Shown: positions 1-64,000 of the stretch, in pieces | How positions within the stretch are numbered: position 1 is the first letter of the stretch | Layout of the letters: each line of letters opens with the position of its first letter | Origin: Streptomyces sp. NBC_00440 | GTDB lineage: Bacteria > Actinomycetota > Actinomycetes > Streptomycetales > Streptomycetaceae | DNA: 64,000 nucleotides | Reading direction: 5' to 3' | Assembly: GCF_036014215.1 (NCBI RefSeq) | Contig: NZ_CP107921.1 | Span: forward strand, 7,685,501-7,749,500 | Position numbers and translations under genes: made by a program | The notes under the pieces: generated by a model | What the model saw: only the letters and a program-made list of their open reading frames with translations | Database searches by the model: none | What the model was told of the DNA's origin: nothing

Positions 1-191
1 TCTCCTTCTACGTCCGCGCTCCCGGCGGCTGGGACGTCGAGTACGGCACCGACGGGATGCTCGTCGACGAGCGTGACTACACCGCCGAGGAGATCACAGC
101 CGACAGCTACTGGGGCCACGACTGGTCGGGCTCGGAACCGCTCGCGGCGTTCTCGACGCCGGCCGGCAACAGGGGGGAAGCCCGTCCATGA
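1..191 (+). CDS. Extradiol ring-cleavage dioxygenase, C-terminal fragment (HsaC-like)
   Basis: This is the 3' end of a gene that begins before the window; the frame is read from base 3 and stops at 189-191. About 62 residues remain. They carry FYVRAPGGWDVEYG followed by SYWGHDW, the C-terminal signature of BphC/HsaC-type type I extradiol dioxygenases, where the Glu of the VEYG segment is an iron ligand. In steroid degraders HsaC cleaves the catechol 3,4-DHSA made by HsaA. The stop overlaps the next start (ATGA), so the two genes are one transcription unit. The steroid context supports HsaC over a biphenyl or other catechol dioxygenase, but substrate cannot be read from this fragment. Confidence 0.75.
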   Translation, partial: SFYVRAPGGWDVEYGTDGMLVDERDYTAEEITADSYWGHDWSGSEPLAAFSTPAGNRGEARP

Positions 192-964
192 CACGCCGTA
201 CAGCCGTCAGCGGTGCCGCATCGGGCATCGGCAAGGCCCTGGTCCGACTGCTGCGGGCGCAGGGGGACGACGTCGTCGGAATCGACCTGAAGGACGCGGA
301 GGTCTGCGCGGATCTCGGTACTCGTCAGGGGCGGCAGGACGCCGTGCGCGCCGTTCTCGAACGTACCGGAGGGACCCTGGACGCTGTGATCGCCTGTGCC
401 GGCATCTCGGCCCGGGTCCCGGCCGCGGTCGCGGTCAACTTCTTCGGTGTCACCGAACTGCTCCAGGGGCTCAGGCCCGCACTGGCACGGGCCGATGCGC
501 CCCGTGCGGCGTTCGTCGGTTCCATCGTCGGGACCAGATCCGGGGCGCCCGATGTCGTCGATGCCTGCCTCGCCGGGGACGAGACGGCGGCGCTCAGGGC
601 GGCCGCAGCCGTCGCGGCCGCGGGCGAGGGCGGCACGCTGTACCCCGCGTCGAAGGCAGCCCTCGCCCGCTGGCTGCGCCGTACCAGCGTCACCGACGAG
701 TGGGCCGCCGCCGGAATCCCACTGAACGCCGTCGGCCCCGGTGTGGTGCTGACCCCCATGCATGCCGCCCACGCGGTGACGGAAGAGCAGCGCAGGATCG
801 TCGACCGGGCGGTGCCGATGCCGCTGGGCGGCCACGCGGGACCCGAGGTGATCGCGCGGGCGCTGCGGTGGCTGACCAGCGTGGAGAACACCCATGTGAC
901 CGGCCAGGTGCTGTACGTCGACGGGGGTGCCGAGGCGGTGCTCCGCGGCCCGGACAAGATCTGA
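188..964 (+). CDS. Short-chain dehydrogenase, 3-alpha-hydroxysteroid dehydrogenase-like
   Basis: This is a 258-residue SDR. The cofactor loop GAASGIG is at residues 9-15 and the catalytic set is S112, Y152 and K156 (YPASK). The N-terminal third, with VVGIDLKDAEVCADL and a following region of about 35 residues, closely resembles Comamonas testosteroni 3-alpha-HSD/carbonyl reductase from memory. That enzyme oxidises the 3-alpha-hydroxyl of bile acids and androsterone to a 3-ketone with NAD. The start overlaps the stop of the upstream dioxygenase gene (ATGA), giving translational coupling. About 190 bases follow before the next gene, including a regulatory motif. Substrate is inferred from similarity and neighbours. 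Confidence 0.82.
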   Translation: MTRRTAVSGAASGIGKALVRLLRAQGDDVVGIDLKDAEVCADLGTRQGRQDAVRAVLERTGGTLDAVIACAGISARVPAAVAVNFFGVTELLQGLRPALARADAPRAAFVGSIVGTRSGAPDVVDACLAGDETAALRAAAAVAAAGEGGTLYPASKAALARWLRRTSVTDEWAAAGIPLNAVGPGVVLTPMHAAHAVTEEQRRIVDRAVPMPLGGHAGPEVIARALRWLTSVENTHVTGQVLYVDGGAEAVLRGPDKI

Positions 965-2320
<1,356 letters not shown>

Positions 2321-2326
2321 CCCACC

Positions 2327-4549
2327 ATGACCATCGGGCTGACCGAGGAGCACCGCGCCCTGCGGGACTCCGTACGCGCCTTCACCGGCCGGCACATCAC
2401 CCAGGACGCGGTCCGGAAGGCCGTGGACGCCGCGGACGAGACACTTCCGCCCTACTGGCAGGCGCTCGCCGGCCAGGGCCTGCTGGGCCTGAACCTGCCC
2501 GAGAAATCCGGCGGCGCAGGCTACGGGCTCCTCGAACTCGCCGTAGCCACCGAGGAGTTCGGACGCGCCGCAGCTCCCGGCCCCTTCCTGCCGACCACCC
2601 TCGCGGCGACGGTCCTGGACCGGGCGGCGCACGAGGCGCATCTGCCGGGACTCGCCGACGGGACCACCATCGGCGCGGTGGGACTGGACCCGGGCACCCT
2701 CACCCTGACCCCTTCCGGCGACGGTGGCCGCACGCTCTCCGGCGAGTCCGGTCTCGTCATCGGCGGACACCTCGCCGATGTCTTCGTCCTCCCGGTCCGG
2801 GACGGTGCGGACACCGTCTGGGCCGTCGTGCTCCGCGCCGCGGTGGAGACCACCGACCTCCGCAGCCACGACCTGACGCGCCGTTCCTCCCGGGTGCGCG
2901 CCCGCGGTACGGCGATCCCCGCGGCGGACGTACTGCGCATCGACGCGCAGCTGCCGGTCGACCTGGCCGCGGTCCTCTTCGCCGCCGAGGCCTCGGGCAT
3001 GGCGGACCGCGCGGTCGCCACAGCCGCCGAACATGCCCGCGTCCGTGAGCAGTTCGGCCGCCCCATCGGCCAGTTCCAGGGCGTCAAGCACCGCTGCGCA
3101 CGGATGCTCGCCCAGGCCGAACAGGCCCGCGCCTGCGCCTGGGACGCCGCCCGCGCGAACGAACCCGGGGCCGTCGACGACCCCCGGGAGGCCTCGCTGG
3201 CCGCCGCCGTCGCCGGGGCCACCGCGGTGGAGGCGGGCTTCGCCACCGCCAAGGACTGCATCCAGGTACTCGGCGGCATCGGATTCACCTGGGAGCACGA
3301 AGCCCACCTGTATCTGCGCCGGGCCCAGACTCTGCGCATCGCGCTCGGACCGACCGCGCGGTGGCGCCGCCGGGTCTCCCGGCTCACCCTGGACGGCGCA
3401 CGCCGCCGGCTCGCCGTCCAGTTGCCGCCCGGCGCCGCGGCCGTACGCGAGGAGATCCGCACCGAACTCCGCAGCGCCACCGCCCTGGAGGAGTCAGAAC
3501 GGCTCACCTATCTCGCGGACCGCGGCTACACGGCCCCGCACCTGCCCGTTCCCTGGGGCAGGGGCGCCGACGCGGTCACCCAGCTCGTCATCGCCGAGGA
3601 GCTGCGCGCCGCGGACCTGAAGCCCGTCGACATGGTCATCGGGGCCTGGGTGGTACCGACCCTCGTGGCACACGGCAGCGCCGCACAGCAGGAGAGGTTC
3701 CTCGGGCCGAGCCTGCGCGGCGAGATCACCTGGTGCCAGCTGTTCAGCGAGCCCGGCGCCGGGTCCGACCTGGCCGCACTGAGCACCCGCGCCGAAAGGA
3801 CCGACGGCGGCTGGCGGATCACCGGGCAGAAAGTGTGGACCTCCATGGCCCACGACGCCCACTGGGGCATCCTGCTGGCCCGCACCGAACCCGACGCACC
3901 CAAGCACAAGGGACTGTCGTACTTCCTGCTCGACATGACAGCCCCCGGCATCGACATCCGCCCGCTGCGCCAGATCACCGGCGAAGCGGAGTTCAACGAG
4001 GTATTCCTCGACGACGTGTTCGTCCCCGACGCCATGCTCGTCGGCGCACCCGGCGACGGATGGCGGCTGACCCGCACCACCCTGGCCAGCGAACGCGTCG
4101 CCCTCTCCCACGACTCCTCGCTCGGCTCGGGCGGCGAAGCCCTGCTCGACATCACGGCGAGCGGGCCACAGGACATGGACGACGAACGCCTCACCACCCT
4201 CGGCGGCATCCTCTGCGACGCGCAGTCCGGCGGGCTGCTGGGCCTGCGCACCACCCTGCGTTCGGTGACCGGACAGCAGCCGGGCGCGGAAGCCAGCATC
4301 GCCAAGCTGATCGGCGTCGAACACCTGCAACAGGTCTGGGAGATCGCCATGGACTGGCTGGGCAGCGCCGCCCTCACCGGTGAGGGACCCCGCCAGGACC
4401 CCACCTGGTGGTTCCTCAACTCCCGCTGTATGTCGATCGCGGGCGGTACGACAGAGGTCCAGCTCAACATCATCGGAGAACGTCTGCTCGGCCTGCCGCG
4501 CGACCCCGAGCCCGCCCCGAAGAAACCGGAACAGAAGGCCCGATCATGA
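2327..4549 (+). CDS. fadE34: Fused double acyl-CoA dehydrogenase (FadE34/ChsE3-like)
   Basis: This 740-residue protein is two acyl-CoA dehydrogenases end to end. The first spans about residues 1-345 and the second about 365-740. The second half carries the FAD/substrate segment LFSEPGAGSDLA, then GWRITGQKVWT and the C-terminal AGGTTEVQLNIIGERLLGLPR. The first half ends with CIQVLGGIGFTWEHEAHLYLRRA. In actinobacterial steroid catabolism most such enzymes are heteromers of two half-size proteins; FadE34 (ChsE3) is the fused form and acts on C5 side chains such as 3-oxo-chol-4-en-24-oyl-CoA. It is the second gene of the operon and its stop overlaps the next start (ATGA). Assignment to C5 chains rests on family knowledge. 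Confidence 0.88.
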   Translation: MTIGLTEEHRALRDSVRAFTGRHITQDAVRKAVDAADETLPPYWQALAGQGLLGLNLPEKSGGAGYGLLELAVATEEFGRAAAPGPFLPTTLAATVLDRAAHEAHLPGLADGTTIGAVGLDPGTLTLTPSGDGGRTLSGESGLVIGGHLADVFVLPVRDGADTVWAVVLRAAVETTDLRSHDLTRRSSRVRARGTAIPAADVLRIDAQLPVDLAAVLFAAEASGMADRAVATAAEHARVREQFGRPIGQFQGVKHRCARMLAQAEQARACAWDAARANEPGAVDDPREASLAAAVAGATAVEAGFATAKDCIQVLGGIGFTWEHEAHLYLRRAQTLRIALGPTARWRRRVSRLTLDGARRRLAVQLPPGAAAVREEIRTELRSATALEESERLTYLADRGYTAPHLPVPWGRGADAVTQLVIAEELRAADLKPVDMVIGAWVVPTLVAHGSAAQQERFLGPSLRGEITWCQLFSEPGAGSDLAALSTRAERTDGGWRITGQKVWTSMAHDAHWGILLARTEPDAPKHKGLSYFLLDMTAPGIDIRPLRQITGEAEFNEVFLDDVFVPDAMLVGAPGDGWRLTRTTLASERVALSHDSSLGSGGEALLDITASGPQDMDDERLTTLGGILCDAQSGGLLGLRTTLRSVTGQQPGAEASIAKLIGVEHLQQVWEIAMDWLGSAALTGEGPRQDPTWWFLNSRCMSIAGGTTEVQLNIIGERLLGLPRDPEPAPKKPEQKARS

Positions 4550-5418
4550 CGGTCGACCGTGACAAGGCGCTGAGCGCAGCCCCGTCCGTGCAGCAGATCG
4601 GCTGGACGGCACGGGACGTACTCCTCTACCACCTCAGCCTCGGAGCAGGCTCCGACGCGCACCACGACCCGGAACTCCATCTCACCTTCGAACGCCGGCT
4701 GACGGTACTGCCCACCTTCGCCATGGTCGCCGGCGGCGGGATCTCCTCCGGCACTCCGCCCGAGCCGTCCCTGGACCTGCCGGGAATCGACATCGACCTG
4801 CGCCAAATCCTGCACGCCGGACAGGAACTGGAGATCCACCGTCCCCTGCCGGCGGCGGGCACGGCCACCCTCGCCTCCCGTGTGGTCGAGGTGTGGGACA
4901 AAGGGAAAGCGGCGGTGATCGTCCGGGAGTCCACCGCTTCCGGGCCGGACGGCGAGCCGCTGTGGACCAGCAGGATGCAGATATGGGCGCGCGGAGCGGG
5001 AGGCTTCGGCGGAGACCCGGGGCCGCAGACCCACGAGAGCACCCCCGACCGCCGCTCCGACACCGTCTGCGACACCCCCACCGGTCCCCAGCAGGCGCTG
5101 CTCTACCGGCTCAACGGAGACCTCAACCCCCTGCACGCCGACCCCGAGTTCGCGCGGGCCGCCGGGTTCCACCGGCCGGTCCTGCACGGCCTCGCCTCGT
5201 ACGGCCTGGTGTGCAAGGCGCTCGTCGGCGAACTGCTCGACGGCGACGCGACCCGGCTGAAGGCACTGTCCGTACGGTTCGCGGGCCCGCTCTTCCCCGG
5301 GGAGACCGTCCGCACCGCCGTCTGGCGGGACGGAGACCGCCTCCGGCTGCACGCCACCTGCCCGGAACGCGACGGTGCACCGGTGCTCACCCACGCAACG
5401 GCGAGGATCACTCCATGA
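4546..5418 (+). CDS. hsd4B: MaoC-type enoyl-CoA hydratase (Hsd4B-like)
   Basis: This 290-residue double-hotdog hydratase 2 family protein hydrates the alpha,beta double bond made by the upstream dehydrogenase. The hydratase-2 signature, NGDLNPLHADPEFARAAGF followed by PVLHGLASYG, is at about residues 188-218, with the catalytic Asp and His. The N-terminal half is the degenerate hotdog that shapes the substrate pocket. The size agrees with M. tuberculosis Hsd4B (about 286 residues). The ATG at 4546 overlaps the preceding stop by four bases, and its own stop overlaps the next start, so it is translationally coupled on both sides. It would act after FadE34 and before an Hsd4A-type dehydrogenase. 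Confidence 0.87.
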   Translation: MTVDRDKALSAAPSVQQIGWTARDVLLYHLSLGAGSDAHHDPELHLTFERRLTVLPTFAMVAGGGISSGTPPEPSLDLPGIDIDLRQILHAGQELEIHRPLPAAGTATLASRVVEVWDKGKAAVIVRESTASGPDGEPLWTSRMQIWARGAGGFGGDPGPQTHESTPDRRSDTVCDTPTGPQQALLYRLNGDLNPLHADPEFARAAGFHRPVLHGLASYGLVCKALVGELLDGDATRLKALSVRFAGPLFPGETVRTAVWRDGDRLRLHATCPERDGAPVLTHATARITP

Positions 5419-6074
5419 CCGACGACCACGACGCACCGCCCGTGTCCCCTGAGGCCGCCGTCCGGCCGGACGAACTGGTCGCGGCGGCCCACGAGGACGG
5501 AGTCGACGCGGCCGCGGCCGCCGCACGCAGGGTGATCGACGCCCTGCTCCTGGCCGGTGACCATACGGACGCCGACCTGACCGGTGTGGCCAAGCAGCTC
5601 CACGCCCTCGCGGACCACCTCCAGGAGCGGGCCCCCGCCCGCGAGGAACGCATGGTCACCATGTGGCGCGGCACCGGCATCACCCGGCACGACCCGGTGA
5701 CCGGACCCGAGAACGCCCTGGCGCCGCCGCTCACCCTGACCGGCCGGGACGACGGCTCGGTCCACGGCGTGGTCACCCTCGGGCTCGCCTACCAGGGACC
5801 GCCCCGATGCGCACACGGGGGAGTGGCGGCGCTGCTGCTGGACCACACACTCGGCGTCGCCAACCACTGGGCGGGACTGTCGGGTATGACCGCCGAACTC
5901 ACCCTGCGCTACCACCGCCCCACCCCGTTGTTCGAGCCGCTCACCGTCACCGGCCGTCAGCTCTCCGTGGACGGGATGAAGATCCGTACCACCGGGACCA
6001 TCTCGGCCGGCGGCCGGGACTGCGTGACAGCGCAGGGACTGTTCATCGCCAAACACCTGCCCCGGCCGAGCTGA
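5415..6074 (+). CDS. PaaI-family hotdog thioesterase
   Basis: This is a 219-residue protein. The C-terminal 130 residues form a hotdog domain with CAHGGVAALLLDHTLG, the helix signature of PaaI/YdiI-type acyl-CoA thioesterases. The first 85 residues or so are Ala- and Asp-rich and look like a helical extension. It is the last gene of the fadA5 operon and starts by ATGA overlap. A thioesterase here could release CoA from stalled or by-product steroid acyl-CoAs. A strong hairpin follows at 6155-6195. The real substrate is not known. Confidence 0.75.
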   Translation: MTDDHDAPPVSPEAAVRPDELVAAAHEDGVDAAAAAARRVIDALLLAGDHTDADLTGVAKQLHALADHLQERAPAREERMVTMWRGTGITRHDPVTGPENALAPPLTLTGRDDGSVHGVVTLGLAYQGPPRCAHGGVAALLLDHTLGVANHWAGLSGMTAELTLRYHRPTPLFEPLTVTGRQLSVDGMKIRTTGTISAGGRDCVTAQGLFIAKHLPRPS

Positions 6075-6154
6075 CGCCCCGGCCGCCCGAGCCGACACCC
6101 CGCCGGGGCCGACGCACGAACCGGGCGACACGCACACTGCACCAGGCGGACACA

Positions 6155-6195
6155 GCGCGGCCCCGGCCGGAGAGAACCTCCGGCCGGGGCCGCGC
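6155..6195. terminator. Bidirectional hairpin terminator between convergent genes
   Basis: A perfect 18-bp stem (6155-6172 with 6178-6195) closes a five-base AGAAC loop in the 139-base gap between the plus-strand thioesterase gene and the minus-strand ligase gene. There is no long T run, as is common in streptomycetes. The position and the length of the stem make it a likely terminator for both sides. Confidence 0.8.
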
Positions 6196-6213
6196 CGTGT
6201 CCGCCGCGCTGTG

Positions 6214-7872
6214 TCAGACCCGCACCTCGCGCCGTACGACCTTCCCCGTGGCGTTCCGCGGCAGGGCCTGCGTGGTGATCCGCCACCGTGACGGCACCTT
6301 GTAGTACGCAAGCCGCTGCCGCACGAACTCCGCCAGGGCGGCATCGGTGAGCGACGCCTCCTCACCGGCGACGACCACCGCCGCCACTTCCTGCCCCAGA
6401 TCGGGGTGCGGCACCCCGAGCACCAGGCACTCCCGCACCCCCGGGCACTCGGCGAGCACGTTCTCGATCTCCGCCGGATAGACGTTCTCGCCGCCGCGCA
6501 GGATCAGATCTGAGCGCCGGCTGGTGAGCCGCAGGAGGCCGTCCTCCAGCACTCCGATGTCACCGGTGTGCAGCCAGCGGCCGTCCCGGACGGCCTGGGC
6601 GGTCGCCTCCGGATCCTCCCAGTAGCCGAGCATCACGAACGGGCTGCGCAGACAGATCTCGCCCTCCTGACCCCCGGGGAGCGGCCGGCCCTCGGCATCA
6701 CGTACCTCAAGTTCCACGGTCACGACCGGACGGCCCAGACTCTCCGGAGACTGAGCGAGGTCGGCCGCGGTGGCCACGGCCGCGCCGGTGCAGGACTCCG
6801 TCAGTCCGTAGCTGTTGGCCAGCGCACGGCCGGCCGCCGGCAGGACCTCACGCAGCCGTGCGTGGAAGGCCGGGGTGGACGGCGCCGACGCGAGGGAGAA
6901 GGCCGTGAGGGACGACAGGTCGTAGCGGTCGAGTCCGCCGTGCTCGACCAGTCGGTGCGCCATGGTCGGTACGGCGCCCCAGTTGGTGACCCGCTCGCGT
7001 TCGATGAGGCGCAGTACACGGTCCACGTCGAACCGGCCCTGGTGCATCACCACGGCGCCCCCGTCCACGAGCCGGGGGACCGCGAGATTGTGCAGCGCCG
7101 CGATGTGGAAGAGGGGCAGCGCGAGCAGGTGCCGGCGGTCCTCCGGGCCGTCCGGACTGCCGAGTTCTGTGGCCAGGGCGTTGTTGAGCCGGTGATAGTC
7201 GATCACGGCCAGCAGGTTCCGGTGCGAGTGCACCGCGCCTTTGGGCCGGCCCGACGTGCCGCTGGTGTAGACGATGACGGCGGGATCGTCCTCGTCGATC
7301 TCCGGCGCAGGCAGGGGCGCATCGGGATACCGCCGCACGAACTCCTCGACGTGCTCCTCGAACGTCAGCAGTGGTACGGGTGAACCGGCGGCCAGGGCGG
7401 CCCGCTTGGCGTCGGCCAGCACAACCCTGGGGCGGGTGTGGCCGATCGCGTACGTGATCTCGGGCGCCGACCACCACGCGTTGTAGCCGACGGCGACGGC
7501 GCCGAGCGACACCGTCGCCCAGAACGCCACCACCCACCCCGGGGTGTTCGCCCCCAGTATCGCCACCCGGTCGCCCTTGCCGACCCCGTAGTCGTCCCGC
7601 AGCACCCGGGCCAGCGAAGCGACCCTCCGCGCGTGGCAGGCGAATGAGATCCGCTCGTGCTCGGTCACCAGGTAGTCGCGGTCACCGTGCCGCACCGAGG
7701 CGGCCACGACGTCGGCGAGCGACGTGCCGCGGTGCGCGAACACCTGCATGCGCGAGCCCAGCACGTCCTCGTGGACCAGCTCGAAGGCACCGCCGGGGCC
7801 GGTCAGCCGCCGCATGACCTCCGGTACCGATTCCTTGTGGTCCTGGCCCTGGTCCGCCGCCGTCGCGCTCAT
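6214..7872 (-). CDS. Acyl-CoA ligase (class I adenylate-forming), probably steroid or bile acid
   Basis: This is a 552-residue AMP-forming ligase. The P-loop is [19 protein letters not shown] at about residue 205, the adenine-binding segment is NSYGLTES, then [11 protein letters not shown], and the catalytic Lys is in the C-terminal [15 protein letters not shown]. It would activate a carboxylic acid to its CoA thioester with ATP. The ATG at 7872 is preferred over an upstream GTG at 7887 because AGGAAGG lies just before it. It is the only minus-strand enzyme gene in the steroid island and is divergent from the SDR at 8136. The N-terminal segment recalls ligases of cholate clusters (CasG type), but this is only an impression; it could also act on a ring-derived acid such as HIP. 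Confidence 0.78.
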
Positions 7873-7951
7873 GCGCCTTCCTCTCACCGGAGTGGATGAT
7901 GTGCGCGTTCATCGTTCTCCGCCGGACCGCGGCCGCGTTGGGCTTTTCCCG

Positions 7952-7962
7952 GTCACCGGGAC
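7952..7962 (+). promoter_or_regulatory. Variant GTCACCGGGAC element
   Basis: GTCACCGGGAC matches the CTCAGTGGGAC element at eight of eleven positions and lies 43 bases before copy 2, in the divergent region between the ligase and SDR genes. A similar pair of a perfect and a variant site occurs before kshA. It may be a second, weaker half-site. Confidence 0.3.
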
Positions 7963-7994
7963 CCGTGTGGACGCGCCCCGCCGGCGCCCTGCCA

Positions 7995-8005
7995 CTCAGT
8001 GGGAC
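7995..8005 (+). promoter_or_regulatory. CTCAGTGGGAC element, copy 2 (ligase/SDR divergent promoter)
   Basis: This is an exact copy of the 11-mer, within the dyad CCAC-TCA-GTGG. It lies almost midway between the divergent ligase (start 7872) and SDR (start 8136) genes, so it could control both. Confidence 0.6.
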
Positions 8006-8072
8006 ACGGCTCCCCCTCACGTCCGTACTGCCTCGAACATAGCCGGGGCCGGCGGCCTGACCAAGGCCCTGG

Positions 8073-8124
8073 ACCGTCCACGAGAACCGTCCACGAGAAC
8101 CGTCCATGAGAACCGTCCACGAGA
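8073..8124. repeat. Four tandem copies of a 13-bp unit in the SDR leader
   Basis: The unit ACCGTCCACGAGA occurs four times head to tail (8073, 8086, 8099, 8112). Only the third copy differs, with T for C, which creates an ATG at 8106. The array ends 11 bases before the GTG start of the SDR gene and runs into its ribosome-binding site. It could act in transcript structure or regulator binding, or be a slipped-strand variable tract. Confidence 0.85.
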
Positions 8125-8135
8125 GAGGGAGACCG

Positions 8136-8897
8136 GTGGGACATCTGGAGGGAAAGACCGCGATCGTCACCGGCGGGGGCCAGGGGGTGGGCCAGGGCAT
8201 CGCCCTCGCCCTGGCCGCCGAGGGAGCGGCGATCGCCGTCATCGGCCGGACCCCGGCGAAACTGGAGGCGACCTGCGAACTGCTGCGAGCCCGCGGAGCG
8301 CGGGCCGAACCGTTCAGCTGCGACGTGTCGGCCACCGAACTGGTCCCGGAGCTCGTGGAGCGGATCGCCGGGAGCTTCGGACGCATCGACATCCTCGTCA
8401 ACAACGCCTACGACGGCGCCTACGGTCCGCTGCTGTCGATGACCGACGCCGACTTCCAGCAGGGATTCCGCAGCGGCCCCTTCGCGACGTTCGCGTTCAT
8501 GAAGGCCTGCCACCCCCATCTGAAGCGCCATGGCGACGGCGTCGTCATCAACCTGGTCACGGGGGCCATGGTCCGCTGGGACCTGCGCACCTACGGCGCC
8601 TACGCGGCGGCCAAGACGGCCGTCCGCTCCCTGACCCGCACTGCCGCCAACGAGTGGGGGCCGGACGGTATCCGGGTCAACGCGATCGCGCCCCACGCTG
8701 CCTCGCCCGGCTACGTGCGCTGGGCGGACACCAACCCCCAGGAGGCAGCGGACTTCTGCGCCTCCATACCGCTGGGCCGCGTCGGCGACTGCGAGGCGGA
8801 CATCGGCCGTGCCGTGGTCATGCTGTGCGGGCCGGACGCCCGCTACCTCACCGGAGCGACGGTGCCCCTGGACGGCGGCCAGGCCAACTTCGACTGA
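8136..8897 (+). CDS. Short-chain dehydrogenase/reductase
   Basis: This is a 253-residue classical SDR with the cofactor loop TGGGQGVGQG near residue 12, NNAYDG (NNAG region), and the catalytic YAAAK motif. The usual catalytic Ser before the Tyr is Thr here (NLVTGA). The GTG at 8136 is preferred: GAGAGGGAG is placed well before it and the protein starts next to the conserved beta strand. An in-frame ATG at 8106 lies inside the 13-bp repeat array. It is probably a hydroxysteroid or hydroxyacyl-CoA dehydrogenase, from context. It is divergent from the ligase and followed by the flavoprotein gene after a 117-base gap that holds another regulatory element. Confidence 0.75.
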   Translation: MGHLEGKTAIVTGGGQGVGQGIALALAAEGAAIAVIGRTPAKLEATCELLRARGARAEPFSCDVSATELVPELVERIAGSFGRIDILVNNAYDGAYGPLLSMTDADFQQGFRSGPFATFAFMKACHPHLKRHGDGVVINLVTGAMVRWDLRTYGAYAAAKTAVRSLTRTAANEWGPDGIRVNAIAPHAASPGYVRWADTNPQEAADFCASIPLGRVGDCEADIGRAVVMLCGPDARYLTGATVPLDGGQANFD

Positions 8898-8927
8898 CCG
8901 GGGCACCGGGCGCCGGCGGCTCTCCCG

Positions 8928-8938
8928 GTCAGCGGGAC
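8928..8938 (+). promoter_or_regulatory. GTCAGCGGGAC element, copy 3 (upstream of flavoprotein gene)
   Basis: GTCAGCGGGAC matches the consensus at nine of eleven positions and lies 76 bases before the TTG start of the flavoprotein gene, in the same orientation as the other copies. Confidence 0.5.
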
Positions 8939-9014
8939 CGCGCCCGCCCGACGGCCCTGCGCTGAATAACGTCGCGACCGCCACCACGACGGGTGTGCGG
9001 ATGGAGGTTCCCCC

Positions 9015-10250
9015 TTGACCCAGATACAGCACCAGCCGCCCGGAACACCGGACGTACTGGCCCCCGCGACACTCGGACCCATCTCGTTGCGCAACCGCAC
9101 GGTCAAAGCGGCGACATACGAGGGCCTGAGCCGGCACGGCCTGGTCACCCAGGACCTGATCGACTTTCACGTACGGCACGCGGCAGGCGGGGTCGGTATG
9201 ACCACCGTCGCCTACTGCGCGGTGGCCCCGGAGGGCAGGACCGGTGCGCACCAGATCCTCTGGCGGCCCGAGGCCCTGCCAGGACTGCGCAAGCTGACCG
9301 ACGCCGTCCACGCCGAAGGAGCGGCCGTCTCCGCCCAGATCGGTCACGGCGGACCGGTGGCCAGCCCGAAGGCCAACGGCCTGCCCGCGCTCTCGCCCAG
9401 CCGCCACTTCCACCGCACCACCCTCAGCTTCGCGCGCGAGGCGACCCACGCCGACCTGCGGCGCATCGTCCGCAACCACGCCGACGCCGCCACCATGGCC
9501 GTCGAGGCCGGCTTCGACGCGGTCGAGATCCACCTCGGCCACAACTACCTCGCCAGCTCCTTCCTCAGCCCGCGCATCAACCACCGCAAGGACGCCTACG
9601 GCGGCAGCCTGGACAACCGCGCCCGCTTCCCCCGCGAGATAGCCCGCGCCGTACGCGCCGCGGTCGGCAAGCGGATCGCGGTCATCGCCAAACTGAACAT
9701 GGACGACGGAGTCCCGGGAGGCTTCTGGCTCGACGAGGCCATCCCCGTCGCCCGCCAACTGGAGAGCGACGGCTCGCTCGACGCCCTGGAACTGACGGTC
9801 GGAAGCTCCCTGCTCAACCCGATGTACCTGTTCCGGGGCGATGCCCCGCTGCGGGAGTTCGCCCAGATCATGCCCCAACCGGTCAAGACCGGCATCAAAC
9901 TCGTCGGCAGCCGGGTGCTGCACAGCTACCCGTACGAGGACGCCTACCTCCTCGACCAGGCCCGGCAGGTCCGCGCCGCCGTAGACCTGCCGCTCATCCT
10001 GCTGGGCGGGATCACCAGCAGGCCGACCATGGACCTCGCGATGCGTGAGGGATTCCAGTTCGTCGCCATGGGGCGCGCCCTGCTGCGCGAACCCGATCTG
10101 ATCAACCGGATCCGGACGGAGGCCGACACCCCCTCCCTCTGCATCCACTGCAACAAGTGCATGGTCACCTTCCACGGCGGTGTCCGCTGCGTACTCGTCG
10201 AAGCACCCGGCGGCCGGAGCGCCGGCGGGGATACCCCGATCACCGGGTGA
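9015..10250 (+). CDS. Old-yellow-enzyme family NADH:flavin oxidoreductase
   Basis: This is a 411-residue FMN TIM-barrel protein of the OYE / 2,4-dienoyl-CoA reductase N-terminal type. Visible landmarks are LAPATLGPISLRNRTVKAATYEG at the N-terminus, AQIGHGG, EIHLGHNYLASSFLSPRIN with YGGSLDNRARFP, and LGGITSRPTMD for phosphate binding. The C-terminus ends in CIHCNKCM and a later Cys, the start of the Fe-S motif of dienoyl-CoA reductases, but the second flavin domain is absent. TTG at 9015 is chosen because GGAGG lies seven bases upstream. In bile-acid metabolism such enzymes (BaiCD/BaiH) reduce or form enone double bonds, which suggests a role on a ring A/B enone. Substrate unproven. Confidence 0.82.
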   Translation: MTQIQHQPPGTPDVLAPATLGPISLRNRTVKAATYEGLSRHGLVTQDLIDFHVRHAAGGVGMTTVAYCAVAPEGRTGAHQILWRPEALPGLRKLTDAVHAEGAAVSAQIGHGGPVASPKANGLPALSPSRHFHRTTLSFAREATHADLRRIVRNHADAATMAVEAGFDAVEIHLGHNYLASSFLSPRINHRKDAYGGSLDNRARFPREIARAVRAAVGKRIAVIAKLNMDDGVPGGFWLDEAIPVARQLESDGSLDALELTVGSSLLNPMYLFRGDAPLREFAQIMPQPVKTGIKLVGSRVLHSYPYEDAYLLDQARQVRAAVDLPLILLGGITSRPTMDLAMREGFQFVAMGRALLREPDLINRIRTEADTPSLCIHCNKCMVTFHGGVRCVLVEAPGGRSAGGDTPITG

Positions 10251-10261
10251 AAGGGACGACA

Positions 10262-11917
10262 TTGCCACACGACACCATCGCCGACCTCCTCCTCGCCCGG
10301 GCGGGCGACAACCGCCCGGGCCTGCTCACCCGGGAGCGGGAATGGACCTGGGACGAGGTCGTCAGGGAGAGCACCGCACGCGCGGCGCTGGCCCGTTCCC
10401 TGTGGACCGACGGCCCGTTCCACATCGGGGTGCTTCTCGACAACGTGCCGGATTACGTCTTCTGGCTGGGCGGCGCAGCCCTGAGCGGGGCGACCGTCGT
10501 CGGCATCAACTCCACCCGGCGCGGCACCTACTTGGAGCAGGAGGTCCGCCATGCCGACTGCCAACTGATCGTCACCGACCGGGCAGGCGGCGCGCTGCTC
10601 GACGGGCTGGACACCGGTGTGCCGCCCGAGCGGTATCTGCTCGTGGACGAGCCGGCCTACACCCGACGACTGGCCGCGCACGCGGCCGAACCCGCCCGCG
10701 ACCCGGCCGTCGCTCCGGACACCCGGATCCTGCTGCTGTTCACCTCCGGCACGACGGGCGCGTCCAAGGCGGCGATCTGTTCGCAGGGCCGCCTCGCCGC
10801 ACTGGGCCGGGCCAACGCGGCCAAGTACGAAGTGGGCCGTGACGACGTGTGCTACTGCCCGATGCCGCTGTTCCACGGCAATGCGCTGATGGCCTTGTGG
10901 GCACCGGCCCTGGCGGCCGGCGCCACCGTCGCGCTGACCCCGAAGTTCTCGGCCTCCGGCTTCCTGCCCGACGTCCGGTTCTTCGGCGCCACGTTCTTCA
11001 CCTACGTGGGCAAGGCAGTCGCCTATGTCCTGGCACAGCCGGAGAACAGCACCGACACCGACAACCCGCTGACCCATGCCTTCGGCACCGAGGCCTCGCC
11101 CGAGGACAGGACCGCCTTCCTGCGCCGCTTCGGGTGCCGGCTCGTCGAGGGCTACGGCTCAAGCGAGGGCGCCGGGATGCTCCGGCAGGCACCGGACGGG
11201 CCGGTGGGCGCACTCGGCGTGCCCGCCCGCGACAGTGTGCGGATCGTCGACCCGGAAACCCGACTGCCCTGTCCGCCCGCCGTCCTCGACGGACACGGCA
11301 GAGTACAGAACCCCGAAGCAGCCATCGGTGAGATCGTCGACACCGAGGGCGCCGCCCGGTTCGAGGGCTACTACAACAACGACGCGGCGAACGCCGAACG
11401 TGTCCATCACGGCTGGTACTGGACCGGCGACCTCGGTTACGTCGACACGGCCGGGTACTTCTACTTCGCGGGCCGCTCCGGCGACTGGATCCGGGTCGAC
11501 GGCGAGAACACCTCCGCGCTGCTGACCGAACGCATCCTGCGGCGACACCCCGGTGTCGTGGCCGCCGGAGTCTTCGGCGTCCCCGACCCCCGCAGCGGCG
11601 ACCAGGTCATGGCCGCCATCGAGATCCCCGAAGGCACGCGTTTCGAGAAGCTGAGCCTGCCGGAGTTCCTCGCCGGCCAGGAAGACCTGGGCACCAAGAG
11701 CACACCCCGCTACATCCGGGTCTCGCACGCCCTGCCGGCCACCGGCTCCAACAAGCTGCGCAAGAAGGAGATGCAGGCCGACGGATGGCGCTCCGACGAC
11801 CCGGTCTACCGCTGGACGGGACGCGGACGGCCCGACTACGTCCTCATGACCGACGAGGACAAGGCAGTACTGCGCGACGAGTTCCTCACCAACGGACGCG
11901 GACGCTTCCTGCCCTGA
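10262..11917 (+). CDS. fadD17: Steroid side-chain CoA ligase (FadD17-like)
   Basis: This is a 551-residue acyl-CoA synthetase. It has LLFTSGTTGASKAAICSQGR at about residue 158, MPLFHGNALMALWAPALAAGA, VEGYGSSEGAG, and WYWTGDLGYVDTAGYFYFAGRSGDWIRVDGEN. The overall pattern, including the FSAS.FL.DVR..GAT..YVGK block, follows M. tuberculosis FadD17, which activates steroids with a five-carbon side chain. The TTG at 10262 is chosen for the AAGGGA just upstream; a GTG at 10247 overlapping the previous stop is an in-frame alternative adding five residues. It leads the igr-like gene set. Together with the FadE34-like gene it argues for C24 steroid acids as substrate. Confidence 0.85.
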   Translation: MPHDTIADLLLARAGDNRPGLLTREREWTWDEVVRESTARAALARSLWTDGPFHIGVLLDNVPDYVFWLGGAALSGATVVGINSTRRGTYLEQEVRHADCQLIVTDRAGGALLDGLDTGVPPERYLLVDEPAYTRRLAAHAAEPARDPAVAPDTRILLLFTSGTTGASKAAICSQGRLAALGRANAAKYEVGRDDVCYCPMPLFHGNALMALWAPALAAGATVALTPKFSASGFLPDVRFFGATFFTYVGKAVAYVLAQPENSTDTDNPLTHAFGTEASPEDRTAFLRRFGCRLVEGYGSSEGAGMLRQAPDGPVGALGVPARDSVRIVDPETRLPCPPAVLDGHGRVQNPEAAIGEIVDTEGAARFEGYYNNDAANAERVHHGWYWTGDLGYVDTAGYFYFAGRSGDWIRVDGENTSALLTERILRRHPGVVAAGVFGVPDPRSGDQVMAAIEIPEGTRFEKLSLPEFLAGQEDLGTKSTPRYIRVSHALPATGSNKLRKKEMQADGWRSDDPVYRWTGRGRPDYVLMTDEDKAVLRDEFLTNGRGRFLP

Positions 11918-11957
11918 CCACACCGCCGGCGAGGCCGCAAGGAGACTGGAGAACCAC

Positions 11958-13124
11958 ATGCAACTGCGCGAGAGCGCCGCGCAGCGTGAACTGCGCAAGG
12001 AACTGAGAGCGTACTTCGCGGGCCTGCTGCCCGAGGACGAACGGCGCCGGGCCGGCGAGGAAGGAGTGGGCGGACCGCGCTTCCGGGAGATCGTGGGACG
12101 GCTCGGCGCCGACGGGTGGCTCGGCATCGGCTGGCCCGAGGAGTACGGCGGCCAGGGCCGGACGGCCGAGGAGCAGTACGTGTTCTTCGACGAGGTCCAA
12201 CGGGCCGGACTGCCCTTCCCGTTCGTCACCGTGAACACGGTCGGACCCACGCTCATGGAGTACGGGACCGAGGACCAGAAGAAGCGGTTCCTGCCGGGCA
12301 TCCTCACCGGCGACACGGTCTTCGCCATCGGCTACACCGAACCGGGCGCCGGCACCGACCTGGCATCGCTCACCACCCGGGCGGTACGGGACGGCAGCCA
12401 CTTCGTCGTGGACGGCAGCAAGATCTTCACCAGCGGAGCGAACACCGCCGACTACATCTGGCTCGCCGCCCGCACCGATCCCGACGCCCCCAAACACCGT
12501 GGAATCTCCATCCTCACCGTGCCGACCGACGCCGACGGGTTCTCCTGGAGCCCGATCCGGACCGTGGGGGGCATGGTCGTCACCGCCACCTACTACAGCG
12601 GGATCCGGGTGCCTGGCAGTGCTGTGGTGGGTGAGGTGAACGGCGGCTGGCGGCTGATGACAGCACAGCTCAACCACGAGCGGATCGGCCTGGCGGCCCT
12701 CGGCGGCCGCACCGTCCAGCTCTGGGAGCGGGTCCTGGAATGGGCCAAGGACAACGGCGCCGTCGAACTGCCCTGGGTACGCCATGAGTTCGCCCGCACC
12801 TACGCCCGTATCGAAGCCATGCGCCTGATGAACTGGAAGATGACCGACGCCGTCGCACACTCCAGGCTGACCGGAGCGGACGCCGGCGCCGCCAAGGTGT
12901 ACGGCACCGAGACCCACATCGACGTCCAGCGCTCGCTGACCCAGATCCTGGGCGCGGCCGGACGGATCCGCCCCGAGTCGCCAGGAGCGGCGCTGGCCGG
13001 GCAGGTCGAGCAGTTGTCACGCCAGGGCATCGTGAACACCTTCGGCGGCGGCGTCAACGAAGTGCTGCGCGACATGGTGGCCACCCAGGGTCTTGGCCTT
13101 CCCCGCAAGGGACGTGGCCGGTGA
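11958..13124 (+). CDS. chsE2: Acyl-CoA dehydrogenase subunit ChsE2 (FadE29-like)
   Basis: This 388-residue protein is one subunit of the heteromeric dehydrogenase that oxidises the C3 (propanoyl-CoA) steroid side chain. It carries GYTEPGAGTDLASLTTRAV, the DGSKIFTSGAN block and the C-terminal NTFGGGVNEVLRDMVA, which match FadE29 closely. Its partner is the ChsE1 gene two genes downstream. GGAG precedes the ATG at 11958, and the stop overlaps the GTG of chsH2. In M. tuberculosis fadE28 and fadE29 are adjacent; here chsH2 lies between them. Confidence 0.9.
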   Translation: MQLRESAAQRELRKELRAYFAGLLPEDERRRAGEEGVGGPRFREIVGRLGADGWLGIGWPEEYGGQGRTAEEQYVFFDEVQRAGLPFPFVTVNTVGPTLMEYGTEDQKKRFLPGILTGDTVFAIGYTEPGAGTDLASLTTRAVRDGSHFVVDGSKIFTSGANTADYIWLAARTDPDAPKHRGISILTVPTDADGFSWSPIRTVGGMVVTATYYSGIRVPGSAVVGEVNGGWRLMTAQLNHERIGLAALGGRTVQLWERVLEWAKDNGAVELPWVRHEFARTYARIEAMRLMNWKMTDAVAHSRLTGADAGAAKVYGTETHIDVQRSLTQILGAAGRIRPESPGAALAGQVEQLSRQGIVNTFGGGVNEVLRDMVATQGLGLPRKGRGR

Positions 13125-14080
13125 ATACGGCGAGTGAGGAGTACGAGAGGCGGCTGCAGTCCTTCACCGGACGCGACCTGCACGCCCTCACGCCCGGTCA
13201 GGACCCGGTGAACCAGCCGATGATCCGGCACTGGACCGAGGCGATGGGCGACACCAGCCCGGTGTACACCGACGAGTCGGCGGCCCGAGCCACCGGGCGG
13301 GCAGGCGTCGTCGCCCCGGCCTCGATGATGCAGGCATGGACGATGCGGGGCTACGCCGCATCGGTCGCCCCGCCCTCCGCCCGCTCCGGGTTCGACGAGC
13401 TGGTCGACCTGCTCGACGAGGGCGGCTACACCTCCGTGGTGGCGACCGACTCGGAGCTGGAGTTCACGCGCGAACTGGTGCCCGGTGACCACATCGCCGT
13501 ACAGGAGGCCGTGGAGTCGGTCTCCGCCGAGAAGCGGACCGGTCTGGGCGCCGGGCGCTTCGTCACCACGCTGAAGACCTACCGTGACCAGGACGGCCGG
13601 GTCGTCGCCGTTCAGCGCTGGCGCACCCTGCGGTTCCGGCCGGCCGCACCGGAGGCAGCCGGCCGTCCCCCGGCACTGCGCCCCCGGCCCGCCGTCAACC
13701 GGGACAACGCCTTCTGGTTCGAGGCGGCGAAGGACCACCGGCTGCTGATCCAGCGCTGCGCCTCCTGCGGGACGCTGCGTCACCCGCCGGGCCCGTGCTG
13801 CCCGCGGTGCGGCTCGTTCGCATGGGACACCGTTGCGGCGTCGGGCCGGGGACGGGTGTACACCTTCACGGTCAACCACCGTCCGAGGCACCCGGCGTTC
13901 TCGTACCCGCTCGTCGTCGCCGTCGTCGAACTCGCCGAAGGCACCCGGCTCGTCACCAATCTGACCGGCGTCGCGCCCGAGGACGTCGACATCGACATGC
14001 CGGTCGTTCTCGACTGGCTCGACGCCGACCCCGATCTGTCCCTGCCGGTGTTCCGGCCCGCCGCAACGGAGGCCTCCTGA
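13121..14080 (+). CDS. chsH2: Steroid enoyl-CoA hydratase subunit ChsH2 with DUF35 domain
   Basis: This is a 319-residue two-domain protein. The N-terminal half is a MaoC-like hotdog with the steroid-pocket role. The C-terminal half is a DUF35 protein with a zinc ribbon, RCASCGTLRHPPGPCCPRCGS (four Cys, near residues 213-231), followed by an OB fold. In M. tuberculosis ChsH2 pairs through its hotdog with ChsH1 to form the hydratase, and through the DUF35 domain with Ltp2 to form the aldolase. Both partners are encoded just downstream. Translation starts with GTG at 13121, overlapping the preceding stop by four bases. Confidence 0.92.
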   Translation: MNTASEEYERRLQSFTGRDLHALTPGQDPVNQPMIRHWTEAMGDTSPVYTDESAARATGRAGVVAPASMMQAWTMRGYAASVAPPSARSGFDELVDLLDEGGYTSVVATDSELEFTRELVPGDHIAVQEAVESVSAEKRTGLGAGRFVTTLKTYRDQDGRVVAVQRWRTLRFRPAAPEAAGRPPALRPRPAVNRDNAFWFEAAKDHRLLIQRCASCGTLRHPPGPCCPRCGSFAWDTVAASGRGRVYTFTVNHRPRHPAFSYPLVVAVVELAEGTRLVTNLTGVAPEDVDIDMPVVLDWLDADPDLSLPVFRPAATEAS

Positions 14081-15189
14081 TGGACTTCTCGCTGGGAGAA
14101 GAGCTCGAAGCGCTACGGGATCTGGCCCATGAGATCTTCACCGACCACGCCACGCCGGAGCGGCTCCGGGAGGTCGAGACATCCGCGACGCGCGTCGACG
14201 ACAAGCTCTGGAACGACCTGGCCGGGACGGGACTGCTCGCCGCACCGCTCCCGGAGGAGACCGGCGGCGCCGGTCTCGGCCTGGCCGCGCTGTGCGTGAT
14301 CCTTGAGCAGCAGGGCCGGAGCGTGGCACCCGTCCCGGTCTGGCCCGCCGTCCTGGCCGCGCTGGCTCTCGCCGCGCACGGCTCCGCACCGCAGCGTGCG
14401 GCGCTGCTGCCGTCCGCGGCCGACGGCACGGACCGGTTCACCCTGGCGCTGGAGGAGTTCGGCCCCGCCGGCCCCCGCGAGCCGCGGACCGGGGCCACGC
14501 CCGACGGACCCGCATGGCGGATCAGCGGCACCAAGGCCGTCGTACCCGCCCCCGCCGGCGCCGGCCGGGTGCTGGTCACCGCGGCCACCGGCACAGGCAC
14601 GGGCCTCTTCCTCGTACGCTCCGACGCCCCCGGGGTGAGCTGGACGTCCGCCGAGACCACCAGCCATGACCTCAGCGCCCACCTCACTCTGGACGGCGCT
14701 CCGGCGGAAGCGGTCGGCGCACCCGGCTCCGGGGCGGTGGAGTGGATCACCGAGCGGGCGGGCGCGGCGCTGGCCGCCCTGCAACTCGGCGTGGCGCAAG
14801 GAGCGCTGCGCCACGCGGCCGAACACCTCGGCGCGCGCGAACAGTTCGGCCGGCCCCTGGCCACCTTCCAGGCCGTACGGCATCAGCTCGCCGACTGCCT
14901 CATCGACATCGAAGCGATGCGGGTGACGCTGTGGCAGGCCGTGACCGCGCTGGAGGACGGGGAGGGCACCGAGCGGGCGGCGCTGGTCGCCAAGTGGTGG
15001 GCCGACGAGGGCGGACTGGACGTCGTCCACCGTGTGCAGCACGTGCACGGCGGCATCGGCGTCGACACCGACTACTCGGTGCACCGCCACTTCCTGTGGG
15101 GCAGGCAGATCGCCACCACCCTGGGCGGGGCGAGCGCCGACCTGTCCAGGCTCGGCGAGGTCCTGGCGCGCGGGACGGTGGCCTCATGA
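14080..15189 (+). CDS. chsE1: Acyl-CoA dehydrogenase subunit ChsE1 (FadE28-like)
   Basis: This is a 369-residue acyl-CoA dehydrogenase chain, the partner of ChsE2. It starts at ATG 14080, sharing one base with the preceding stop (TGATG). The N-terminal helical domain (MDFSLGEELEALRDLA) and the C-terminal block AREQFGRPLATFQAVRHQLAD with VQHVHGGIGVDTDYSVHRHFLWGRQI are clear. The middle FAD region is short and lacks the classical EPGAGSD motif. That is expected for the FadE28 half of the heteromer, because the motif is supplied by FadE29. Confidence 0.86.
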   Translation: MDFSLGEELEALRDLAHEIFTDHATPERLREVETSATRVDDKLWNDLAGTGLLAAPLPEETGGAGLGLAALCVILEQQGRSVAPVPVWPAVLAALALAAHGSAPQRAALLPSAADGTDRFTLALEEFGPAGPREPRTGATPDGPAWRISGTKAVVPAPAGAGRVLVTAATGTGTGLFLVRSDAPGVSWTSAETTSHDLSAHLTLDGAPAEAVGAPGSGAVEWITERAGAALAALQLGVAQGALRHAAEHLGAREQFGRPLATFQAVRHQLADCLIDIEAMRVTLWQAVTALEDGEGTERAALVAKWWADEGGLDVVHRVQHVHGGIGVDTDYSVHRHFLWGRQIATTLGGASADLSRLGEVLARGTVAS

Positions 15190-15620
15190 CGGTGCCGAAG
15201 ACCCGGACGTACGACGAGGTGACGGTCGGTGACGTACTCCCGCGTCTTGAGATCCCCGTGACCCGGACGCTTGTCGTCGCCACGGCCCTCGCGAGCCGCG
15301 ACTACCAGGACGTGCACCACGACCCCGAACTGGCCAGGGCGCGCGGTTCGAAGGACATCTTCATGAACATCCTCACCAGCAACGGCCTGGTCGACCGGTA
15401 CCTCACCGGCTGGGCCGGTCCGGCCGCGGTCGTCAGGGCGATCCGGATCCGCCTCGGCGCCCCCAACCACCCGGGCGACACCATGGTGCTCACCGGCACC
15501 GTGGTCGCCAAGGCCGACGAGGACCGGCGCGTCGAGGTCGCGGTGCGCGGCACCAACAGCCTGGGCGCGCACGTGACCGGCACCGTCGTGGTGTCCCTGC
15601 CGAAGGGGGCGGCTTCGTGA
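15186..15620 (+). CDS. chsH1: Steroid enoyl-CoA hydratase subunit ChsH1
   Basis: This is a 144-residue single-hotdog MaoC-like protein. The hydratase signature lies at about residues 36-60, with DYQDVHHDPELARARGSKDI supplying catalytic Asp and His. It is the catalytic subunit of the ChsH1-ChsH2 hydratase, which adds water to the C17 propenoyl-CoA side chain. Start and stop both overlap neighbours (ATGA at 15186, GTGA at 15617), so stoichiometric synthesis with ChsE1 and Ltp2 is likely. Length equals that of characterised ChsH1 proteins. Confidence 0.92.
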   Translation: MTVPKTRTYDEVTVGDVLPRLEIPVTRTLVVATALASRDYQDVHHDPELARARGSKDIFMNILTSNGLVDRYLTGWAGPAAVVRAIRIRLGAPNHPGDTMVLTGTVVAKADEDRRVEVAVRGTNSLGAHVTGTVVVSLPKGAAS

Positions 15621-16801
15621 GGGCCGCGAGCGTGCTGCCGGGCAGCGCCGCCGTCGTCGGTATCGGCGCCACCGAGTTCTCCAAGAACTCCGGCCGCAGT
15701 GAACTCCAGCTGGCCTGCGAGGCCGTCCTCGCCGCCGTCGCCGACGCGGGCCTGGTCCCCGCCGACGTCGACGGCCTGGTCACCTTCACCGCGGAGACCA
15801 ACTCCGAGATCCACGTGGCCCGCAACACGGGGATGGGCGAGGTGACGTTCTTCTCGCGCATCGGCTACGGCGGAGGGGCCGGCTGCGGCACCGTGCAGCA
15901 GGCGGCGATGGCTGTCGCCACCGGCGCCGCCGAAGTCGTCGTCTGCTACCGGGCCTTCAACGAACGCTCCGGCGAACGGTACGGCCTGGGGCAGGCCGAC
16001 CGGCCGATGGACACCAGCGCCGACCGTGCCGCGTACGCCTGGATGACCCCGTTCGGGCTGAACACGCCCGCCCAGTGGGTGGCCATGTTCGCCCGCCGCT
16101 ACATGCACGAGTACGGCGCGGGCAGCGAGGACTTCGGCAGGGTCGCGGTGGTGGACCGCAGGCACGCCGCGAACAACCCCGCCGCCTGGTTCCACGGGCG
16201 CCCCATCACCCTGGCCGACCACCAGAGTTCGCCCTGGATAGCCGAACCGCTGCGCCTGCTGGACTGCTGCCAGGAGACCGACGGCGGTCAGGCCCTGGTG
16301 GTCGTGTCCGCCGAACGGGCCCGTGACCTGCCGCATCCCCCCGCCGTGATCCGCGGGGCGGCGCAGGGACTGGGGGACGACCAGCACATGATGACCAGCT
16401 ACTACCGCCCGAGCATCAGTGGCATTCCGGAGATGGGCCTGGTCGGGCGGCAGCTGTACGGGCAGAGCGGCTTGGGTCCCGGCGACATCGACGCCGCGGT
16501 CCTGTACGACCACTTCACCCCGCTGGTTCTGCCGCAGCTGGAGGAGCTGGGGTTCTGCGGTACGGGCGAGGCGAAGGACTTCATCGCGGACGGGCACCTC
16601 GATCTCGGTGGCCGGCTGCCGCTGAACACCCACGGCGGGCAGCTCGGCGAGGCCTATCTGCACGGCATGAACGGCATCGCCGAGGGCGTCCGGCTGGTCC
16701 GCGGCACCTCGGTGAACCAGCCCGACGGCGTCGGCCAGGTGCTGGTCACCGCCGGCACCGGCGTGCCGACCAGCGGTCTGATCCTGGGAACCGGCCGATG
16801 A
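15617..16801 (+). CDS. ltp2: Steroid side-chain aldolase Ltp2 (thiolase fold)
   Basis: This is a 394-residue thiolase-fold protein of the SCP2/lipid-transfer type. Ltp2 carries out a retro-aldol cleavage of the 17-hydroxy propanoyl-CoA side chain, releasing propionyl-CoA and leaving the C17 ketone (androstenedione type). It depends on the DUF35 domain of ChsH2, encoded three genes upstream. The C-terminal block NTHGGQLGEAYLHGMNGI and SYYRPSISG.PEMGLVGRQLYG match this family, and the classical thiolase nucleophile motif is missing, as expected. GTG at 15617 overlaps the previous stop. Confidence 0.9.
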   Translation: MRAASVLPGSAAVVGIGATEFSKNSGRSELQLACEAVLAAVADAGLVPADVDGLVTFTAETNSEIHVARNTGMGEVTFFSRIGYGGGAGCGTVQQAAMAVATGAAEVVVCYRAFNERSGERYGLGQADRPMDTSADRAAYAWMTPFGLNTPAQWVAMFARRYMHEYGAGSEDFGRVAVVDRRHAANNPAAWFHGRPITLADHQSSPWIAEPLRLLDCCQETDGGQALVVVSAERARDLPHPPAVIRGAAQGLGDDQHMMTSYYRPSISGIPEMGLVGRQLYGQSGLGPGDIDAAVLYDHFTPLVLPQLEELGFCGTGEAKDFIADGHLDLGGRLPLNTHGGQLGEAYLHGMNGIAEGVRLVRGTSVNQPDGVGQVLVTAGTGVPTSGLILGTGR

Positions 16802-16864
16802 CCACGTCCCCCGCCGGCCCGGTCCTGACGACCGACGGGCCCCGACCGCACAAGGAGATCCCCG

Positions 16865-17647
16865 ATGATTGACGCGTCACGGCGTGCCGCCGCAGACCTG
16901 CTGTGGAACGCGGAGCACGACCGCACCCCCGTGGCCCCGCTGACCGAGACGTTCCCGGGGATGGACGTGGTGGACGCCTACGAGATCCAACTGCGCAACA
17001 TCCGCAGACGAGTTGCGGGTGGCGCCTCCGTCCGCGGCCACAAGGTCGGGCTGTCCTCCGAGGTCATGCAGCGGATGATGGGCGTGGACGAGCCCGACTA
17101 CGGCCATCTGCTCTCGGACATGGTCCTGTCCGAGCAGACCCCGGTGGACACCGCCCGCTACTGCTGCCCACGCATCGAGGTCGAGATCGGGTACGTGCTC
17201 GGCGAGGCCCTGAGCGGCGAGAACTGTACGGAGAAGGATGTCATCGCCGCGACGGAGTACATCGTCCCCTCCATCGAGCTCATCGACAGCCGGATCACCG
17301 ACTGGCGGATCGCGCTGGAGGACACCATCGCCGACAACGCCTCCTCGGCCGGCCTGGTCCTGGGCGCGGCCCGGGTCAGCCCCCGCGATCTGGATACGGC
17401 GGGTATCGGCGCCGTGCTGTACCGGGGCGGTACGGAGATCGCGCGCGGCAACACCAGCGCGGTGCTGGGCGATCCGACCGTCGCCGTCGCGTGGCTGGCC
17501 CGGAAGGTGGCGGCCTTCGGGGTCCGTCTTGAGGCCGGGCATGTGGTGCTGCCCGGCTCGTGCACGGCGGCCGTCGACGTGCGGCCGGGGGACGACTTCC
17601 GCGCGGAGTTCGCCGGGCTCGGCCCGGTGTCGGTCCGCTTCGCGTGA
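16865..17647 (+). CDS. hsaE: 2-hydroxypenta-2,4-dienoate hydratase (HsaE-like)
   Basis: This is a 260-residue protein of the fumarylacetoacetase-like hydratase family (MhpD/HsaE). It hydrates the dienoate released by HsaD to a 4-hydroxy-2-keto acid. Visible features are GHKVGLSSEVMQRMMGVDEPDYGHL near residues 59-83, the metal-site PRIEVEIGYVLG, SIELIDSRI.DWRI and the C-terminal PGSCTAAVDVRPGD. AAGGAG precedes the ATG at 16865. The partners HsaF and HsaG are not in the window. It follows ltp2 by 63 bases and is likely in the same transcript. Confidence 0.9.
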   Translation: MIDASRRAAADLLWNAEHDRTPVAPLTETFPGMDVVDAYEIQLRNIRRRVAGGASVRGHKVGLSSEVMQRMMGVDEPDYGHLLSDMVLSEQTPVDTARYCCPRIEVEIGYVLGEALSGENCTEKDVIAATEYIVPSIELIDSRITDWRIALEDTIADNASSAGLVLGAARVSPRDLDTAGIGAVLYRGGTEIARGNTSAVLGDPTVAVAWLARKVAAFGVRLEAGHVVLPGSCTAAVDVRPGDDFRAEFAGLGPVSVRFA

Positions 17648-17674
17648 GCGCGGCGGGCCTGCGGGCCCTGACCA

Positions 17675-17685
17675 CTCAGCGGGAC
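17675..17685 (+). promoter_or_regulatory. CTCAGCGGGAC element, copy 4 (upstream of Hsd4A-like gene)
   Basis: This copy matches the consensus at ten of eleven positions and stands in the 155-base gap after hsaE. An AGAATTCATACT dyad follows at 17704-17715, at nearly the same spacing as in front of the thiolase gene. Confidence 0.55.
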
Positions 17686-17703
17686 GGACAGGGAAGCTGA
17701 AAC

Positions 17704-17715
17704 AGAATTCATACT
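17704..17715. promoter_or_regulatory. AGAAT-TC-ATACT imperfect dyad
   Basis: This is an imperfect inverted repeat 18 bases after the CTCAGCGGGAC element, in a rare AT-rich stretch (AGAATTCATACTAGTTT). It resembles the dyad at 1082-1093. It may be a KstR-like operator or the -10 region; TACTAG at 17712 would serve as a -10. Confidence 0.35.
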
Positions 17716-17741
17716 AGTTTACCCGGTGCCGAAACGGCCAC

Positions 17742-17795
17742 GCAGGACAAGACAGCGATGCAGGACAAGACGGCAACGCAGGACACGAGCGGAAG
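17742..17795. repeat. Three tandem copies of an 18-bp unit before the Hsd4A-like gene
   Basis: The unit GCAGGACAAGACAGCGAT is repeated at 17760 (three changes) and more loosely at 17778. Because 18 is a multiple of three, the array keeps frame with the gene. It would encode a repetitive N-terminal extension from the ATG at 17758. Confidence 0.7.
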
Positions 17796-17802
17796 AGGGC
17801 AG

Positions 17803-18738
17803 ATGAGCACGAGGACCAGCCTCCACGGGCGGACCGCCGTCGTCACCGGGGCCGGCGCCGGCCTGGGCCGAAGCGAGGCGCTTGAGCTGGCGGCCCGCGG
17901 CGCCAATGTCGTCATCAACGACGTGGGACCGGCCGCCGATGACGTCGTCGCGGAGATCAAGACCCTGGGGCGCGAAGCCGTTGCCGTGACCGGGGACATC
18001 GGCGACTGGTCCATGGGCGACCAGCTGGTAAGCACCGCGCTGGAGACCTTCGGCAGCCTGGACATCGTCGTCAACAATGCCGGGGTCCTGCGCGACAAGA
18101 TGGTATTCAACCTCAGCGAGTCCGACTGGGACGACGTCATCCGGATCCACCTCAAAGGACACGCCGCCCTCACGCGTGCCGCGGCGGTGCACTGGCGGGC
18201 GGCGAGCAAAGCCGCGGGCGGCCCGGTCTACGGACGAGTCGTCAACACGTCGTCCGAGGCCTTCCTCTTCGGCGCCCCGGGCCAGCCGAACTACTCGGCG
18301 GCCAAAGCCGGCATCACCGCGCTCACCCTCGCCACGGCACAGGGCCTGGCCCGCTACGGCGTACGCGCCAACGCCATCTGCCCGCGCGCCCGCACCGCCA
18401 TGACGGCCGAGGCGTTCGGAGCGGGCAGCTCGCCCGAAGGCGGCCTGGACATCATGGCCCCCGAACGGGTCGCGACGTTCGTCGGCCACCTCGCCTCCGC
18501 GGCCGCGGACGAGATCAACGGCCAGGTCTTCGTCGTCTACGGCGACATGATCGCCCTGCTCGCGCCGCCCACGGTGGAGAAGAAATTCACCGCGGCGACC
18601 GGCGCCTTCACCGCGGGTGAGCTGGACTCCCGCCTGACGCCGTACTTCTCGGGCCGGGACCCGCACCGCATGTTCGCGGCCTACAGCGTCGCCGCACTCG
18701 ACACCACAGGGACGCAGGACGCGACCGCAGCCCGCTGA
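17803..18738 (+). CDS. hsd4A: Steroid hydroxyacyl-CoA / 17-beta-hydroxysteroid dehydrogenase (Hsd4A-like)
   Basis: This is a 311-residue SDR of the long Hsd4A type. The loop TGAGAGLGRSEALELAARGA, then NNAGVLRDKM, the catalytic Ser in NTSSEA and YSAAK are visible. An extra 50-residue C-terminal part (APPTVEKKFTAATGAFTAGELD) is typical of MFE2-like dehydrogenases. Hsd4A oxidises the side-chain hydroxyacyl-CoA made by Hsd4B and can also act on 17-hydroxyls. The ATG at 17803 is preferred for the AGAGGG before it; an in-frame ATG at 17758 would add 15 residues encoded by the 18-bp repeats. It heads an operon with an SDR and hsaA. Confidence 0.85.
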   Translation: MSTRTSLHGRTAVVTGAGAGLGRSEALELAARGANVVINDVGPAADDVVAEIKTLGREAVAVTGDIGDWSMGDQLVSTALETFGSLDIVVNNAGVLRDKMVFNLSESDWDDVIRIHLKGHAALTRAAAVHWRAASKAAGGPVYGRVVNTSSEAFLFGAPGQPNYSAAKAGITALTLATAQGLARYGVRANAICPRARTAMTAEAFGAGSSPEGGLDIMAPERVATFVGHLASAAADEINGQVFVVYGDMIALLAPPTVEKKFTAATGAFTAGELDSRLTPYFSGRDPHRMFAAYSVAALDTTGTQDATAAR

Positions 18739-18771
18739 CCACCACCCGCGCTCTCCCCAGGAAGGAAGCCG

Positions 18772-19566
18772 ATGATCGACAAAGACATGTACGGCCCGTG
18801 GGCGGTCGTCGCCGGCGGGTCGGAGGGGGTAGGGGCATGCTTCGCCCACCGCCTCGCCGAAGCCGGCATCAACCTGGTCCTCATCGCCCGCAAACCGGGC
18901 CCCCTTGAGCAGACCGCGGACGAGGCCCGCGCCAAGGGCGTCGAGGTGCGCACCCTCGCCCTCGACCTGCTCGACAGCGGAGCACTGAATTCGATCCGGG
19001 CCGTGACGGACGGCCTCGACGTAGGACTCCTGATCTTCAACGCGGGAGCCAACACCTACGGTCATGAATTCGTCGGCGGCGACCTCGGCCGTGCGCAAGG
19101 TGTGATCGACCTCAACGTCACCTCCCAGCTCGCCCTCACCCACCACTTCGGCGCGCTGATGAAGGAGCGCCGCCGGGGCGGCATCATGCTGGTCGGCTCG
19201 CTCGCGGGTTATATGGGCCAGGCACGGCTGAGTGTCTACTCCGCAGTGAAGGCGTTCAGCAGGGTCTTCACCGAGGGCCTCTGGCTGGAACTGAGGCCGT
19301 ACGGAGTCCACGTGACCGAACTCGTCCTGGGGGTGACCCGCACCCCGGCGATGGAACGGGCCGGCCTGCGAATGGATCTGCCGGGGCTGAACGTCGCGGA
19401 GTCCGACGACGTGGCACGTGAAGGTCTGGAGCATCTCGCGGACGGACCCGTGTGGGTGGCAGGCGGAAACCTGGCCACGGCGGAGCAGCGCAGCGCGGTC
19501 CGCCACCGCGCAGAGCAGATCCTCGATGCCGGCGAAGCCTCCCGGCGGCTCCTGCCCTCGGATTGA
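18772..19566 (+). CDS. Short-chain dehydrogenase/reductase (DltE-like)
   Basis: This is a 264-residue SDR starting after AGGAAGG. Unlike classical SDRs the cofactor loop reads AGGSEGVGACFAHRLAEAG; Tyr and Lys are in YSAVKAF and Ser in VGSLAGYMG. The sequence groups with DltE/YdfG-type reductases found beside Hsd4A in sterol-degrading actinobacteria. It lies 33 bases after the Hsd4A-like gene and 66 before hsaA, so co-transcription is likely. A keto-reduction or hydroxysteroid oxidation role is inferred from context only. Confidence 0.72.
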   Translation: MIDKDMYGPWAVVAGGSEGVGACFAHRLAEAGINLVLIARKPGPLEQTADEARAKGVEVRTLALDLLDSGALNSIRAVTDGLDVGLLIFNAGANTYGHEFVGGDLGRAQGVIDLNVTSQLALTHHFGALMKERRRGGIMLVGSLAGYMGQARLSVYSAVKAFSRVFTEGLWLELRPYGVHVTELVLGVTRTPAMERAGLRMDLPGLNVAESDDVAREGLEHLADGPVWVAGGNLATAEQRSAVRHRAEQILDAGEASRRLLPSD

Positions 19567-19632
19567 CCCCGAGGACCGGCCGGCGGTGCCGGGCAACGAG
19601 ACCAGTCAGGAACGGACGTGAAGGACAGCCCC

Positions 19633-20799
19633 ATGGGGAATACGGTTCTTGAGAGGGTGCGCACCCTGCTCCCGGCCATAGCGGAGCGGGCCCGGGCCAC
19701 CGACGAGAAGGGACGGATCCCGGACCGGACGGTGCGCGAACTGACCGGAGCCGGTGTCTTCCGGATGCTCCAGCCCCGCCCGTTCGGCGGTCAGGAAGCA
19801 GACCTGGTGGAGTTCTACGAGGTCATCCGTGCCATCTCGGCCGTCTGCTGCTCGACCGGCTGGGTCGCCTCCGTACTGGGCGTGCATCCCTGGCAGTTGG
19901 GACTCTTCCCCGAACAGGCGCAGCGGGAAGTATGGGGCACGGACCCCGACACCCTCGTGTCGTCCGCCTACGCGCCGGTGGGACGGCTCACCCCCGTCGA
20001 CGACGGGTACCGCCTCACCGGCCGCTGGAGCTTCTCCTCCGGCTGCCACTACGCCCGATGGGCGCTGCTCGGGGCCCTGGTCATCGGCGATCAGGGCAGG
20101 CCCGTCGACTTCCTGTCCGTGCTCGTGCCCCGTTCCGACTACCGCATCGAGGACGTGTGGGACGTCGTCGGGCTGCGGGGCACGGCCAGCAACGACATCC
20201 TCGTCGAGCAGGCCTTCGTCCCCCGCCACCATGTGATCCGGAACTACGAGCAGGCGCAGCTGAAGGGCCCGGGCCAGAAGATCAACCGTGGACCGCTCTA
20301 CCGGCTGCCCTTCGGCGCTGTCTTCACCAGCGCGGTCACCGCCCCGGTCGTCGGCGCGGTCGCCGGCGGCTACGACTCCTACGTCGCCGCGACGAAGGAG
20401 CGTGGCTCGCTGAGCCTCGGCGGCGGCCGGTTCGCCGAGGACCCCTACGCGCAGGTGGCCATCGCGCGGGCAGCCTCCGAGATCGACGCGACCGTCCTGC
20501 AGATGGACCGCAACATCAGGGAACTGACGGCCCACGCGGCGCAGGGCCGCGACATTCCGATGGAGCTGCGGCTCAGGACCCGCCGCGACCAGGTGCGGGG
20601 CACCGAACGTGCCGTCACGGCGATCGACCTGCTGTTCAAGACGGCGGGCGGCCACTCGCTGCGGCGCGGCAGTCCGATCGAACGAGCGTGGCGCGACGCA
20701 CACGCCGGCAGTGTGCATGTGGCCAACGACGTCGAACGGACACTGGCCATGTACGGCCGCGGTGCGCTCGGACTGACCGTCGAGGACAACCTCGTCTGA
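19633..20799 (+). CDS. hsaA: 3-HSA hydroxylase oxygenase component (HsaA)
   Basis: This is a 388-residue flavin-dependent monooxygenase of the acyl-CoA dehydrogenase fold. HsaA hydroxylates the phenolic secosteroid 3-HSA to the catechol 3,4-DHSA using reduced flavin from HsaB. Blocks shared with M. tuberculosis HsaA include STGWV.S..GVH.W.L.LF, SSGC..A.W, VPRS.Y.I.DVW.VVGLRGT.SN and the C-terminal RDAHAG.VH.ANDVER. HsaB is not seen in the window. ATG at 19633 has AAGGA seven bases upstream; a GTG at 19618 is an in-frame alternative. It is the last gene of the Hsd4A operon. Confidence 0.9.
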   Translation: MGNTVLERVRTLLPAIAERARATDEKGRIPDRTVRELTGAGVFRMLQPRPFGGQEADLVEFYEVIRAISAVCCSTGWVASVLGVHPWQLGLFPEQAQREVWGTDPDTLVSSAYAPVGRLTPVDDGYRLTGRWSFSSGCHYARWALLGALVIGDQGRPVDFLSVLVPRSDYRIEDVWDVVGLRGTASNDILVEQAFVPRHHVIRNYEQAQLKGPGQKINRGPLYRLPFGAVFTSAVTAPVVGAVAGGYDSYVAATKERGSLSLGGGRFAEDPYAQVAIARAASEIDATVLQMDRNIRELTAHAAQGRDIPMELRLRTRRDQVRGTERAVTAIDLLFKTAGGHSLRRGSPIERAWRDAHAGSVHVANDVERTLAMYGRGALGLTVEDNLV

Positions 20800-20806
20800 A
20801 ATCTCC

Positions 20807-20834
20807 AACCCGATGTCTGCAACCCGATGTCTGC
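20807..20834. repeat. Two perfect tandem copies of a 14-bp unit
   Basis: AACCCGATGTCTGC occurs twice head to tail in the 72-base gap between the convergent hsaA and TetR genes. It probably arose by slippage; no function is apparent. Confidence 0.85.
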
Positions 20835-20871
20835 GATCTGCGGTCCGGGATCGGTACCGCCGTCGAAGCCG

Positions 20872-21489
20872 TCAGTCGACGGGGGCGTTGGAGCGGTCCC
20901 CGAGCAGCACCTCGCACGCGAGCCGGATCTCGGTCTCCGCGTCGGAGTGCGTCGTGTGACCGTACAGCGCGGAGATCAGCACGCCGTGCCAGCTCTTCAT
21001 CAGCAGCCGGATCAGACGGTTGTCCCGGTCGGTGGGGTGGTCGAGCCCGAGCAGCCCCAGCACCGTGCGATGCACCTTGGCCTCGATACCGGCGGCCTCG
21101 CTGACGGTGGCGGCGTGCGCGGCGTAGTTGCTCTGCATCATGGCGCTCGCCAGGAGCGGGGTCCGCAGCATGTGGCGCGTGGACCGGAGCAGCGTCTCGG
21201 CGACAGCGTCGACGGGGCCGGCTGCCGCACGGATCTCCGGTGAATCGTCGCCCATGTGGTCGACCTGGGCGGACATGATCGCGGTGAACAAATGCGTCTT
21301 GGACGGGAAGTAGCGGTAGAGCGTGGCAATGGCGACGCCGGCCTCCTTGGCCACGTCGTGCATCTGCACATGCTCAAGACCCCGTTCAGCGCCCAGCCGG
21401 GCGGTGACACTCAGGATGCGCGCGTACCGTGCCTTCTGCCCGGGTGACTGCGGCTCCGCCGCTGGCCGGTTCTCGGCGACTCTGGGCAC
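20872..21489 (-). CDS. TetR-family regulator (KstR-like)
   Basis: This is a 205-residue TetR protein. The helix-turn-helix covers about residues 24-67, ending in HDVAKEAGVAIATLYRYFPSK, very like the recognition helix of KstR (VA.RADVAVGTLYRYFPSK). The C-terminal ligand domain also has the KstR-like pattern R....PLL..AM. The GTG at 21489 follows AGAGGAAACC. It is divergent from kstD and is the only regulator gene inside the steroid island, so it is the leading candidate controller. Known KstR proteins are released by steroid CoA thioesters; ligand and operator here are not known. Confidence 0.82.
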   Translation of the reverse strand: MPRVAENRPAAEPQSPGQKARYARILSVTARLGAERGLEHVQMHDVAKEAGVAIATLYRYFPSKTHLFTAIMSAQVDHMGDDSPEIRAAAGPVDAVAETLLRSTRHMLRTPLLASAMMQSNYAAHAATVSEAAGIEAKVHRTVLGLLGLDHPTDRDNRLIRLLMKSWHGVLISALYGHTTHSDAETEIRLACEVLLGDRSNAPVD

Positions 21490-21644
21490 GGTTTCCTCTT
21501 CCGGCTCGTGATGGCGCCTTCAGCGCACCATGCTAACGGTGAGGCCGCCCCGGCAGAGCGGGAAGCAGCCGAGGCCCCGGAACACGTCCGGTGCCGCAGG
21601 CCCATGAGAGCGCCGACGACGCGTTCGCGGGTGCCCGTGTACTG

Positions 21645-21655
21645 CTGAGTGGGAC
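21645..21655 (+). promoter_or_regulatory. CTGAGTGGGAC element, copy 5 (TetR/kstD divergent region)
   Basis: This copy matches ten of eleven positions and lies 71 bases before the kstD start, in the 237-base region shared with the divergent TetR gene. Confidence 0.55.
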
Positions 21656-21726
21656 TGCCGCGGACGCACCGCGCGGTGACTGGGATTTCCTGACGGCGAA
21701 CACCGGCAACCGCGGGAGGTCGAAGC

Positions 21727-23241
21727 ATGGCAGAGAAGTGGGACGAGGAGTACGACGTCGTCGTCGTGGGGTCCGGCGGCGGAGCACTGACCGGCGCGTA
21801 CCTGACCGCCGTCGCGGGCCTCGAAACCGTCGTGGTGGAGAAGACATCCCGGCTGGGCGGGATGAGCGCGTACTCCGGCGCGGCCCTGTGGCTCCCCGGC
21901 TCACCGGTGCAGAAGCGCGATGGAGTCCCCGATTCGACCGAATCGGCCCGTACCTATCTGCGCGCCCTGCTGGGCGACGGCACCGCCGGGAAACAGGACG
22001 CCTTCCTCGCGGAGGCGCCCCGCCTGGTGGCCCGGCTGGAGAAGGACCCGGCCATCGCGTTCCGGTTCAGGGAGTTCCCCGACTACTACGAGCGGCCCGG
22101 CCGGGTGCCGGGCGGGCGCTCGTTCGTCCCCGCCGACCTCGACCCGGGTGACCTGGGCGAACTGCTCTCCCTGGTCCGCCCCCCGGTGGACAGCGACCGG
22201 ACGGGCCAGGAGCACGACGAGTCGGCCCCGCTGACGGCGGGACGCGCGCTCATCGGCCGCCTGCTGCTGGCATACGACCGCACCGGCCATGGCACGGTCC
22301 GCACCCGGACCCGGATGGACCAGCTCGTCACCACCCACGAGCGGGTGACCGGCATCGTCGCCACCCGGCACGGCCGCCGTGTACGGATCGGGGCCCGCCG
22401 GGGCGTGCTCCTGGCCGGCGGCGGATTCGAGCACAACGAACGTCTGCGAAGCATCCACGGAGTACCGGGCAGCGCCGGCTGCTCCATGGCGCCGACCAGC
22501 ACGAACACCGGTGAACCCGTCCTGGCCGCGACGGCGATCGGCGCGGACACCGACCTGATGCACGAGGGCTGGTGGTGCCCCGGCCTCATGATGCCCGACG
22601 GTCAACCGGCTTTCGTCTGCGGGTTCTTCGGCGGCCTGGTCGTCGACGCACACGGCTCCCGGTACGCCAACGAATCCCTGCCCTACGACAGGTTCGGGCG
22701 CGAGATGGCCCAGGAACCGTCCCGGACGCCCTCCTATGTCATCTTCGACGACCGCACCGCGGGCGCGATCCCCGCGGTCATGCTGCCGCCGTGGGGCGAC
22801 CCGGCCGCCCACCTCGCCTCAGGAACCCTCACCGAGGCCGACTCCCCGGAGCAACTTGCCCGGCTCATCGGAGTCCCGGCCGACAGGCTGGCCGCTGCCG
22901 TCGAGCGCTTCAACGGCTTCGCCGACAAGGGGCAGGACGAGGAGTTCGGCCGTGAGTCGGACGAGTACGGGCACTGGTTCGGCGAGCCTGTGCTGCGGCC
23001 CGTCCGCAAGGCGCCCTTCTACGCGGCGAGGCTCGTACTCGCGGACCTGGGAACCAAGGGCGGCCTGGTCACCGACACCTCGGCGAGGGTGCTGCGAGCG
23101 GACCGCACACCGATCGCCGGGCTGTACGCGGCCGGCAACACGAGCGCATCGTTCACCGGGGCGTTCTACCCGGGCCCGGGAATCCCGATCGGCACCGCGA
23201 TGGTGTTCGGGTCCCTGGCCGCCAAGGACATGACCGGCTGA
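21727..23241 (+). CDS. kstD: 3-ketosteroid delta-1-dehydrogenase
   Basis: This is a 504-residue FAD enzyme that puts the 1,2 double bond into ring A of 3-ketosteroids. The dinucleotide motif is VVVGSGGGALTGAYLTAVAGL at residues 12-32. The C-terminal block GLYAAGNTSASFTGAFYPGPG with PIGTAMVFGSLAA is diagnostic of KstD and separates it from fumarate-reductase relatives. LADLGTKGGL and the catalytic-region Tyr residues fit as well. Length agrees with Rhodococcus KstD (about 510). GGGAGG precedes the ATG. With kshA directly downstream it would open ring B. Confidence 0.94.
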   Translation: MAEKWDEEYDVVVVGSGGGALTGAYLTAVAGLETVVVEKTSRLGGMSAYSGAALWLPGSPVQKRDGVPDSTESARTYLRALLGDGTAGKQDAFLAEAPRLVARLEKDPAIAFRFREFPDYYERPGRVPGGRSFVPADLDPGDLGELLSLVRPPVDSDRTGQEHDESAPLTAGRALIGRLLLAYDRTGHGTVRTRTRMDQLVTTHERVTGIVATRHGRRVRIGARRGVLLAGGGFEHNERLRSIHGVPGSAGCSMAPTSTNTGEPVLAATAIGADTDLMHEGWWCPGLMMPDGQPAFVCGFFGGLVVDAHGSRYANESLPYDRFGREMAQEPSRTPSYVIFDDRTAGAIPAVMLPPWGDPAAHLASGTLTEADSPEQLARLIGVPADRLAAAVERFNGFADKGQDEEFGRESDEYGHWFGEPVLRPVRKAPFYAARLVLADLGTKGGLVTDTSARVLRADRTPIAGLYAAGNTSASFTGAFYPGPGIPIGTAMVFGSLAAKDMTG

Positions 23242-23256
23242 ACTCCGGCCGTACCG

Positions 23257-23267
23257 CTCAGTGGGAC
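23257..23267 (+). promoter_or_regulatory. CTCAGTGGGAC element, copy 6 (upstream of kshA)
   Basis: This is an exact copy of the 11-mer, 16 bases after the kstD stop and 176 before the kshA start. It suggests that kshA has its own promoter. Confidence 0.55.
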
Positions 23268-23300
23268 CGCGGCACCGGCCCGTCCGCCCCCGACCCTACG

Positions 23301-23311
23301 TTCACCGGGAC
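23301..23311 (+). promoter_or_regulatory. Variant TTCACCGGGAC element
   Basis: TTCACCGGGAC lies 33 bases downstream of copy 6. It resembles the GTCACCGGGAC variant near copy 2 and may be a paired weaker site. Confidence 0.3.
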
Positions 23312-23443
23312 GCCACCGCCTCGTCCGCCGAGGTGACCGCGTCGGGCCGGCCGTGCACAGGGCCCGCGCCACCGTCCCCCGGCGGGCCGGCCCGCACGCC
23401 CCACACCGCGCCGAGCGCAGTCTCGGCGGAAAGGAAGGCACAG

Positions 23444-24601
23444 ATGGCCACCGCGCCCCACGACGTCCGCACGATCGAGGCGGACTCCCTCCCGGGCCGT
23501 TTCGCCCGTGGCTGGCACTGTCTGGGCCTCGCCCGGGAGTTCACGGACGGCAAGCCGCACACGGTGCACGCCTTCGGGCAGAAGCTGGTCGTCTGGGCCT
23601 CGGCCGACGGCACGCTCAACGTGCTCGACGCGTACTGCCGTCACATGGGCGGAGACCTGTCCAGGGGCACGGTGGAGGGCGATGACGTCGCCTGCCCGTT
23701 CCACAACTGGCGCTGGGGCGGTGACGGACGCTGCCGAGGCATCCCCTACGCCCGCCGGGTCCCGTTGCGAGCCCGGACCGCGGCCTACCCGACGCTGCAG
23801 CAGGACGGCCTGCTGTTCGTCTGGAACGACCCGGAGGGGAACCCGCCTCCCGAGTCCGTGACGATCCCCCGTATCGAGGGCGCGACGAGCGACCGCTGGA
23901 CGGACTGGTCCTGGTACTCGATCCGTATCGATGGCGCGAACTGCCGTGAGATCGTCGACAACGTCGTGGACATGGCGCACTTCTTCTATGTGCACTACTC
24001 GTTCCCCACCTACTTCGAGAACATCTTCGAGGGTCACACCGCGACTCAGATCATGAAGGGCGTCGCCCGCGAGGACGTGCGTCGCCCGCAGGCCGAGGGG
24101 AGCGGAGCCCCCAAGGTGCTGGGCCAGACCTCCGTCGCTTCCTACCACGGCCCCTCGTTCATGATCGACGAACTGACCTACCACTACGACGACGGTGACG
24201 TGAGGTCGGTACTGATCAACTGTCACTACCCGGTGTCCGAGGACTCGTTCGTGCTCCAGTACGGCATCCTGATGGAGAAGGCCCCGCACCTGGGCGGCGC
24301 AGCCGAAGAAGTAGCCGAGAAAATGGGCGAGTTCATCAAAATCGGCTTCGAACAGGACGTCGAGATCTGGAAGCACAAGGCCCGTATCGACAACCCGCTG
24401 CTCTGCGAGGAGGACGGCCCGGTCTACCAACTGCGCCGATGGTACGAGCAGTTCTACGTCGACGCTGCCGAGGTGCGCCCGGAGATGACCGACCGGTTCG
24501 AATTCGAGATCGACACCACCAAGCCCAACGCCGCCTGGCGGACCGAGATCGAGCAGAACATCGCCCGGCAGGACGTCGCAGCACAGGACGGGTCCGCCTG
24601 A
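23444..24601 (+). CDS. kshA: 3-ketosteroid 9-alpha-hydroxylase oxygenase (KshA)
   Basis: This is a 385-residue Rieske non-heme iron oxygenase. The [2Fe-2S] ligands are C65, H67, C84 and H87 (CRHMGGDLSRG and CPFHNWRW). The mononuclear iron region is N173, D176, H179 and H184 (DNVVDMAHFFYVH). These positions match M. tuberculosis KshA within two residues, as does the length (386). KshA hydroxylates C9 and, with KstD, causes ring B to open. AAGGAAGG precedes the ATG at 23444. The reductase KshB is not in the window; the PDR-type reductase at 43319 is distant and need not serve it. Confidence 0.94.
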   Translation: MATAPHDVRTIEADSLPGRFARGWHCLGLAREFTDGKPHTVHAFGQKLVVWASADGTLNVLDAYCRHMGGDLSRGTVEGDDVACPFHNWRWGGDGRCRGIPYARRVPLRARTAAYPTLQQDGLLFVWNDPEGNPPPESVTIPRIEGATSDRWTDWSWYSIRIDGANCREIVDNVVDMAHFFYVHYSFPTYFENIFEGHTATQIMKGVAREDVRRPQAEGSGAPKVLGQTSVASYHGPSFMIDELTYHYDDGDVRSVLINCHYPVSEDSFVLQYGILMEKAPHLGGAAEEVAEKMGEFIKIGFEQDVEIWKHKARIDNPLLCEEDGPVYQLRRWYEQFYVDAAEVRPEMTDRFEFEIDTTKPNAAWRTEIEQNIARQDVAAQDGSA

Positions 24602-24867
24602 TGGCGGTCCGGCCCGACAACAGGCTCCTGGACGCCCCCATGGTCCCCGTCGCGTGCGGCACCTGCGGTGCGCGGGTGGAGGCGCGCAAGAGCAGCTGGG
24701 AGCAGACCAGCGTGCAGTGGAACGCCGAAGCGCTGGCGGCCTGCTCCGAACGTCGCACGGCCGGGACAGGTGCTGTCTTCACCGGGTGCTCCGCTCTCCG
24801 GACCACGATTCGCCGGGCCGCCGCCGAGGGAGAGTTCCGCGCCCCACCGGGCTACGCGGACACCTGA
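24601..24867 (+). CDS. Small cysteine-containing protein downstream of KshA
   Basis: This is an 88-residue protein whose ATG shares one base with the kshA stop (TGATG), so it is translationally coupled to KshA. It has four Cys: CGTC at residues 19-22, one near 48 and one near 63. The N-terminal CxxC with following basic residues suggests a zinc ribbon or a small metal site; classical ferredoxin spacing is absent. Similar small proteins follow Rieske oxygenase genes in other actinobacteria, as far as I recall. It may help assemble or feed electrons to KshA, but no function can be assigned from sequence. Confidence 0.6.
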   Translation: MAVRPDNRLLDAPMVPVACGTCGARVEARKSSWEQTSVQWNAEALAACSERRTAGTGAVFTGCSALRTTIRRAAAEGEFRAPPGYADT

Positions 24868-24916
24868 CGGGCCCGGAAGGTGCTGCCGTCACCGGCCGGG
24901 CGAATCAGAGATCTGG

Positions 24917-25312
24917 TCATCGCCCAGCGGGATGCCGGGTCTCGTCGCTCTTCGACGACAAGGGCGCCCATGTGTAGCGGACGCGCACGCCGCGGTCGTG
25001 GAGCCAGGCGGTCTCGCGGTGCCGGAGTTCATGCGCGGACTCCGGGGCGATGGCGTTGGGCCAGCGGACGAGTACATCCGTGACGTGACCTGTCTGTACC
25101 AGCTGTCTCACCCGCCGCCACCCTCTGCGCTGGGCCGGGTCGGGCTCACCGTATGTGTCGGTGATGACCTCGGCGATCGTCAGTCCGCGCTCCTGGGCGA
25201 AGGCGCGGCCTTCCGTCTGTGCGCGCTGTGTGGCTGCCCCCGGCGCGCCCGGGGCTCGGTCGGCACATACGTACAGCACGACGGGGGAAGCGGGTTCACC
25301 GTAGGGGGTCAT
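24917..25312 (-). CDS. Resolvase-like N-terminal domain protein
   Basis: This is a 131-residue protein. It begins with a beta strand (VVLYVCADRAP), then a helix region and ERGLTIAEVITDTYGEPDPAQRRGW..V..LV, which recalls the N-terminal catalytic fold of serine recombinases. The catalytic Ser of true resolvases is not evident and there is no DNA-binding domain, so recombinase activity is unlikely. Such short proteins are common in Streptomyces. GAAGGC precedes the ATG. It ends 50 bases from the convergent gene downstream of kshA. Confidence 0.5.
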   Translation of the reverse strand: MTPYGEPASPVVLYVCADRAPGAPGAATQRAQTEGRAFAQERGLTIAEVITDTYGEPDPAQRRGWRRVRQLVQTGHVTDVLVRWPNAIAPESAHELRHRETAWLHDRGVRVRYTWAPLSSKSDETRHPAGR

Positions 25313-25517
25313 GGGTGCCTTCTGTAGGTGGATCGAGGAGAAGGGGTTCCTCGCCGAGTGAAGGGGACGTAGCGGGGCCGTGCGGTGCCGGCTGCGGTCT
25401 CTGCCGACGGACGGGTGACCTGGTCCGGTGCGCAGCGGGCCGGGCTTTTCCAGGCTGCAACCGGGCTGTCGCTGCCGGGGCGGGCGCCGGATTCGGCGCC
25501 CGCCCGTACCGATGACG

Positions 25518-25976
25518 TCAGGGGTGGGCCGTCAACTCCGCCCAGACGACGTTGCCTTCGGCCCGCGTCGAGCGGGCGGAGCCCCAGCGGTCCGCGAGTT
25601 GCTGGACGAGGAACAGACCTCGCCCGCCCTCCTCGCGGGGGCCCGCCAGATGCTCGGGCGGGCGGACCGGGGTACGGCCGTCGTCGTGGAGTTCGATGCG
25701 CAGGCGCCGCTCGTCGCCGGTCAGCGTGAGGCCGCACAGGACATGAGCGCTGTCGGTGTGGAGTACAGCGTTCGTGGTCAGCTCGGAGACCAGCAACACC
25801 GCGTCGCTGCATGTGTCGCCTGGCACCTTCCAGGCACGGAGCCGGTCGCGCACGTTGTCGCGGGCGGATCTCGCGCTGGTGTGCAGGGCCGGCAGGCCGA
25901 GCCAGTACTCCCGACGAGGCACGGCCGCGGCTGAGGCGGGGGGCGAGGCCGGGGCTGAGGTCGTGGGCAGAGTCAA
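25518..25976 (-). CDS. RsbW-like ATP-binding anti-sigma-type protein
   Basis: This is a 152-residue GHKL ATPase of the HATPase_c_2 type. The N box is LLVSELTTNAVLHT, and the G1/G2 region is DGRTPVRPP..... EEGGRGLFLVQQLADRWG. Such single-domain proteins in streptomycetes act as serine-protein kinases or anti-sigma partners. TTG at 25976 is chosen because GGAAGG stands eight bases before it; the next in-frame GTG (25922) lacks a binding site. It is divergent from the XRE regulator at 26292, a typical streptomycete pairing. Confidence 0.8.
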   Translation of the reverse strand: MTLPTTSAPASPPASAAAVPRREYWLGLPALHTSARSARDNVRDRLRAWKVPGDTCSDAVLLVSELTTNAVLHTDSAHVLCGLTLTGDERRLRIELHDDGRTPVRPPEHLAGPREEGGRGLFLVQQLADRWGSARSTRAEGNVVWAELTAHP

Positions 25977-26291
25977 GGATGTCGCCTTCCAGTGCCTTCC
26001 GGGGGGCAGGCGCGGTGTGGGGCTGCGGGCCGCAGCCCGCGGTGTGAGAGGCGTGTGCCGAGGCAGGCGCCCTGCGGTGGGGTGCCGACGACGGCATCAG
26101 CATCACGTGTCCCGCCCGGGCCGGATGCTGCGTCAGAGCTGCGACTTGACCGCTCACACGTCAACTATGCGCGTGATCGACCCACGCTGCAACCGACTCC
26201 CTGATAATTTCAGCAGCGCGGGTATCACCCTGGCGTCGTCAGCAAGACACTGTAAGAATGGCGTTGTTGATGAACCCTCAGGAGGTTGGGC

Positions 26292-27158
26292 GTGAGTGAA
26301 GCCCGTTCCAGTACCAGCGCACCGACAGTCCTGCGTATGATCCTCGGCCGCCGGCTGCAGGACATGCGACTCGGCGCCGGTGCCTCGCTGGAGGACGCGG
26401 CAAAAGCACTGCGCGTGAAGACCTTGACGATCCGTCGGCTGGAAAAGGCCGAGGTCGCGCTGAAGCCTCTCTACGTGGAGAAGCTCCTGGAGACCTTCGG
26501 CGCGGACCGTCAGGAGATCGCCGAGTTCGTCGACCTGGCCGAGCGAGCCAACGAGCCCGGCTGGTGGCACTCCTACCGCGACGCCGTCCCCAGCTGGTTC
26601 ACCGCCTACGTCAGCCTGGAGACCGGCGCCAAGACCCTGCGTACGTACGAACCCCAGTACGTCACCGGTCTTCTGCAGACCCCCGACTACGCCCGCGCCG
26701 TGCTGCTCGGCGGGCTGCCGAACGGCAGCGAGGAGGAACTCGCGCGCCGCGTGGAGCTACGGCTGCACCGCCAGAGCCTGCTGGAGCGGGAGGACGCCCC
26801 TACGTTGTGGGTGGTGATGGAGGAAGCCGTCCTGCACCGGGCGGTGGGCAGCGCCGACGTGATGCGGGAACAGATCGAGCGGCTGCTGGACGTGTCCGAG
26901 CTCGCCCATGTCAGTCTCGACATCGTGCCCTTCGCCGCGGGTGCGCATGTCGGGGCGTGTGCCCCGTTCACGTATTTCCGCTTCGAGGAACCCGAGTTGC
27001 CCGACATCGTCTACAGCGAGCTCCTGTCTGCCTCCGTCTACCTGGATCAGCGCGCGGACGTCGTCGCCCATCTTGAGGCGCATTCCCGTATGGCGCTGCT
27101 GACGTCGTCCGAGGACAGCAGGGCGCTCTTGAACCGCATGCGCAAGGAGTACTCGTGA
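26292..27158 (+). CDS. XRE-family regulator with DUF5753 domain
   Basis: This is a 288-residue protein. A helix-turn-helix lies at about residues 15-70 (LGRRLQDMR....SLEDAAKALRVKTLTIRRLEKAEV). The remaining part is DUF5753, recognised by LRTYEPQYVTGLLQTPDYARAV, MEEAVLHR and IVPFAAGAHVG. GTG at 26292 follows AGGAGG by six bases. The stop overlaps the GTG of the DUF397 gene. This pair is one of the many WhiJ/BldB-like modules in streptomycetes that influence development or antibiotic production. Confidence 0.88.
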   Translation: MSEARSSTSAPTVLRMILGRRLQDMRLGAGASLEDAAKALRVKTLTIRRLEKAEVALKPLYVEKLLETFGADRQEIAEFVDLAERANEPGWWHSYRDAVPSWFTAYVSLETGAKTLRTYEPQYVTGLLQTPDYARAVLLGGLPNGSEEELARRVELRLHRQSLLEREDAPTLWVVMEEAVLHRAVGSADVMREQIERLLDVSELAHVSLDIVPFAAGAHVGACAPFTYFRFEEPELPDIVYSELLSASVYLDQRADVVAHLEAHSRMALLTSSEDSRALLNRMRKEYS

Positions 27159-27406
27159 CGATCACCGACGAGGGTGTCTACAACGGGATGTCGGCCCGCG
27201 ATCTCGGTGAACAGGGCTGGGAGCGTCCCTGGAGCGGGCCGAACGGCGGTCAGTGCGTCGAGACGAAGAAGCTCGCCGACGGCCGCGTGGCCGTAAGGCA
27301 GTCGACCGACCCGGCCGGGCCTGCGCTGATCTATGCGCCGGAGGAGATCGCCGCGTTCCTCCGCGGGGTCAAAGAGGGCCTGGCCGATCACTTGGCCGCC
27401 GGGTGA
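27155..27406 (+). CDS. DUF397 protein
   Basis: This is an 83-residue protein with the DUF397 pattern: WERPWSGPNGGQCVETKKLADGRVAVRQSTDPAGPALIY, then AFLRGVKEG. DUF397 proteins are small partners of the XRE/DUF5753 regulators and may act as antitoxin-like or modulating factors. GTG at 27155 overlaps the upstream stop by four bases. Binding to the upstream regulator is inferred. Confidence 0.85.
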   Translation: MTITDEGVYNGMSARDLGEQGWERPWSGPNGGQCVETKKLADGRVAVRQSTDPAGPALIYAPEEIAAFLRGVKEGLADHLAAG

Positions 27407-27494
27407 ACCGGCGGCGGGCAGAAGGGACGACGACACCGGTCCCGTTCCTGGCCTGCGGGCCGACAGACACACGCATGAAGATGAAGGGGAGAAC

Positions 27495-28310
27495 ATGACC
27501 ACCAGGCAGGCCGGCCGGGATCTCGACACGAGCAGGCCGCACTCGGCCCGGATGTACGACTACTTCCTCGGTGGCAAGGATCACTTCGAGATCGACAAGG
27601 AGGCGGCTCTGGTCGCCGCCGACGCTCACCCCGGCATCTTCGTAACTGCCCGCGAGAACCGGGCGTTCATGCACCGGGCCACTCGTGTCCTGGCGCAGGA
27701 GTACGGCATCCGCCAGTGGCTCGACATCGGCACCGGCATACCGACCGAGCCCAACCTGCACCAGGTCGCCCAGTCCGTCGCGCTCGATGCCCGCGTCGTG
27801 TACGCCGACAACGACCCCCTCGTACTCAAGTACGCCGAACGCCTGATGCGCAGCACGACGCAGGGACGCACGGCCTACATCGAGGCCGACGTCACCGACC
27901 CCGACGCACTCATGAGCGCCGTTGCCGAGTCGGAGGTTCTGGACTTCGACCAGCCCATCGCCCTCAACCTCAACGCCCTCATGCACTTCATCACCGACCC
28001 GCACGACCCGTACGCCATCGTCCGCCGACTGCTCGACTCCCTCCCGGTCGGCAGCGCCCTCGCCATGAACCACTGCACGCCCGACTTCGACCCGGTCACC
28101 TGGAACAAGGTCGCGGAGATCTACACCAGCTCCGGAACCCCGGTGCAGTTCCGTTCACACAGCGACGTCCGACATTTCTTCGACGGGCTCGACCTCATCG
28201 ACCCCGGCATCTGCTGCTGCCACCGCTGGCGGCCCGACGGACCCACCGATGGTACGGAGCCCACGGACGCCCAGATTGGTCTGTTGGCGGGTGTAGGCAT
28301 CAAACGCTGA
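27495..28310 (+). CDS. SAM-dependent methyltransferase (DUF574 type)
   Basis: This is a 271-residue protein. RPHSARMYDYFLGGKDHFEIDKEAA at the N-terminus, DIGTGIPTEPNLH for SAM binding and VYADNDPLVLKYAERL place it in the DUF574 (SAM methyltransferase) family abundant in streptomycetes. These are often encoded next to XRE/DUF397 modules. The target is unknown. AAGGGGAGA precedes the ATG at 27495. It follows the DUF397 gene by 88 bases and probably shares its transcript. Confidence 0.82.
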   Translation: MTTRQAGRDLDTSRPHSARMYDYFLGGKDHFEIDKEAALVAADAHPGIFVTARENRAFMHRATRVLAQEYGIRQWLDIGTGIPTEPNLHQVAQSVALDARVVYADNDPLVLKYAERLMRSTTQGRTAYIEADVTDPDALMSAVAESEVLDFDQPIALNLNALMHFITDPHDPYAIVRRLLDSLPVGSALAMNHCTPDFDPVTWNKVAEIYTSSGTPVQFRSHSDVRHFFDGLDLIDPGICCCHRWRPDGPTDGTEPTDAQIGLLAGVGIKR

Positions 28311-28368
28311 CCGGGACCGGGCGAGGAAACCGTCCTCTGCCTGGTGGTGCCGGAGAGCCGAAGCGCGG

Positions 28369-29805
28369 TCAGTGCTGGTCGCCCGCGGGGCGGCGATCCC
28401 CGGTGTCGAGCAGACTCCACAGCACCGGAGTCGGGGCGAAGCGTGTCCCCAGACCGTCGGTTTCGAGCCGGCGGCGCACTCGGTCCACGGTCTCCCGCGG
28501 AGGCACGGCGAGGGCGTGTCCCGGCGTACGGTCGCCGGGTTTGGCTGTGGCGTCCATGCCGACCTTCGTCACGGTGCCGCCCTGCTGCATCGGCACGTTC
28601 CGGTCGGCCGGGACGTCGGGTGCAAGGATGAGGTCGCGCTCCCAGCGCATCCGGCTCGTCCGTGCCCAGTGGACGTGTTCGGCGTCCCAGATGTCGATGT
28701 CGCAGTCCACGACGGTGACTTGTTTCACCATGCTGACGGAGGCGAAACAAGCGAAGATCGCACGCTTGGCCTGGCGGCCCTGGTGCGCGGGGAGCGCGAC
28801 GACCACGTCGACGCGGCCGCCTCCGGAGAGCGTCACCGCGACATCTGTGTCCCCGCAGCCGGCCAGGCGCAGCGCGTGCCGCAGACCGGCGGCGATCGGC
28901 AGCGCGGCGAGGTAGGCGTGCTCGGCGGCCAGCCCCGGCAGGATGACCTGGACCGAGGGGTCGGCGCGCGTGGTCAGCGCCGTGACCTCCAGGGTGATCC
29001 CGTCGCCGTAGTCCTCGTACATGCCGTGGTACTCGCTGACCAGCCCCTCGTGCACAGGGCGGTCGGCGTGCAGCAGGCCCTCGATGACGACTTCGGCGTC
29101 GGCGGGCACAAGAACGTCGCTCGTCGTGGCCCGCACCACCTTGACCGGTGCTCCCAGCAGGTGGGCTGCGTGCTCCAACTCGTCGTCCCCGAGGCCGAGA
29201 TAGAAGCAGGCGGCCATCTGGATCGCGGGATGGGTGCCCAGCGTGACGGCGACGGGAAGGCCGTCAGCCCCGGCGGAGCGGGCGAGCGCGGTCAGATGGT
29301 GGTTCGGGGCGATCCCGACGAACCCGGTCGTCGGGCCCAGCGGCTTGATCCGGGCGTAGGAGGCGTTGCGGTGACCGGTGACCGGGTCGTGGGCGACGAT
29401 CATTCCCGCCGTCAGATAGCCGCCGGAGTCATCGGTGAAGTAGGTCGGCGCGAGGACGCGCTTCCAGACCTCGTCGGCGGCGAACCGCCGTTCCTGGCAG
29501 TGGGCGGTATCCACCACCTCGGGCTTGCACCGGGAGGCGACCGCGGCCGACAGCGTGTCGAGGACGTCCGTGACCGGCACGCGCAGTGCGGCGGCGATGC
29601 GGGCGCGGCTCGACAGGATGTTTCCGACCAGGGGCAGTTCCGAACCCGTGACGCGGTTCAGCCGCACGGCGGGGCCACGGTCGAACAGCGCGAGCACACT
29701 GGCGAGTTCGAAGCGCGGGTCGACCGGCCGGTCGATATCGACGAGTTCACCACGACGTTCCAACTCGTCGAGGAATCCTCGCATTGATTGGTCGCCCATG
29801 TTCAT
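28369..29805 (-). CDS. UbiD-family prenyl-FMN decarboxylase
   Basis: This is a 478-residue UbiD/FDC-type protein. Diagnostic parts are MRGFLDELERRGELVDIDRPVD at the N-terminus, the prFMN/metal segment ARIKPLGPTTGFVGIAPNHHLTALARSAGADG and the region SEYHGMYEDYGD with acidic catalytic residues. These enzymes decarboxylate, or reversibly carboxylate, aromatic or unsaturated acids using prenylated FMN. No ubiX flavin prenyltransferase lies nearby. Several in-frame ATGs (29817, 29805, 29799, 29784) compete and none has a strong ribosome site, so the start is uncertain. It is divergent from the cyclic amidohydrolase. Substrate unknown; a heteroaromatic acid is possible from context. Confidence 0.85.
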   Translation of the reverse strand: MNMGDQSMRGFLDELERRGELVDIDRPVDPRFELASVLALFDRGPAVRLNRVTGSELPLVGNILSSRARIAAALRVPVTDVLDTLSAAVASRCKPEVVDTAHCQERRFAADEVWKRVLAPTYFTDDSGGYLTAGMIVAHDPVTGHRNASYARIKPLGPTTGFVGIAPNHHLTALARSAGADGLPVAVTLGTHPAIQMAACFYLGLGDDELEHAAHLLGAPVKVVRATTSDVLVPADAEVVIEGLLHADRPVHEGLVSEYHGMYEDYGDGITLEVTALTTRADPSVQVILPGLAAEHAYLAALPIAAGLRHALRLAGCGDTDVAVTLSGGGRVDVVVALPAHQGRQAKRAIFACFASVSMVKQVTVVDCDIDIWDAEHVHWARTSRMRWERDLILAPDVPADRNVPMQQGGTVTKVGMDATAKPGDRTPGHALAVPPRETVDRVRRRLETDGLGTRFAPTPVLWSLLDTGDRRPAGDQH

Positions 29806-29957
29806 CCGCGCTCGCATTCTCGGGAAATGGTAATTCGGCAGGCACACGGGAGTGATGTCTCCTCGCCGGTGGCACGCAATAGTGCATGAGTCACCGAGGC
29901 CACGCAAGGCAGGTCCGGGGAGCCGTGCAGAGCAGCGGAAAGGGGTGCCGCGAGCAT

Positions 29958-29984
29958 GATTCCTGATCCGCGGGAATCGTATTC
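29958..29984. promoter_or_regulatory. Overlapping dyads in the UbiD/amidohydrolase divergent region
   Basis: Two inverted repeats overlap: GATTCC (29958-29963) with GGAATC (29973-29978), and GAAT-CGT-ATTC at 29974-29984. They lie 35-60 bases before the preferred amidohydrolase start, in a region of lower GC. They are candidate operators for the IclR regulator encoded downstream. Confidence 0.45.
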
Positions 29985-30018
29985 TGTCCGGGCCCGCACC
30001 GTGTCTACCTTTCACGCC

Positions 30019-31401
30019 ATGGAAAAGGCACAAGGTCACGAGCGCGCCGACATCGTCCTCACCGGGGTCGTGCCGGTCGCGGACGGGAAATTCGAGCGTG
30101 GGTGGGTCGCTGTCGCGGGTGGTGTCATCACCGGAGTCGGAACCGGGGCGGCGCCGAAAGCCCCCGCGGCGCGGCGAATCGACGTCAGGGACGCTTTCGT
30201 CCTGCCGGGTGCGGTCGACGCCCACGTGCACTCGTACTCGCACGCGGGTGAGGGGCTGCGGGCCGCAACCTCCGCCGCGGCCACCGGAGGTGTGACCACG
30301 ATCGTGGAGATGCCCTTCGACGCGGAGGGCCCCGTGAACCACGTGGAGCGGCTCAAGGCGAAGCGGGAGAAGGTGGCCGAGGAGGCCGTCGTCGATGTCG
30401 CCCTGCTCGGCACCCTCGCGCCCGGCGGTGGCTGGCGGGAGGCCGAGGCCCTGGCCGACGGGGGAGTGGTGGGGTTCAAGGTGTCGCTCTTCGACACCGA
30501 CCCGTTCCGGTTCCCGCGTATCGACGATGCCGAGTTGCTGGATGTGATGAAGGCCGTCGGCGCCGTGGAGTCGACGCTGTGCGTACACGCGGAGAACAAC
30601 GAGATCATCAAGGCGCTCCTCGCCGACGAGCGGCACCGTTCCTCGACCGATCCGGCTGTGCACTCCGCGACCCGGCCACCCGTCTCGGAGACGCTCGGCG
30701 TGCTCACCGCGATGGAGATCGCCGCCCATCAGGGCAACGCGCTGCACCTGTGCCATCTGTCCCTGGGGCGGTCGGCCGAGCTCGTGCGCTGGTACCAGGG
30801 CCAGGGCGTGGACATCACCTTCGAGACATGCCCGCACTACCTGACCTTCACCGAGGACGACATGCGCGGCTCGCGCGGCCGGCTGAAGATCAACCCCCCG
30901 CTGCGCGACGGGGCGAACCGCGACGCCATGTGGCAGGCCGTCACCACGGGCCTTGCCACGGCAGTCACCTCCGACCACGCCCCTTGGCCCGCCGAGTTCA
31001 AGGACCAGGAACGGATCCTGGACAACCACTCGGGAGTGCCGGGCACCGAGACCCTCGTGGCGACCACCCTGGGCGCCTGCCTGCGGCGCTTCGGCGCCGG
31101 GCCGCAGTTCGCGCGAGCGGTGGCCGCACTGACCAGCAACCCTGCCGACCGGTACGGCATCGGGCACCGCAAGGGCAGGCTGGCCCCGGGCCACGACGCG
31201 GACATCATGGTGCTCACCCCGGACGACACCTGGCGGATCGACGGCTCGGCCCTGCACTCCCGCGCCGGCTGGACCCCCTACGATGCGTACGCGCCCGGTG
31301 CCCGTGTCACTCTGACGCTGAGCCGTGGCACCGTCGTCTGGGACGCGGGCAAGGGACTGACGGGCAAGCCCGGCCGCGGCGAGCAGGTGCATCGGAGATG
31401 A
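30019..31401 (+). CDS. Cyclic amidohydrolase (hydantoinase/allantoinase family)
   Basis: This is a 460-residue metal-dependent amidohydrolase. All ligands of a binuclear site are present: H69 and H71 (DAHVHS), carboxylated K154 (GFKVSLF), H190 (CVHAEN), H246 (HLCHLS) and D319 (TSDHAP). The family opens cyclic ureides such as hydantoins, dihydropyrimidines or allantoin. ATG at 30019 fits the family start (MEKA...ADIVLTG); an in-frame ATG at 29956 would include the dyads in coding sequence. The stop overlaps the IclR start. With the M20 amidase downstream it forms a ring-opening and carbamoyl-removal pair. Confidence 0.87.
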   Translation: MEKAQGHERADIVLTGVVPVADGKFERGWVAVAGGVITGVGTGAAPKAPAARRIDVRDAFVLPGAVDAHVHSYSHAGEGLRAATSAAATGGVTTIVEMPFDAEGPVNHVERLKAKREKVAEEAVVDVALLGTLAPGGGWREAEALADGGVVGFKVSLFDTDPFRFPRIDDAELLDVMKAVGAVESTLCVHAENNEIIKALLADERHRSSTDPAVHSATRPPVSETLGVLTAMEIAAHQGNALHLCHLSLGRSAELVRWYQGQGVDITFETCPHYLTFTEDDMRGSRGRLKINPPLRDGANRDAMWQAVTTGLATAVTSDHAPWPAEFKDQERILDNHSGVPGTETLVATTLGACLRRFGAGPQFARAVAALTSNPADRYGIGHRKGRLAPGHDADIMVLTPDDTWRIDGSALHSRAGWTPYDAYAPGARVTLTLSRGTVVWDAGKGLTGKPGRGEQVHRR

Positions 31402-32198
31402 GCATGACCATCGGACGGCCGTCCGCAGGTGAACTGTCCTCCCTGACGCGCGGCCTGCGGATCCTGGAGTTCATCCAGGACCGGGGCCAGGCCGAGGTGT
31501 CGGAAGTCGTCGCGGCCATGGGCATCCCGTCGTCGTCGGCCTACCGATACGTCCGGCTGCTCAAGGAGGCAGGGTTCCTCGCCGAGGTCGACGGCGCCCT
31601 GCTGCCCACCGACCGCCTCGCCGACCGTTCCATCGACCGTACCGGGCACCTGGTGGACCTGGCGCGCCCCGTGCTCACCCGGCTGATGCGTCGCAGCGGT
31701 CTGGACGTGGCACTCACGGTACGGGCGCACACCGCCGCGCTCTGCCTGGACACCCGCGGCAGCGGATCAGGCACGGTGGCGCTGCGGCCCGGTCAGGTCC
31801 TGGCCCTGTACTCGGGGGCCAGCGCCACGCCGCTGCTGGCGACGGCGCCCGAGACGGTTCGCCGCCAGGTCCTGCAAGGACGGCTGCAACGGTTCACGGC
31901 GGCGACCCCGGACGCCGCGTCCCTGCGCCTCGAACTCGCCGAAGCCCGCAGGGACGGCTACCACGTGACGCACGGCTGGCTCACCCCCGGCGTCAGCGCC
32001 GTCGGGATGCCCGTTCTTGTCGCCGGCTCGTGCTTGTGCGCGGTGTCCCTGGTGGGGCGGCACGCGGAACTCACCGATGTCACCCGGCCGCTGGCCCTGC
32101 TGAGGGAAGCGGTCGCGGACATCACGGCCAGCATGCCCCGGGCGGCGACCCAGGTGTGGCTGTCGCCCGATGAGGAGAGCACGCGCGAGGACCTCTGA
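31398..32198 (+). CDS. IclR-family regulator
   Basis: This is a 266-residue IclR-type protein. The winged helix-turn-helix is at about residues 12-70 (LTRGLRILEFI....EVSEVVAAMGIPSSSAYRYVRLLKEAGFL), followed by the GAF-like effector domain (RSGLDVALTVR...LALYSGASATPLL). ATG at 31398 overlaps the amidohydrolase stop. IclR proteins commonly control allantoin and hydantoin genes, so it most likely regulates this cluster, perhaps through the dyads at 29958-29984. Confidence 0.87.
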   Translation: MSMTIGRPSAGELSSLTRGLRILEFIQDRGQAEVSEVVAAMGIPSSSAYRYVRLLKEAGFLAEVDGALLPTDRLADRSIDRTGHLVDLARPVLTRLMRRSGLDVALTVRAHTAALCLDTRGSGSGTVALRPGQVLALYSGASATPLLATAPETVRRQVLQGRLQRFTAATPDAASLRLELAEARRDGYHVTHGWLTPGVSAVGMPVLVAGSCLCAVSLVGRHAELTDVTRPLALLREAVADITASMPRAATQVWLSPDEESTREDL

Positions 32199-32332
32199 GC
32201 ACGGTCGCGGACGCGGCGCCGGTTCCGCGGGCCGTGCCATCGCCGACGGAGGCAGCACGTACGTACGAGATCCCAGTCCAACCTGGCCGAATTCAGGCCA
32301 GAACTGTCCGGTATTCACCGGAAGGATAGGTA

Positions 32333-33604
32333 ATGAGCATCGACCTGGACGCCCTGACCCCCCATCCCGAACGACTCGCCGAGCGCCTCGCCTCGCTCGC
32401 CGAATTCCACGACTCCACGCGACCCGGCTGGAGCCGAGAGGTGTTCTCGGAGTCCTACCGGGCCTCTCGCGAGTGGGTACGCCGGCAGATGGCCGACGCG
32501 GGACTCGACCCCGTTGTGGACCCGGCGGGCAACATCGTCGGGCGGCTGCCCGGCCGCCGGGGGCGCGGCCCGGCGCTGGTCACCGGATCCCACACCGACA
32601 CGGTCGCCCAGGGCGGCAGATTCGACGGCATCGTCGGCGTCCTGACCGGTATCGAGGTGGCCCAGCGATTCCGTGAGACGGGCACGACGCTTGAACACGA
32701 CCTGGTGGTCGTGGACTTCCTCGGCGAGGAGGCCAACGATTTCGGCATATCGTGCCTGGGTTCCCGCGCGGTGGCCGGCGTGCTGCGGCCGGAGCACCTG
32801 GACCGGGTGGACAGCACGGGAACCAGGCTCGGCGACGCGATCGAGAGGTTCGGGCTCGACCCGCACGCCGCGCTGAGGCAGGCCTGGAACCCCGGTGACG
32901 TACACGCCTACGTGGAACTGCACGTCGAGCAGGGCCCACTCCTGGAATCGTCCGGCACCAGCATCGGCGTGGTCACCGCGATCGCCGGAATCGACCGAAT
33001 CCTGATGCGCTTCGCGGGCCGGGCGGGCCACGCGGGGACGACACACATGGCCGACCGCCACGACGCACTGGTCTCCGCCGCAGCGGCAGTTCTCGCCGTG
33101 GAACGTGCCGGATGCGGAGCGCCCGTACACGGCGTGGCCACTCCCGGCTGTATCGAGTCGAGCCCCGAGTCGATGGGCGTCATCACGGACCGGGCCCGGC
33201 TCTGGGCGGAGATCCGCAGCGTGGACGGCACCTGGCTCCAGGGGGCGCGCCGGCAGATCGTCGACGAGGTCGCCGAGGAAGCGGCGAGGCGAGGTGTCCG
33301 GTTCGACGTCGAGTACCTCACCGATCAGGACCCCGTGCCCACGGACGAGTTGCTGCAGGATGTCATCGGTCAGTCGGCCGACAGGCTCGGCCTGCCGTGG
33401 CGGGCCGTCCCGTCCGGGGCGGGCCACGACGCCGCACACCTGGCCCGGCTCGGGCCCATGGGCATGATCTTCGTTCCCTCGCAGGGCGGGCTCAGCCACT
33501 GCCCCGAGGAGTTCACCGCGCCCGCCGACATCGAGCAGGGCGCACACGTGCTCGCCGGCACGCTGGCCACCCTGGACCAACGTCCGGTCGTGCGCAGTGA
33601 ATAG
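32333..33604 (+). CDS. M20-family amidase (N-carbamoyl amino acid / allantoate amidohydrolase type)
   Basis: This is a 423-residue Zn-dependent amidase of the hydantoinase/carbamoylase subfamily. Metal ligands are seen in TGSHTDTVAQGGRFDGIVGV (His and Asp), DFLGEEANDFG (Glu pair), ELHVEQGPLLE (His) and near the C-terminus GLSHCPEE (His). The dimerisation part GRAGHAGTTHMADRHDAL is typical. It would hydrolyse the N-carbamoyl product of the upstream cyclic amidohydrolase, giving an amino acid, CO2 and ammonia. GGAAGGATAGG lies before the ATG. Its stop overlaps the transporter start by eight bases. Confidence 0.88.
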   Translation: MSIDLDALTPHPERLAERLASLAEFHDSTRPGWSREVFSESYRASREWVRRQMADAGLDPVVDPAGNIVGRLPGRRGRGPALVTGSHTDTVAQGGRFDGIVGVLTGIEVAQRFRETGTTLEHDLVVVDFLGEEANDFGISCLGSRAVAGVLRPEHLDRVDSTGTRLGDAIERFGLDPHAALRQAWNPGDVHAYVELHVEQGPLLESSGTSIGVVTAIAGIDRILMRFAGRAGHAGTTHMADRHDALVSAAAAVLAVERAGCGAPVHGVATPGCIESSPESMGVITDRARLWAEIRSVDGTWLQGARRQIVDEVAEEAARRGVRFDVEYLTDQDPVPTDELLQDVIGQSADRLGLPWRAVPSGAGHDAAHLARLGPMGMIFVPSQGGLSHCPEEFTAPADIEQGAHVLAGTLATLDQRPVVRSE

Positions 33605-34991
33605 AGATGCAACGACAGCGACCACGACACGTGTCTCCCGGCGCGCGGTCGTCGCGGCATCCTTCGGCAACGGGATGGAGTGGTACGACTTCACGGTCTA
33701 CGCCTTCTTCGCCGGCTACATTTCCCACAACTTCTTCCGGGACGACGACCCGGGTACGGCTCTCATCAGCACGTTCGTCATCTTCGGTACGGGGTTCGTG
33801 GCCCGCCCGCTCGGGGCCGTCGTCATCGGGCTGTACGGCGACCGCAAGGGCCGCAAGGCCGCGATGATGCTCTCCCTCAGCACCATGGGCGCCGGGACAC
33901 TCCTGCTGGTCGTGGCGCCACCGGTGGCAGTCCTCGGGCTCGGTGCACCGGCCCTGCTCCTCGTCGGCAGGCTGCTGCAGGGATTCTCGGCAGGCGGCGA
34001 GATCGGCGGCGCCACGGCCTTCCTGGTGGAACACGCGCCACCCGGCCGAAAGGCCCGGTACGCCGCCTGGCTCCAGGCATCCATGGGGATCTGCAATCTC
34101 GCGGCCGCCGCCGTGGGCGTCGCCCTCACGACCTTCGCCTCCGAATCAGCGATGAACGCCTGGGCCTGGCGCATTCCCTTCGCGCTCGGCCTGCTCATCA
34201 TTCCGGTCGGCGTCTACATCCGCCGGCATCTGCCGGAGACCGAGGAATTCGAGAAGAGCAAACCGGAACGGAACGAGCAGGAGACGACCCCGGGGCGCGG
34301 CCCTCTCGTCCAGTTGCTGACCGAGTACCGGGGACGGGTCATCACCGGATTTCTCTTCTCCGTTCTGTGGACCGTGTGCGTCTACACCTTGGTCATCTAC
34401 GCACCTACGTACTACGAGAGCGACGCGGCAGGTCTCGGCTTCACCGCACAGCAGTCGTTCCTCGCCTCTCTGGTGGGCAACGCAGTCCTCGTAGCCGGGT
34501 GCCTGGTCGCGGGGCGCGCCGCCGACACGGCGGGTGCGCGGAGAGTGCTCATGGCCGGCGCGCTGGGCTTGCTCGTGCTGCCGCTGCCCCTGCTGGCATG
34601 GCTGCACGCACAGCCGGCGTTCCCCGTCCTGCTGCTCGTCCACAGCCTGCTGTGCGCCGGTGTCGCCGCGTTCGCCGGTGTCGCACCCTCCACGCTGACC
34701 CGGCTCTTCCCCGTCGAAGTGCGCTCCACGGGCGTGGCCCTGAGCTACAACATCGCAGCGATGGTCTTCGCGGGCTTCACGCCTGCCCTGATGGCCTGGG
34801 CCGTCGGCTCGCTGACCGTCTACGCCCCCGCGCTGTGGGTGGCCTTCGCCGCTGCGGCATGTCTTGCGGCAGTCCCCGCGCTGTTCCGGGTGATCCCGGA
34901 CTCACGGAGCGCTGTCCGGCCTGACCGGGCGCGATCGCCCGCACGCCCTGCGCACGGCCAGGCGGGTGTCGGGCAAGGGGATCCGTCGTAG
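33597..34991 (+). CDS. MFS transporter, metabolite:H+ symporter type
   Basis: This is a 464-residue membrane protein with about twelve hydrophobic segments. The N-terminal SFGNGMEWYDFTVYAFFAGYISHNFF, then GFVARPLGAVVIGLYGDRKGRK and QGFSAGGEIGGATAFLVEHAP are hallmarks of the MHS group (ShiA/ProP/KgtP-like). It probably imports the organic acid or ureide used by the cluster with protons. GTG at 33597 overlaps the amidase stop by eight bases, so it is translationally coupled. The C-terminal tail is charged and cytoplasmic. Confidence 0.87.
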   Translation: MNRDATTATTTRVSRRAVVAASFGNGMEWYDFTVYAFFAGYISHNFFRDDDPGTALISTFVIFGTGFVARPLGAVVIGLYGDRKGRKAAMMLSLSTMGAGTLLLVVAPPVAVLGLGAPALLLVGRLLQGFSAGGEIGGATAFLVEHAPPGRKARYAAWLQASMGICNLAAAAVGVALTTFASESAMNAWAWRIPFALGLLIIPVGVYIRRHLPETEEFEKSKPERNEQETTPGRGPLVQLLTEYRGRVITGFLFSVLWTVCVYTLVIYAPTYYESDAAGLGFTAQQSFLASLVGNAVLVAGCLVAGRAADTAGARRVLMAGALGLLVLPLPLLAWLHAQPAFPVLLLVHSLLCAGVAAFAGVAPSTLTRLFPVEVRSTGVALSYNIAAMVFAGFTPALMAWAVGSLTVYAPALWVAFAAAACLAAVPALFRVIPDSRSAVRPDRARSPARPAHGQAGVGQGDPS

Positions 34992-35246
34992 GAGAGGGGG
35001 ATGATGTCCCGCCGTGCGGTGTGGGTTCACGCGGGGTCCGTGTGGTCGCCGGTCTTCGATGTCCAGGCCGGCGGGCGACGCTCGCGCGATTCTGACGGTG
35101 CTCGACGTGCGAAGCTTCCGCTCCGAGCGGGCTGATCCCACCGACACCGCGGCGGCAGGTCTGTGGGGCCGCAGCTCGTTATTGAAGTCGCCGAGTGGGT
35201 GGGGCGGCAGGCGCAACAAACCCTGCTGAAGATCGTTGATCACCGT

Positions 35247-35921
35247 ATGAGGAAATCCATTGCATGGCGGCAGTTGCGCGTTCTGGTCTCGGTCTCCTCC
35301 CTGACACTTGGGGTCGTCGGCGCGGGCAGCACACAGGCGAGCGCGGCAGGCCATGGGTGTCCAGCGGGGGAGATCTTCGCTACGAACAACACCGCGATCG
35401 TCACGGATCCGGCCGACCCCCGGCTCAAGACCAGCCTGACGCGTTTCGATCACGAGGTGCGCGGGATCATTCGTACCAACGGCGCGGGGCCCGGCGCCTC
35501 GAAGCTGCTGGACGGCATCTTCTGGTCCGGCGCCCTCAAACAGGCCACCTACGAGCGCTCCCGCGAGTTCGACGTCAACAAGGTCGGCCAGGACGGGCTG
35601 CACCACGTCGCCAGCGTCATCGCCAAGCGGTACCACCAGGAGTCGGTGCTGACCTTCCGCTGCCTGCCGCGTTCCTCGCCGGAAACCGAGGCAGTCGAAA
35701 TCCAGGCTCCCGGCGTCAGCGCCCCTCGTCTGCACCACGAGTTGCTCGCGAACCCCGAGGCCCGCGACGAGCTCGGAGGCGGGTCAGTCACCCTTGACCG
35801 GGGGCTCATCCTCGTCGTCCCGCTCGCGGACCTGTCCCTGGCTGAGAAGTTCACGAAGAACCTCGGCGTCGACTGGAACACGGTCGAGGTGCGCTACGGC
35901 GACAGAGAGTTCGTGAGCTGA
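35247..35921 (+). CDS. Secreted protein of unknown function
   Basis: This is a 224-residue protein I do not recognise. A signal peptide is clear: basic start MRKSIAWRQLR, hydrophobic VLVSVSSLTLGVVGAG and a cleavage region STQASAAGH (AxA type). The mature part is soluble, mixed alpha/beta, with two Cys only (one right after the cleavage site and one about 120 residues later), which may form a disulfide. The ATG at 35247 is chosen because the signal peptide begins there; the ribosome site is weak. The 255 bases before it, after the transporter stop, hold no convincing gene. Confidence 0.6.
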   Translation: MRKSIAWRQLRVLVSVSSLTLGVVGAGSTQASAAGHGCPAGEIFATNNTAIVTDPADPRLKTSLTRFDHEVRGIIRTNGAGPGASKLLDGIFWSGALKQATYERSREFDVNKVGQDGLHHVASVIAKRYHQESVLTFRCLPRSSPETEAVEIQAPGVSAPRLHHELLANPEARDELGGGSVTLDRGLILVVPLADLSLAEKFTKNLGVDWNTVEVRYGDREFVS

Positions 35922-35945
35922 GCCTGCGGACGAACGGTGGGGGGT

Positions 35946-35989
35946 ACGGCCTTGCGGGGTACGCGAAGCCGTCACGGAGTCAAGGCCGT
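35946..35989. terminator. Possible hairpin terminator between convergent genes
   Basis: The nine-base arms ACGGCCTTG (35946-35954) and CAAGGCCGT (35981-35989) face each other across a 26-base loop, between the secreted-protein gene and the convergent aldo/keto reductase gene. The loop is long, so support is moderate. Confidence 0.35.
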
Positions 35990-36078
35990 GCGCAGTAGCT
36001 CGTGATTCACACTTTGAGATCCCGCACTGTCGCCTCACGTCCCGGTCCTGCCTGCCCCACCGGCATTGCCCCCGAGCG

Positions 36079-37104
36079 TCAAGTCCCCAGCACACGCCCG
36101 ATCTCTGCGACCTCCTCCTCTGCCAGCGGCCCGAACTCCAGCGTCCGGGCGTTTTCCTCTGCCTGCGCCACGGTCCGAAAGCCGGGGATGGGCACCGTCC
36201 GCGGGCTGCGCGCCCACAGCCAGGCCAGCGAGCCCTGGGCGAGAGTGCGCCCGCGGCTCGTGAGGATGGACCGTACAGCCTCGACGCGCGCGAGCCATCG
36301 CGGATCAGCGCCGCCACCCGCCGCGAAACCCGGCAGCCAGGCAGGCGGCGCATTGCGGATGTCACCGGCGCCGAGTGTGCTTCCCGGCATGTGCTTCCCG
36401 GTCAGCAGCCCCATCGCGAGCGGGCTGCGGTTGATGCTCGCAAGAGCGGTCTCCTCGCACAAGGCGAGCATTTCGGGCGCGTCCTGGAGGACGTTGCAGC
36501 GGTGCTGCACGGCCGCGCAGTGCGGGCCCGCGGCGAAGACCGCCGCGCGCGCCGGGTCGTCGGTGCTCCATGCGTACGCGCGGATGAGCCCTTCTCGTAC
36601 GAGATCTTCACAGGCATCCCGCAGGGGAGCGGCCCGTTCAGGATCCACGTCCGACAGGTGGAGCTGGTAGAGGTCCACGTAGTCGGTGCCCAGCCTGGCG
36701 AGCGACGCCGTCAGCGCACGCCGTACGTACACCGGTGAGTCGTCGCCGCCCGTCAGGACCATGCTCTCCTCGTCGAAGAGGTTGCCCCACTTGGTGGCCA
36801 CGACGACGTCCGCCCGGCGCCTGCCGAGGGCCCGTCCGAGTACGCGCTCGCTGTGCCCGGTTCCGTAGACGTCGGCGGTGTCGAAGAAGGTCACGCCGAG
36901 GTCCAGCGCACGGCGCACGGCACGAACGGACACCTCGTCATCGACCTTGCCCCAGCCGAGCGGGCTCCCGTCCGGGTCCTGCCATTCCCCGCCGATGGCC
37001 CAGCAGCCAAAACCGAGGGCGCTCACCTCGATTCCGCTCCGTCCGAGGGCCCTTGTGCGAGGCAGGTGTGTACCGGCGGCCGTCGTCCCGTCAATCGTCT
37101 CCAT
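36079..37104 (-). CDS. Aldo/keto reductase
   Basis: This is a 341-residue NADPH-dependent (alpha/beta)8 barrel oxidoreductase. The catalytic tetrad is visible: Asp in FFDTADVYG with the Tyr, Lys in VATKWGN and His in LYQLHLSD. GRRRADVVVATK and the NADP-binding PIPGFRTVAQAEEN complete the family picture. It reduces aldehydes or ketones; substrate unknown. It is followed by the convergent secreted-protein gene and stands 200 bases downstream of the truncated amidase on the same strand, so it probably has its own promoter. Confidence 0.85.
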   Translation of the reverse strand: METIDGTTAAGTHLPRTRALGRSGIEVSALGFGCWAIGGEWQDPDGSPLGWGKVDDEVSVRAVRRALDLGVTFFDTADVYGTGHSERVLGRALGRRRADVVVATKWGNLFDEESMVLTGGDDSPVYVRRALTASLARLGTDYVDLYQLHLSDVDPERAAPLRDACEDLVREGLIRAYAWSTDDPARAAVFAAGPHCAAVQHRCNVLQDAPEMLALCEETALASINRSPLAMGLLTGKHMPGSTLGAGDIRNAPPAWLPGFAAGGGADPRWLARVEAVRSILTSRGRTLAQGSLAWLWARSPRTVPIPGFRTVAQAEENARTLEFGPLAEEEVAEIGRVLGT

Positions 37105-37305
37105 GCCTGTGAAGGCTAGGAGTTGGAGTGCATGTGAAGGCAACCCTCCTCCGGGATCAGACCCGGTACACCGCCGGATGCGCCGACAGAAGCGATGTTC
37201 ACGAAGTGCCCGCGGCCCTGCGCGCACACCGCGCACGGCTGCGGTCGGTCGATGTGGGCACAACTAGCGTGCACGTGACCAGAGTCGATGCACCGCGGAC
37301 CGCGA

Positions 37306-38067
37306 CTACCCCTGTGCCGAGGTCTCCGATTCCGCGCTCGCTTCGGCGGCCGGTACGACGGTGTAGGGGTCGGCGCCGTCGGGTCCTTCCATGAGGGACA
37401 GGGCCAGGCGCAGGTCGCGCACGCTGCGGGCCATGGGGCCCGCGTGCCACCAACGGCGCGGTACGGCGGGGAAGTGGCCGGTCATCGGCACCCTGCCGTG
37501 GGTGGGCTTGATCGAGGCGATCCCGGTGTCGGCGGCGGGCCCGCGCACGGAGATGGCGACATCGCTCCCGATACCGAGAGGCGAGAGTCCGCTTGCGATG
37601 GCCGCTGACTCACCACCGCTGGAGCCTCCGGGGGTGCGTTGCGGGTCGTAGGGGTTCAGGGACCTGCCTGCGACGTGGTTGTCCGTCTCGGTCCAGTAGG
37701 ACATCTCCGGCAGGTTCGTCTTGGCCAGCAGGATGCCGCCGGCTTGCCGAAGACGGGCCACCGGAGTGGCGTCGCTTTCGGGCACCCGGTCGGCGAAGAG
37801 CCTCGATCCGCGGGTGGTACGGACCCCCGCCGTGCCGAAGGAGTCCTTGACCGTGAAGGGCACCCCGCCGAGCGGGCCGCTTGCCGGTCGCGCTGCGGCG
37901 TGCAGAGCCTGCTCACCGAGCACGGTCACGAAGGCGTTCACCCGGTCACCGACCGCCTCGATCCGGTCGAGGTGGGCGGCCACCACCTCGACGGCGCTCA
38001 CCGTGCCCTCGGGAATCAGACGGGCGAGACCGATCGCGTCCTGCCATACGAGGTCGTCGGCTCCCAT
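37306..38067 (-). CDS. Amidase-signature protein, C-terminally truncated
   Basis: This is a 253-residue protein; intact members usually have 450-500 residues. The N-terminal part is well kept: catalytic Lys in GVPFTVKDSFG, cis-Ser in TPGGSSGGESAAIASG, and GSDVAISVRGPA with the nucleophile Ser, where GG is changed to AI. After LMEGPDGADPYTVV it ends in the low-complexity tail EASAESETSAQG and a stop. The rest of the domain, including part of the substrate pocket, is missing and is not found in the next 200 bases. It is probably a decayed gene, though the complete triad leaves a small chance of activity. It lies 120 bases after the permease gene. Confidence 0.7.
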   Translation of the reverse strand: MGADDLVWQDAIGLARLIPEGTVSAVEVVAAHLDRIEAVGDRVNAFVTVLGEQALHAAARPASGPLGGVPFTVKDSFGTAGVRTTRGSRLFADRVPESDATPVARLRQAGGILLAKTNLPEMSYWTETDNHVAGRSLNPYDPQRTPGGSSGGESAAIASGLSPLGIGSDVAISVRGPAADTGIASIKPTHGRVPMTGHFPAVPRRWWHAGPMARSVRDLRLALSLMEGPDGADPYTVVPAAEASAESETSAQG

Positions 38068-38187
38068 AGAACACTGCCTTCCGTAAACGACTTCCCCGCC
38101 GGTCCGGACAAGCCGGCGCCCCGTACGCGGGCACGGTCAACACTGGTCGCCGGGAACCGGGTCAGCCGCGCCGGAGGGAACGAACGG

Positions 38188-39573
38188 CTACGACGGTTGC
38201 ACAACCGGCTCGATCCGACGATCCCGGATCAGCTTGGCGCAGGCGTAGTATCCCCCTCCGCCCACCACGAGCCCGACGAGCCAGGACACGTCGGCGCCGC
38301 CCAGGGATGCCACCAACGGCCCCACGTAGACACTGCTGTTGATGAACGGCAGTTCAACGGCGATCGACACGAAGTAGATGAGCACCGCCCACCAGGTGAA
38401 AGTACCGTAGCGGCCGTTCTTCGTCAGCAGCGCGGGAATGTCGTAGTGACCGCGGCGAACGACGTAGTAGTCGGTGAGGTTGATCGCGGTCCACGGCACC
38501 AGCAGGTACAGCACGAACAGCGTGATGTTCTGGAAGGTCGTCAGCAGACTGCCGCTGGACACGATGGCGAGCGCGCTCGCGACGACCGCGAAGCAGATCA
38601 CGAAGAACGCCCGTGCTGCCGCGGTCGAACGCACCCGGCCCTCCGCCGACAGCGCGCTGACCGCGGTGAGGAAGGCACCGTACGGGCCCTCCGCGCCGGC
38701 CGGGACCAAGCCGACCAGCAGCGCCACGACCAGCAGACCACTGACCGACGGAAAGCGGCCGGCCAGGAACCCGATCGCGTCGGAGTTCACCGCGGCACTG
38801 TTGACGGTCGCGGCCATCGCTCCGACGATCATCGTGCCCGCACCGCCCACGGCCGAACCGAGATATGTGTAGGCGAACGTCACCCTGGTCGGTGTGTCCG
38901 CGGGCAGGTAGCGGGAGTAGTCGGACACATAGGGAGCCCAGGTGACCTGCCAGGCGACGCAGACCGAGATCGCCGACACGACGGCGCCGACGGAGTGCGT
39001 GGTCGCGCCGGACGGGTGGCTGGACAGCTGCGGGAGAAGCCGTACGAACAACGCGAGGAACGCCACACCCGAGATCACCGCGACGACCCGGCCTGCGGCA
39101 TGGATCAGCCGGTATCCCACCAGGGGAATCATGAGCAGCACCAGGTTGAACACCACGATGCCCACCGTCTTCGGCACATGGGCCCATGCCGCGATCGCCT
39201 GCCCGGCGACCAGGCTGCCCTCGACGGCGAAGCCGAGGTACATCAACACGACCATGGCGGAGGGCAGCACCGCGCCGTAGAGACCGAACTGGGCGCGGCT
39301 CTGCACCATTTGTGGAAGACCGAGCTGGGGCCCCTGCGCGGAGTGGTAGGCCATGAACAGCCCGCCGACCAGATTCCCCACCACGATGCTGATGACCGCC
39401 CAGGTCAGGTCGAGTCCCATCCCGATGGTCACCGCGCCGGTGATCAGAGTGTTGATCTGCACATTGGTGGAGAACCACAGGGCGAGCTGGTGCCATGGCC
39501 GACCGTGGCGTTCCGTGGCTGGAATGTGTTCGATCGTGCGCCGCTCCAGCGCGAACGACGGGTGCCCCTTCAT
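38188..39573 (-). CDS. NCS1-family permease (nucleobase/hydantoin type)
   Basis: This is a 461-residue membrane protein with about twelve transmembrane segments. RTIEHIPATERHGRPWHQLALWFSTNVQINTL, GNLVGGLFMAYHSAQGPQLGLPQMVQSRAQFG and APYVSDYSRYLP are NCS1 (CodB/Mhp1) signatures. It would import a purine, pyrimidine, hydantoin or related cyclic compound with Na+ or H+. ATG at 39573 shares a base with the preceding stop and has GGGAGG four bases upstream; ATG 39576 is an alternative. It is in an operon with the serine hydrolase, divergent from the LysR gene. Confidence 0.87.
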   Translation of the reverse strand: MKGHPSFALERRTIEHIPATERHGRPWHQLALWFSTNVQINTLITGAVTIGMGLDLTWAVISIVVGNLVGGLFMAYHSAQGPQLGLPQMVQSRAQFGLYGAVLPSAMVVLMYLGFAVEGSLVAGQAIAAWAHVPKTVGIVVFNLVLLMIPLVGYRLIHAAGRVVAVISGVAFLALFVRLLPQLSSHPSGATTHSVGAVVSAISVCVAWQVTWAPYVSDYSRYLPADTPTRVTFAYTYLGSAVGGAGTMIVGAMAATVNSAAVNSDAIGFLAGRFPSVSGLLVVALLVGLVPAGAEGPYGAFLTAVSALSAEGRVRSTAAARAFFVICFAVVASALAIVSSGSLLTTFQNITLFVLYLLVPWTAINLTDYYVVRRGHYDIPALLTKNGRYGTFTWWAVLIYFVSIAVELPFINSSVYVGPLVASLGGADVSWLVGLVVGGGGYYACAKLIRDRRIEPVVQPS

Positions 39574-40748
39574 CATGCCTCCCAGGTGCCGCGTTCGGAC
39601 CCGACGGCCTCGGCGATCGCCGCGAGCGCCACGGCGTGCTCGGAACGGCCGTCCCGGGGGTGCGGGAGGCTGGAGAACTTCACGATGACGACGTCTCGCT
39701 CCGGGTCGAGCCACAGGTACTGGCCGAAGATGCCGATCCCGAACAAGGTGCCTGCCGAGTCGCCGGGGATCCACCACTGGTTGCGGTAGGTCCCGTTCGG
39801 GTGGATCGACCCGAGGTCGCGGTCGGGCAGTACCGCTGCGAGGCCACCCCGGCGCGTGGCATGGATCCACTCCTCGGGAATGACCTGAACCCCGTCGACC
39901 ACGCCGCCGTCGAGCACACATCGACCGAAGCGGGCGAGATCGCGGGCGGTGGCACTGATTCCTGCACAGGCGTAGGGGGTGCCCACCGGATCCGTGGAGA
40001 CCACGGCATCGTGCTCGGCTCCGATCCGTGACCAGATACGTTCGCCGAGCAACCTGGGATAGGGGAGCCCCGCGGCGCGCTCCAGCACCCAGGCGAGCAC
40101 GTCGGTGGTCGCCGAGCAGTACTGGAACCGGCGCCCGTGCGGGCCGTCGGGCTCAAGTCCGGTCAGAAATGCATGCACGCCGTCCGGATCCCCGCTGTGC
40201 CGGGGCCGCCAGCCCACCGCTCGGTCCCCGACCCGCACCTCGGACCGCGGATCGTCGTAGTCCTGGTTGTAACGCAGCGCCGCGGTCATATCCAACACGT
40301 CGCGCACCGTCGCCGTCCCGTAGGCCGACGACGCCAGTTCCGGAACGTAGGTCGCCACCGTGGCCGACACGTCGAGTATCCCGTCGTCCACCAGGCACCC
40401 CGCGGCCATGCCGGCGATCGACTTGGAGACCGACATCAGCACGTGCCGGCGGTCCGGCGCCGCCTCGCCGTAGTAGCGCTCGAACAGCACCTGGTCGCCG
40501 CGCAGCACAACGATCGCGTCGGTCGCCGTGCGAGCAAGGAACTCGGCCACCGTGGAGGAGCCGCCGGTGGTGGCGATCACCGTCTCGTCCAGCCTCGTGC
40601 CGGCCGCGGCGAGTCGGCGGGGCCGGGTTCGGCCGCGTGGGATCACCGCGGTGTCCAGCAGGCGCTCGACATGGTTGAACGCCCAGCGGTTGGACGGCGG
40701 TTCAAGCCAGTTCGCGAGCGTGGCCGGGACTTCCTGGGATGCGTTCAT
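39573..40748 (-). CDS. Serine hydrolase, beta-lactamase fold (NylB-like)
   Basis: This is a 391-residue class C beta-lactamase-fold enzyme. The nucleophile motif is S106-V-S-K109 and a second Tyr/Ser motif is Y210-C-S. VLDMTAALRYNQDYDDP with Y164 recalls 6-aminohexanoate-dimer hydrolase NylB, which has its catalytic Ser, Lys and Tyr at almost the same positions. It therefore likely cleaves an amide or ester of a small molecule rather than peptidoglycan; there is no signal peptide, so it is cytoplasmic. The stop overlaps the permease start. It leads the operon divergent from the LysR regulator. Confidence 0.8.
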   Translation of the reverse strand: MNASQEVPATLANWLEPPSNRWAFNHVERLLDTAVIPRGRTRPRRLAAAGTRLDETVIATTGGSSTVAEFLARTATDAIVVLRGDQVLFERYYGEAAPDRRHVLMSVSKSIAGMAAGCLVDDGILDVSATVATYVPELASSAYGTATVRDVLDMTAALRYNQDYDDPRSEVRVGDRAVGWRPRHSGDPDGVHAFLTGLEPDGPHGRRFQYCSATTDVLAWVLERAAGLPYPRLLGERIWSRIGAEHDAVVSTDPVGTPYACAGISATARDLARFGRCVLDGGVVDGVQVIPEEWIHATRRGGLAAVLPDRDLGSIHPNGTYRNQWWIPGDSAGTLFGIGIFGQYLWLDPERDVVIVKFSSLPHPRDGRSEHAVALAAIAEAVGSERGTWEA

Positions 40749-40838
40749 GGTGCGGCTCCTGGTTCAAGGCGGGCGGGGTGGGACCCAGAGTCGCGAACCC
40801 GGACCATGCTGTCCAATACCAATTGTTGCGAGGTTCCC

Positions 40839-40853
40839 ATGCCGAACCGGCAT
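40839..40853. promoter_or_regulatory. ATGCCG-AAC-CGGCAT dyad at the LysR start
   Basis: This is a perfect inverted repeat with six-base arms in the 114-base divergent region between the serine hydrolase and LysR genes, 10 bases before the preferred LysR start. It has the size and place of an autoregulatory LysR site. It also contains an in-frame ATG. Confidence 0.45.
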
Positions 40854-40862
40854 ACTGCGGGG

Positions 40863-41846
40863 ATGGAGATCAAGCGTTGTCGCTACTTCCTCGCGGTCGT
40901 CCAGGACGGCACCGTCACCGGGGCGGCGAAACAGCTCCACGTCGCACAGCCGGCGCTCTCCCGGCAACTGCGCTACCTGGAGAACGAGTTGGGACTGGTC
41001 CTGTTCGACCGAACCGGTCCGCGGTTCCGGCTGACCAGCGCGGGCCGGCAGTTCGTCACGGCCGCCGAGGATCTGGTCTCCCGAGCCGACCGGATCGAAG
41101 CCGCGGCACGGTACATGGCAGGCGGTGGGCTGTCCCGTGTGGTGGTGGCCGCGGCCCAGACCACGATCAACGAGGTGGTCGCGCCGTTCGTCGCGACGCT
41201 GGGCCCCGACGATCCCTTCGTCTCGGTGCGCGAGGTAACCGCGGACCGGATCTGCACCACGGTGAGCAAAGACGCCGACCTCGGCCTCGCCGCGGGGCCG
41301 GCCGACGACCCGACACTGGCATGGCGTCCACTGACGGACGTACCCCTGCGCGCCTACGTCGCCCCCACCCACCGGTGGGCCACCCAGGGGCGGCGCAGCA
41401 TCACGATCGCCGAGCTGGTCACCGAACACCTGCTGCTGCTGACCCGGGAGCACCCGGCGCGAGCCGTCCTCGACCAGGCGGTGTCCAAGGCCGGCCTGAC
41501 CTACGCCCAGGTGACGGAAAGCAGCAACGCCCTGATGTGCGAGGCGCTCGCGGCAAGCGATTTCGGCGTCGGCGTCACCACCGACCTGCCCCGGTTCGGC
41601 GGCTGTCCCCTGCTGATCGACACCGTCGACCGGACCACCCTGAGCCTTCAACTGCACGTCTGCTGGAGTCCGCAGCACTACGGGGTGGAGGCACTCACCG
41701 CCGTCGTGGACCGCCTCGCCGAATTCGCCGCGACGTACGTCCACGACACCGCATGGCGTACCGGCACCGGTCACCCCACCACCGCCGGTGCGCCTCCGCA
41801 GATACAGCGGACGGCGAAGGGGACGCAGCCGAACCGGACGGACTGA
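40863..41846 (+). CDS. LysR-family regulator
   Basis: This is a 327-residue LysR protein. The N-terminal helix-turn-helix is textbook: CRYFLAVVQDGTVTGAAKQLHVAQPALSRQLRYLENELGLVLFDR. A periplasmic-binding-like effector domain follows. ATG at 40863 gives the usual short N-terminus; ATG at 40839 adds eight residues. It is divergent from the hydrolase-permease-amidase group and probably activates it in response to the imported substrate. Confidence 0.88.
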   Translation: MEIKRCRYFLAVVQDGTVTGAAKQLHVAQPALSRQLRYLENELGLVLFDRTGPRFRLTSAGRQFVTAAEDLVSRADRIEAAARYMAGGGLSRVVVAAAQTTINEVVAPFVATLGPDDPFVSVREVTADRICTTVSKDADLGLAAGPADDPTLAWRPLTDVPLRAYVAPTHRWATQGRRSITIAELVTEHLLLLTREHPARAVLDQAVSKAGLTYAQVTESSNALMCEALAASDFGVGVTTDLPRFGGCPLLIDTVDRTTLSLQLHVCWSPQHYGVEALTAVVDRLAEFAATYVHDTAWRTGTGHPTTAGAPPQIQRTAKGTQPNRTD

Positions 41847-41888
41847 ACCCAGTGGACTGGTGGGTACGGGGAGAGGAGGCGATGGCCT

Positions 41889-42506
41889 TCAGCCGCGCAA
41901 ATAGCGGGTCACCATGGCCACGAGTTCGTTCTCCAGCCTGGTGGTGTCGAACGGGTCGGGCTCCGCGACGAGCGGGTGCACGATGAATTCGATCGCCGCG
42001 ACGGCGAGCCGTGCCGCCGCCGCCGTGTCGGCCACCCTGACTTCCGGATGGCGCTCGAAGAGTTCCTGGACGTACTCGACGTCCGCCTCATGGTGCCGGG
42101 CGACCTTCTCCAGCAGGCCGGCAGACAGCGGTGGTTGTTCCATCATGACGCGCAGCAGGTGCGGATCCCCGAGGTGGTTCTCGATCGACGTCCGCACGAA
42201 CAAGCGGATGATCTCTTCCAACGACTCCGGCAGCGCGCCGCTGCGGCGGCGGCTCATGGCCGCGGCTCCGGCGTCGAGGTGCCGGGTCACCAGTTCGGCC
42301 AGGATCGCGTCCTTGTTCGGGTAGTACTGGTACAGCGAACCGATCGAGACCCGGGCCCGTTCAGCGATCCGGTTGGTGGTGCCCGCGGCGTAGCCCTGCT
42401 CGGCGAAAACGTGAGCAGCCGCAGTGAGGATGCGCTGCCGGGTGAGCTCCGCGCGGGCCTGGCGTGGCTCCTTACGTGGCTGAAGCCGTCGTTTCTCCGA
42501 CGTCAT
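41889..42506 (-). CDS. TetR-family regulator
   Basis: This is a 205-residue TetR protein. The DNA-binding part is RQRILTAAAHVFAEQGYAAGTTNRIAERARVSIGSLYQYYPNKDAIL, followed by a helical effector domain. The ATG at 42506 is chosen for AAGGGGG eight bases before it. It is divergent from the PPOX flavoprotein and PDR reductase genes and so likely represses them, probably through the AT-rich repeats at 42553-42569. Confidence 0.85.
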   Translation of the reverse strand: MTSEKRRLQPRKEPRQARAELTRQRILTAAAHVFAEQGYAAGTTNRIAERARVSIGSLYQYYPNKDAILAELVTRHLDAGAAAMSRRRSGALPESLEEIIRLFVRTSIENHLGDPHLLRVMMEQPPLSAGLLEKVARHHEADVEYVQELFERHPEVRVADTAAAARLAVAAIEFIVHPLVAEPDPFDTTRLENELVAMVTRYLRG

Positions 42507-42552
42507 GGAACCCCCTTCGAAGCGCCGCCAAAGCGAGTAGCGCATGAACTGA

Positions 42553-42569
42553 ATAATTGCTCATAATTG
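42553..42569. promoter_or_regulatory. Direct ATAATTG repeats, candidate operator
   Basis: ATAATTG occurs at 42553 and again at 42563, one helical turn apart, in an AT-rich island between the divergent TetR and flavoprotein genes. The sequence stands out in otherwise GC-rich DNA and may combine -10 elements and a TetR site. Confidence 0.4.
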
Positions 42570-42673
42570 TGCCATGACCTGCTGTTGAGCAGAGTTTCCC
42601 CACCGCGCTGACTGTGCGTCCCCGCGCACCTCACCCAGACGGAACCGGAAGACGAAACCGAAAGGAGTCTGTT

Positions 42674-43303
42674 ATGACGCATACCCGCGTCCGGCCGCGC
42701 CGGGTGGCACCGGCCGAGGTCCGTGCCCGGCTGGGCGAGCCCGAGGCAATGCTGAAGGAGAAGAAGCAGAACCACATCGACGAGTTCTCCCGCCGCTTCA
42801 TCGCGCATTCCCCCTTCCTGGCGCTGGCCACCTCCAGCGCGGACGGACACCTGGACTGCTCACCCCGGGGCGACTACCCGGGCTTCGTGAAGGTGCTCGA
42901 CGAGCACACGCTCGCGATTCCCGACCGGCCCGGCAACAAGATCGCCGATTCCTTCACCAACCTCGCCGAACACGACGGGGTCGGGCTGCTCTTCCTGATC
43001 CCCGGCGCCCGGGAAACGTTGCGGGTCAACGGGCGCGGCTATCCCACCGACGAGCCCGATGTGCTCGCCCGGATGCAGACCGAGGCGCGCGAACCTGTCC
43101 TGGCCATCGTTGTCGAGGTGGCGGAGGCGTACTTCCACTGTGGTCGGGCGCTGATCCGGTCCCGTCTGTGGGATCCCTCAAGCCAGGCGCTGGCCGACGA
43201 GCTTCCGTCGGTGGGTGAGGTCGCGGCTGCCCAGTTCGGCGTTGACATCGATCCTGCGATGCTCGAAGCGGGGCTCGAAGCCGGCTACCGCGAGCTGTAC
43301 TGA
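42674..43303 (+). CDS. PPOX-type flavoprotein (MSMEG_1061-like)
   Basis: This is a 209-residue split-barrel flavin-binding protein of the pyridoxamine-phosphate oxidase superfamily. FLALATSSADGHLDCSPRGDYPGFVKVLDEHTLAIPDRPGNK is the characteristic FMN-site block, followed by GVGLLFLIPGARETLRVNGRG. AAGGAG precedes the ATG. It is followed after 15 bases by a ferredoxin-type reductase, an arrangement that suggests the flavin is reduced by that partner. Possible roles are nitro- or heme-related reductions or small-molecule oxidation; nothing more can be said. Confidence 0.8.
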   Translation: MTHTRVRPRRVAPAEVRARLGEPEAMLKEKKQNHIDEFSRRFIAHSPFLALATSSADGHLDCSPRGDYPGFVKVLDEHTLAIPDRPGNKIADSFTNLAEHDGVGLLFLIPGARETLRVNGRGYPTDEPDVLARMQTEAREPVLAIVVEVAEAYFHCGRALIRSRLWDPSSQALADELPSVGEVAAAQFGVDIDPAMLEAGLEAGYRELY

Positions 43304-43318
43304 CGGGGGGGGATTTCC

Positions 43319-44227
43319 ATGCAGCAGACGGTTATCGACCGGATCGAAGAGATCGCCGAAGACGTGGTCTCGGTGGCCCTGCGCGGTGCCGGGGGGCCGC
43401 TGGCGCCGTGGCGGCCGGGAGCGCATATCGACCTCACCCTGCCGAACTGGCTGACGCGGCAGTACTCGTTGTGCGGTGACCCCGCGGAGCGCGGGTGGTA
43501 TCGCATCGCGGTCCGCTTCGAACGGCTCAGCCGGGGCGGCTCGGAGTACGTGCACCGCTTCCTGAAGCCTGGTCGGACACTCGAAATCTCCTTGCCACGC
43601 AACCACTTCCCGCTGGAACCCGCGCCGGAGTATCTCTTCGTGGCCGGCGGGATCGGCATCACGCCCATCCGGCCGATGCTGCGTTCGGCGATCGAAGGGG
43701 GCGCTCAGGCGAAACTGGTGTACGTGGGCCGATCGCGCGCCTCCATGCCTTTCGCCGACGAGCTGCGCACCGCATACGGAGACAGGGTGGCCATCGTCGC
43801 GACCGAAGAACAGGGCAGGCCTGACTTCGCAGCAATGGCAGCCGGTTCGGGCTCCCGTGCACTGGTCTACTGCTGTGGGCCCGCGCCGATGCTCGCCGCG
43901 GTCGAGGCGGCGTTTCCCGTCGGACGGCTGCGTGCCGAGAGGTTCCGGCCCACTGCGCGGAAGTTCGCATCGGACACAGGGTTCGATGTGGTGTGCGCCC
44001 GAAGTGGACGGACGATCCAGGTCGATGCCGGGAAGTCGTTGCTGGACGCCCTGAGCCACGCCGGGCGGCCGGTCCCGTCAGGCTGCCGCGAAGGTGTGTG
44101 CGGCAGCTGCGAACTCACGGTCCTGGAAGGGGAGCCCGAACACCGCGACGACATCGGGGCACCCGAGGGCCGGATGTACCCGTGCGTGTCCCGCGCACTC
44201 TCGCCACGCCTGGTTCTGGACCTGTAG
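43319..44227 (+). CDS. PDR/VanB-type oxidoreductase with C-terminal [2Fe-2S]
   Basis: This is a 302-residue phthalate-dioxygenase-reductase type protein. Flavin domain: RPGAHIDLTLPN, RQYSLCGDP. NAD domain: YLFVAGGIGITPIRPML, YCCGPAPML. C-terminal plant-type ferredoxin: SGCREGVCGSCELTVLEG and a last Cys in YPCVSRA. It passes electrons from NADH through flavin to the Fe-S cluster and then to an oxygenase. No oxygenase lies next to it; the partner may be the PPOX protein upstream or a distant Rieske enzyme such as KshA. KshB proteins have a similar order of domains, but this one is shorter. Confidence 0.86.
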   Translation: MQQTVIDRIEEIAEDVVSVALRGAGGPLAPWRPGAHIDLTLPNWLTRQYSLCGDPAERGWYRIAVRFERLSRGGSEYVHRFLKPGRTLEISLPRNHFPLEPAPEYLFVAGGIGITPIRPMLRSAIEGGAQAKLVYVGRSRASMPFADELRTAYGDRVAIVATEEQGRPDFAAMAAGSGSRALVYCCGPAPMLAAVEAAFPVGRLRAERFRPTARKFASDTGFDVVCARSGRTIQVDAGKSLLDALSHAGRPVPSGCREGVCGSCELTVLEGEPEHRDDIGAPEGRMYPCVSRALSPRLVLDL

Positions 44228-44344
44228 GGCGAGCGGGAATAGTGCCTCACGGCGAGACACGAGGGCCTTCCGCTCAAGGGCTTAAGAGGGCTCGCTCAGA
44301 GATCGCGATCGAGCCGGATCCGGAACTGGGCTAGAAAGGACGGT

Positions 44345-44758
44345 ATGGAACTCACCCAGATACGCCTGCTGGTATCCGACTTCCCCGCCGTCTACCGCTT
44401 CTACCGGGACGTGCTCGGGCTCAAGCCGCAGTTCGAGGCGGAGAGCGGCCCGTACGCGAAGCTCAGTCCCGACACCGGACACTCCGCGATTGCGCTCCAG
44501 GACCGGGCGCAGATGGCCGATGTGCTGGGGCGGTTGGGGGCGGAGCCGGAGGGATATCGTGCGCTGGTGGTGCTCCGGGTGGAGGACTTGGACGCCGCCC
44601 ACGCCGAACTCACCTCGCGGGGAGCGGAGTTCACCAGGGACCCGGGACCGATGGGGGACCGGATGCGGGTCGCGTACCTGGAGGATCCGGAAGGGAATCT
44701 GATTGAGCTTCAGGAATGGCTGGCACTGCGTGAGCAGGTGGCAGCAACGCCGGCGTAG
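44345..44758 (+). CDS. VOC-family (glyoxalase/bleomycin-resistance fold) protein
   Basis: This is a 137-residue vicinal-oxygen-chelate protein. It starts MELTQIRLLVSDFPAVYRFYRDVLGL and ends with YLEDPEGNLIELQEW, the two halves of the beta-alpha-beta-beta-beta repeat; the Glu in LIELQ is the usual metal ligand, while the first-strand ligand is not obvious. AGAAAGGA precedes the ATG. It could be a lyase, dioxygenase-like or drug-binding protein. It is a single gene, convergent with the helicase. Confidence 0.8.
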   Translation: MELTQIRLLVSDFPAVYRFYRDVLGLKPQFEAESGPYAKLSPDTGHSAIALQDRAQMADVLGRLGAEPEGYRALVVLRVEDLDAAHAELTSRGAEFTRDPGPMGDRMRVAYLEDPEGNLIELQEWLALREQVAATPA

Positions 44759-44778
44759 AAGCTGCAGCGGAGGGCCCG

Positions 44779-44802
44779 TCCGCGACCGAGCCCCGTCGCG
44801 GA
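44779..44802. terminator. Hairpin terminator between convergent VOC and helicase genes
   Basis: An eight-base stem (44779-44786 with 44795-44802) closes an eight-base loop, 21 bases after the VOC stop and before the convergent helicase stop. There is no T tract. Confidence 0.45.
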
Positions 44803-44869
44803 ACCAGCTGGCCGGCGTGCGGTCGTCGGGCCTTCTGTGTTCGGTCGGCGGCCGGTAAGTCCGTCCGGG

Positions 44870-46240
44870 TCAGCGGCTCTTGCGTACCCGGGCCGCTGCT
44901 CGTGCTTCCGCCGTCTTGCGGGCGTCGGCCGTTCTGCGGGACTCCTTGGGGCGGCCCGGACGAGTACCCATGCCACGGAAGGGGGCGTTGCCGCTGCTCT
45001 TCTCTTCGATCGGCGGGCGCTTCGCCCCGGTGATGGCGGTCAGCCTCTCCTCGCCGGAGCGCACCTGGGTGACAGTCGGCCGGATCCGGGCGTCGGTCAT
45101 GATCTGGTTCACGTCTCGCCGTTGGTTCGGGGTGACCAGCGTGACCACGATCCCGGATTCCCCGGCGCGAGCCGTACGCCCACCACGGTGCAGGTAGTCC
45201 TTCGCGTCGGCGGGCGGGTCGACGTTGACGACGAGGTCGAGCGCCTCGATGTGAATGCCTCGCGCCGCGACATTGGTGGCCACCAGCACGGTGATCTCGC
45301 CGTCCTTGAACTGCGCGAGCGTGTGTGTGCGCTGGGGCTGCGACTTCCCGCTGTGCAGGGCGGCAGCCCGTACGCCGCTGGCCCGCAGGTGCCGGGTGAA
45401 CTGGTCCACGCCGGCCTTGGTGTCCAGGAACATCAGGACCTGGCCGTCCCGCGCGGCGATTTCGGTCGCGGTCGCGTACTTGTCGGCGGGATGGACGTTC
45501 AGCACATGGTGTTCCATCGTGGTGACCGAGCCCGCCACACGGTCGAGCGAGGCTACTACCGGCTCATGCAGATAGTCCTGCACCAACCGGTCGACATTGC
45601 GGTCGAGCGTGGCCGAGAACAGCAGCCGCTGTCCGTCGGGGCGGACCTGGTCGAGGATTTCCGAGACCTGCGGCAGGAACCCCAGGTCGCACATCTGGTC
45701 CGCCTCGTCCAGCACCGTGATCCGCACCTGCTGCAGATCACAGGACCGGCGCGATACGAGGTCGGCGAGCCGCCCCGGCGTCGCGACGACCACTTCGGCG
45801 CCGGTCCGCAGCAGCGCCGCCTGCCGGTTGATCGCCAGCCCGCCCACCACCGTCGCCAGCCGTACGTTCAGCGCCTGCGCATATGGCCTCAGCGCGTCGC
45901 TCACCTGCTGCGCGAGCTCCCGGGTCGGCACCAGGACCAGTGCGAGCGGCTGCTTCGACTCCGCTCGCATACCTGCCGTCCGCGCCAGCAGCGCAAGCCC
46001 GAAGGCAAGCGTCTTGCCGGAGCCGGTCCGGGCGCGGCCGAGGACATCACGGCCGGCCAGCGCATTGGGCAGGGTCGCCGCCTGGATCGGGAAGGGCTCT
46101 GTCACGCCGAGGCCGGTCATCGCCGCCGTCAGCTCCGGCGGCAGCCCGAGTGCGTCGAAGGACTCGACCGGCGGTAGGCCACGGGCAGCCGTCTGCGGCG
46201 TTGTGAGGTCGCCCTTCGGGGACGGCGGCTTCGCGTTCAT
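44870..46240 (-). CDS. DEAD-box RNA helicase
   Basis: This is a 456-residue ATP-dependent RNA helicase. Motifs in order: Q motif with FPIQAATLP, Walker A ARTGSGKTLAF, PTRELAQQ, TPGRL, DEAD in VLDEADQM, SAT, then ATNVAARGIH and HRGGRTARAG. The C-terminal tail (about 60 residues) is basic, rich in Arg and Ala, and probably binds RNA. Such enzymes act in ribosome assembly and cold adaptation. GAGGAAGG precedes the ATG at 46240. The leader contains two stacked GC hairpins, suggesting post-transcriptional control. Confidence 0.92.
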   Translation of the reverse strand: MNAKPPSPKGDLTTPQTAARGLPPVESFDALGLPPELTAAMTGLGVTEPFPIQAATLPNALAGRDVLGRARTGSGKTLAFGLALLARTAGMRAESKQPLALVLVPTRELAQQVSDALRPYAQALNVRLATVVGGLAINRQAALLRTGAEVVVATPGRLADLVSRRSCDLQQVRITVLDEADQMCDLGFLPQVSEILDQVRPDGQRLLFSATLDRNVDRLVQDYLHEPVVASLDRVAGSVTTMEHHVLNVHPADKYATATEIAARDGQVLMFLDTKAGVDQFTRHLRASGVRAAALHSGKSQPQRTHTLAQFKDGEITVLVATNVAARGIHIEALDLVVNVDPPADAKDYLHRGGRTARAGESGIVVTLVTPNQRRDVNQIMTDARIRPTVTQVRSGEERLTAITGAKRPPIEEKSSGNAPFRGMGTRPGRPKESRRTADARKTAEARAAARVRKSR

Positions 46241-46260
46241 GGGGGAACCTTCCTCGGTCT

Positions 46261-46305
46261 GGCGCCCGGAACGCGCCGGGGCCCGCACCCCTCGGTACGG
46301 GCCCC
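46261..46305 (-). promoter_or_regulatory. Two stacked hairpins in the helicase mRNA leader
   Basis: The eight-base stem GGGGCCCG/CGGGCCCC (46278-46285 with 46298-46305) directly abuts a smaller GGCGC/GCGCC stem (46261-46265 with 46273-46277). They end about seven bases from the helicase ribosome-binding site, so they would fold in its leader. Helicase-responsive leaders are known for DEAD-box genes; here it is inference. It could also be a terminator for the gene upstream. Confidence 0.4.
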
Positions 46306-46546
46306 AACGGTTGTGAAGCGTGCCCCCAGTTTATCAGCGGAGGCCCCGGCACATTCCGGTCCGTCGGCACGCCCGCTGTCGAAGCTGTCGAATGGGCAGT
46401 CGGTCTCCTGCTCGACGTAGATGATGGGCCTGCCGAGTGTGGCGACGGCACGGTGCTCGACGTCCGCCCCTCGCACTCTCCGCTGGAACAGCACCTACCG
46501 GCAGTGCATCCAGAGAGAAACGCTGACACGAGCGCGGAACGCTCAA

Positions 46547-47083
46547 CTACCCCTGGCCGGTGCCGTCGCCCGCACCCGGTCCGGAACACTCTCCATGACC
46601 CAAGGTCCAAAAGCCGGCCTTCGCCAGGATCCACTCCTCCAACGGCGGACCGTCGTAGGTTTCCCGGTCCACGAAAGCGAAACACACCCGAACGTGCTCG
46701 GCAGGGGCTGTTTCGAGGTCGAGCTGGCCGAAGTCGTACTCCCTGCTCTTCCCGTGGCAGCACATGCTGTGCATGGCGGAGACCAGTGCTGACTCGGTGA
46801 CGTGCGAGCCGAATCGGCGCAACTGTCCATACCCGGGGCCGGGCAACGTCACCTCGTCCGACGCCAGAGACAGAGTCAACGATCGAAGTGTGCGGCACTC
46901 ACAGACGAGCAACTCAACCGATCCCACCCCGAAGCGGCGTGGCCACCGGCGCCTCTGGCTGACCGGCCCGAGGTCCTCCGGCTCCCCGTATTCAGCGGCG
47001 ATGTCGGCCAGTCGGGCCTCGGGCCGTAGCACTCCCAGTGCCCCAACCGCCGCCAGTTGTGCCAACTCCTCTGTCAATGTCAC
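46547..47083 (-). CDS. Hypothetical protein
   Basis: This is a 178-residue soluble protein I do not recognise. It contains LAAVGALGVLRPEARLADIAAEYGEPEDLGPVS..RRWPRRFGVGSVELLVC, a short beta-rich region and a C-terminal EEWILAKAGFWTL. The Cys residues are scattered and there are no membrane segments. It looks like the many streptomycete proteins of immunity or SMI1-like size, but no family match can be claimed. It stands alone, 306 bases upstream of the helicase on the same strand; that gap holds the helicase leader. Confidence 0.55.
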   Translation of the reverse strand: MTLTEELAQLAAVGALGVLRPEARLADIAAEYGEPEDLGPVSQRRRWPRRFGVGSVELLVCECRTLRSLTLSLASDEVTLPGPGYGQLRRFGSHVTESALVSAMHSMCCHGKSREYDFGQLDLETAPAEHVRVCFAFVDRETYDGPPLEEWILAKAGFWTLGHGECSGPGAGDGTGQG

Positions 47084-47192
47084 GGCGAGATCATGTCACT
47101 ACCGGCCAACGGACTGAGGTTCACCTTGGCGCTCCTCGCGCAGCACTGTCCCGTCGGCATAGTCGCTGATCACCGACTTTCGTCGGTGCACC

Positions 47193-47621
47193 TCAGTGCT
47201 GTCCGGTAAGGCGAGCCGTCAGGCGGGACAGCAGGGCGACGGACTCGCTGAGCCGCAGCTTTTCGTCGGGGTCGAAGGTCTCGCGGATGGCGGCGCCCAG
47301 GGCACCCGCGCGGAGAGTGCGTTCCCGCTGGAGTCGGGAGCGGCCGGCGTCGGTGAGGTGCAGCAGGAGCTTCCGGCCGTCGTCGGGGTGCTGCTCGACG
47401 TGGACCAAGCCGCCGGCGGAGAGTTCTTTGACCGACTTGGCGGCCGACTGGTGTGTGACGCCGCGCAGGCGGGCCAGGTCGGCCGTGGTCAAGGGGCCGC
47501 CGCGGTCGAGGAATCCGAGAATGGCGGCCTCGCCGGGAGGCATGGTGTCCACGGCTCGTACCGCCCGGACCAGCTCACCGAGTGACCGCCGCAACTCCTC
47601 GGCCAGCGCGTCTTCGTCCAT
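47193..47621 (-). CDS. MarR-family regulator
   Basis: This is a 142-residue winged-helix regulator. GEAAILGFLDRGGPLTTADLARLRGVTHQSAAKSVKELSAGGLVHVEQHPDDGRKLLLHLTDAGR covers the helix-turn-helix and the wing (DxR motif PDDGRK). It is divergent from the metallo-hydrolase gene; the 100 bases between hold a perfect palindrome and three TTGTACA-type repeats. Autoregulation and control of the neighbour are likely. Confidence 0.88.
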   Translation of the reverse strand: MDEDALAEELRRSLGELVRAVRAVDTMPPGEAAILGFLDRGGPLTTADLARLRGVTHQSAAKSVKELSAGGLVHVEQHPDDGRKLLLHLTDAGRSRLQRERTLRAGALGAAIRETFDPDEKLRLSESVALLSRLTARLTGQH

Positions 47622-47634
47622 GGGGTCATCTTAG

Positions 47635-47646
47635 CCGAAGCTTCGG
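47635..47646. promoter_or_regulatory. CCGAAGCTTCGG palindrome, candidate MarR operator
   Basis: This is a perfect 12-bp palindrome 13 bases upstream of the MarR start codon, in the divergent promoter region. Confidence 0.5.
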
Positions 47647-47653
47647 AACTCAG

Positions 47654-47686
47654 TTGTACAGTCTGGTTGTACAGTTTGGTTGTGTA
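47654..47686. promoter_or_regulatory. Three TTGTACA-type direct repeats at 13-bp period
   Basis: TTGTACAGT occurs at 47654 and 47667, and TTGTGTA at 47680, giving a period of 13 bases just upstream of the metallo-hydrolase gene. They may be regulator half-sites and overlap the likely promoter. Confidence 0.5.
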
Positions 47687-47721
47687 AATGGTTGCGGCGA
47701 AGGTGGAAGGACATAGCGATC

Positions 47722-48363
47722 ATGGAACTCACCAAGTTCGGTCATGCGTGTGTGCGGCTGGAGAAGGACGGGCGCCGCCTGGTCATCGACCCGGGCGGTC
47801 TGACCGACCCCGGGGCGCTGGAAGGCGCCGACGCCGTGCTCGTGACGCACGAGCACTTCGACCACTTCTCGGAGGACGTGCTGCGCCGGGCGGCCGCGGC
47901 CCGTCCGGATCTGCGTATCTGGACCAACTCCTCCGTCGCGAAGCGGCTGGACGGCATCGGCACGCAGGTCACCGCCACCGGGGACGGGGACGCCTTCAGC
48001 GTCGCGGGCTTCGACATCCGGGTTCACGGCGCCTGGCACGCGGTCATCCACCCGGATGTCCCGCGCATTCCCAACATCGGATTCCTGGTGGACGAGGCCC
48101 TGTTCCACCCCGGCGACGCCCTGACCGTCCCCGGTACTCCGGTCGGCACGCTACTACTGCCGGTGCACGCTCCCTGGTCCACTGTCGGCGATCTGATCGA
48201 CTATCTGCGCGAGGTCGCTCCCCGCGATGCTTACGCCGTGCATGACGGCGCCCTCAACGACGTCGGCACCGCGATGGTCGAGGGCTTCCTCGGCGAGCGC
48301 GGCCCCGGAGTCCCGGCCCGCTACCGCCGATTGGCCCCGGGCACGAGCGTCCGGCTTGGGTGA
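47722..48363 (+). CDS. Metallo-beta-lactamase-fold hydrolase (UlaG-like)
   Basis: This is a 213-residue protein. The zinc motif is THEHFDHF (HxHxDH) at about residues 45-52, with an upstream beta strand LVIDPGG; further ligands are His in VHGAWHAVIH and Asp in FHPGDAL. Such small cytoplasmic enzymes cleave phosphodiester or lactone substrates; function here is unknown. ATG at 47722 is preferred, with AGGTGGAAGG upstream. The MarR gene beside it probably controls it. Confidence 0.83.
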   Translation: MELTKFGHACVRLEKDGRRLVIDPGGLTDPGALEGADAVLVTHEHFDHFSEDVLRRAAAARPDLRIWTNSSVAKRLDGIGTQVTATGDGDAFSVAGFDIRVHGAWHAVIHPDVPRIPNIGFLVDEALFHPGDALTVPGTPVGTLLLPVHAPWSTVGDLIDYLREVAPRDAYAVHDGALNDVGTAMVEGFLGERGPGVPARYRRLAPGTSVRLG

Positions 48364-48368
48364 GGCAG

Positions 48369-48383
48369 GCCGGTTCCGCCGGC
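48369..48383. terminator. Short hairpin between convergent genes
   Basis: GCCGG and CCGGC pair across a five-base loop, six bases after the metallo-hydrolase stop and before the convergent epoxide hydrolase stop. The stem is short. Confidence 0.3.
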
Positions 48384-48435
48384 GATGGCGGCGCGTTCCT
48401 CAACGGTCCGTTCCCCCCCCGGCCGTTCCGTCGGC

Positions 48436-49602
48436 TTACAAGCCCGGCCGTGAGGCCCGCGGGTGGTGGGGGCGGAGTTCGCGGAAGAACGCAGTGATGT
48501 CGTCGGCGAGCAGGGCGGGTTCCTCGTGGGCTGCGAAGTGTCCGCCGCGGGGCATGTGCGTGTAACGCGTGAGGTGGTAGGTGCGCTCGGCCCAGCTTCG
48601 TGGCGGTTGAGCGAGGTCCGCGGGGAACAGCGCGAGGGCGGTCGGGATCTCCACCCGCCGAACCCGTCGGGTCAGGTGGTGCGCGTATTCGTAGTACGGC
48701 CGGAAGGATGTGGAGATCGTGCCGGTGAACCAGTAGAGAGACGCCTGGGTGAGGAGGAAGTCGTCGCTGAATCGTGTGGACAGGTCGCCTCCGCAGTCGC
48801 TCCACGCCCGGTACTTCTCCAGGATCCAGGAGAGCAGTCCGGCGGGGGAGTCGCTCAGGGCCGGGGCGAGGGTGAGGGGGCGGGTGTTCTGCTGGTACAT
48901 GTAGCCGCCCTCCTCCGCCTGCCAAGCCGCGGTGGAGGCGAGGTGCTTCTCCTCCTCGGGTGTCAACGAGGCCGGGTCGTGGTCGGCCGGGGCCGCGGCG
49001 GCGAGCAGGTGGATGCCCACGACGGACTCGGGGTGCGCTTCGGCGAGCCGTGAGGTGATGCCGGCGCCGAGATCTCCGCCGTGGGCCGCGTAGCGGTGGA
49101 AGCCGAGGTGGCCACGCATGAGCCGGTGCCAGAGCTCGTGGGTCTGCTCGGCACCGGTGAGGGCGGGCCGCTGGGGGGAGAAGGCGAAGCCGGGCAGTGA
49201 GGGGACGATGACGGTGAAGGCGTCCCGGGCGTCGCCGCCGTGGCGGGAGGGGGCGGCCAGCCGTTCGGCGAGGGTCGTGAGTTCCAGGACGGTGCTCGGC
49301 CAGCCGTGGGTGAGCACGATCGGCAGGGCGTCCGGGTGCTCGGCGTCGTAACGGAGGTAGTGCACCGGTGTGCCGTCGATGTCGGCGAAGTGGGAGGGCA
49401 GGGCGTTGACGGCGGCTTCGTGGGTTCGCCAGGTGTAGTCGGTGGCCCAGAGCGTGACGAGGCGGCGGAGTTCGGCGGCGTCGGTACCCGCCTCCCAGCT
49501 GTCGACCGGCCAGGGCTCGGGCCACCGGGTGGCGCGCAGCCGGGCGCGGAGGTCCTCCAGGTCGGCGTCACTGACCTCGATGACCGGGGCGGCAATCGGC
49601 AC
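48436..49602 (-). CDS. Epoxide hydrolase (alpha/beta fold, EHN domain)
   Basis: This is a 388-residue alpha/beta hydrolase. The N-terminal EHN part (residues 1-100, with DLEDLRARLRATRWPEPW) precedes LTHGWPSTVLELTTLAERL with the oxyanion HGWP motif. The nucleophile Asp is in HGGDLGAGI and the catalytic His near the end is in MPRGGHFAAHEEP. These enzymes open epoxides with water. GTG at 49602 follows CCAAGGAGA. It lies 23 bases after the TetR gene on the same strand, so the pair is an operon controlled by that TetR. Confidence 0.88.
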   Translation of the reverse strand: MPIAAPVIEVSDADLEDLRARLRATRWPEPWPVDSWEAGTDAAELRRLVTLWATDYTWRTHEAAVNALPSHFADIDGTPVHYLRYDAEHPDALPIVLTHGWPSTVLELTTLAERLAAPSRHGGDARDAFTVIVPSLPGFAFSPQRPALTGAEQTHELWHRLMRGHLGFHRYAAHGGDLGAGITSRLAEAHPESVVGIHLLAAAAPADHDPASLTPEEEKHLASTAAWQAEEGGYMYQQNTRPLTLAPALSDSPAGLLSWILEKYRAWSDCGGDLSTRFSDDFLLTQASLYWFTGTISTSFRPYYEYAHHLTRRVRRVEIPTALALFPADLAQPPRSWAERTYHLTRYTHMPRGGHFAAHEEPALLADDITAFFRELRPHHPRASRPGL

Positions 49603-49625
49603 GGCGTTCTCCTTGGTTTCTGTGC

Positions 49626-50315
49626 TCAGGGTGCGGGCGTGGCAGGGGCGGCGTCGGCCGCCTCCTCGCGCGTGGCCTGTGGAGTGGTGCGTACGGTGTT
49701 GGCGAGGCACGTATCCGATCCGGCGGCCGGGCCGAGCACCTGCACGATGGCTGCCCGGGTCTCCTCGTGCGGTTCCCGGTCCGTGGAGAGCAGCGCGTGC
49801 ATGATCATTCCTTCCAGCAGGGCGTCGAGACGGGCGGCGCCCTCCGGCCCGGTGAAGCGGGCCAGCACCGCCCGGCTGGATCTGGTCCACTGCTGGGTCA
49901 GCGCGCGCAGTGCGGGATCGCGCAACGCGGCCAGGTGCAGTTCGAAGCCGAGGACCGAGCTGCGGTGCCGGGACGGCCCTCCCCGGACCAGCTCCACCAG
50001 GACGTCGATCAGGTCCTCGCGCGAGGTCACCTCGGCGAAGAGTGCCTCGTACCCGGCGGTCTGTTGCTCGACGTACCTGCCGAACGCCTGCGTGCACAGT
50101 TCGGTCAGGCTCGCGAAGTGGTAGGTGACGGAGCCCAGCGGCACGTCCGCACCGGCGGCGACCTTGCGGTGGGTGATCCCGGCGACCCCGTCCTCGACGA
50201 GCACCGTCAGCGCGGCATCGAGCACGCGCTCCCTGCGTCGCGGATCGTGTCGGCGTGTGCGTCGCCCCGCGCCGCCCGCTGGTGGTTGCTCTGCGGGTAC
50301 TTCCTTCTCCGGCAT
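49626..50315 (-). CDS. TetR-family regulator
   Basis: This is a 229-residue TetR protein. The DNA-binding region is RRERVLDAALTVLVEDGVAGITHRKVAAGADVPLGSVTYHFASLTEL. The C-terminus has a 25-residue Ala/Thr-rich tail. It is co-transcribed with the epoxide hydrolase. The start codon lies inside one arm of the large inverted repeat at 50314-50355 and has no obvious ribosome site, so the mRNA may be leaderless. Confidence 0.85.
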   Translation of the reverse strand: MPEKEVPAEQPPAGGAGRRTRRHDPRRRERVLDAALTVLVEDGVAGITHRKVAAGADVPLGSVTYHFASLTELCTQAFGRYVEQQTAGYEALFAEVTSREDLIDVLVELVRGGPSRHRSSVLGFELHLAALRDPALRALTQQWTRSSRAVLARFTGPEGAARLDALLEGMIMHALLSTDREPHEETRAAIVQVLGPAAGSDTCLANTVRTTPQATREEAADAAPATPAP

Positions 50316-50355
50316 AAGAACAAAAGTACACTACGTAAGGAACGGATGTTCTTAT
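50314..50355. promoter_or_regulatory. Inverted repeat ATAAGAACA...TGTTCTTAT, candidate TetR operator
   Basis: Perfect nine-base arms (50314-50322 and 50347-50355) are separated by 24 bases of AT-rich sequence at the start of the TetR gene. The layout is typical of autoregulation, with each arm as one half-site. Confidence 0.6.
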
Positions 50356-50556
50356 CCCGTTTCTGGCCTGCGGGCGGCCCGCCCCTCGCCTCGGTACGGC
50401 TTCGTCGTGGCTGGGACGCCCGGCTCCCCGTAGGTTGCCGCGCCGTAGCGCCCGGCGAACGGGTGGAGCGGGCGGGACCCGGCGTGTGCGCGGCCGGACG
50501 GGGTAGGCGGCTCTCCAGCGAACAGGGATGCGCCACAGACCGAAAGCAGGAGGACC

Positions 50557-50946
50557 ATGGGAGTTCCGAAAACGACTGTGCTTGTACTCGACTGTTCGGA
50601 GCAGGCAGAACTGGCCGATTTCTACGCCCAGTTGCTCGGAGCGGAAGCACGTATGGGGGCCGACCCCGACGTCATGGAGGTCATCGGGAACGACGGCGTC
50701 CATCTGGCGGTCCGCAAGGACCACGGTTACGCTCCGCCGAGCTGGCCGCGGCCCGATGACGCCTCCCAGGCGCACCTTCGCATCCTGGTGTCCCAGGGCG
50801 ATATGGACGAGGCCGAACGTGAGGCGATCGGCCTCGGTGCGCGGCCCCTCGACACCAAGAACAACGGCGGCCGACACGACGTCCGCATGTACTCCGATCC
50901 CGCCGGGCACTCGTTCGCACTTGTGGTCTCCGCTCCGGTTCGGTGA
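50557..50946 (+). CDS. VOC-family protein
   Basis: This is a 129-residue glyoxalase-fold protein. TTVLVLDCSEQAELADFYAQLLGAEAR opens the fold and RMYSDPAGHSFALVVS closes it. CAGGAGGACC is the ribosome site before the ATG at 50557. Function unknown; relatives include glyoxalases, dioxygenases and antibiotic-binding proteins. It is divergent from the TetR gene and convergent with the Excalibur lipoprotein gene. Confidence 0.8.
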   Translation: MGVPKTTVLVLDCSEQAELADFYAQLLGAEARMGADPDVMEVIGNDGVHLAVRKDHGYAPPSWPRPDDASQAHLRILVSQGDMDEAEREAIGLGARPLDTKNNGGRHDVRMYSDPAGHSFALVVSAPVR

Positions 50947-50959
50947 GCATCCCCTGTTG

Positions 50960-51346
50960 CTACGTCGGCCGCGGCGTGAGCGGCTCGATGATCGGCGCAC
51001 CGTCCTTGTCGGTCATGAAGTCGCGGTGGACCGGCTTCTTGTCCGTCGGCTCGGGCAGGTTCGGGCACGCGATGCCGTCGCCGTCCCGGTCGAGCGCGTT
51101 CGGGTCGAGTGCGTCCGCTCGCAACACCGCTTGCGCGTCGGCCTGGGTCTTGAACGCGTCGCAGTCGACCACGTGCCCCTTGTGCACATACGGAGCGACG
51201 TCGAACGCATGCTTCGGGGGTCCGTTGTCACCGCACGCGGTCAGCGTGATCGCCGCGATCACGCTGACCGCCACGATGGAGGTACGACGCCCCGGTCGTA
51301 GCCGGCGGTCCGGGCCCTGGTGGATGGTGCGTGGCTGGTCTGCCAT
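50960..51346 (-). CDS. Excalibur-domain lipoprotein
   Basis: This is a 128-residue protein. VIAAITLTAC at about residues 30-39 is a lipoprotein signal with lipobox LTAC. After it, DCDAFKTQADAQAVL followed by DPNALDRDGDGIACPNLP is a complete Excalibur domain; the DRDGDG loop resembles an EF-hand and likely binds Ca2+. It would be anchored at the outer face of the membrane. The ATG lies four bases after the stop of the pilin/beta-propeller gene, so it is the last gene of that operon. A role in assembling or stabilising the surface structure is inference. Confidence 0.8.
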   Translation of the reverse strand: MADQPRTIHQGPDRRLRPGRRTSIVAVSVIAAITLTACGDNGPPKHAFDVAPYVHKGHVVDCDAFKTQADAQAVLRADALDPNALDRDGDGIACPNLPEPTDKKPVHRDFMTDKDGAPIIEPLTPRPT

Positions 51347-51350
51347 GGTT

Positions 51351-52922
51351 CTAGGCCGATCCTGTCCGAAACACCGCGACTGTTCCGTTCGCCGGATCGA
51401 CCGCATACACCTTCCCCGTGGTGTTGTTCGTGGCCAACGCCCCGAAGTTCCTGCCCTTGCCGAGCGGAGCCTGACCCAGCAGCGTGCCGCCGTCGGCCAC
51501 CCCGAGGCCGCCCGGCGCTGTACTGTTTTGCTGTGCGACGAAGATCCTGTTGAAGTCTCTCAGCACGGTGAGCTTGTGTCCTTGGTTCCCGAAGGCACCT
51601 GACACTCCGCAGACTGGTGCCTGCCCCGTGACCTTCGTCCCGACGATTCGGTCGATGCGGCCCCCAAGTCCGCCGCAGTTCGTGCCACCGCTCAAGTAGA
51701 CGTAAGCCGACCCTGCCGCGGGGTTGTACACCACGGATTGGGGAGTGTAGGGCGTCCCCACCGGGTCGTCGATCGCTGTTGAACTGCCGTCGCTGGGGTT
51801 GATGGCGATCGTTGTCGCGACGATACTCAACCCGCCCGAGGGACTCGGAACGCATCTCCTGGCAAGGAGGTAGACCCGGTTGCGGCCGGGATCGACAGCG
51901 GTCATGCCACGAACGGAGTTTGTAACAAGGACGTTCCCGGCGTTGGTGCCGCAGAATTGCGTCGTCGTCTCGAACTGCGCTGCCATCCTGGCATCGTGGG
52001 TCTGCGACGAGATGGCGAAGAGGCCGATGCTGCCAGCGAGGCTCGTGCCGCTGCCGACAGCCGCCTTTGCGAGATACACCGCGTGGCGCTCGGAGTCAAA
52101 GGAAAAGTCCATGCTGCTGTTTGCGCCCACGACTCCCGCAGCGGGCAGTGGGATCCCCGTCGCCGACGAGCTGCCGGACGCGATGTAGGCGACCGCCGAG
52201 GTGCTTGCGGCACCGCCGCCGACATAGACATCGCCGTTCTCGGGCGAGACGGCCAGGCCAATGACGGTCGTCGTATAGCCGTTGACGTGGGTCACTTGAT
52301 TGGCGTTCTTCGTGTCGATGATCGCGACGCCGCCCGTACCCCCGACGTAGACCCGGCCCGTGCCGGAGTCGACCGCGATGCGGGTTGGGCTCGAAACAGC
52401 CTTGGAAACATCAATCGGTTCACCGATCGCGGCGTCGGTCTTGCCGTCGATCACGGTCACGTCGTTGCTGCCTTGAGCCACGACGTACACGCGATTGGCC
52501 TTCTCGTCGACGGTGAGGTCGGTCGGATTCGTGCCCGCCTTGATGGCGTCCGCCCCGCCCTCCGTCGGTGCGGAGACATCATTCAGCGCGAACGACGATT
52601 TTTCGCCTCGACCGCACTTGTTCTCCTCACCGACCACCACCATGTTGTAGCCGGGAACACCGGAGAGCAGCCCGTCATCTTTCAGATCATCGGCTGTCCC
52701 GTAGTGTCCGTACTTCGCGCAGTAGGACTCTTCCGCTGTGCGCAGCGTGGTCGCCTCCGCGGAGACCGCGCTCTTGTGGCCCTTGTCGCCGATGCCCCTG
52801 ACGGAGAACACCACGATGGCGGCGAGAACGCCGAGGATCACGATGACCACGAGCAACTCGATGAGTGTGAAGCCGTCCTGGCTTCTGGCGCGCAATGAGA
52901 ACCGGCGATGGTCCGATGTCAT
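51351..52922 (-). CDS. Pilin N-terminus fused to a beta-propeller domain
   Basis: This is a 523-residue protein. Residues 1-105 are a type IV prepilin: 17-residue leader ending in G17, then FTLIELLVVIVILGVLAAIVV (Glu at mature position 5), and a short pilin domain. From about residue 130 to the end are seven or eight repeated blades with motifs such as NPTDLTVDEKANRVYVVAQG and SPTRIAVDSGTGRVYVGG, i.e. a YncE/NHL-like beta-propeller. The pilin part closely matches the major pilin at 57222. It would be processed by PilD and inserted in a pilus, perhaps as a tip or display subunit. Second gene of the operon; ATG at 52922 follows GAAGGAAG. I know of no standard pilin with this layout. Confidence 0.85.
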   Translation of the reverse strand: MTSDHRRFSLRARSQDGFTLIELLVVIVILGVLAAIVVFSVRGIGDKGHKSAVSAEATTLRTAEESYCAKYGHYGTADDLKDDGLLSGVPGYNMVVVGEENKCGRGEKSSFALNDVSAPTEGGADAIKAGTNPTDLTVDEKANRVYVVAQGSNDVTVIDGKTDAAIGEPIDVSKAVSSPTRIAVDSGTGRVYVGGTGGVAIIDTKNANQVTHVNGYTTTVIGLAVSPENGDVYVGGGAASTSAVAYIASGSSSATGIPLPAAGVVGANSSMDFSFDSERHAVYLAKAAVGSGTSLAGSIGLFAISSQTHDARMAAQFETTTQFCGTNAGNVLVTNSVRGMTAVDPGRNRVYLLARRCVPSPSGGLSIVATTIAINPSDGSSTAIDDPVGTPYTPQSVVYNPAAGSAYVYLSGGTNCGGLGGRIDRIVGTKVTGQAPVCGVSGAFGNQGHKLTVLRDFNRIFVAQQNSTAPGGLGVADGGTLLGQAPLGKGRNFGALATNNTTGKVYAVDPANGTVAVFRTGSA

Positions 52923-52990
52923 GGCAGTCGGGGCTTCCTTCAATCGATGGGTCACGTCCAGCCCGAGCACACGCGCGAGCCCTTGCCGCG

Positions 52991-53635
52991 TCACGGTGTT
53001 CCCCGTCGCACGGGCTTGACGTCCTTGGGTCCCGGCAGGTCCCGGCAGGCGATGCCCTTGCCGTCGCCGTCAAGGTGATTCGGGTCGGCCGGTGCGAAAC
53101 GCAGGACGGCCTGCGCGTCCGCTTGGCTGGCGAAGTCCGAGCAGTCGTAGGCGTCATCGCCGTAGCGCAGGAAGTAGCGGGCGTCGAAGGGCCGCTTCCG
53201 CTGCGGGCAGAGCGCGCTGCGAGTGTCGCCAGGACGGCACGCGAAGTGCTGTGCGATGCGAGGAACCGGTTTGGTGTCGCGCGGTTCGGGCAGTCCACGG
53301 CACGCGACGCCGCCTCCGTCATCGAGGTGATTCGGATCGCTCGGGTTGGCCCGCAGCACCGCCTGGGCATCCGCCTGACTGGCGAAACTGATGCACGCGA
53401 AGGCGTTGCCGTGGATGGCGTATTCCTTGGGGGCGAACACCTTGCTGTGCGGGCAGAGCGCGCTGCGCTGGGTGCCCGGCGTGCACCACTCGGGGTCGGG
53501 TTTCTGGGCTGAGGCGGTCCCGTCCGACCCACCGCGCACAAACGCCACAACGACGAGCGCTACCGCAACCACCGCGAGACCCAGCCCGCCCCACCTGATC
53601 GTGCGCGAGCGCGAAAGTCTGCTCAACAGTGCCAT
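52991..53635 (-). CDS. Membrane-anchored double Excalibur protein
   Basis: This is a 214-residue protein. A basic N-terminus and one transmembrane segment (IRWGGLGLAVVAVALVVVAFV, written here as visible hydrophobic run) anchor it with the rest outside. Two repeats of about 75 residues follow, each with SALCP, then FASQADAQAVLR and an Excalibur end. The second has HLDGDGKGIACRDLP; the first has HLDDGGGVACRGLP, with Asp ligands reduced. Conserved Cys in each repeat suggest disulfides. ATG at 53635 after AGAGG. It is the first gene of the pilin/beta-propeller operon and stands under a strong promoter. Confidence 0.8.
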   Translation of the reverse strand: MALLSRLSRSRTIRWGGLGLAVVAVALVVVAFVRGGSDGTASAQKPDPEWCTPGTQRSALCPHSKVFAPKEYAIHGNAFACISFASQADAQAVLRANPSDPNHLDDGGGVACRGLPEPRDTKPVPRIAQHFACRPGDTRSALCPQRKRPFDARYFLRYGDDAYDCSDFASQADAQAVLRFAPADPNHLDGDGKGIACRDLPGPKDVKPVRRGTP

Positions 53636-53732
53636 TAGACGCCTCTGCCCATCGTGCCGCCAGCCCCTCCCATGCGTCCTGCGGCGGGCCGACGGCACGC
53701 GGCCGCCGGCCCGCCGCAGGCTGGATAGGTGC

Positions 53733-53761
53733 ATTACATACACAGCGGACCTGGTTGTCAA
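53733..53761 (-). promoter_or_regulatory. Near-consensus sigma-70-type promoter for the Excalibur/pilin operon
   Basis: On the minus strand, TTGACA (53761-53756) is followed after exactly 17 bases by TGTAAT (53738-53733). This is a near-perfect housekeeping promoter about 98 bases before the first start of the operon, which is rare in streptomycete DNA. Confidence 0.7.
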
Positions 53762-53924
53762 TCATTGACTACTGGGTCGTCAGGTGAGCACCATCTAGGC
53801 GTGTGAGGCACCGTCATGTCGGGGAACCACGCAGATGCCCAGGAGTTCTCGGACATCTGCCCACTCCTGCCAGGAGGGTGCCCGTGCGGCAGTCGCCGCC
53901 AACCGGATCAACGAGGAGTAGCAG

Positions 53925-55154
53925 ATGCAACTAAGACCCAGACACACTCGGAGTGGCCCGAACTCCGGCTTCACCGCGATGCGGCGGGTACGGAACGCTT
54001 TCGCTGTGGGTGCCCTCGCGACAGCCCTCATCGGCGCCACGGCACCAACCGTGTTCGCCTCGACGGATTCGCAAGTCGGTATCGCGAACAACATGTACCC
54101 CGCAGTGACGGACATGAAGAGTGCGATCGAGTCGGGTGGGTCGTTCACGGCGTTCACGGCGAATGGTGCATCGCAGGTCGGCGGGTTCTGGAACAAGCCG
54201 ACGATCGATACGTCGACGATGCGGGGGATCACGTCGGGCAGCCTGCGTCAGCAGCTGAAGAGCGCCGGCCCCTACACCACGTGCGATCCGTCGTCGTCGA
54301 ACAACTGCGTCAATGGGCCTTTGCACATTGACGCGTTCCTGTCGGCGGACGAAACCAACGCGGACGCGGTGATCCCGACCGCGGATGGTGGGACGTGCAC
54401 GGCGAGCGGGAGCGTCGAGTGCAACGGCACGATCTCAAGCAAGCATGCTGTGGCCATCGGGCACCTGGCGATCTACAGCTGCAGCGGCAGCTGGGCGGGC
54501 TCGACTCACGGTGATGACCCGTCCAACGCCGGGACTCCGCCGCTGGCGTCCGGCGCGGACGCCAATGGCAGCGGTAACGGCAAGGCCCAGTCGCCCCGGT
54601 GTGACGCATCGCCGGTCTCCGGCGGCGCGCCCACGACGATACCGGGGGTGGTGAGCTGGCTCGCGACGAGTGGGCACCGGATCGCGGTCGCCGACCCGGC
54701 TTCCGCGCCGTTCGGTGCGGCGTCCAAGCAGGCGTTGATCCAGAACGGGTTCTCGTGGGTCACCAGCGGGGCGGGTCAGAACGTGTTCACCGGAAGCGCG
54801 TGCGACAGCGCGGGTACGGCGTGCAAGGTGCGTCTGGAATCAGGGATCAGCCAGGTACGTGGCGCGGTGACGGCCAACGCCGGGGGAAACACCCAGCTGG
54901 GTCTTGTCGCGAAGTCGAACGTCATGCACGTGAGCTGGACGTCGAGTTCGCTGAACGGCACCACGGGTAATGACCCCAACACGTGGACCGATGTCGATCC
55001 GAGCGCGTACTCCGTCTACGGAAACATCGAGCAGTACGGCGTCGCCCTGAACGGCGGCAACGCGGGCGCAGCGGCCGCTTGGGACAACCTGTTCAACGCC
55101 ACGTGGGACAGCAACACCGACATCCAGACGACCCTCGCCGCCTACGGCTACTAG
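53925..55154 (+). CDS. Secreted ModA-like substrate-binding protein
   Basis: This is a 409-residue protein. A signal peptide starts near residue 19 (MRRVRNAFAVGALATALIGA) with cleavage after VFA; there is no lipobox. The mature part follows the ModA (molybdate-binding) fold: IDAFLSADET, AIGHLAIYS, RIAVADPASAPFGAASKQAL, NTQLGLVAKSNV and a C-terminal YGNIEQYGVAL...AAYGY. Compared with ModA it has Ser/Thr/Gly-rich insertions and eight or more Cys. No ModB/ModC transporter genes are near. GAGGAG precedes the ATG at 53925. It is divergent from the pilin/beta-propeller operon. It may bind an oxyanion or be a reused fold for surface binding. Confidence 0.7.
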   Translation: MQLRPRHTRSGPNSGFTAMRRVRNAFAVGALATALIGATAPTVFASTDSQVGIANNMYPAVTDMKSAIESGGSFTAFTANGASQVGGFWNKPTIDTSTMRGITSGSLRQQLKSAGPYTTCDPSSSNNCVNGPLHIDAFLSADETNADAVIPTADGGTCTASGSVECNGTISSKHAVAIGHLAIYSCSGSWAGSTHGDDPSNAGTPPLASGADANGSGNGKAQSPRCDASPVSGGAPTTIPGVVSWLATSGHRIAVADPASAPFGAASKQALIQNGFSWVTSGAGQNVFTGSACDSAGTACKVRLESGISQVRGAVTANAGGNTQLGLVAKSNVMHVSWTSSSLNGTTGNDPNTWTDVDPSAYSVYGNIEQYGVALNGGNAGAAAAWDNLFNATWDSNTDIQTTLAAYGY

Positions 55155-55352
55155 GCAGTCCGGAGCACTGGGCAACGGACCGTCGGCCAGGCGCGAACAT
55201 CGCCCGCCGACGCTCCCGGCTCGCTGATCCCCGTCGGCGGTCCCCCTGCCGATCGGCGGCAGGATCGCCGACGTGCGCATCCCGCGGCGACGTCGACCCC
55301 CGGTTCATCCCCTGTTCAGAAGATCCGCTTGCTCGCGCACGGCGCGAAGGCT

Positions 55353-55384
55353 GGCTCGGCGATTGCGATGGTGATCGCCGAGCC
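55353..55384. terminator. Hairpin terminator between convergent genes
   Basis: Perfect 11-base arms GGCTCGGCGAT (55353-55363) and ATCGCCGAGCC (55374-55384) close a ten-base loop. It lies in the 297-base gap between the ModA-like gene and the convergent PadR gene; the rest of this gap contains no gene that I can see. Confidence 0.6.
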
Positions 55385-55451
55385 GTCTCGCCGGTCCGTC
55401 CACGCGCAGCGGTGACGTGGACACCTGGGCGAGGATGCCACGAGCGCGACG

Positions 55452-56000
55452 TCAGCCGGTCTTGACCGTCGGCTGCGCCGAGTCGACGTCGACGGCGTCG
55501 AGGAACCGGCGCGCGGCGCGGACGTGTTCCAGCCGCCAGGCATAGATCGCACGGACGAGGTAGTCGCCGGCGTGCTCCTTGGCGCGCAGCGACTCCTCGA
55601 TCTCGTCGATGACGTCCCGTTGGCGCTCGACCAGGCGAGCCGGGCTGCTGGCGCGACGCTGGAGCAGCAGAAGCTTGCTCGTGAGCTCGGCGCGGATGTC
55701 GAACAGTTTGACCACGGGTTCGCTGAGCCACCGGCTGACCGCCATCTTCGCCGAGCGGGTGGTGGCGTAGATCATGCGCTGCGGTCCGCGATCGCTTTCC
55801 TCGGTGCCGACCGGCGTGATCAGTCCGCGCTCGACCAGTCGCGTGATCGACCGGTAGACCATGGGTCTTGAGATGTACCAGAACTCACCGATTTCCGCGC
55901 CCTCCGCGGTGAGGGCTGCGATGGCGAAGCCGTGGCTGGGCCGTTCAGCCATGAGTGCGAGCACGATCCACTCGGCGAGTGGCAGATCAGGTTGTCCCAT
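55452..56000 (-). CDS. PadR-family regulator
   Basis: This is a 182-residue protein. The winged helix is LAEWIVLALMAERPSHGFAIAALTAEG....FWYISRPMVYRSITRLVERGLITPV, followed by a long C-terminal helix for dimer formation (LVERQRDVIDEIEESL). The ATG at 56000 is used; 56006 is an in-frame alternative. It follows the prepilin peptidase gene on the same strand after 144 bases and is the only regulator in the pilus locus, so it may bind the paired palindromes at 57643 and 57756. Confidence 0.85.
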   Translation of the reverse strand: MGQPDLPLAEWIVLALMAERPSHGFAIAALTAEGAEIGEFWYISRPMVYRSITRLVERGLITPVGTEESDRGPQRMIYATTRSAKMAVSRWLSEPVVKLFDIRAELTSKLLLLQRRASSPARLVERQRDVIDEIEESLRAKEHAGDYLVRAIYAWRLEHVRAARRFLDAVDVDSAQPTVKTG

Positions 56001-56143
56001 GGGCACCAGGGTATGCGGTCGCCGACGGTGTTCGCTGCGGTACCCAGGCAGCTCGGGGCGCTGTAGTCACCCTAAGCGGCGTGCGGGTCCGCCGGTAGCG
56101 GCAACCGGCAAACCGGCCCGCGGCTGACGTCCGGCCCGGGTGG

Positions 56144-56968
56144 TTATGGCCGGTGGCGGACCGTGGGGTGCGGCGCACCCATCGCGTACAGGTCGCTCAC
56201 CCTCTCGTACCAGTGGACGACAGGGGCGCCGACGAGAATCGCGGCGATGGCGCCGGCGGTGAGGAACACACCGAAGGGGAGGCGGGTATGGCGGGTCGCT
56301 CGGCCCGCCGCCATGAGCGCGATACCCACCAGCAACCCGACGACGCTGCCGGCCAGCAGCGCGAAGACGAGATACCACGGACCGAGCCAGCCGAGCCCGG
56401 TGCCGAGCAAGCCGGCCAGCCGCACGTCACCGAACCCGAGCCAGGCCGGCCGCACCCAGTGCAGGGCGAAGAAGACAGCGAATGCGCCCACTCCGCATGC
56501 CGCGGTCACGCCGAGCCGATGCCACTGGCCGGTGACCGCCGCTGCCGCGAGCAGGCAGGCGGCGGTGAGCCCGAGAGTCGGGTATATCAGCCGCCGAGGG
56601 AGCAGGAACTGTTCGGCGTCACAGGCGGCCAGGGCCAACAGCCCTGCGGTGAAGACCAGTTGGGCCGGTAGGACTTCCGACCGGCCGAAGCGCAGCGCCT
56701 CGGCGATGAACAGGATCGCGGTAAGCGCTTCGATGAGCGGATAGCGCGCGGGGATCGGAACCCGGCAGGCGCGGCAGCGCCGGCCCAGCAGGAGCCAGGA
56801 GAGGACGGGGATGTTGTCCCGGGCCGCGATCGGCGTGGCGCATCGCGGACAGGCGGAGCGGGGCCGCACGACCGAGCGGCCGGCCGGCACCCGGGAGACG
56901 GCGACGTTGAGGAACGACCCCACCGCGAGCCCCAGCAGGCCAATAATCATGACAAATGTGTATGGCAT
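56144..56968 (-). CDS. pilD: Prepilin peptidase (PilD/GspO type)
   Basis: This is a 274-residue polytopic membrane aspartic protease that cleaves the Gly-Phe bond of prepilins and usually N-methylates the new end. The N-terminal GLLGLAVGSFLNVAVSRVP is typical, followed by the zinc-binding tetracysteine C40, C43, C65, C68. The catalytic Asp residues are D117 (ACDAEQFLLP) and D181 (GFGDVRLAGLLG, the GxGD motif). Seven to eight transmembrane segments are visible. Presence of the tetracysteine and N-terminal domain indicates a bifunctional type IV enzyme rather than a Tad-type short one. Confidence 0.92.
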   Translation of the reverse strand: MPYTFVMIIGLLGLAVGSFLNVAVSRVPAGRSVVRPRSACPRCATPIAARDNIPVLSWLLLGRRCRACRVPIPARYPLIEALTAILFIAEALRFGRSEVLPAQLVFTAGLLALAACDAEQFLLPRRLIYPTLGLTAACLLAAAAVTGQWHRLGVTAACGVGAFAVFFALHWVRPAWLGFGDVRLAGLLGTGLGWLGPWYLVFALLAGSVVGLLVGIALMAAGRATRHTRLPFGVFLTAGAIAAILVGAPVVHWYERVSDLYAMGAPHPTVRHRP

Positions 56969-57221
56969 GGGCGCAATGGTGCCGTACCGTGCGTGCTGGT
57001 CGCTACCGGCACCCAGCGGGTGGTCCGGACCGGGATTCCAGGCCTCTGCGACCCGCCCCGCGACCGACCCCTGCATCCGCAAGGTGGTTCAGGCATAGGG
57101 CAGTTCCGGCGAAGCCGCCGGCCACCGGCCGCGGTTCACCAAGTGGCGCTTGCGCTGCCACCCGGCGAAGCACGGCCGGCTGAGGACCTCCGGTCGGCGG
57201 CGTCGGCGAGGACTCCCCTGA

Positions 57222-57590
57222 TCAGGAGGCGCAGGGCTTGCCGGGTATCGCCGTGACGGCAAGGTCGGTTTCATTGTTTTTCAGCGTGACTTCGTACCAC
57301 TGGGAAGCCGTGGACAGGAACCCACCGCTCACCAGAGCGTCCATGCTGCCGTACTTACTGTTGTTGGCGAAGTACGCCTCTTCAGCAGTCTGGACCGTGG
57401 ACTGGTCGGTCTTGCACGCCGCGCCCTGGCCCTTGTCGTTGATGCCACGGACGGAGAAGACGACGACGGCGGCCAGGATGCCGAGGATCACGATGACCAC
57501 GAGAAGCTCGATCAGCGTGAAGCCGGCTTCCGCGGTCTCGTTCAGTGCACGCATTCGCTGGCGCAACCTGCCTTGCAGGTATGTGTACAT
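57222..57590 (-). CDS. Major type IV pilin-like protein
   Basis: This is a 122-residue prepilin. The leader ends at G23 and the mature chain starts FTLIELLVVIVILGILAAVVV with Glu at position 5. Then VFSVRGINDKGQGAACKTDQSTVQTAEEAYFANNSKYG and a short C-terminal domain with two Cys (after GQGAA and in PGKPCAS) that could form the D-region disulfide. AGGGAG precedes the ATG at 57590. It is divergent from pilB and about 250 bases upstream of pilD on the same strand. Size and simple fold suggest the main fibre subunit. Confidence 0.88.
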   Translation of the reverse strand: MYTYLQGRLRQRMRALNETAEAGFTLIELLVVIVILGILAAVVVFSVRGINDKGQGAACKTDQSTVQTAEEAYFANNSKYGSMDALVSGGFLSTASQWYEVTLKNNETDLAVTAIPGKPCAS

Positions 57591-57642
57591 CTTTCTCCCT
57601 CTACGGCGACCGGTGCAAGCAAAGCCGGGCGATAGTAACAGC

Positions 57643-57662
57643 CTGATTAATCAGCGGCAGAC
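57643..57662. promoter_or_regulatory. CTGATTAATCAG palindrome, site 1 of a pair
   Basis: The perfect 12-bp palindrome CTGATTAATCAG begins a 20-base block repeated, with two changes, at 57756. It lies 53 bases before the pilin start and so is in the pilin promoter. Likely operator of a shared regulator. Confidence 0.65.
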
Positions 57663-57755
57663 TACTTACCGGACAGTGGACTTACAAGGGGCGAATCCGG
57701 CGGTAGTCGCAGAGGCGACGCGGATGACAGCGCAGTGGTGTGCTGTAGCATCCGG

Positions 57756-57775
57756 CTGACTAATCAGCGGCTGAC
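57756..57775. promoter_or_regulatory. CTGACTAATCAG palindrome, site 2 of a pair
   Basis: This is a near-copy of site 1 (18 of 20 bases identical, same orientation), 113 bases away and 68 bases before the pilB start. The two sites together frame the divergent pilin/pilB promoter region. Confidence 0.65.
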
Positions 57776-57843
57776 AGTACTGCGGGGCGCACTCGCGGCG
57801 CATGCTCGGCCGTTGTTCCGGATGCACGAAAGGGGTGGGTGCC

Positions 57844-59685
57844 TTGGCGAATCGTCGGCTTCTCCGGCGCCGCGCGGAGACGACAAGCCCTGCGGGCGAG
57901 GACGGCACCCTGCCCGATGGGGCGCGCGGCTCGGCGCCGTCTCCGGTCCCGGCGGGCGAACCGGTCGAGGACGCGGCGTCCGGCACGGCTCAGTCGTCGC
58001 CCGCAGGGCAGCAGCGGCCCCGCATTGGGGAACTGCTGGTGCAGCGCGGGCTGCTCACCCCGGCGCAGGTGGACGAGGCGCTCCTGCAGCAGTCGACGTC
58101 GGGCAAGCGGCTCGGCACGTTGCTGGTCGAACTCGGCATGGTCGACGAGCGGTCATTGATCGAGGCGCTGTCGGTTCAACTCGACGTACCCGTAGCCGAC
58201 TTGCATCAGAGCGAACCTGATCCCGAGGCGGCCGCCCGGGTGCCGGAGGCGCTGGCACGCTCGTTGGGCGTCGTCGCGGTGCGGCGGGCCGATGGCACGC
58301 TGCTGATCGCGGCGGGCGACCCGGGTGACCCGCGCGTGCTCGACGAGGTCAGCCGGGCCGTCGCGCCGGATCGGGTGCAGTTGGCGATCGCGGCTCCCTC
58401 GGACATCCGGCGCTCGATCGACAGCACCTACCGGGCGCTGACCGGTGTCAGCAGCCTGGTCGAGGCCTTCGAGGCGACCGAGACCGGCCGCAACGCCAAC
58501 TCCGGGGCCAGGGTGGTGAGCGAGGACGCGCCGGTCGTGCACCTGGTCAACCTCATGCTGACCCAGGGCCTGCGCGACCGGGCCTCGGACATCCACGTCG
58601 AACCGCACGCAGACCGGGTCCGGGTCCGGTACCGCATCGACGGCGCGCTGCATGACGTGCTGAGCCTGCCGGAGAACATGGGCCCGTCCCTGGTCAGCCG
58701 GATCAAGATCATGGCCAACATGAACATCGTCGACCGGCGGCGCCCGCAGGACGGGCAGATCGCCACCGAGATCGACGGCAGGTCGGTCGACATCCGGGTC
58801 GCGACCACCCCCACCATCTGGGGCGAGAAGGCGGTACTGCGACTGCTCGACAGCAACCGCACACTGCTGCGGCTGGCCGAGCTCGGGATGCCCGCCGCGA
58901 CCTACGAACGGTTCTCGTCCCTGCTGCGCTCCCCCTACGGCATGGTCGCCTGCGGCGGACCGACCGGCAGCGGCAAGACGACCACCCTGTACGCCACGCT
59001 CGGTGAGCTGAACCAGAGCGAGCGCAACATCACCACCATCGAAGACCCGGTGGAGTACGTGGTCCCGTCGGTCAACCAGATCCAGATCAACGACCAGGCG
59101 GGTGTCTCGTTCGCGACCGGGCTGCGCTCGATCCTCCGTCAGGACCCCGACGTGATCCTGGTCGGCGAGATCCGGGACGCCGAGACGGCGCGGATCGCGG
59201 TCGAGTCCGCTCTCACCGGTCACTTCGTCCTGTCGTCCATCCACGCCGCCGACGCCTGCTCCGCGCTGCACCGGTTCGCCGACATGGGTATCGAACCGTT
59301 CCTGATCACCTCCACGGTGGCCGGCGTGGTCAGCCAGCGACTGGTGCGGCGGATCTGCGATCAGTGCCGCGAGCCCTACCAGCCGGGCGTGGACGAACTG
59401 GCCTTCTTCGCAAAGGCCGGCGGGTCGACCGACGCCGGGTTCTGGCAGGGCCGGGGCTGCAACTTCTGCTCCCGGACCGGCTACCAGGAGCGGATCGGCG
59501 TCTTCGAACTGCTCGTGATGAGCGACGCGGTCAAGCGGCTGCTCGTCGAGCAAGCGCCGGTCGACAGCTTGCGCAGGGCCGCCCGCGAGCAGCACATGGA
59601 CAGTCTCCTGGACGGAGGCGTCCGTCTGGTGGAGGAGGGGACCACGACCATCGCCGAGATCATGTCCAGCGTGTACGTGGTCTAG
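57844..59685 (+). CDS. pilB: Type IV pilus assembly ATPase PilB/GspE
   Basis: This is a 613-residue hexameric secretion ATPase. After a 65-residue Ala/Pro-rich linker comes the GspE N-domain (RIGELLVQRGLLTPAQVDEALL). The motor domain has Walker A GPTGSGKTTTLY, the Asp box TIEDPVEY, Walker B VILVGEIRDAETA and a His box. A zinc tetracysteine (CDQC and CNFC about 45 residues apart) marks PilB rather than PilT. It powers pilin insertion at the inner membrane. TTG at 57844 is chosen because GAAAGGGG lies eight bases upstream. It is divergent from the pilin gene and starts the assembly operon. Confidence 0.93.
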   Translation: MANRRLLRRRAETTSPAGEDGTLPDGARGSAPSPVPAGEPVEDAASGTAQSSPAGQQRPRIGELLVQRGLLTPAQVDEALLQQSTSGKRLGTLLVELGMVDERSLIEALSVQLDVPVADLHQSEPDPEAAARVPEALARSLGVVAVRRADGTLLIAAGDPGDPRVLDEVSRAVAPDRVQLAIAAPSDIRRSIDSTYRALTGVSSLVEAFEATETGRNANSGARVVSEDAPVVHLVNLMLTQGLRDRASDIHVEPHADRVRVRYRIDGALHDVLSLPENMGPSLVSRIKIMANMNIVDRRRPQDGQIATEIDGRSVDIRVATTPTIWGEKAVLRLLDSNRTLLRLAELGMPAATYERFSSLLRSPYGMVACGGPTGSGKTTTLYATLGELNQSERNITTIEDPVEYVVPSVNQIQINDQAGVSFATGLRSILRQDPDVILVGEIRDAETARIAVESALTGHFVLSSIHAADACSALHRFADMGIEPFLITSTVAGVVSQRLVRRICDQCREPYQPGVDELAFFAKAGGSTDAGFWQGRGCNFCSRTGYQERIGVFELLVMSDAVKRLLVEQAPVDSLRRAAREQHMDSLLDGGVRLVEEGTTTIAEIMSSVYVV

Positions 59686-59764
59686 GTCCTGTCCGGTCGG
59701 CTGGATGCCGAACCCGAACACTGACGACGCGAAGCTCTGACACTGGAAACCAGGAGGCACCGGC

Positions 59765-60976
59765 ATGGCCACCTTCAAGTACGTCGCGGTCGGCCCGGAC
59801 GGGAAGCGGGCCACCGGCGTGCTCACGGGCTCCAGCGTCGACGGCGTGACCGACAGCCTGACCCGGCAGGGCTACGACGTGCAGTCGGTCACCGCCGCGA
59901 GCCGTAACCTGCTACGGCTCGAACTCACCGCGGCGAAGATCAACCTGGTCGAGCTGAGCAACTTCTCCCGCCAGATGGGCGCCTTCATCAAGGCCGGAGT
60001 GCCCATCCTGGACGCCCTGGAGATCATCCGCGCCGAGACCAAGGACAAGAAGCTGGGCAAGGTGCTCATCGATGTCATGGACTCGCTGCGATTCGGCGAA
60101 AGCTTCGCCGCCGCGATGGCCGCCCACACCGCGGCGCTCCCCCCGTTCTACATCTCCGTCCTCCGCTCGGCAGAGGCGACCGGTGAACTCGACGTGGTGA
60201 TGGCCCAGTTGGCCCGCTACATCGAGCGCGACGTCGAGGGCCGGCGCAGTATCCGCTCCGCCCTGACCTATCCGATCCTGGTCATGGGTCTGGCCGTCGT
60301 GGTCGTCCTCATCCTCGTCATCTTCGTCCTGCCCCGCTTCAAGGTGTTCTTCGCGTCCTTCCACGCGGAACTGCCGCTGCCGACGCGGATCCTGCTGGGC
60401 TTCACCGACTTCGTCACGGCCTGGTATCCGGTCATCATCGGCGTGCTCGTCGCTCTCGTCGCGGCAGTGCTCGCCGGTCTGCGGACCGAGCGGGGGCGCG
60501 TACTGCGTGACCGTTTCCTGCTGGCGACGCCGGTGGTCGGCGACGTGGTCCGCTTCATGGTCATCGAACGGTTCTGCCGCATCCTGACCTCGATGATCAA
60601 GGCGGGCGTGCCCATCACGGAGGCGCTCAGCCTGGCCGGCTCGGGCGCCAACAACCGGGTGTACGAACGGTCCATCGGGACGGCCCAGGTGGAGATGCTC
60701 GAAGGCGGCGGCATCTCCCGGCCGATCGCCCGCACCAAGCTGTTCCCCGGGGCGGTCACCCAGATGATGCGCGTGGGGGAAGAGACCGGGACCCTCGACG
60801 ACCAGCTTGAGAACGTGTCGGAATTCTACGAGAAGGAACTCCAGCACAAACTCAAGCGGCTGACCAGCCTGTTCGAACCGACCGTCGTGATCATGATCGG
60901 GGTCGTCGTGGGGTTCGTGGCCGTCGCCCTCATCTCGGCGATCTACGGCGTCTACAACCAGGTCAACGTCCAGTGA
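59765..60976 (+). CDS. pilC: Inner-membrane platform protein PilC/GspF
   Basis: This is a 403-residue membrane protein with two GspF repeats (about residues 65-190 and 270-395), for example FSRQMGAFIKAGVPILDALEII and FCRILTSMIKAGVPITEALSLA. Three transmembrane segments follow the usual order. The N-terminal MATFKYVAVGPDGKRATGVL is typical. It is the platform that couples PilB to pilins. CAGGAGG precedes the ATG at 59765, 79 bases after pilB; its stop overlaps the next start. Confidence 0.93.
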   Translation: MATFKYVAVGPDGKRATGVLTGSSVDGVTDSLTRQGYDVQSVTAASRNLLRLELTAAKINLVELSNFSRQMGAFIKAGVPILDALEIIRAETKDKKLGKVLIDVMDSLRFGESFAAAMAAHTAALPPFYISVLRSAEATGELDVVMAQLARYIERDVEGRRSIRSALTYPILVMGLAVVVVLILVIFVLPRFKVFFASFHAELPLPTRILLGFTDFVTAWYPVIIGVLVALVAAVLAGLRTERGRVLRDRFLLATPVVGDVVRFMVIERFCRILTSMIKAGVPITEALSLAGSGANNRVYERSIGTAQVEMLEGGGISRPIARTKLFPGAVTQMMRVGEETGTLDDQLENVSEFYEKELQHKLKRLTSLFEPTVVIMIGVVVGFVAVALISAIYGVYNQVNVQ

Positions 60977-61422
60977 CCGGCCTGGCACGCCGCCCACGCC
61001 GCCCACACCACTCACGCCGCCGCGGCGAAGAGGGCGAGACTCTGGTCGAGGTTCTCGTCGCCGTGGTGCTAATGGGTGTTGCCTTCGTGGCGATCCTCGG
61101 GGGCATGGGCACCGCGATCATCAGCTCGGTGACGCAGCACAAGGTGACCAGTGCCGATTCCGTCATCCGCAGCGCCGCAGAGAAGGTCGTCAGCGACCCG
61201 TACATGTCCTGCGCCCGTAGTTACGAGACTCCGGCGCCGCCGTCCGGGTACACCGTGACCGTCACGATCGAGTACTGGGACGGGGTGGGTTCGTTCGGCC
61301 GGCCCTGCCCGACGGCCGATACCGGAGTGCAGAAGGTATCGCTCACCGTGCACTCGACCGGCCCGCACCCCGTCCGGGACGCGACGCTCGAAGTGGTCAA
61401 GCGGGAGTCGATGCTGTCATGA
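60973..61422 (+). CDS. Pseudopilin (PilV/GspI-like)
   Basis: This is a 149-residue minor pilin. The leader is long and very basic (about 21 residues, many Arg and His) and ends in EEG; the mature part starts ETLVEVLVAVVLMGVAFVAIL with Glu at position 5. Two Cys in the C-terminal domain may form a disulfide. GTG at 60973 overlaps the pilC stop by four bases and its own stop overlaps the next start. Minor pilins of this type prime or cap the fibre. Confidence 0.85.
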   Translation: MTGLARRPRRPHHSRRRGEEGETLVEVLVAVVLMGVAFVAILGGMGTAIISSVTQHKVTSADSVIRSAAEKVVSDPYMSCARSYETPAPPSGYTVTVTIEYWDGVGSFGRPCPTADTGVQKVSLTVHSTGPHPVRDATLEVVKRESMLS

Positions 61423-61943
61423 CGACACAACAGCCGACTGTGCGCTCGGAGTCGGGGTTCACCCTGACCGAATTGCTGGTCACGATCGTCATCCTGGGCA
61501 TCATCGGGACACTGCTGCCCAAGGCGATCATCCTCGGACTGCGGTTCACCGCGGGCACCGAGAAGCGGGTGGCAGCCACCAGCGCGCTGGGCACCCTCAA
61601 CCGCTACTTCTACGGCGACGTGCAGAGCGCGGACACCGTCACGACCGACCCGGCGTGCGGCGTCACCGACGTGATCGTGCACCTGAGCCGGCCCGGCACC
61701 GACGTCGTCTACACCTACGGCCGGCCGACCGGCGCCCTCGACCGGGTGAAGTGCACCGACGGAGGTGTCGTCACCACGTTGCTGGGCCGGATCGACAACC
61801 CCGCATCGACCCATCCGGTGGTTCTGAGCTGCGGTGCCGAGACCTCGTGCACCCCGCCCATGGAGGTAACGCTGACCGTGCAGAGCGACCCCGCCGCGCC
61901 CGCGACGGCCCTCACCGCCGTCCGACGAGCGAGCTCGTCATGA
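61419..61943 (+). CDS. Pseudopilin (PilW/GspJ-like)
   Basis: This is a 174-residue minor pilin. The short leader MTTQQPTVRSESG is followed by FTLTELLVTIVILGIIGTLLP (Glu at position 5). The C-terminal domain is beta-rich with several Cys (DPACGV, VKCTD, SCGAETSC). ATG at 61419 overlaps the previous stop, and the stop overlaps the start of the large repeat protein, so minor pilins are made together. The GspJ/PilW label rests on size and gene order. Confidence 0.83.
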   Translation: MTTQQPTVRSESGFTLTELLVTIVILGIIGTLLPKAIILGLRFTAGTEKRVAATSALGTLNRYFYGDVQSADTVTTDPACGVTDVIVHLSRPGTDVVYTYGRPTGALDRVKCTDGGVVTTLLGRIDNPASTHPVVLSCGAETSCTPPMEVTLTVQSDPAAPATALTAVRRASSS

Positions 61944-64000
61944 CCGGCCGCCTGAATCCGCGCCGCCCGCGCGACGACGAACAGGGCGCGACACTGATCC
62001 TCGCGCTGGCCTTCGTCGTCGTCTTCAGCCTGGTCACCGTGTCGGTCCTGTCCTTCGCCGGCACGGGACTGAAAGCCGCGAGCGTGTACGTCGACCAGGG
62101 CAAGCGGAGCTACAGCGCGGACGGTGCCACGCAGCTCGCGATCAAGAACTTCTCGCAGGGCAACCCGTGCGCCGACTACACCGGCCCGCCGATCAACGGC
62201 CGGCAGATGATCGTCCACTGCGACCCCCTCAACGCGTCTCCCGCAACCGCGCGCGCGACCCAACCGCAGGACGCGCTGCGCAGCATGGGCCGGACGGCGA
62301 AGGACGGCATCAACGTGACCACGCACGGTCTGCGCGTGCAGGGCAGCGTGTTCTCCCACTCGGACATCACCACCGGCGCCGGCGCCTCGATGAAGGTGTC
62401 CGGCGACGTGTCCGCCGTCGGCGACTGCTCCAGTGCCGTGTCACAGACCCAGTTGCCCCCGGCCCAGGCGCCGTACGTGCACGACTGCGCCAACGACACC
62501 CCATCGGCTCCCGCCGACGAGGCCGTGGGCGCCGACCCGGACTACACCCCGCCGGCCACGGCCGTCCCGGTCCGGCAGACGGTGCCCGCGTGCCCCGACG
62601 CCGGTTCCTGGCTGGTGCGGTTGCGGCCCGGCTACTACGACGACGCCCGCGCTCTCACCCGCCTCACCGGTGGCGATTGCCACAACGTCGTCGTGTGGCT
62701 GCAACCGGGCATCTACTACTTCGACTTCACCTTCACCGGCGGCACCGCGGTCTGGACGGTCGACGACCCCACGGTCAGCGTGGTCGGCGGCACGCAGGCA
62801 GGCTGGGATCCCGGGGCCCCCGCCCGCCCGGCCATCCCCGACCCGGGCGGTTGCGACAGAACGCGGCCCGAAGGCGTCGAGGTCATGATGGGCGGCGGCA
62901 GCCGATTCCAGGTCGACCGTGGACACGCCGAACTGTGCGCCCCGGTGACGCCGGACGCGCAGCAGGTGGCGGTGTACGGGGTCCAGCCGCCGAAGCCGTC
63001 ACACACGCTGAAGCCGACAGCGGTGGTCACGAACATCGGTTTCGCCAACCCGGGCCACGCTCTGACCAGTGGCGAACAGCCGACCCTGCCCGGGTGTTCG
63101 CAGCCAACGGGCACCGCGGGCTGCACGGCCGACGCTGTCCTCGACCCGGCGAAACGTCAGTCGGCCTCGATGCAGCTCGCCGGCTTCACCCCGCAGGTGC
63201 CGCCCGGCTCGGTCATCACCAGCGCGAAGCTGCGTGTCAGGCACGAGGACGACGGTGACCTGACCGCCCCCGGCGCGGTGAAGGTCACCACCGCCGTCGG
63301 CGGAGACATCTGCCGCACCGACAACCTGCCCCGGCACACGGCGCTCGCCACGGATCCTCCGATCGACCTGCTGGGTGCGTGCGGGCTCGCCGACCCGACT
63401 CGGCTCACCGACCTGGCAGTGACCTACGCCGCCACCCTGGACACCGACGGCACCTCCGCCAAGGAACGCCTGGACGGCATCTGGCTGGAGGTCGCCTACC
63501 GCACACCGACCACGTTCAAGCCGACCGCCGTGACCGCATCGACCGGGTTCACCGCTACCGGCACCCATCCCAACGACGCCCTGGAGATCGGCGAGCAGCC
63601 GGCACCGTCGGTGGCCGGCGCCGATCTGACCACGGCGGCCCCGTCCGCCTCGATCACCCTGGCCGGGTTCGGCCGGCCGCCCCTGCCGCCGGGGTCGACG
63701 ATCGACTCCGCCGTGCTACGGGTGGCCCATCGGGAGACCGGAGGCGCAGCGGCGCCCAGAATCACCGTCACCCCCGGGGACGGCGGTGGCGGTTGCACCA
63801 ACCTGCCGCTCACCGCGCGGGCCGGCCTGGGCGACGACCGTGTCGACCTGAAGACATGCGGTATCACCGACCCCGCACAGCTGACCGGCCTGACCGCGAC
63901 CTACGCCGCCGGACTGAAGGCGGGCGGCGCAGCGGGCGCCGATTCCCTGGACGGCATATGGCTCGAAGTCGTCTACGACCCGCCGCCGCCCCGGCCGGCG
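61940..64000 (+). CDS. Large membrane-anchored pilus protein with tandem repeats (PilX-like), 3' end outside window
   Basis: The frame is open from ATG 61940 (ATGA overlap) to the last base, 687 codons without a stop. Residues 14-45 (DEQGATLILALAFVVVFSLV...) are a PilX/GspK-like hydrophobic N-terminus after a Gly, with no Glu at position 5. The outside part first has a Cys-containing domain of about 310 residues, then at least two repeats of about 160-170 residues, each starting [LF]KPTAV..[ST].GF and ending LDGIWLEV.Y (residues about 357-517 and 526-676). Third-repeat residues may follow. Likely a minor pilin or tip adhesin carried on the fibre. Function is inference. Confidence 0.8.
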   Translation, partial: MTGRLNPRRPRDDEQGATLILALAFVVVFSLVTVSVLSFAGTGLKAASVYVDQGKRSYSADGATQLAIKNFSQGNPCADYTGPPINGRQMIVHCDPLNASPATARATQPQDALRSMGRTAKDGINVTTHGLRVQGSVFSHSDITTGAGASMKVSGDVSAVGDCSSAVSQTQLPPAQAPYVHDCANDTPSAPADEAVGADPDYTPPATAVPVRQTVPACPDAGSWLVRLRPGYYDDARALTRLTGGDCHNVVVWLQPGIYYFDFTFTGGTAVWTVDDPTVSVVGGTQAGWDPGAPARPAIPDPGGCDRTRPEGVEVMMGGGSRFQVDRGHAELCAPVTPDAQQVAVYGVQPPKPSHTLKPTAVVTNIGFANPGHALTSGEQPTLPGCSQPTGTAGCTADAVLDPAKRQSASMQLAGFTPQVPPGSVITSAKLRVRHEDDGDLTAPGAVKVTTAVGGDICRTDNLPRHTALATDPPIDLLGACGLADPTRLTDLAVTYAATLDTDGTSAKERLDGIWLEVAYRTPTTFKPTAVTASTGFTATGTHPNDALEIGEQPAPSVAGADLTTAAPSASITLAGFGRPPLPPGSTIDSAVLRVAHRETGGAAAPRITVTPGDGGGGCTNLPLTARAGLGDDRVDLKTCGITDPAQLTGLTATYAAGLKAGGAAGADSLDGIWLEVVYDPPPPRPA

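Follow-up and report, generated by a model that had tools for sequence, protein, structure and literature searches.

A prepilin joined to a predicted eight-bladed beta-propeller beside a type IV pilus gene cluster in Streptomyces

We analysed a stretch of 64,000 nucleotides (hereafter, the window) from Streptomyces sp. NBC_00440 (NZ_CP107921.1, positions 7,685,501 to 7,749,500), in which a single open reading frame joins a prepilin to a beta-propeller next to type IV pilus genes. This propeller pilin probably (we estimate about 0.77) serves a complete actinobacterial type IV pilus as a modular minor pilin, displaying the propeller as its binding module. In this reading, it adds a new example to a known design, in which a working module, here a propeller, is grafted onto a pilus subunit.

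Domain organization of the propeller pilin

The propeller pilin gene, the central ORF of this study, lies at 51351..52922 on the minus strand and encodes 523 residues. Its leader (residues 1-17; 52872..52922, minus strand) ends in Gly and is matched by the Pfam family N_methyl (E 5.6e-9); with the threshold set at E 0.1, the Pfam scan returned N_methyl and Lactonase and nothing else. Like the class III signals of modular pilins, the sequence has Gly-1 and Glu5 ahead of a hydrophobic stretch, and both residues (G17 and E22) are unchanged in 87/87 sequences; cleavage by the prepilin peptidase is expected at G17|F18 on the basis of this signal. The pilin module that follows (residues 18-115; 52578..52871, minus strand) was delimited by the AF2 model, by its identity to PilA and by the lengths of the two proteins. 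In the model, it comprises a helix at 20-71, a short helix, and strands 93-98 and 110-115, which is the extended N-terminal helix with a small beta part that characterizes modular pilins. A linker of about 4 residues leads to the C-terminal propeller of about 400 residues (120-523; 51354..52565, minus strand; limits from the model and its strand list), which, as in other modular pilins, is a module of a general fold that matches unrelated propeller proteins. The N_methyl match, the invariant Gly-1 and Glu5 and the modelled helix thus bear out the preliminary description, which had reported a complete class III prepilin signal and N-terminal helix in a 523-residue frame continuous with a propeller.

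The AlphaFold model (mean pLDDT 88.7, pTM 0.84) combines a confident pilin helix with a closed propeller, the outcome on which the idea of a display pilin had been made to depend, rather than a C-terminal part that lacks a propeller. According to our own assignment from the strand list, the ring is closed by strand 120-122, which completes the last blade. Strand order and structural neighbours predict eight blades. Eight blades are stated in the titles of the Tako8 structural neighbours only; we take Rsa4, ODA16, Sqt1 and BamB to be eight-bladed and WDR5 to be seven-bladed. A seven-bladed ring, prompted by the names YncE and Lactonase, was abandoned because of the strand count and of how the neighbours ranked by Z, so that the earlier estimate of seven or eight blades narrows to eight.

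YncE/YVTN propellers and the archaeal S-layer YVTN protein 1l0q share the propeller fold and partial sequence similarity with the propeller pilin, and 1l0q is matched by the family profile with an E of 1.8e-26. Nevertheless, the propeller pilin has eight-bladed proteins as its best neighbours, bears a pilin, and reaches 29.4 bits against the YncE equivalog NF052280, far under the curated cut-off of 400; the likeness to YncE is one of fold only.

Conservation is highest in the pilin helix (variability of 0.36 bits, compared with 1.24 bits in the propeller). Among the propeller loops, the bc and da loops (1.98 and 1.63 bits) are more variable than the ab and cd loops (0.92 and 1.05 bits), as calculated within the propeller-pilin family. 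In propellers, the bc and da loops lie on one face and the ab and cd loops on the other; our assignment of loops to faces follows this standard topology and not the model coordinates. The loop variability could instead result from relaxed constraint.

The type IV pilus cluster and the kinship with PilA

The window contains, beyond the propeller-pilin operon, the genes of PilD (56144..57082, minus strand; A24_N_bact 2e-31, Peptidase_A24 3.4e-9), PilA, the presumed major pilin of 122 aa (57222..57590, minus strand; N_methyl 1e-7), the extension ATPase PilB with its MshEN domain (57802..59685, plus strand; T2SSE 1.5e-126, MshEN 1e-17) and the platform protein PilC (59765..60976, plus strand; T2SSF 8.4e-54). 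These are followed on the plus strand by two minor pilins with N_methyl matches at 60973..61422 and 61419..61943, which we presume from position and sequence to be of I type and J type, respectively, and by a K-type minor pilin of 1275 aa without Glu5, which begins at 61940 and continues past the window edge at 64000. PilT is encoded 3' of K, beyond the window (L004:5265-6377). With PilD, PilA, PilB, PilC, minor pilins and PilT in one cluster, the locus has what defines a type IV pilus system, and the statement that full pilus machinery adjoins the propeller pilin holds.

Glu5 is missing from K in 6/6 full-length loci, both in a plain tblastn alignment and with a pattern that requires a hydrophobic residue at position 5. 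K has no Pfam match. It appears by eye, and from additional self-like tblastn matches, to contain several similar modules, which makes it an unusually large tip candidate. PilM_2 had no match in genomes G000, G426 and G577 despite the presence of PilB and PilC, and in G719 a PilM match is located on a different contig.

The pilin module of the propeller pilin and the PilA of the cluster are 55% identical over 83 residues. Since the module has about 98 residues and mature PilA has 99, the propeller starts about where PilA stops. Over the 32-residue helix, the propeller pilin and the PilA of the same genome are identical at 26-30 positions in each of six genomes. The identities of the own pairs sum to 166, compared with a mean of 157.5 on re-pairing among genomes; 11 of the 720 re-pairings are as good, one of them being better, and in G000 and G577 the PilA of another genome fits the propeller-pilin helix better than their own. 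This within-genome match weakly supports the co-assembly of the propeller pilin with PilA.

Operon structure and a conserved palindrome

The propeller pilin is encoded between two Excalibur proteins on the same strand. The upstream protein (52991..53635, minus strand) has a hydrophobic segment and two Excalibur-like repeats, the second recognized from cross-hits; ATG 53635 is its likely start because the alternative ORF start, 53761, falls on the promoter. The downstream Excalibur protein (50960..51346, minus strand) is a probable lipoprotein, with the motif LTAC assigned by eye, and its ATG at 51346 lies 4 bases past the propeller-pilin stop. The promoter-like sequence TTGACA-N17-TGTAAT of this operon (53733..53761, minus strand) is conserved in 5/5 Streptomycetaceae loci, in agreement with the earlier view of a separate operon with two Excalibur proteins and its own promoter. 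The downstream lipoprotein was recognized clearly in G000, G224 and G426 and weakly in G577 (32% identity, E 1.5e-4); it was not found in the G483 locus, nor at that place in G719.

The same five loci share, together with the promoter, the sequence GTAGTCAATGATTGACAAC, inside which GTCAATGATTGAC forms a perfect palindrome over the -35 element (53757..53769, without strand), a candidate operator. Its 16-base form, GTAGTCAATNATTGAC, has one mismatch-free site in the genome, at this operon, the second listed hit being the same site on the opposite strand; the backwards control likewise gave one hit. With up to two mismatches, the palindrome is expected 0.41 times per window. Given this expectation and the control hit, the weight of the palindrome lies in its exact match and its conservation. 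The PadR-family protein encoded at 55452..56006 on the minus strand (Pfam PadR 31.8 bits, cut-off 27) is the natural candidate for a regulator acting on it. In G224, a second copy of the palindrome, GTCAATNATTGAC, is present at L091:12286-12298, past the end of the ModA-fold gene.

Conservation of the locus and remnants

Six full-length loci were compared, five from Streptomycetaceae (G000, G224, G577, G483 and G426) and one, G719, from another class. PilD, PilA, PilB, PilC, I-, J- and K-type subunits, an Excalibur protein and a secreted ModA-fold protein are present in 6/6. The five Streptomycetaceae loci have the common order propeller pilin, double-Excalibur protein, ModA-fold protein, PadR, PilD, PilA, PilB, PilC, I, J and K. 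A PilT gene comes after K in G000, G483 and G719; the stretch fetched for G426 shows the first 26 residues of PilT, and those for G224 and G577 stop within K, before the position of PilT. In G719, PilD, PilA, PilB, PilC, the minor pilins and PilT precede the ModA-fold protein, the Excalibur protein and the propeller pilin, which is 31% identical to that of the window over the whole length. In these six loci, full-length homologues are thus found beside pilB and pilC, as had been anticipated. In G224 (L091), the PilB and PilD genes each span two reading frames, from sequencing error or decay, so the machinery of this one locus may be incomplete.

Two further proteins were seen at the G719 locus. 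Immediately 3' of its propeller pilin, L116:18421-19194 encodes a ModA-like SBP_bac_11 protein (135.7 bits) with a lipobox by eye, and L116:12842-14452, within the pilus locus, encodes a 536-aa protein with FG-GAP and RTX calcium-binding repeats.

Three genomes, G023, G446 and G278 (L092, L103 and L093, respectively), retain only a C-terminal part of the propeller pilin together with the Excalibur lipoprotein, in open frames of 267, 417 and 180 aa. The PilD to PilC genes were not found within the 20 kb fetched around these three loci. PilT sequence is present near the remnant in G023 and G446, not in G278. The G023 remnant directly adjoins the end of K, the arrangement expected if the intervening block had been deleted. 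We read the three remnants, despite their open frames, as probable deletion scars. Homologues lying away from any prepilin peptidase had been named as evidence against a pilin role; the copies of this kind among the loci examined are these three C-terminal remnants, G446 being judged on the 20 kb fetched.

Relatives and distribution

A search with the whole protein returned 111 proteins, of which P0001 (that of the window) to P0087 align over at least 97% of the query, and the other 24 over 13-27%, mostly within the pilin part. Both prepilin and propeller are carried by 86 homologues, and the named hosts among P0001-P0084 belong to Streptomyces and Kitasatospora only. With the propeller alone (residues 116-523), 110 proteins were found: P0001-P0086, all with a prepilin domain, a fragment annotated as a partial prepilin protein, and 23 remote proteins with no prepilin domain listed. 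Every close relative of the propeller found therefore resides on a pilin. P0087, remote in the whole-protein search, is absent from the propeller-only list. A whole-alignment scan of contigs, which kept 80 loci from 152 relatives, was left unused, since its patterns came from the pilin helix and these loci mostly correspond to the pilin part.

The system is uncommon in the genome samples. Matches occurred in 4 of 295 genomes of the genus sample (full length in G000 and G224) and in 6 of 394 genomes of the family sample (full length in G000, G577, G483 and G426), G000 and the partial G023 being members of both; these genome protein searches scored a few first-look candidates per genome, and distant copies may be missed. 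A24_N was detected in three of the 295 genus genomes, namely G000, G224 and G158, the last with a short match (25.6 bits) and no propeller pilin. Accordingly, both full-length carriers in the genus sample have PilD, and both partial carriers (G023 and G278) are without A24_N genome-wide. When the propeller pilin of G719 was used to search genomes of its class, one of 219 matched, G719 itself, so the system looks rare there as well. A tblastn search against plasmids gave no propeller-pilin match, and one homologue from the protein search, P0061, is named as plasmid-borne.

The ModA-fold protein and solute-binding fusions

Divergently from the operon, the window encodes a secreted protein with the ModA fold (type 2 periplasmic-binding; 53925..55154, plus strand). 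Using its AF2 model (pLDDT 83.8), Foldseek retrieved ModA molybdate-binding proteins with the best E of 4.1e-11, and AcfC (5.4e-3) and PEB3 (1.1e-2) lower down; Pfam SBP_bac_11 stays under its cut-off. In the six loci, the N-terminus is a plain Sec signal with no lipobox by eye, and no transporter genes adjoining the gene were seen by eye in the ORF list of the window. With identical longest-contig size taken as a proxy for a common contig, 33 of 73 listed homologues share the exact size with a propeller-pilin entry and 40 do not; a control with shifted sizes gave 0.03 expected, the largest value being 2. The ModA-fold protein is therefore likely a partner of the propeller pilin, and, by analogy with its fold, small anions, glycans or peptides are possible ligands.

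Prepilins fused directly to solute-binding domains were also found. P0090 is a prepilin fused to SBP_bac_11, to the domain of which the ModA-fold family aligns with 97.5% probability, and the ModA-fold homologue P0200 is on a contig of the same size as that of P0090 (34,200 bases). P0088 is fused to SBP_bac_5 and P0093 to SBP_bac_1. Together with P0094, P0102 and others, these prepilins constitute a group of possible display pilins; five entries, all SBP_bac_5 by their listed domains, have a named host, Acidimicrobiales bacterium. P0095 and P0109 have other large C-terminal parts and are perhaps independent prepilin-propeller fusions, P0109 having a weak delta-60 (propeller-repeat) hit.

Proposed function and alternative explanations

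In the proposed mechanism, PilD would cleave the propeller pilin after Gly17, and Glu5 with the PilA-like helix would permit polymerization with PilA near an I-J-K tip complex, a position expected because the module is bulky, as argued for modular pilins in PMC8179133. The pilin would join the bottom face of the propeller, leaving the variable top face outward to bind a ligand or a surface. K would cap the fibre, which PilB would extend and PilT retract, reaching out and pulling in bound material. The ModA-fold protein would be the likeliest secreted partner, either held by the pilus or handing a ligand to it. A display pilin, as first proposed, fits the pilin helix and closed propeller of the model and the machinery beside 6/6 full-length loci. 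An extension of this mechanism, which we put forward tentatively and consider unlikely, is a ligand-capturing pilus, in which the propeller pilin and the free ModA-fold protein would form a two-part receptor outside the wall and PilT retraction would deliver the ligand; the SBP_bac_1/5/11-type domains fused elsewhere onto a closely related small pilin would then be a shortcut to the same end.

The preliminary description had left open whether the propeller sticks out of the fibre or caps it. Display fits; a cap fits less well, because Glu5 is present in the propeller pilin and a distinct subunit, K, lacks it. That the propeller pilin is itself the tip cap or adhesin, filling the role that the non-pilin PilY1 has in diderm pili, would agree with a bulky module being expected at the tip (PMC8179133), with the propeller that PilY1 likewise has, and with no PilY1-type domain being reported among the scanned cluster proteins. 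However, Glu5 is invariant in the 87 sequences compared, so a further pilin can sit above, K is the classical cap, and the assembly helix is PilA-like; we regard this as a minority possibility. The prepilin part might also serve only to anchor or export a propeller that acts in the wall, for instance with the Excalibur lipoprotein, in a pseudopilin at the cell surface with no long fibre. A short pseudopilus would be enough for this, the separate operon includes two Excalibur proteins, one of them a probable lipoprotein, and the GspG profile matches the helix, though with 39.4 bits against a cut-off of 88.85. We nevertheless find it quite improbable, as the helix matches PilA and the PilT-type ATPase after K, including the start seen in G426, suggests a retractable pilus.

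YVTN propellers are common secreted proteins, and the ORF could in principle be an ordinary YncE-type one with a chance N-terminal fusion or an annotation error. This has next to no probability and is refuted by the conservation of the fusion, which is full length in 86 listed homologues, recurs at 31% identity in another class, and has the pilin helix as its most conserved part. The preferred reading remains a modular minor pilin displaying the propeller.

Streptomyces are non-swimming and filamentous, and a conserved, retractable-looking pilus with a conserved promoter offers a handle on the role of pili in soil bacteria that grow as mycelia. The locus is compact, and its propeller can be separated for use in binding screens. 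The repeated pairing with solute-binding folds, adjacent here and fused elsewhere, would widen the role of pili from adhesion to the capture of ligands, and the propeller pilin with its ModA-fold partner, present in two classes, is the part most worth laboratory effort.

Comparison with known systems

Modular pilins were defined in 2021 by Raynaud et al., with more than 1,200 proteins in 264 architectures (PMC8179133), and ligand-binding modular pilins are experimentally known (PMC8179133, PMC9934059). In section 9 of PMC8179133, none of the extra domains of the 15 commonest architectures is described as a propeller. Among the papers listed, our literature search, which covered titles and abstract beginnings, showed neither a protein joining prepilin and propeller nor a Pil-type pilus in Streptomyces; the prepilin-propeller architecture may be among the 264. 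The claim that this layout is undescribed thus holds for the prepilin-propeller combination within the titles and abstract beginnings searched, but not for the general design of a module grafted on a pilin, which was published in 2021. For the one Streptomyces genome that it tabulates, a 2011 survey of Gram-positive pili gives 0 Pil-type and 3 tad operons (PMC3244431).

The modular pilins PilB (vWA) and PilC (lectin) of Streptococcus sanguinis share with the propeller pilin a prepilin signal, a pilin unit, a C-terminal module of a general fold, a monoderm pilus and a likely position near the tip. They differ in that the module here is an eight-bladed propeller on a pilin unit closely resembling the local PilA, and S. 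sanguinis has PilABC in place of HIJK, whereas the propeller-pilin cluster additionally has I-, J- and K-type subunits. The diderm tip adhesin PilC/PilY1 likewise provides a type IV pilus with a beta-propeller; however, PilY1 is a non-pilin, whereas the propeller studied here is continuous with its pilin and gave no PilY1-type Pfam match in the scan at E 0.1. A further parallel is CofB-CofJ of ETEC, in which, according to PMC8179133, a large minor pilin is thought to hold a secreted protein, and a comparable secreted candidate adjoins the propeller pilin. The extra domains of CofB are a beta-repeat and a beta-sandwich, whereas here the pilin bears a propeller and the secreted candidate, a predicted partner, has the ModA fold.
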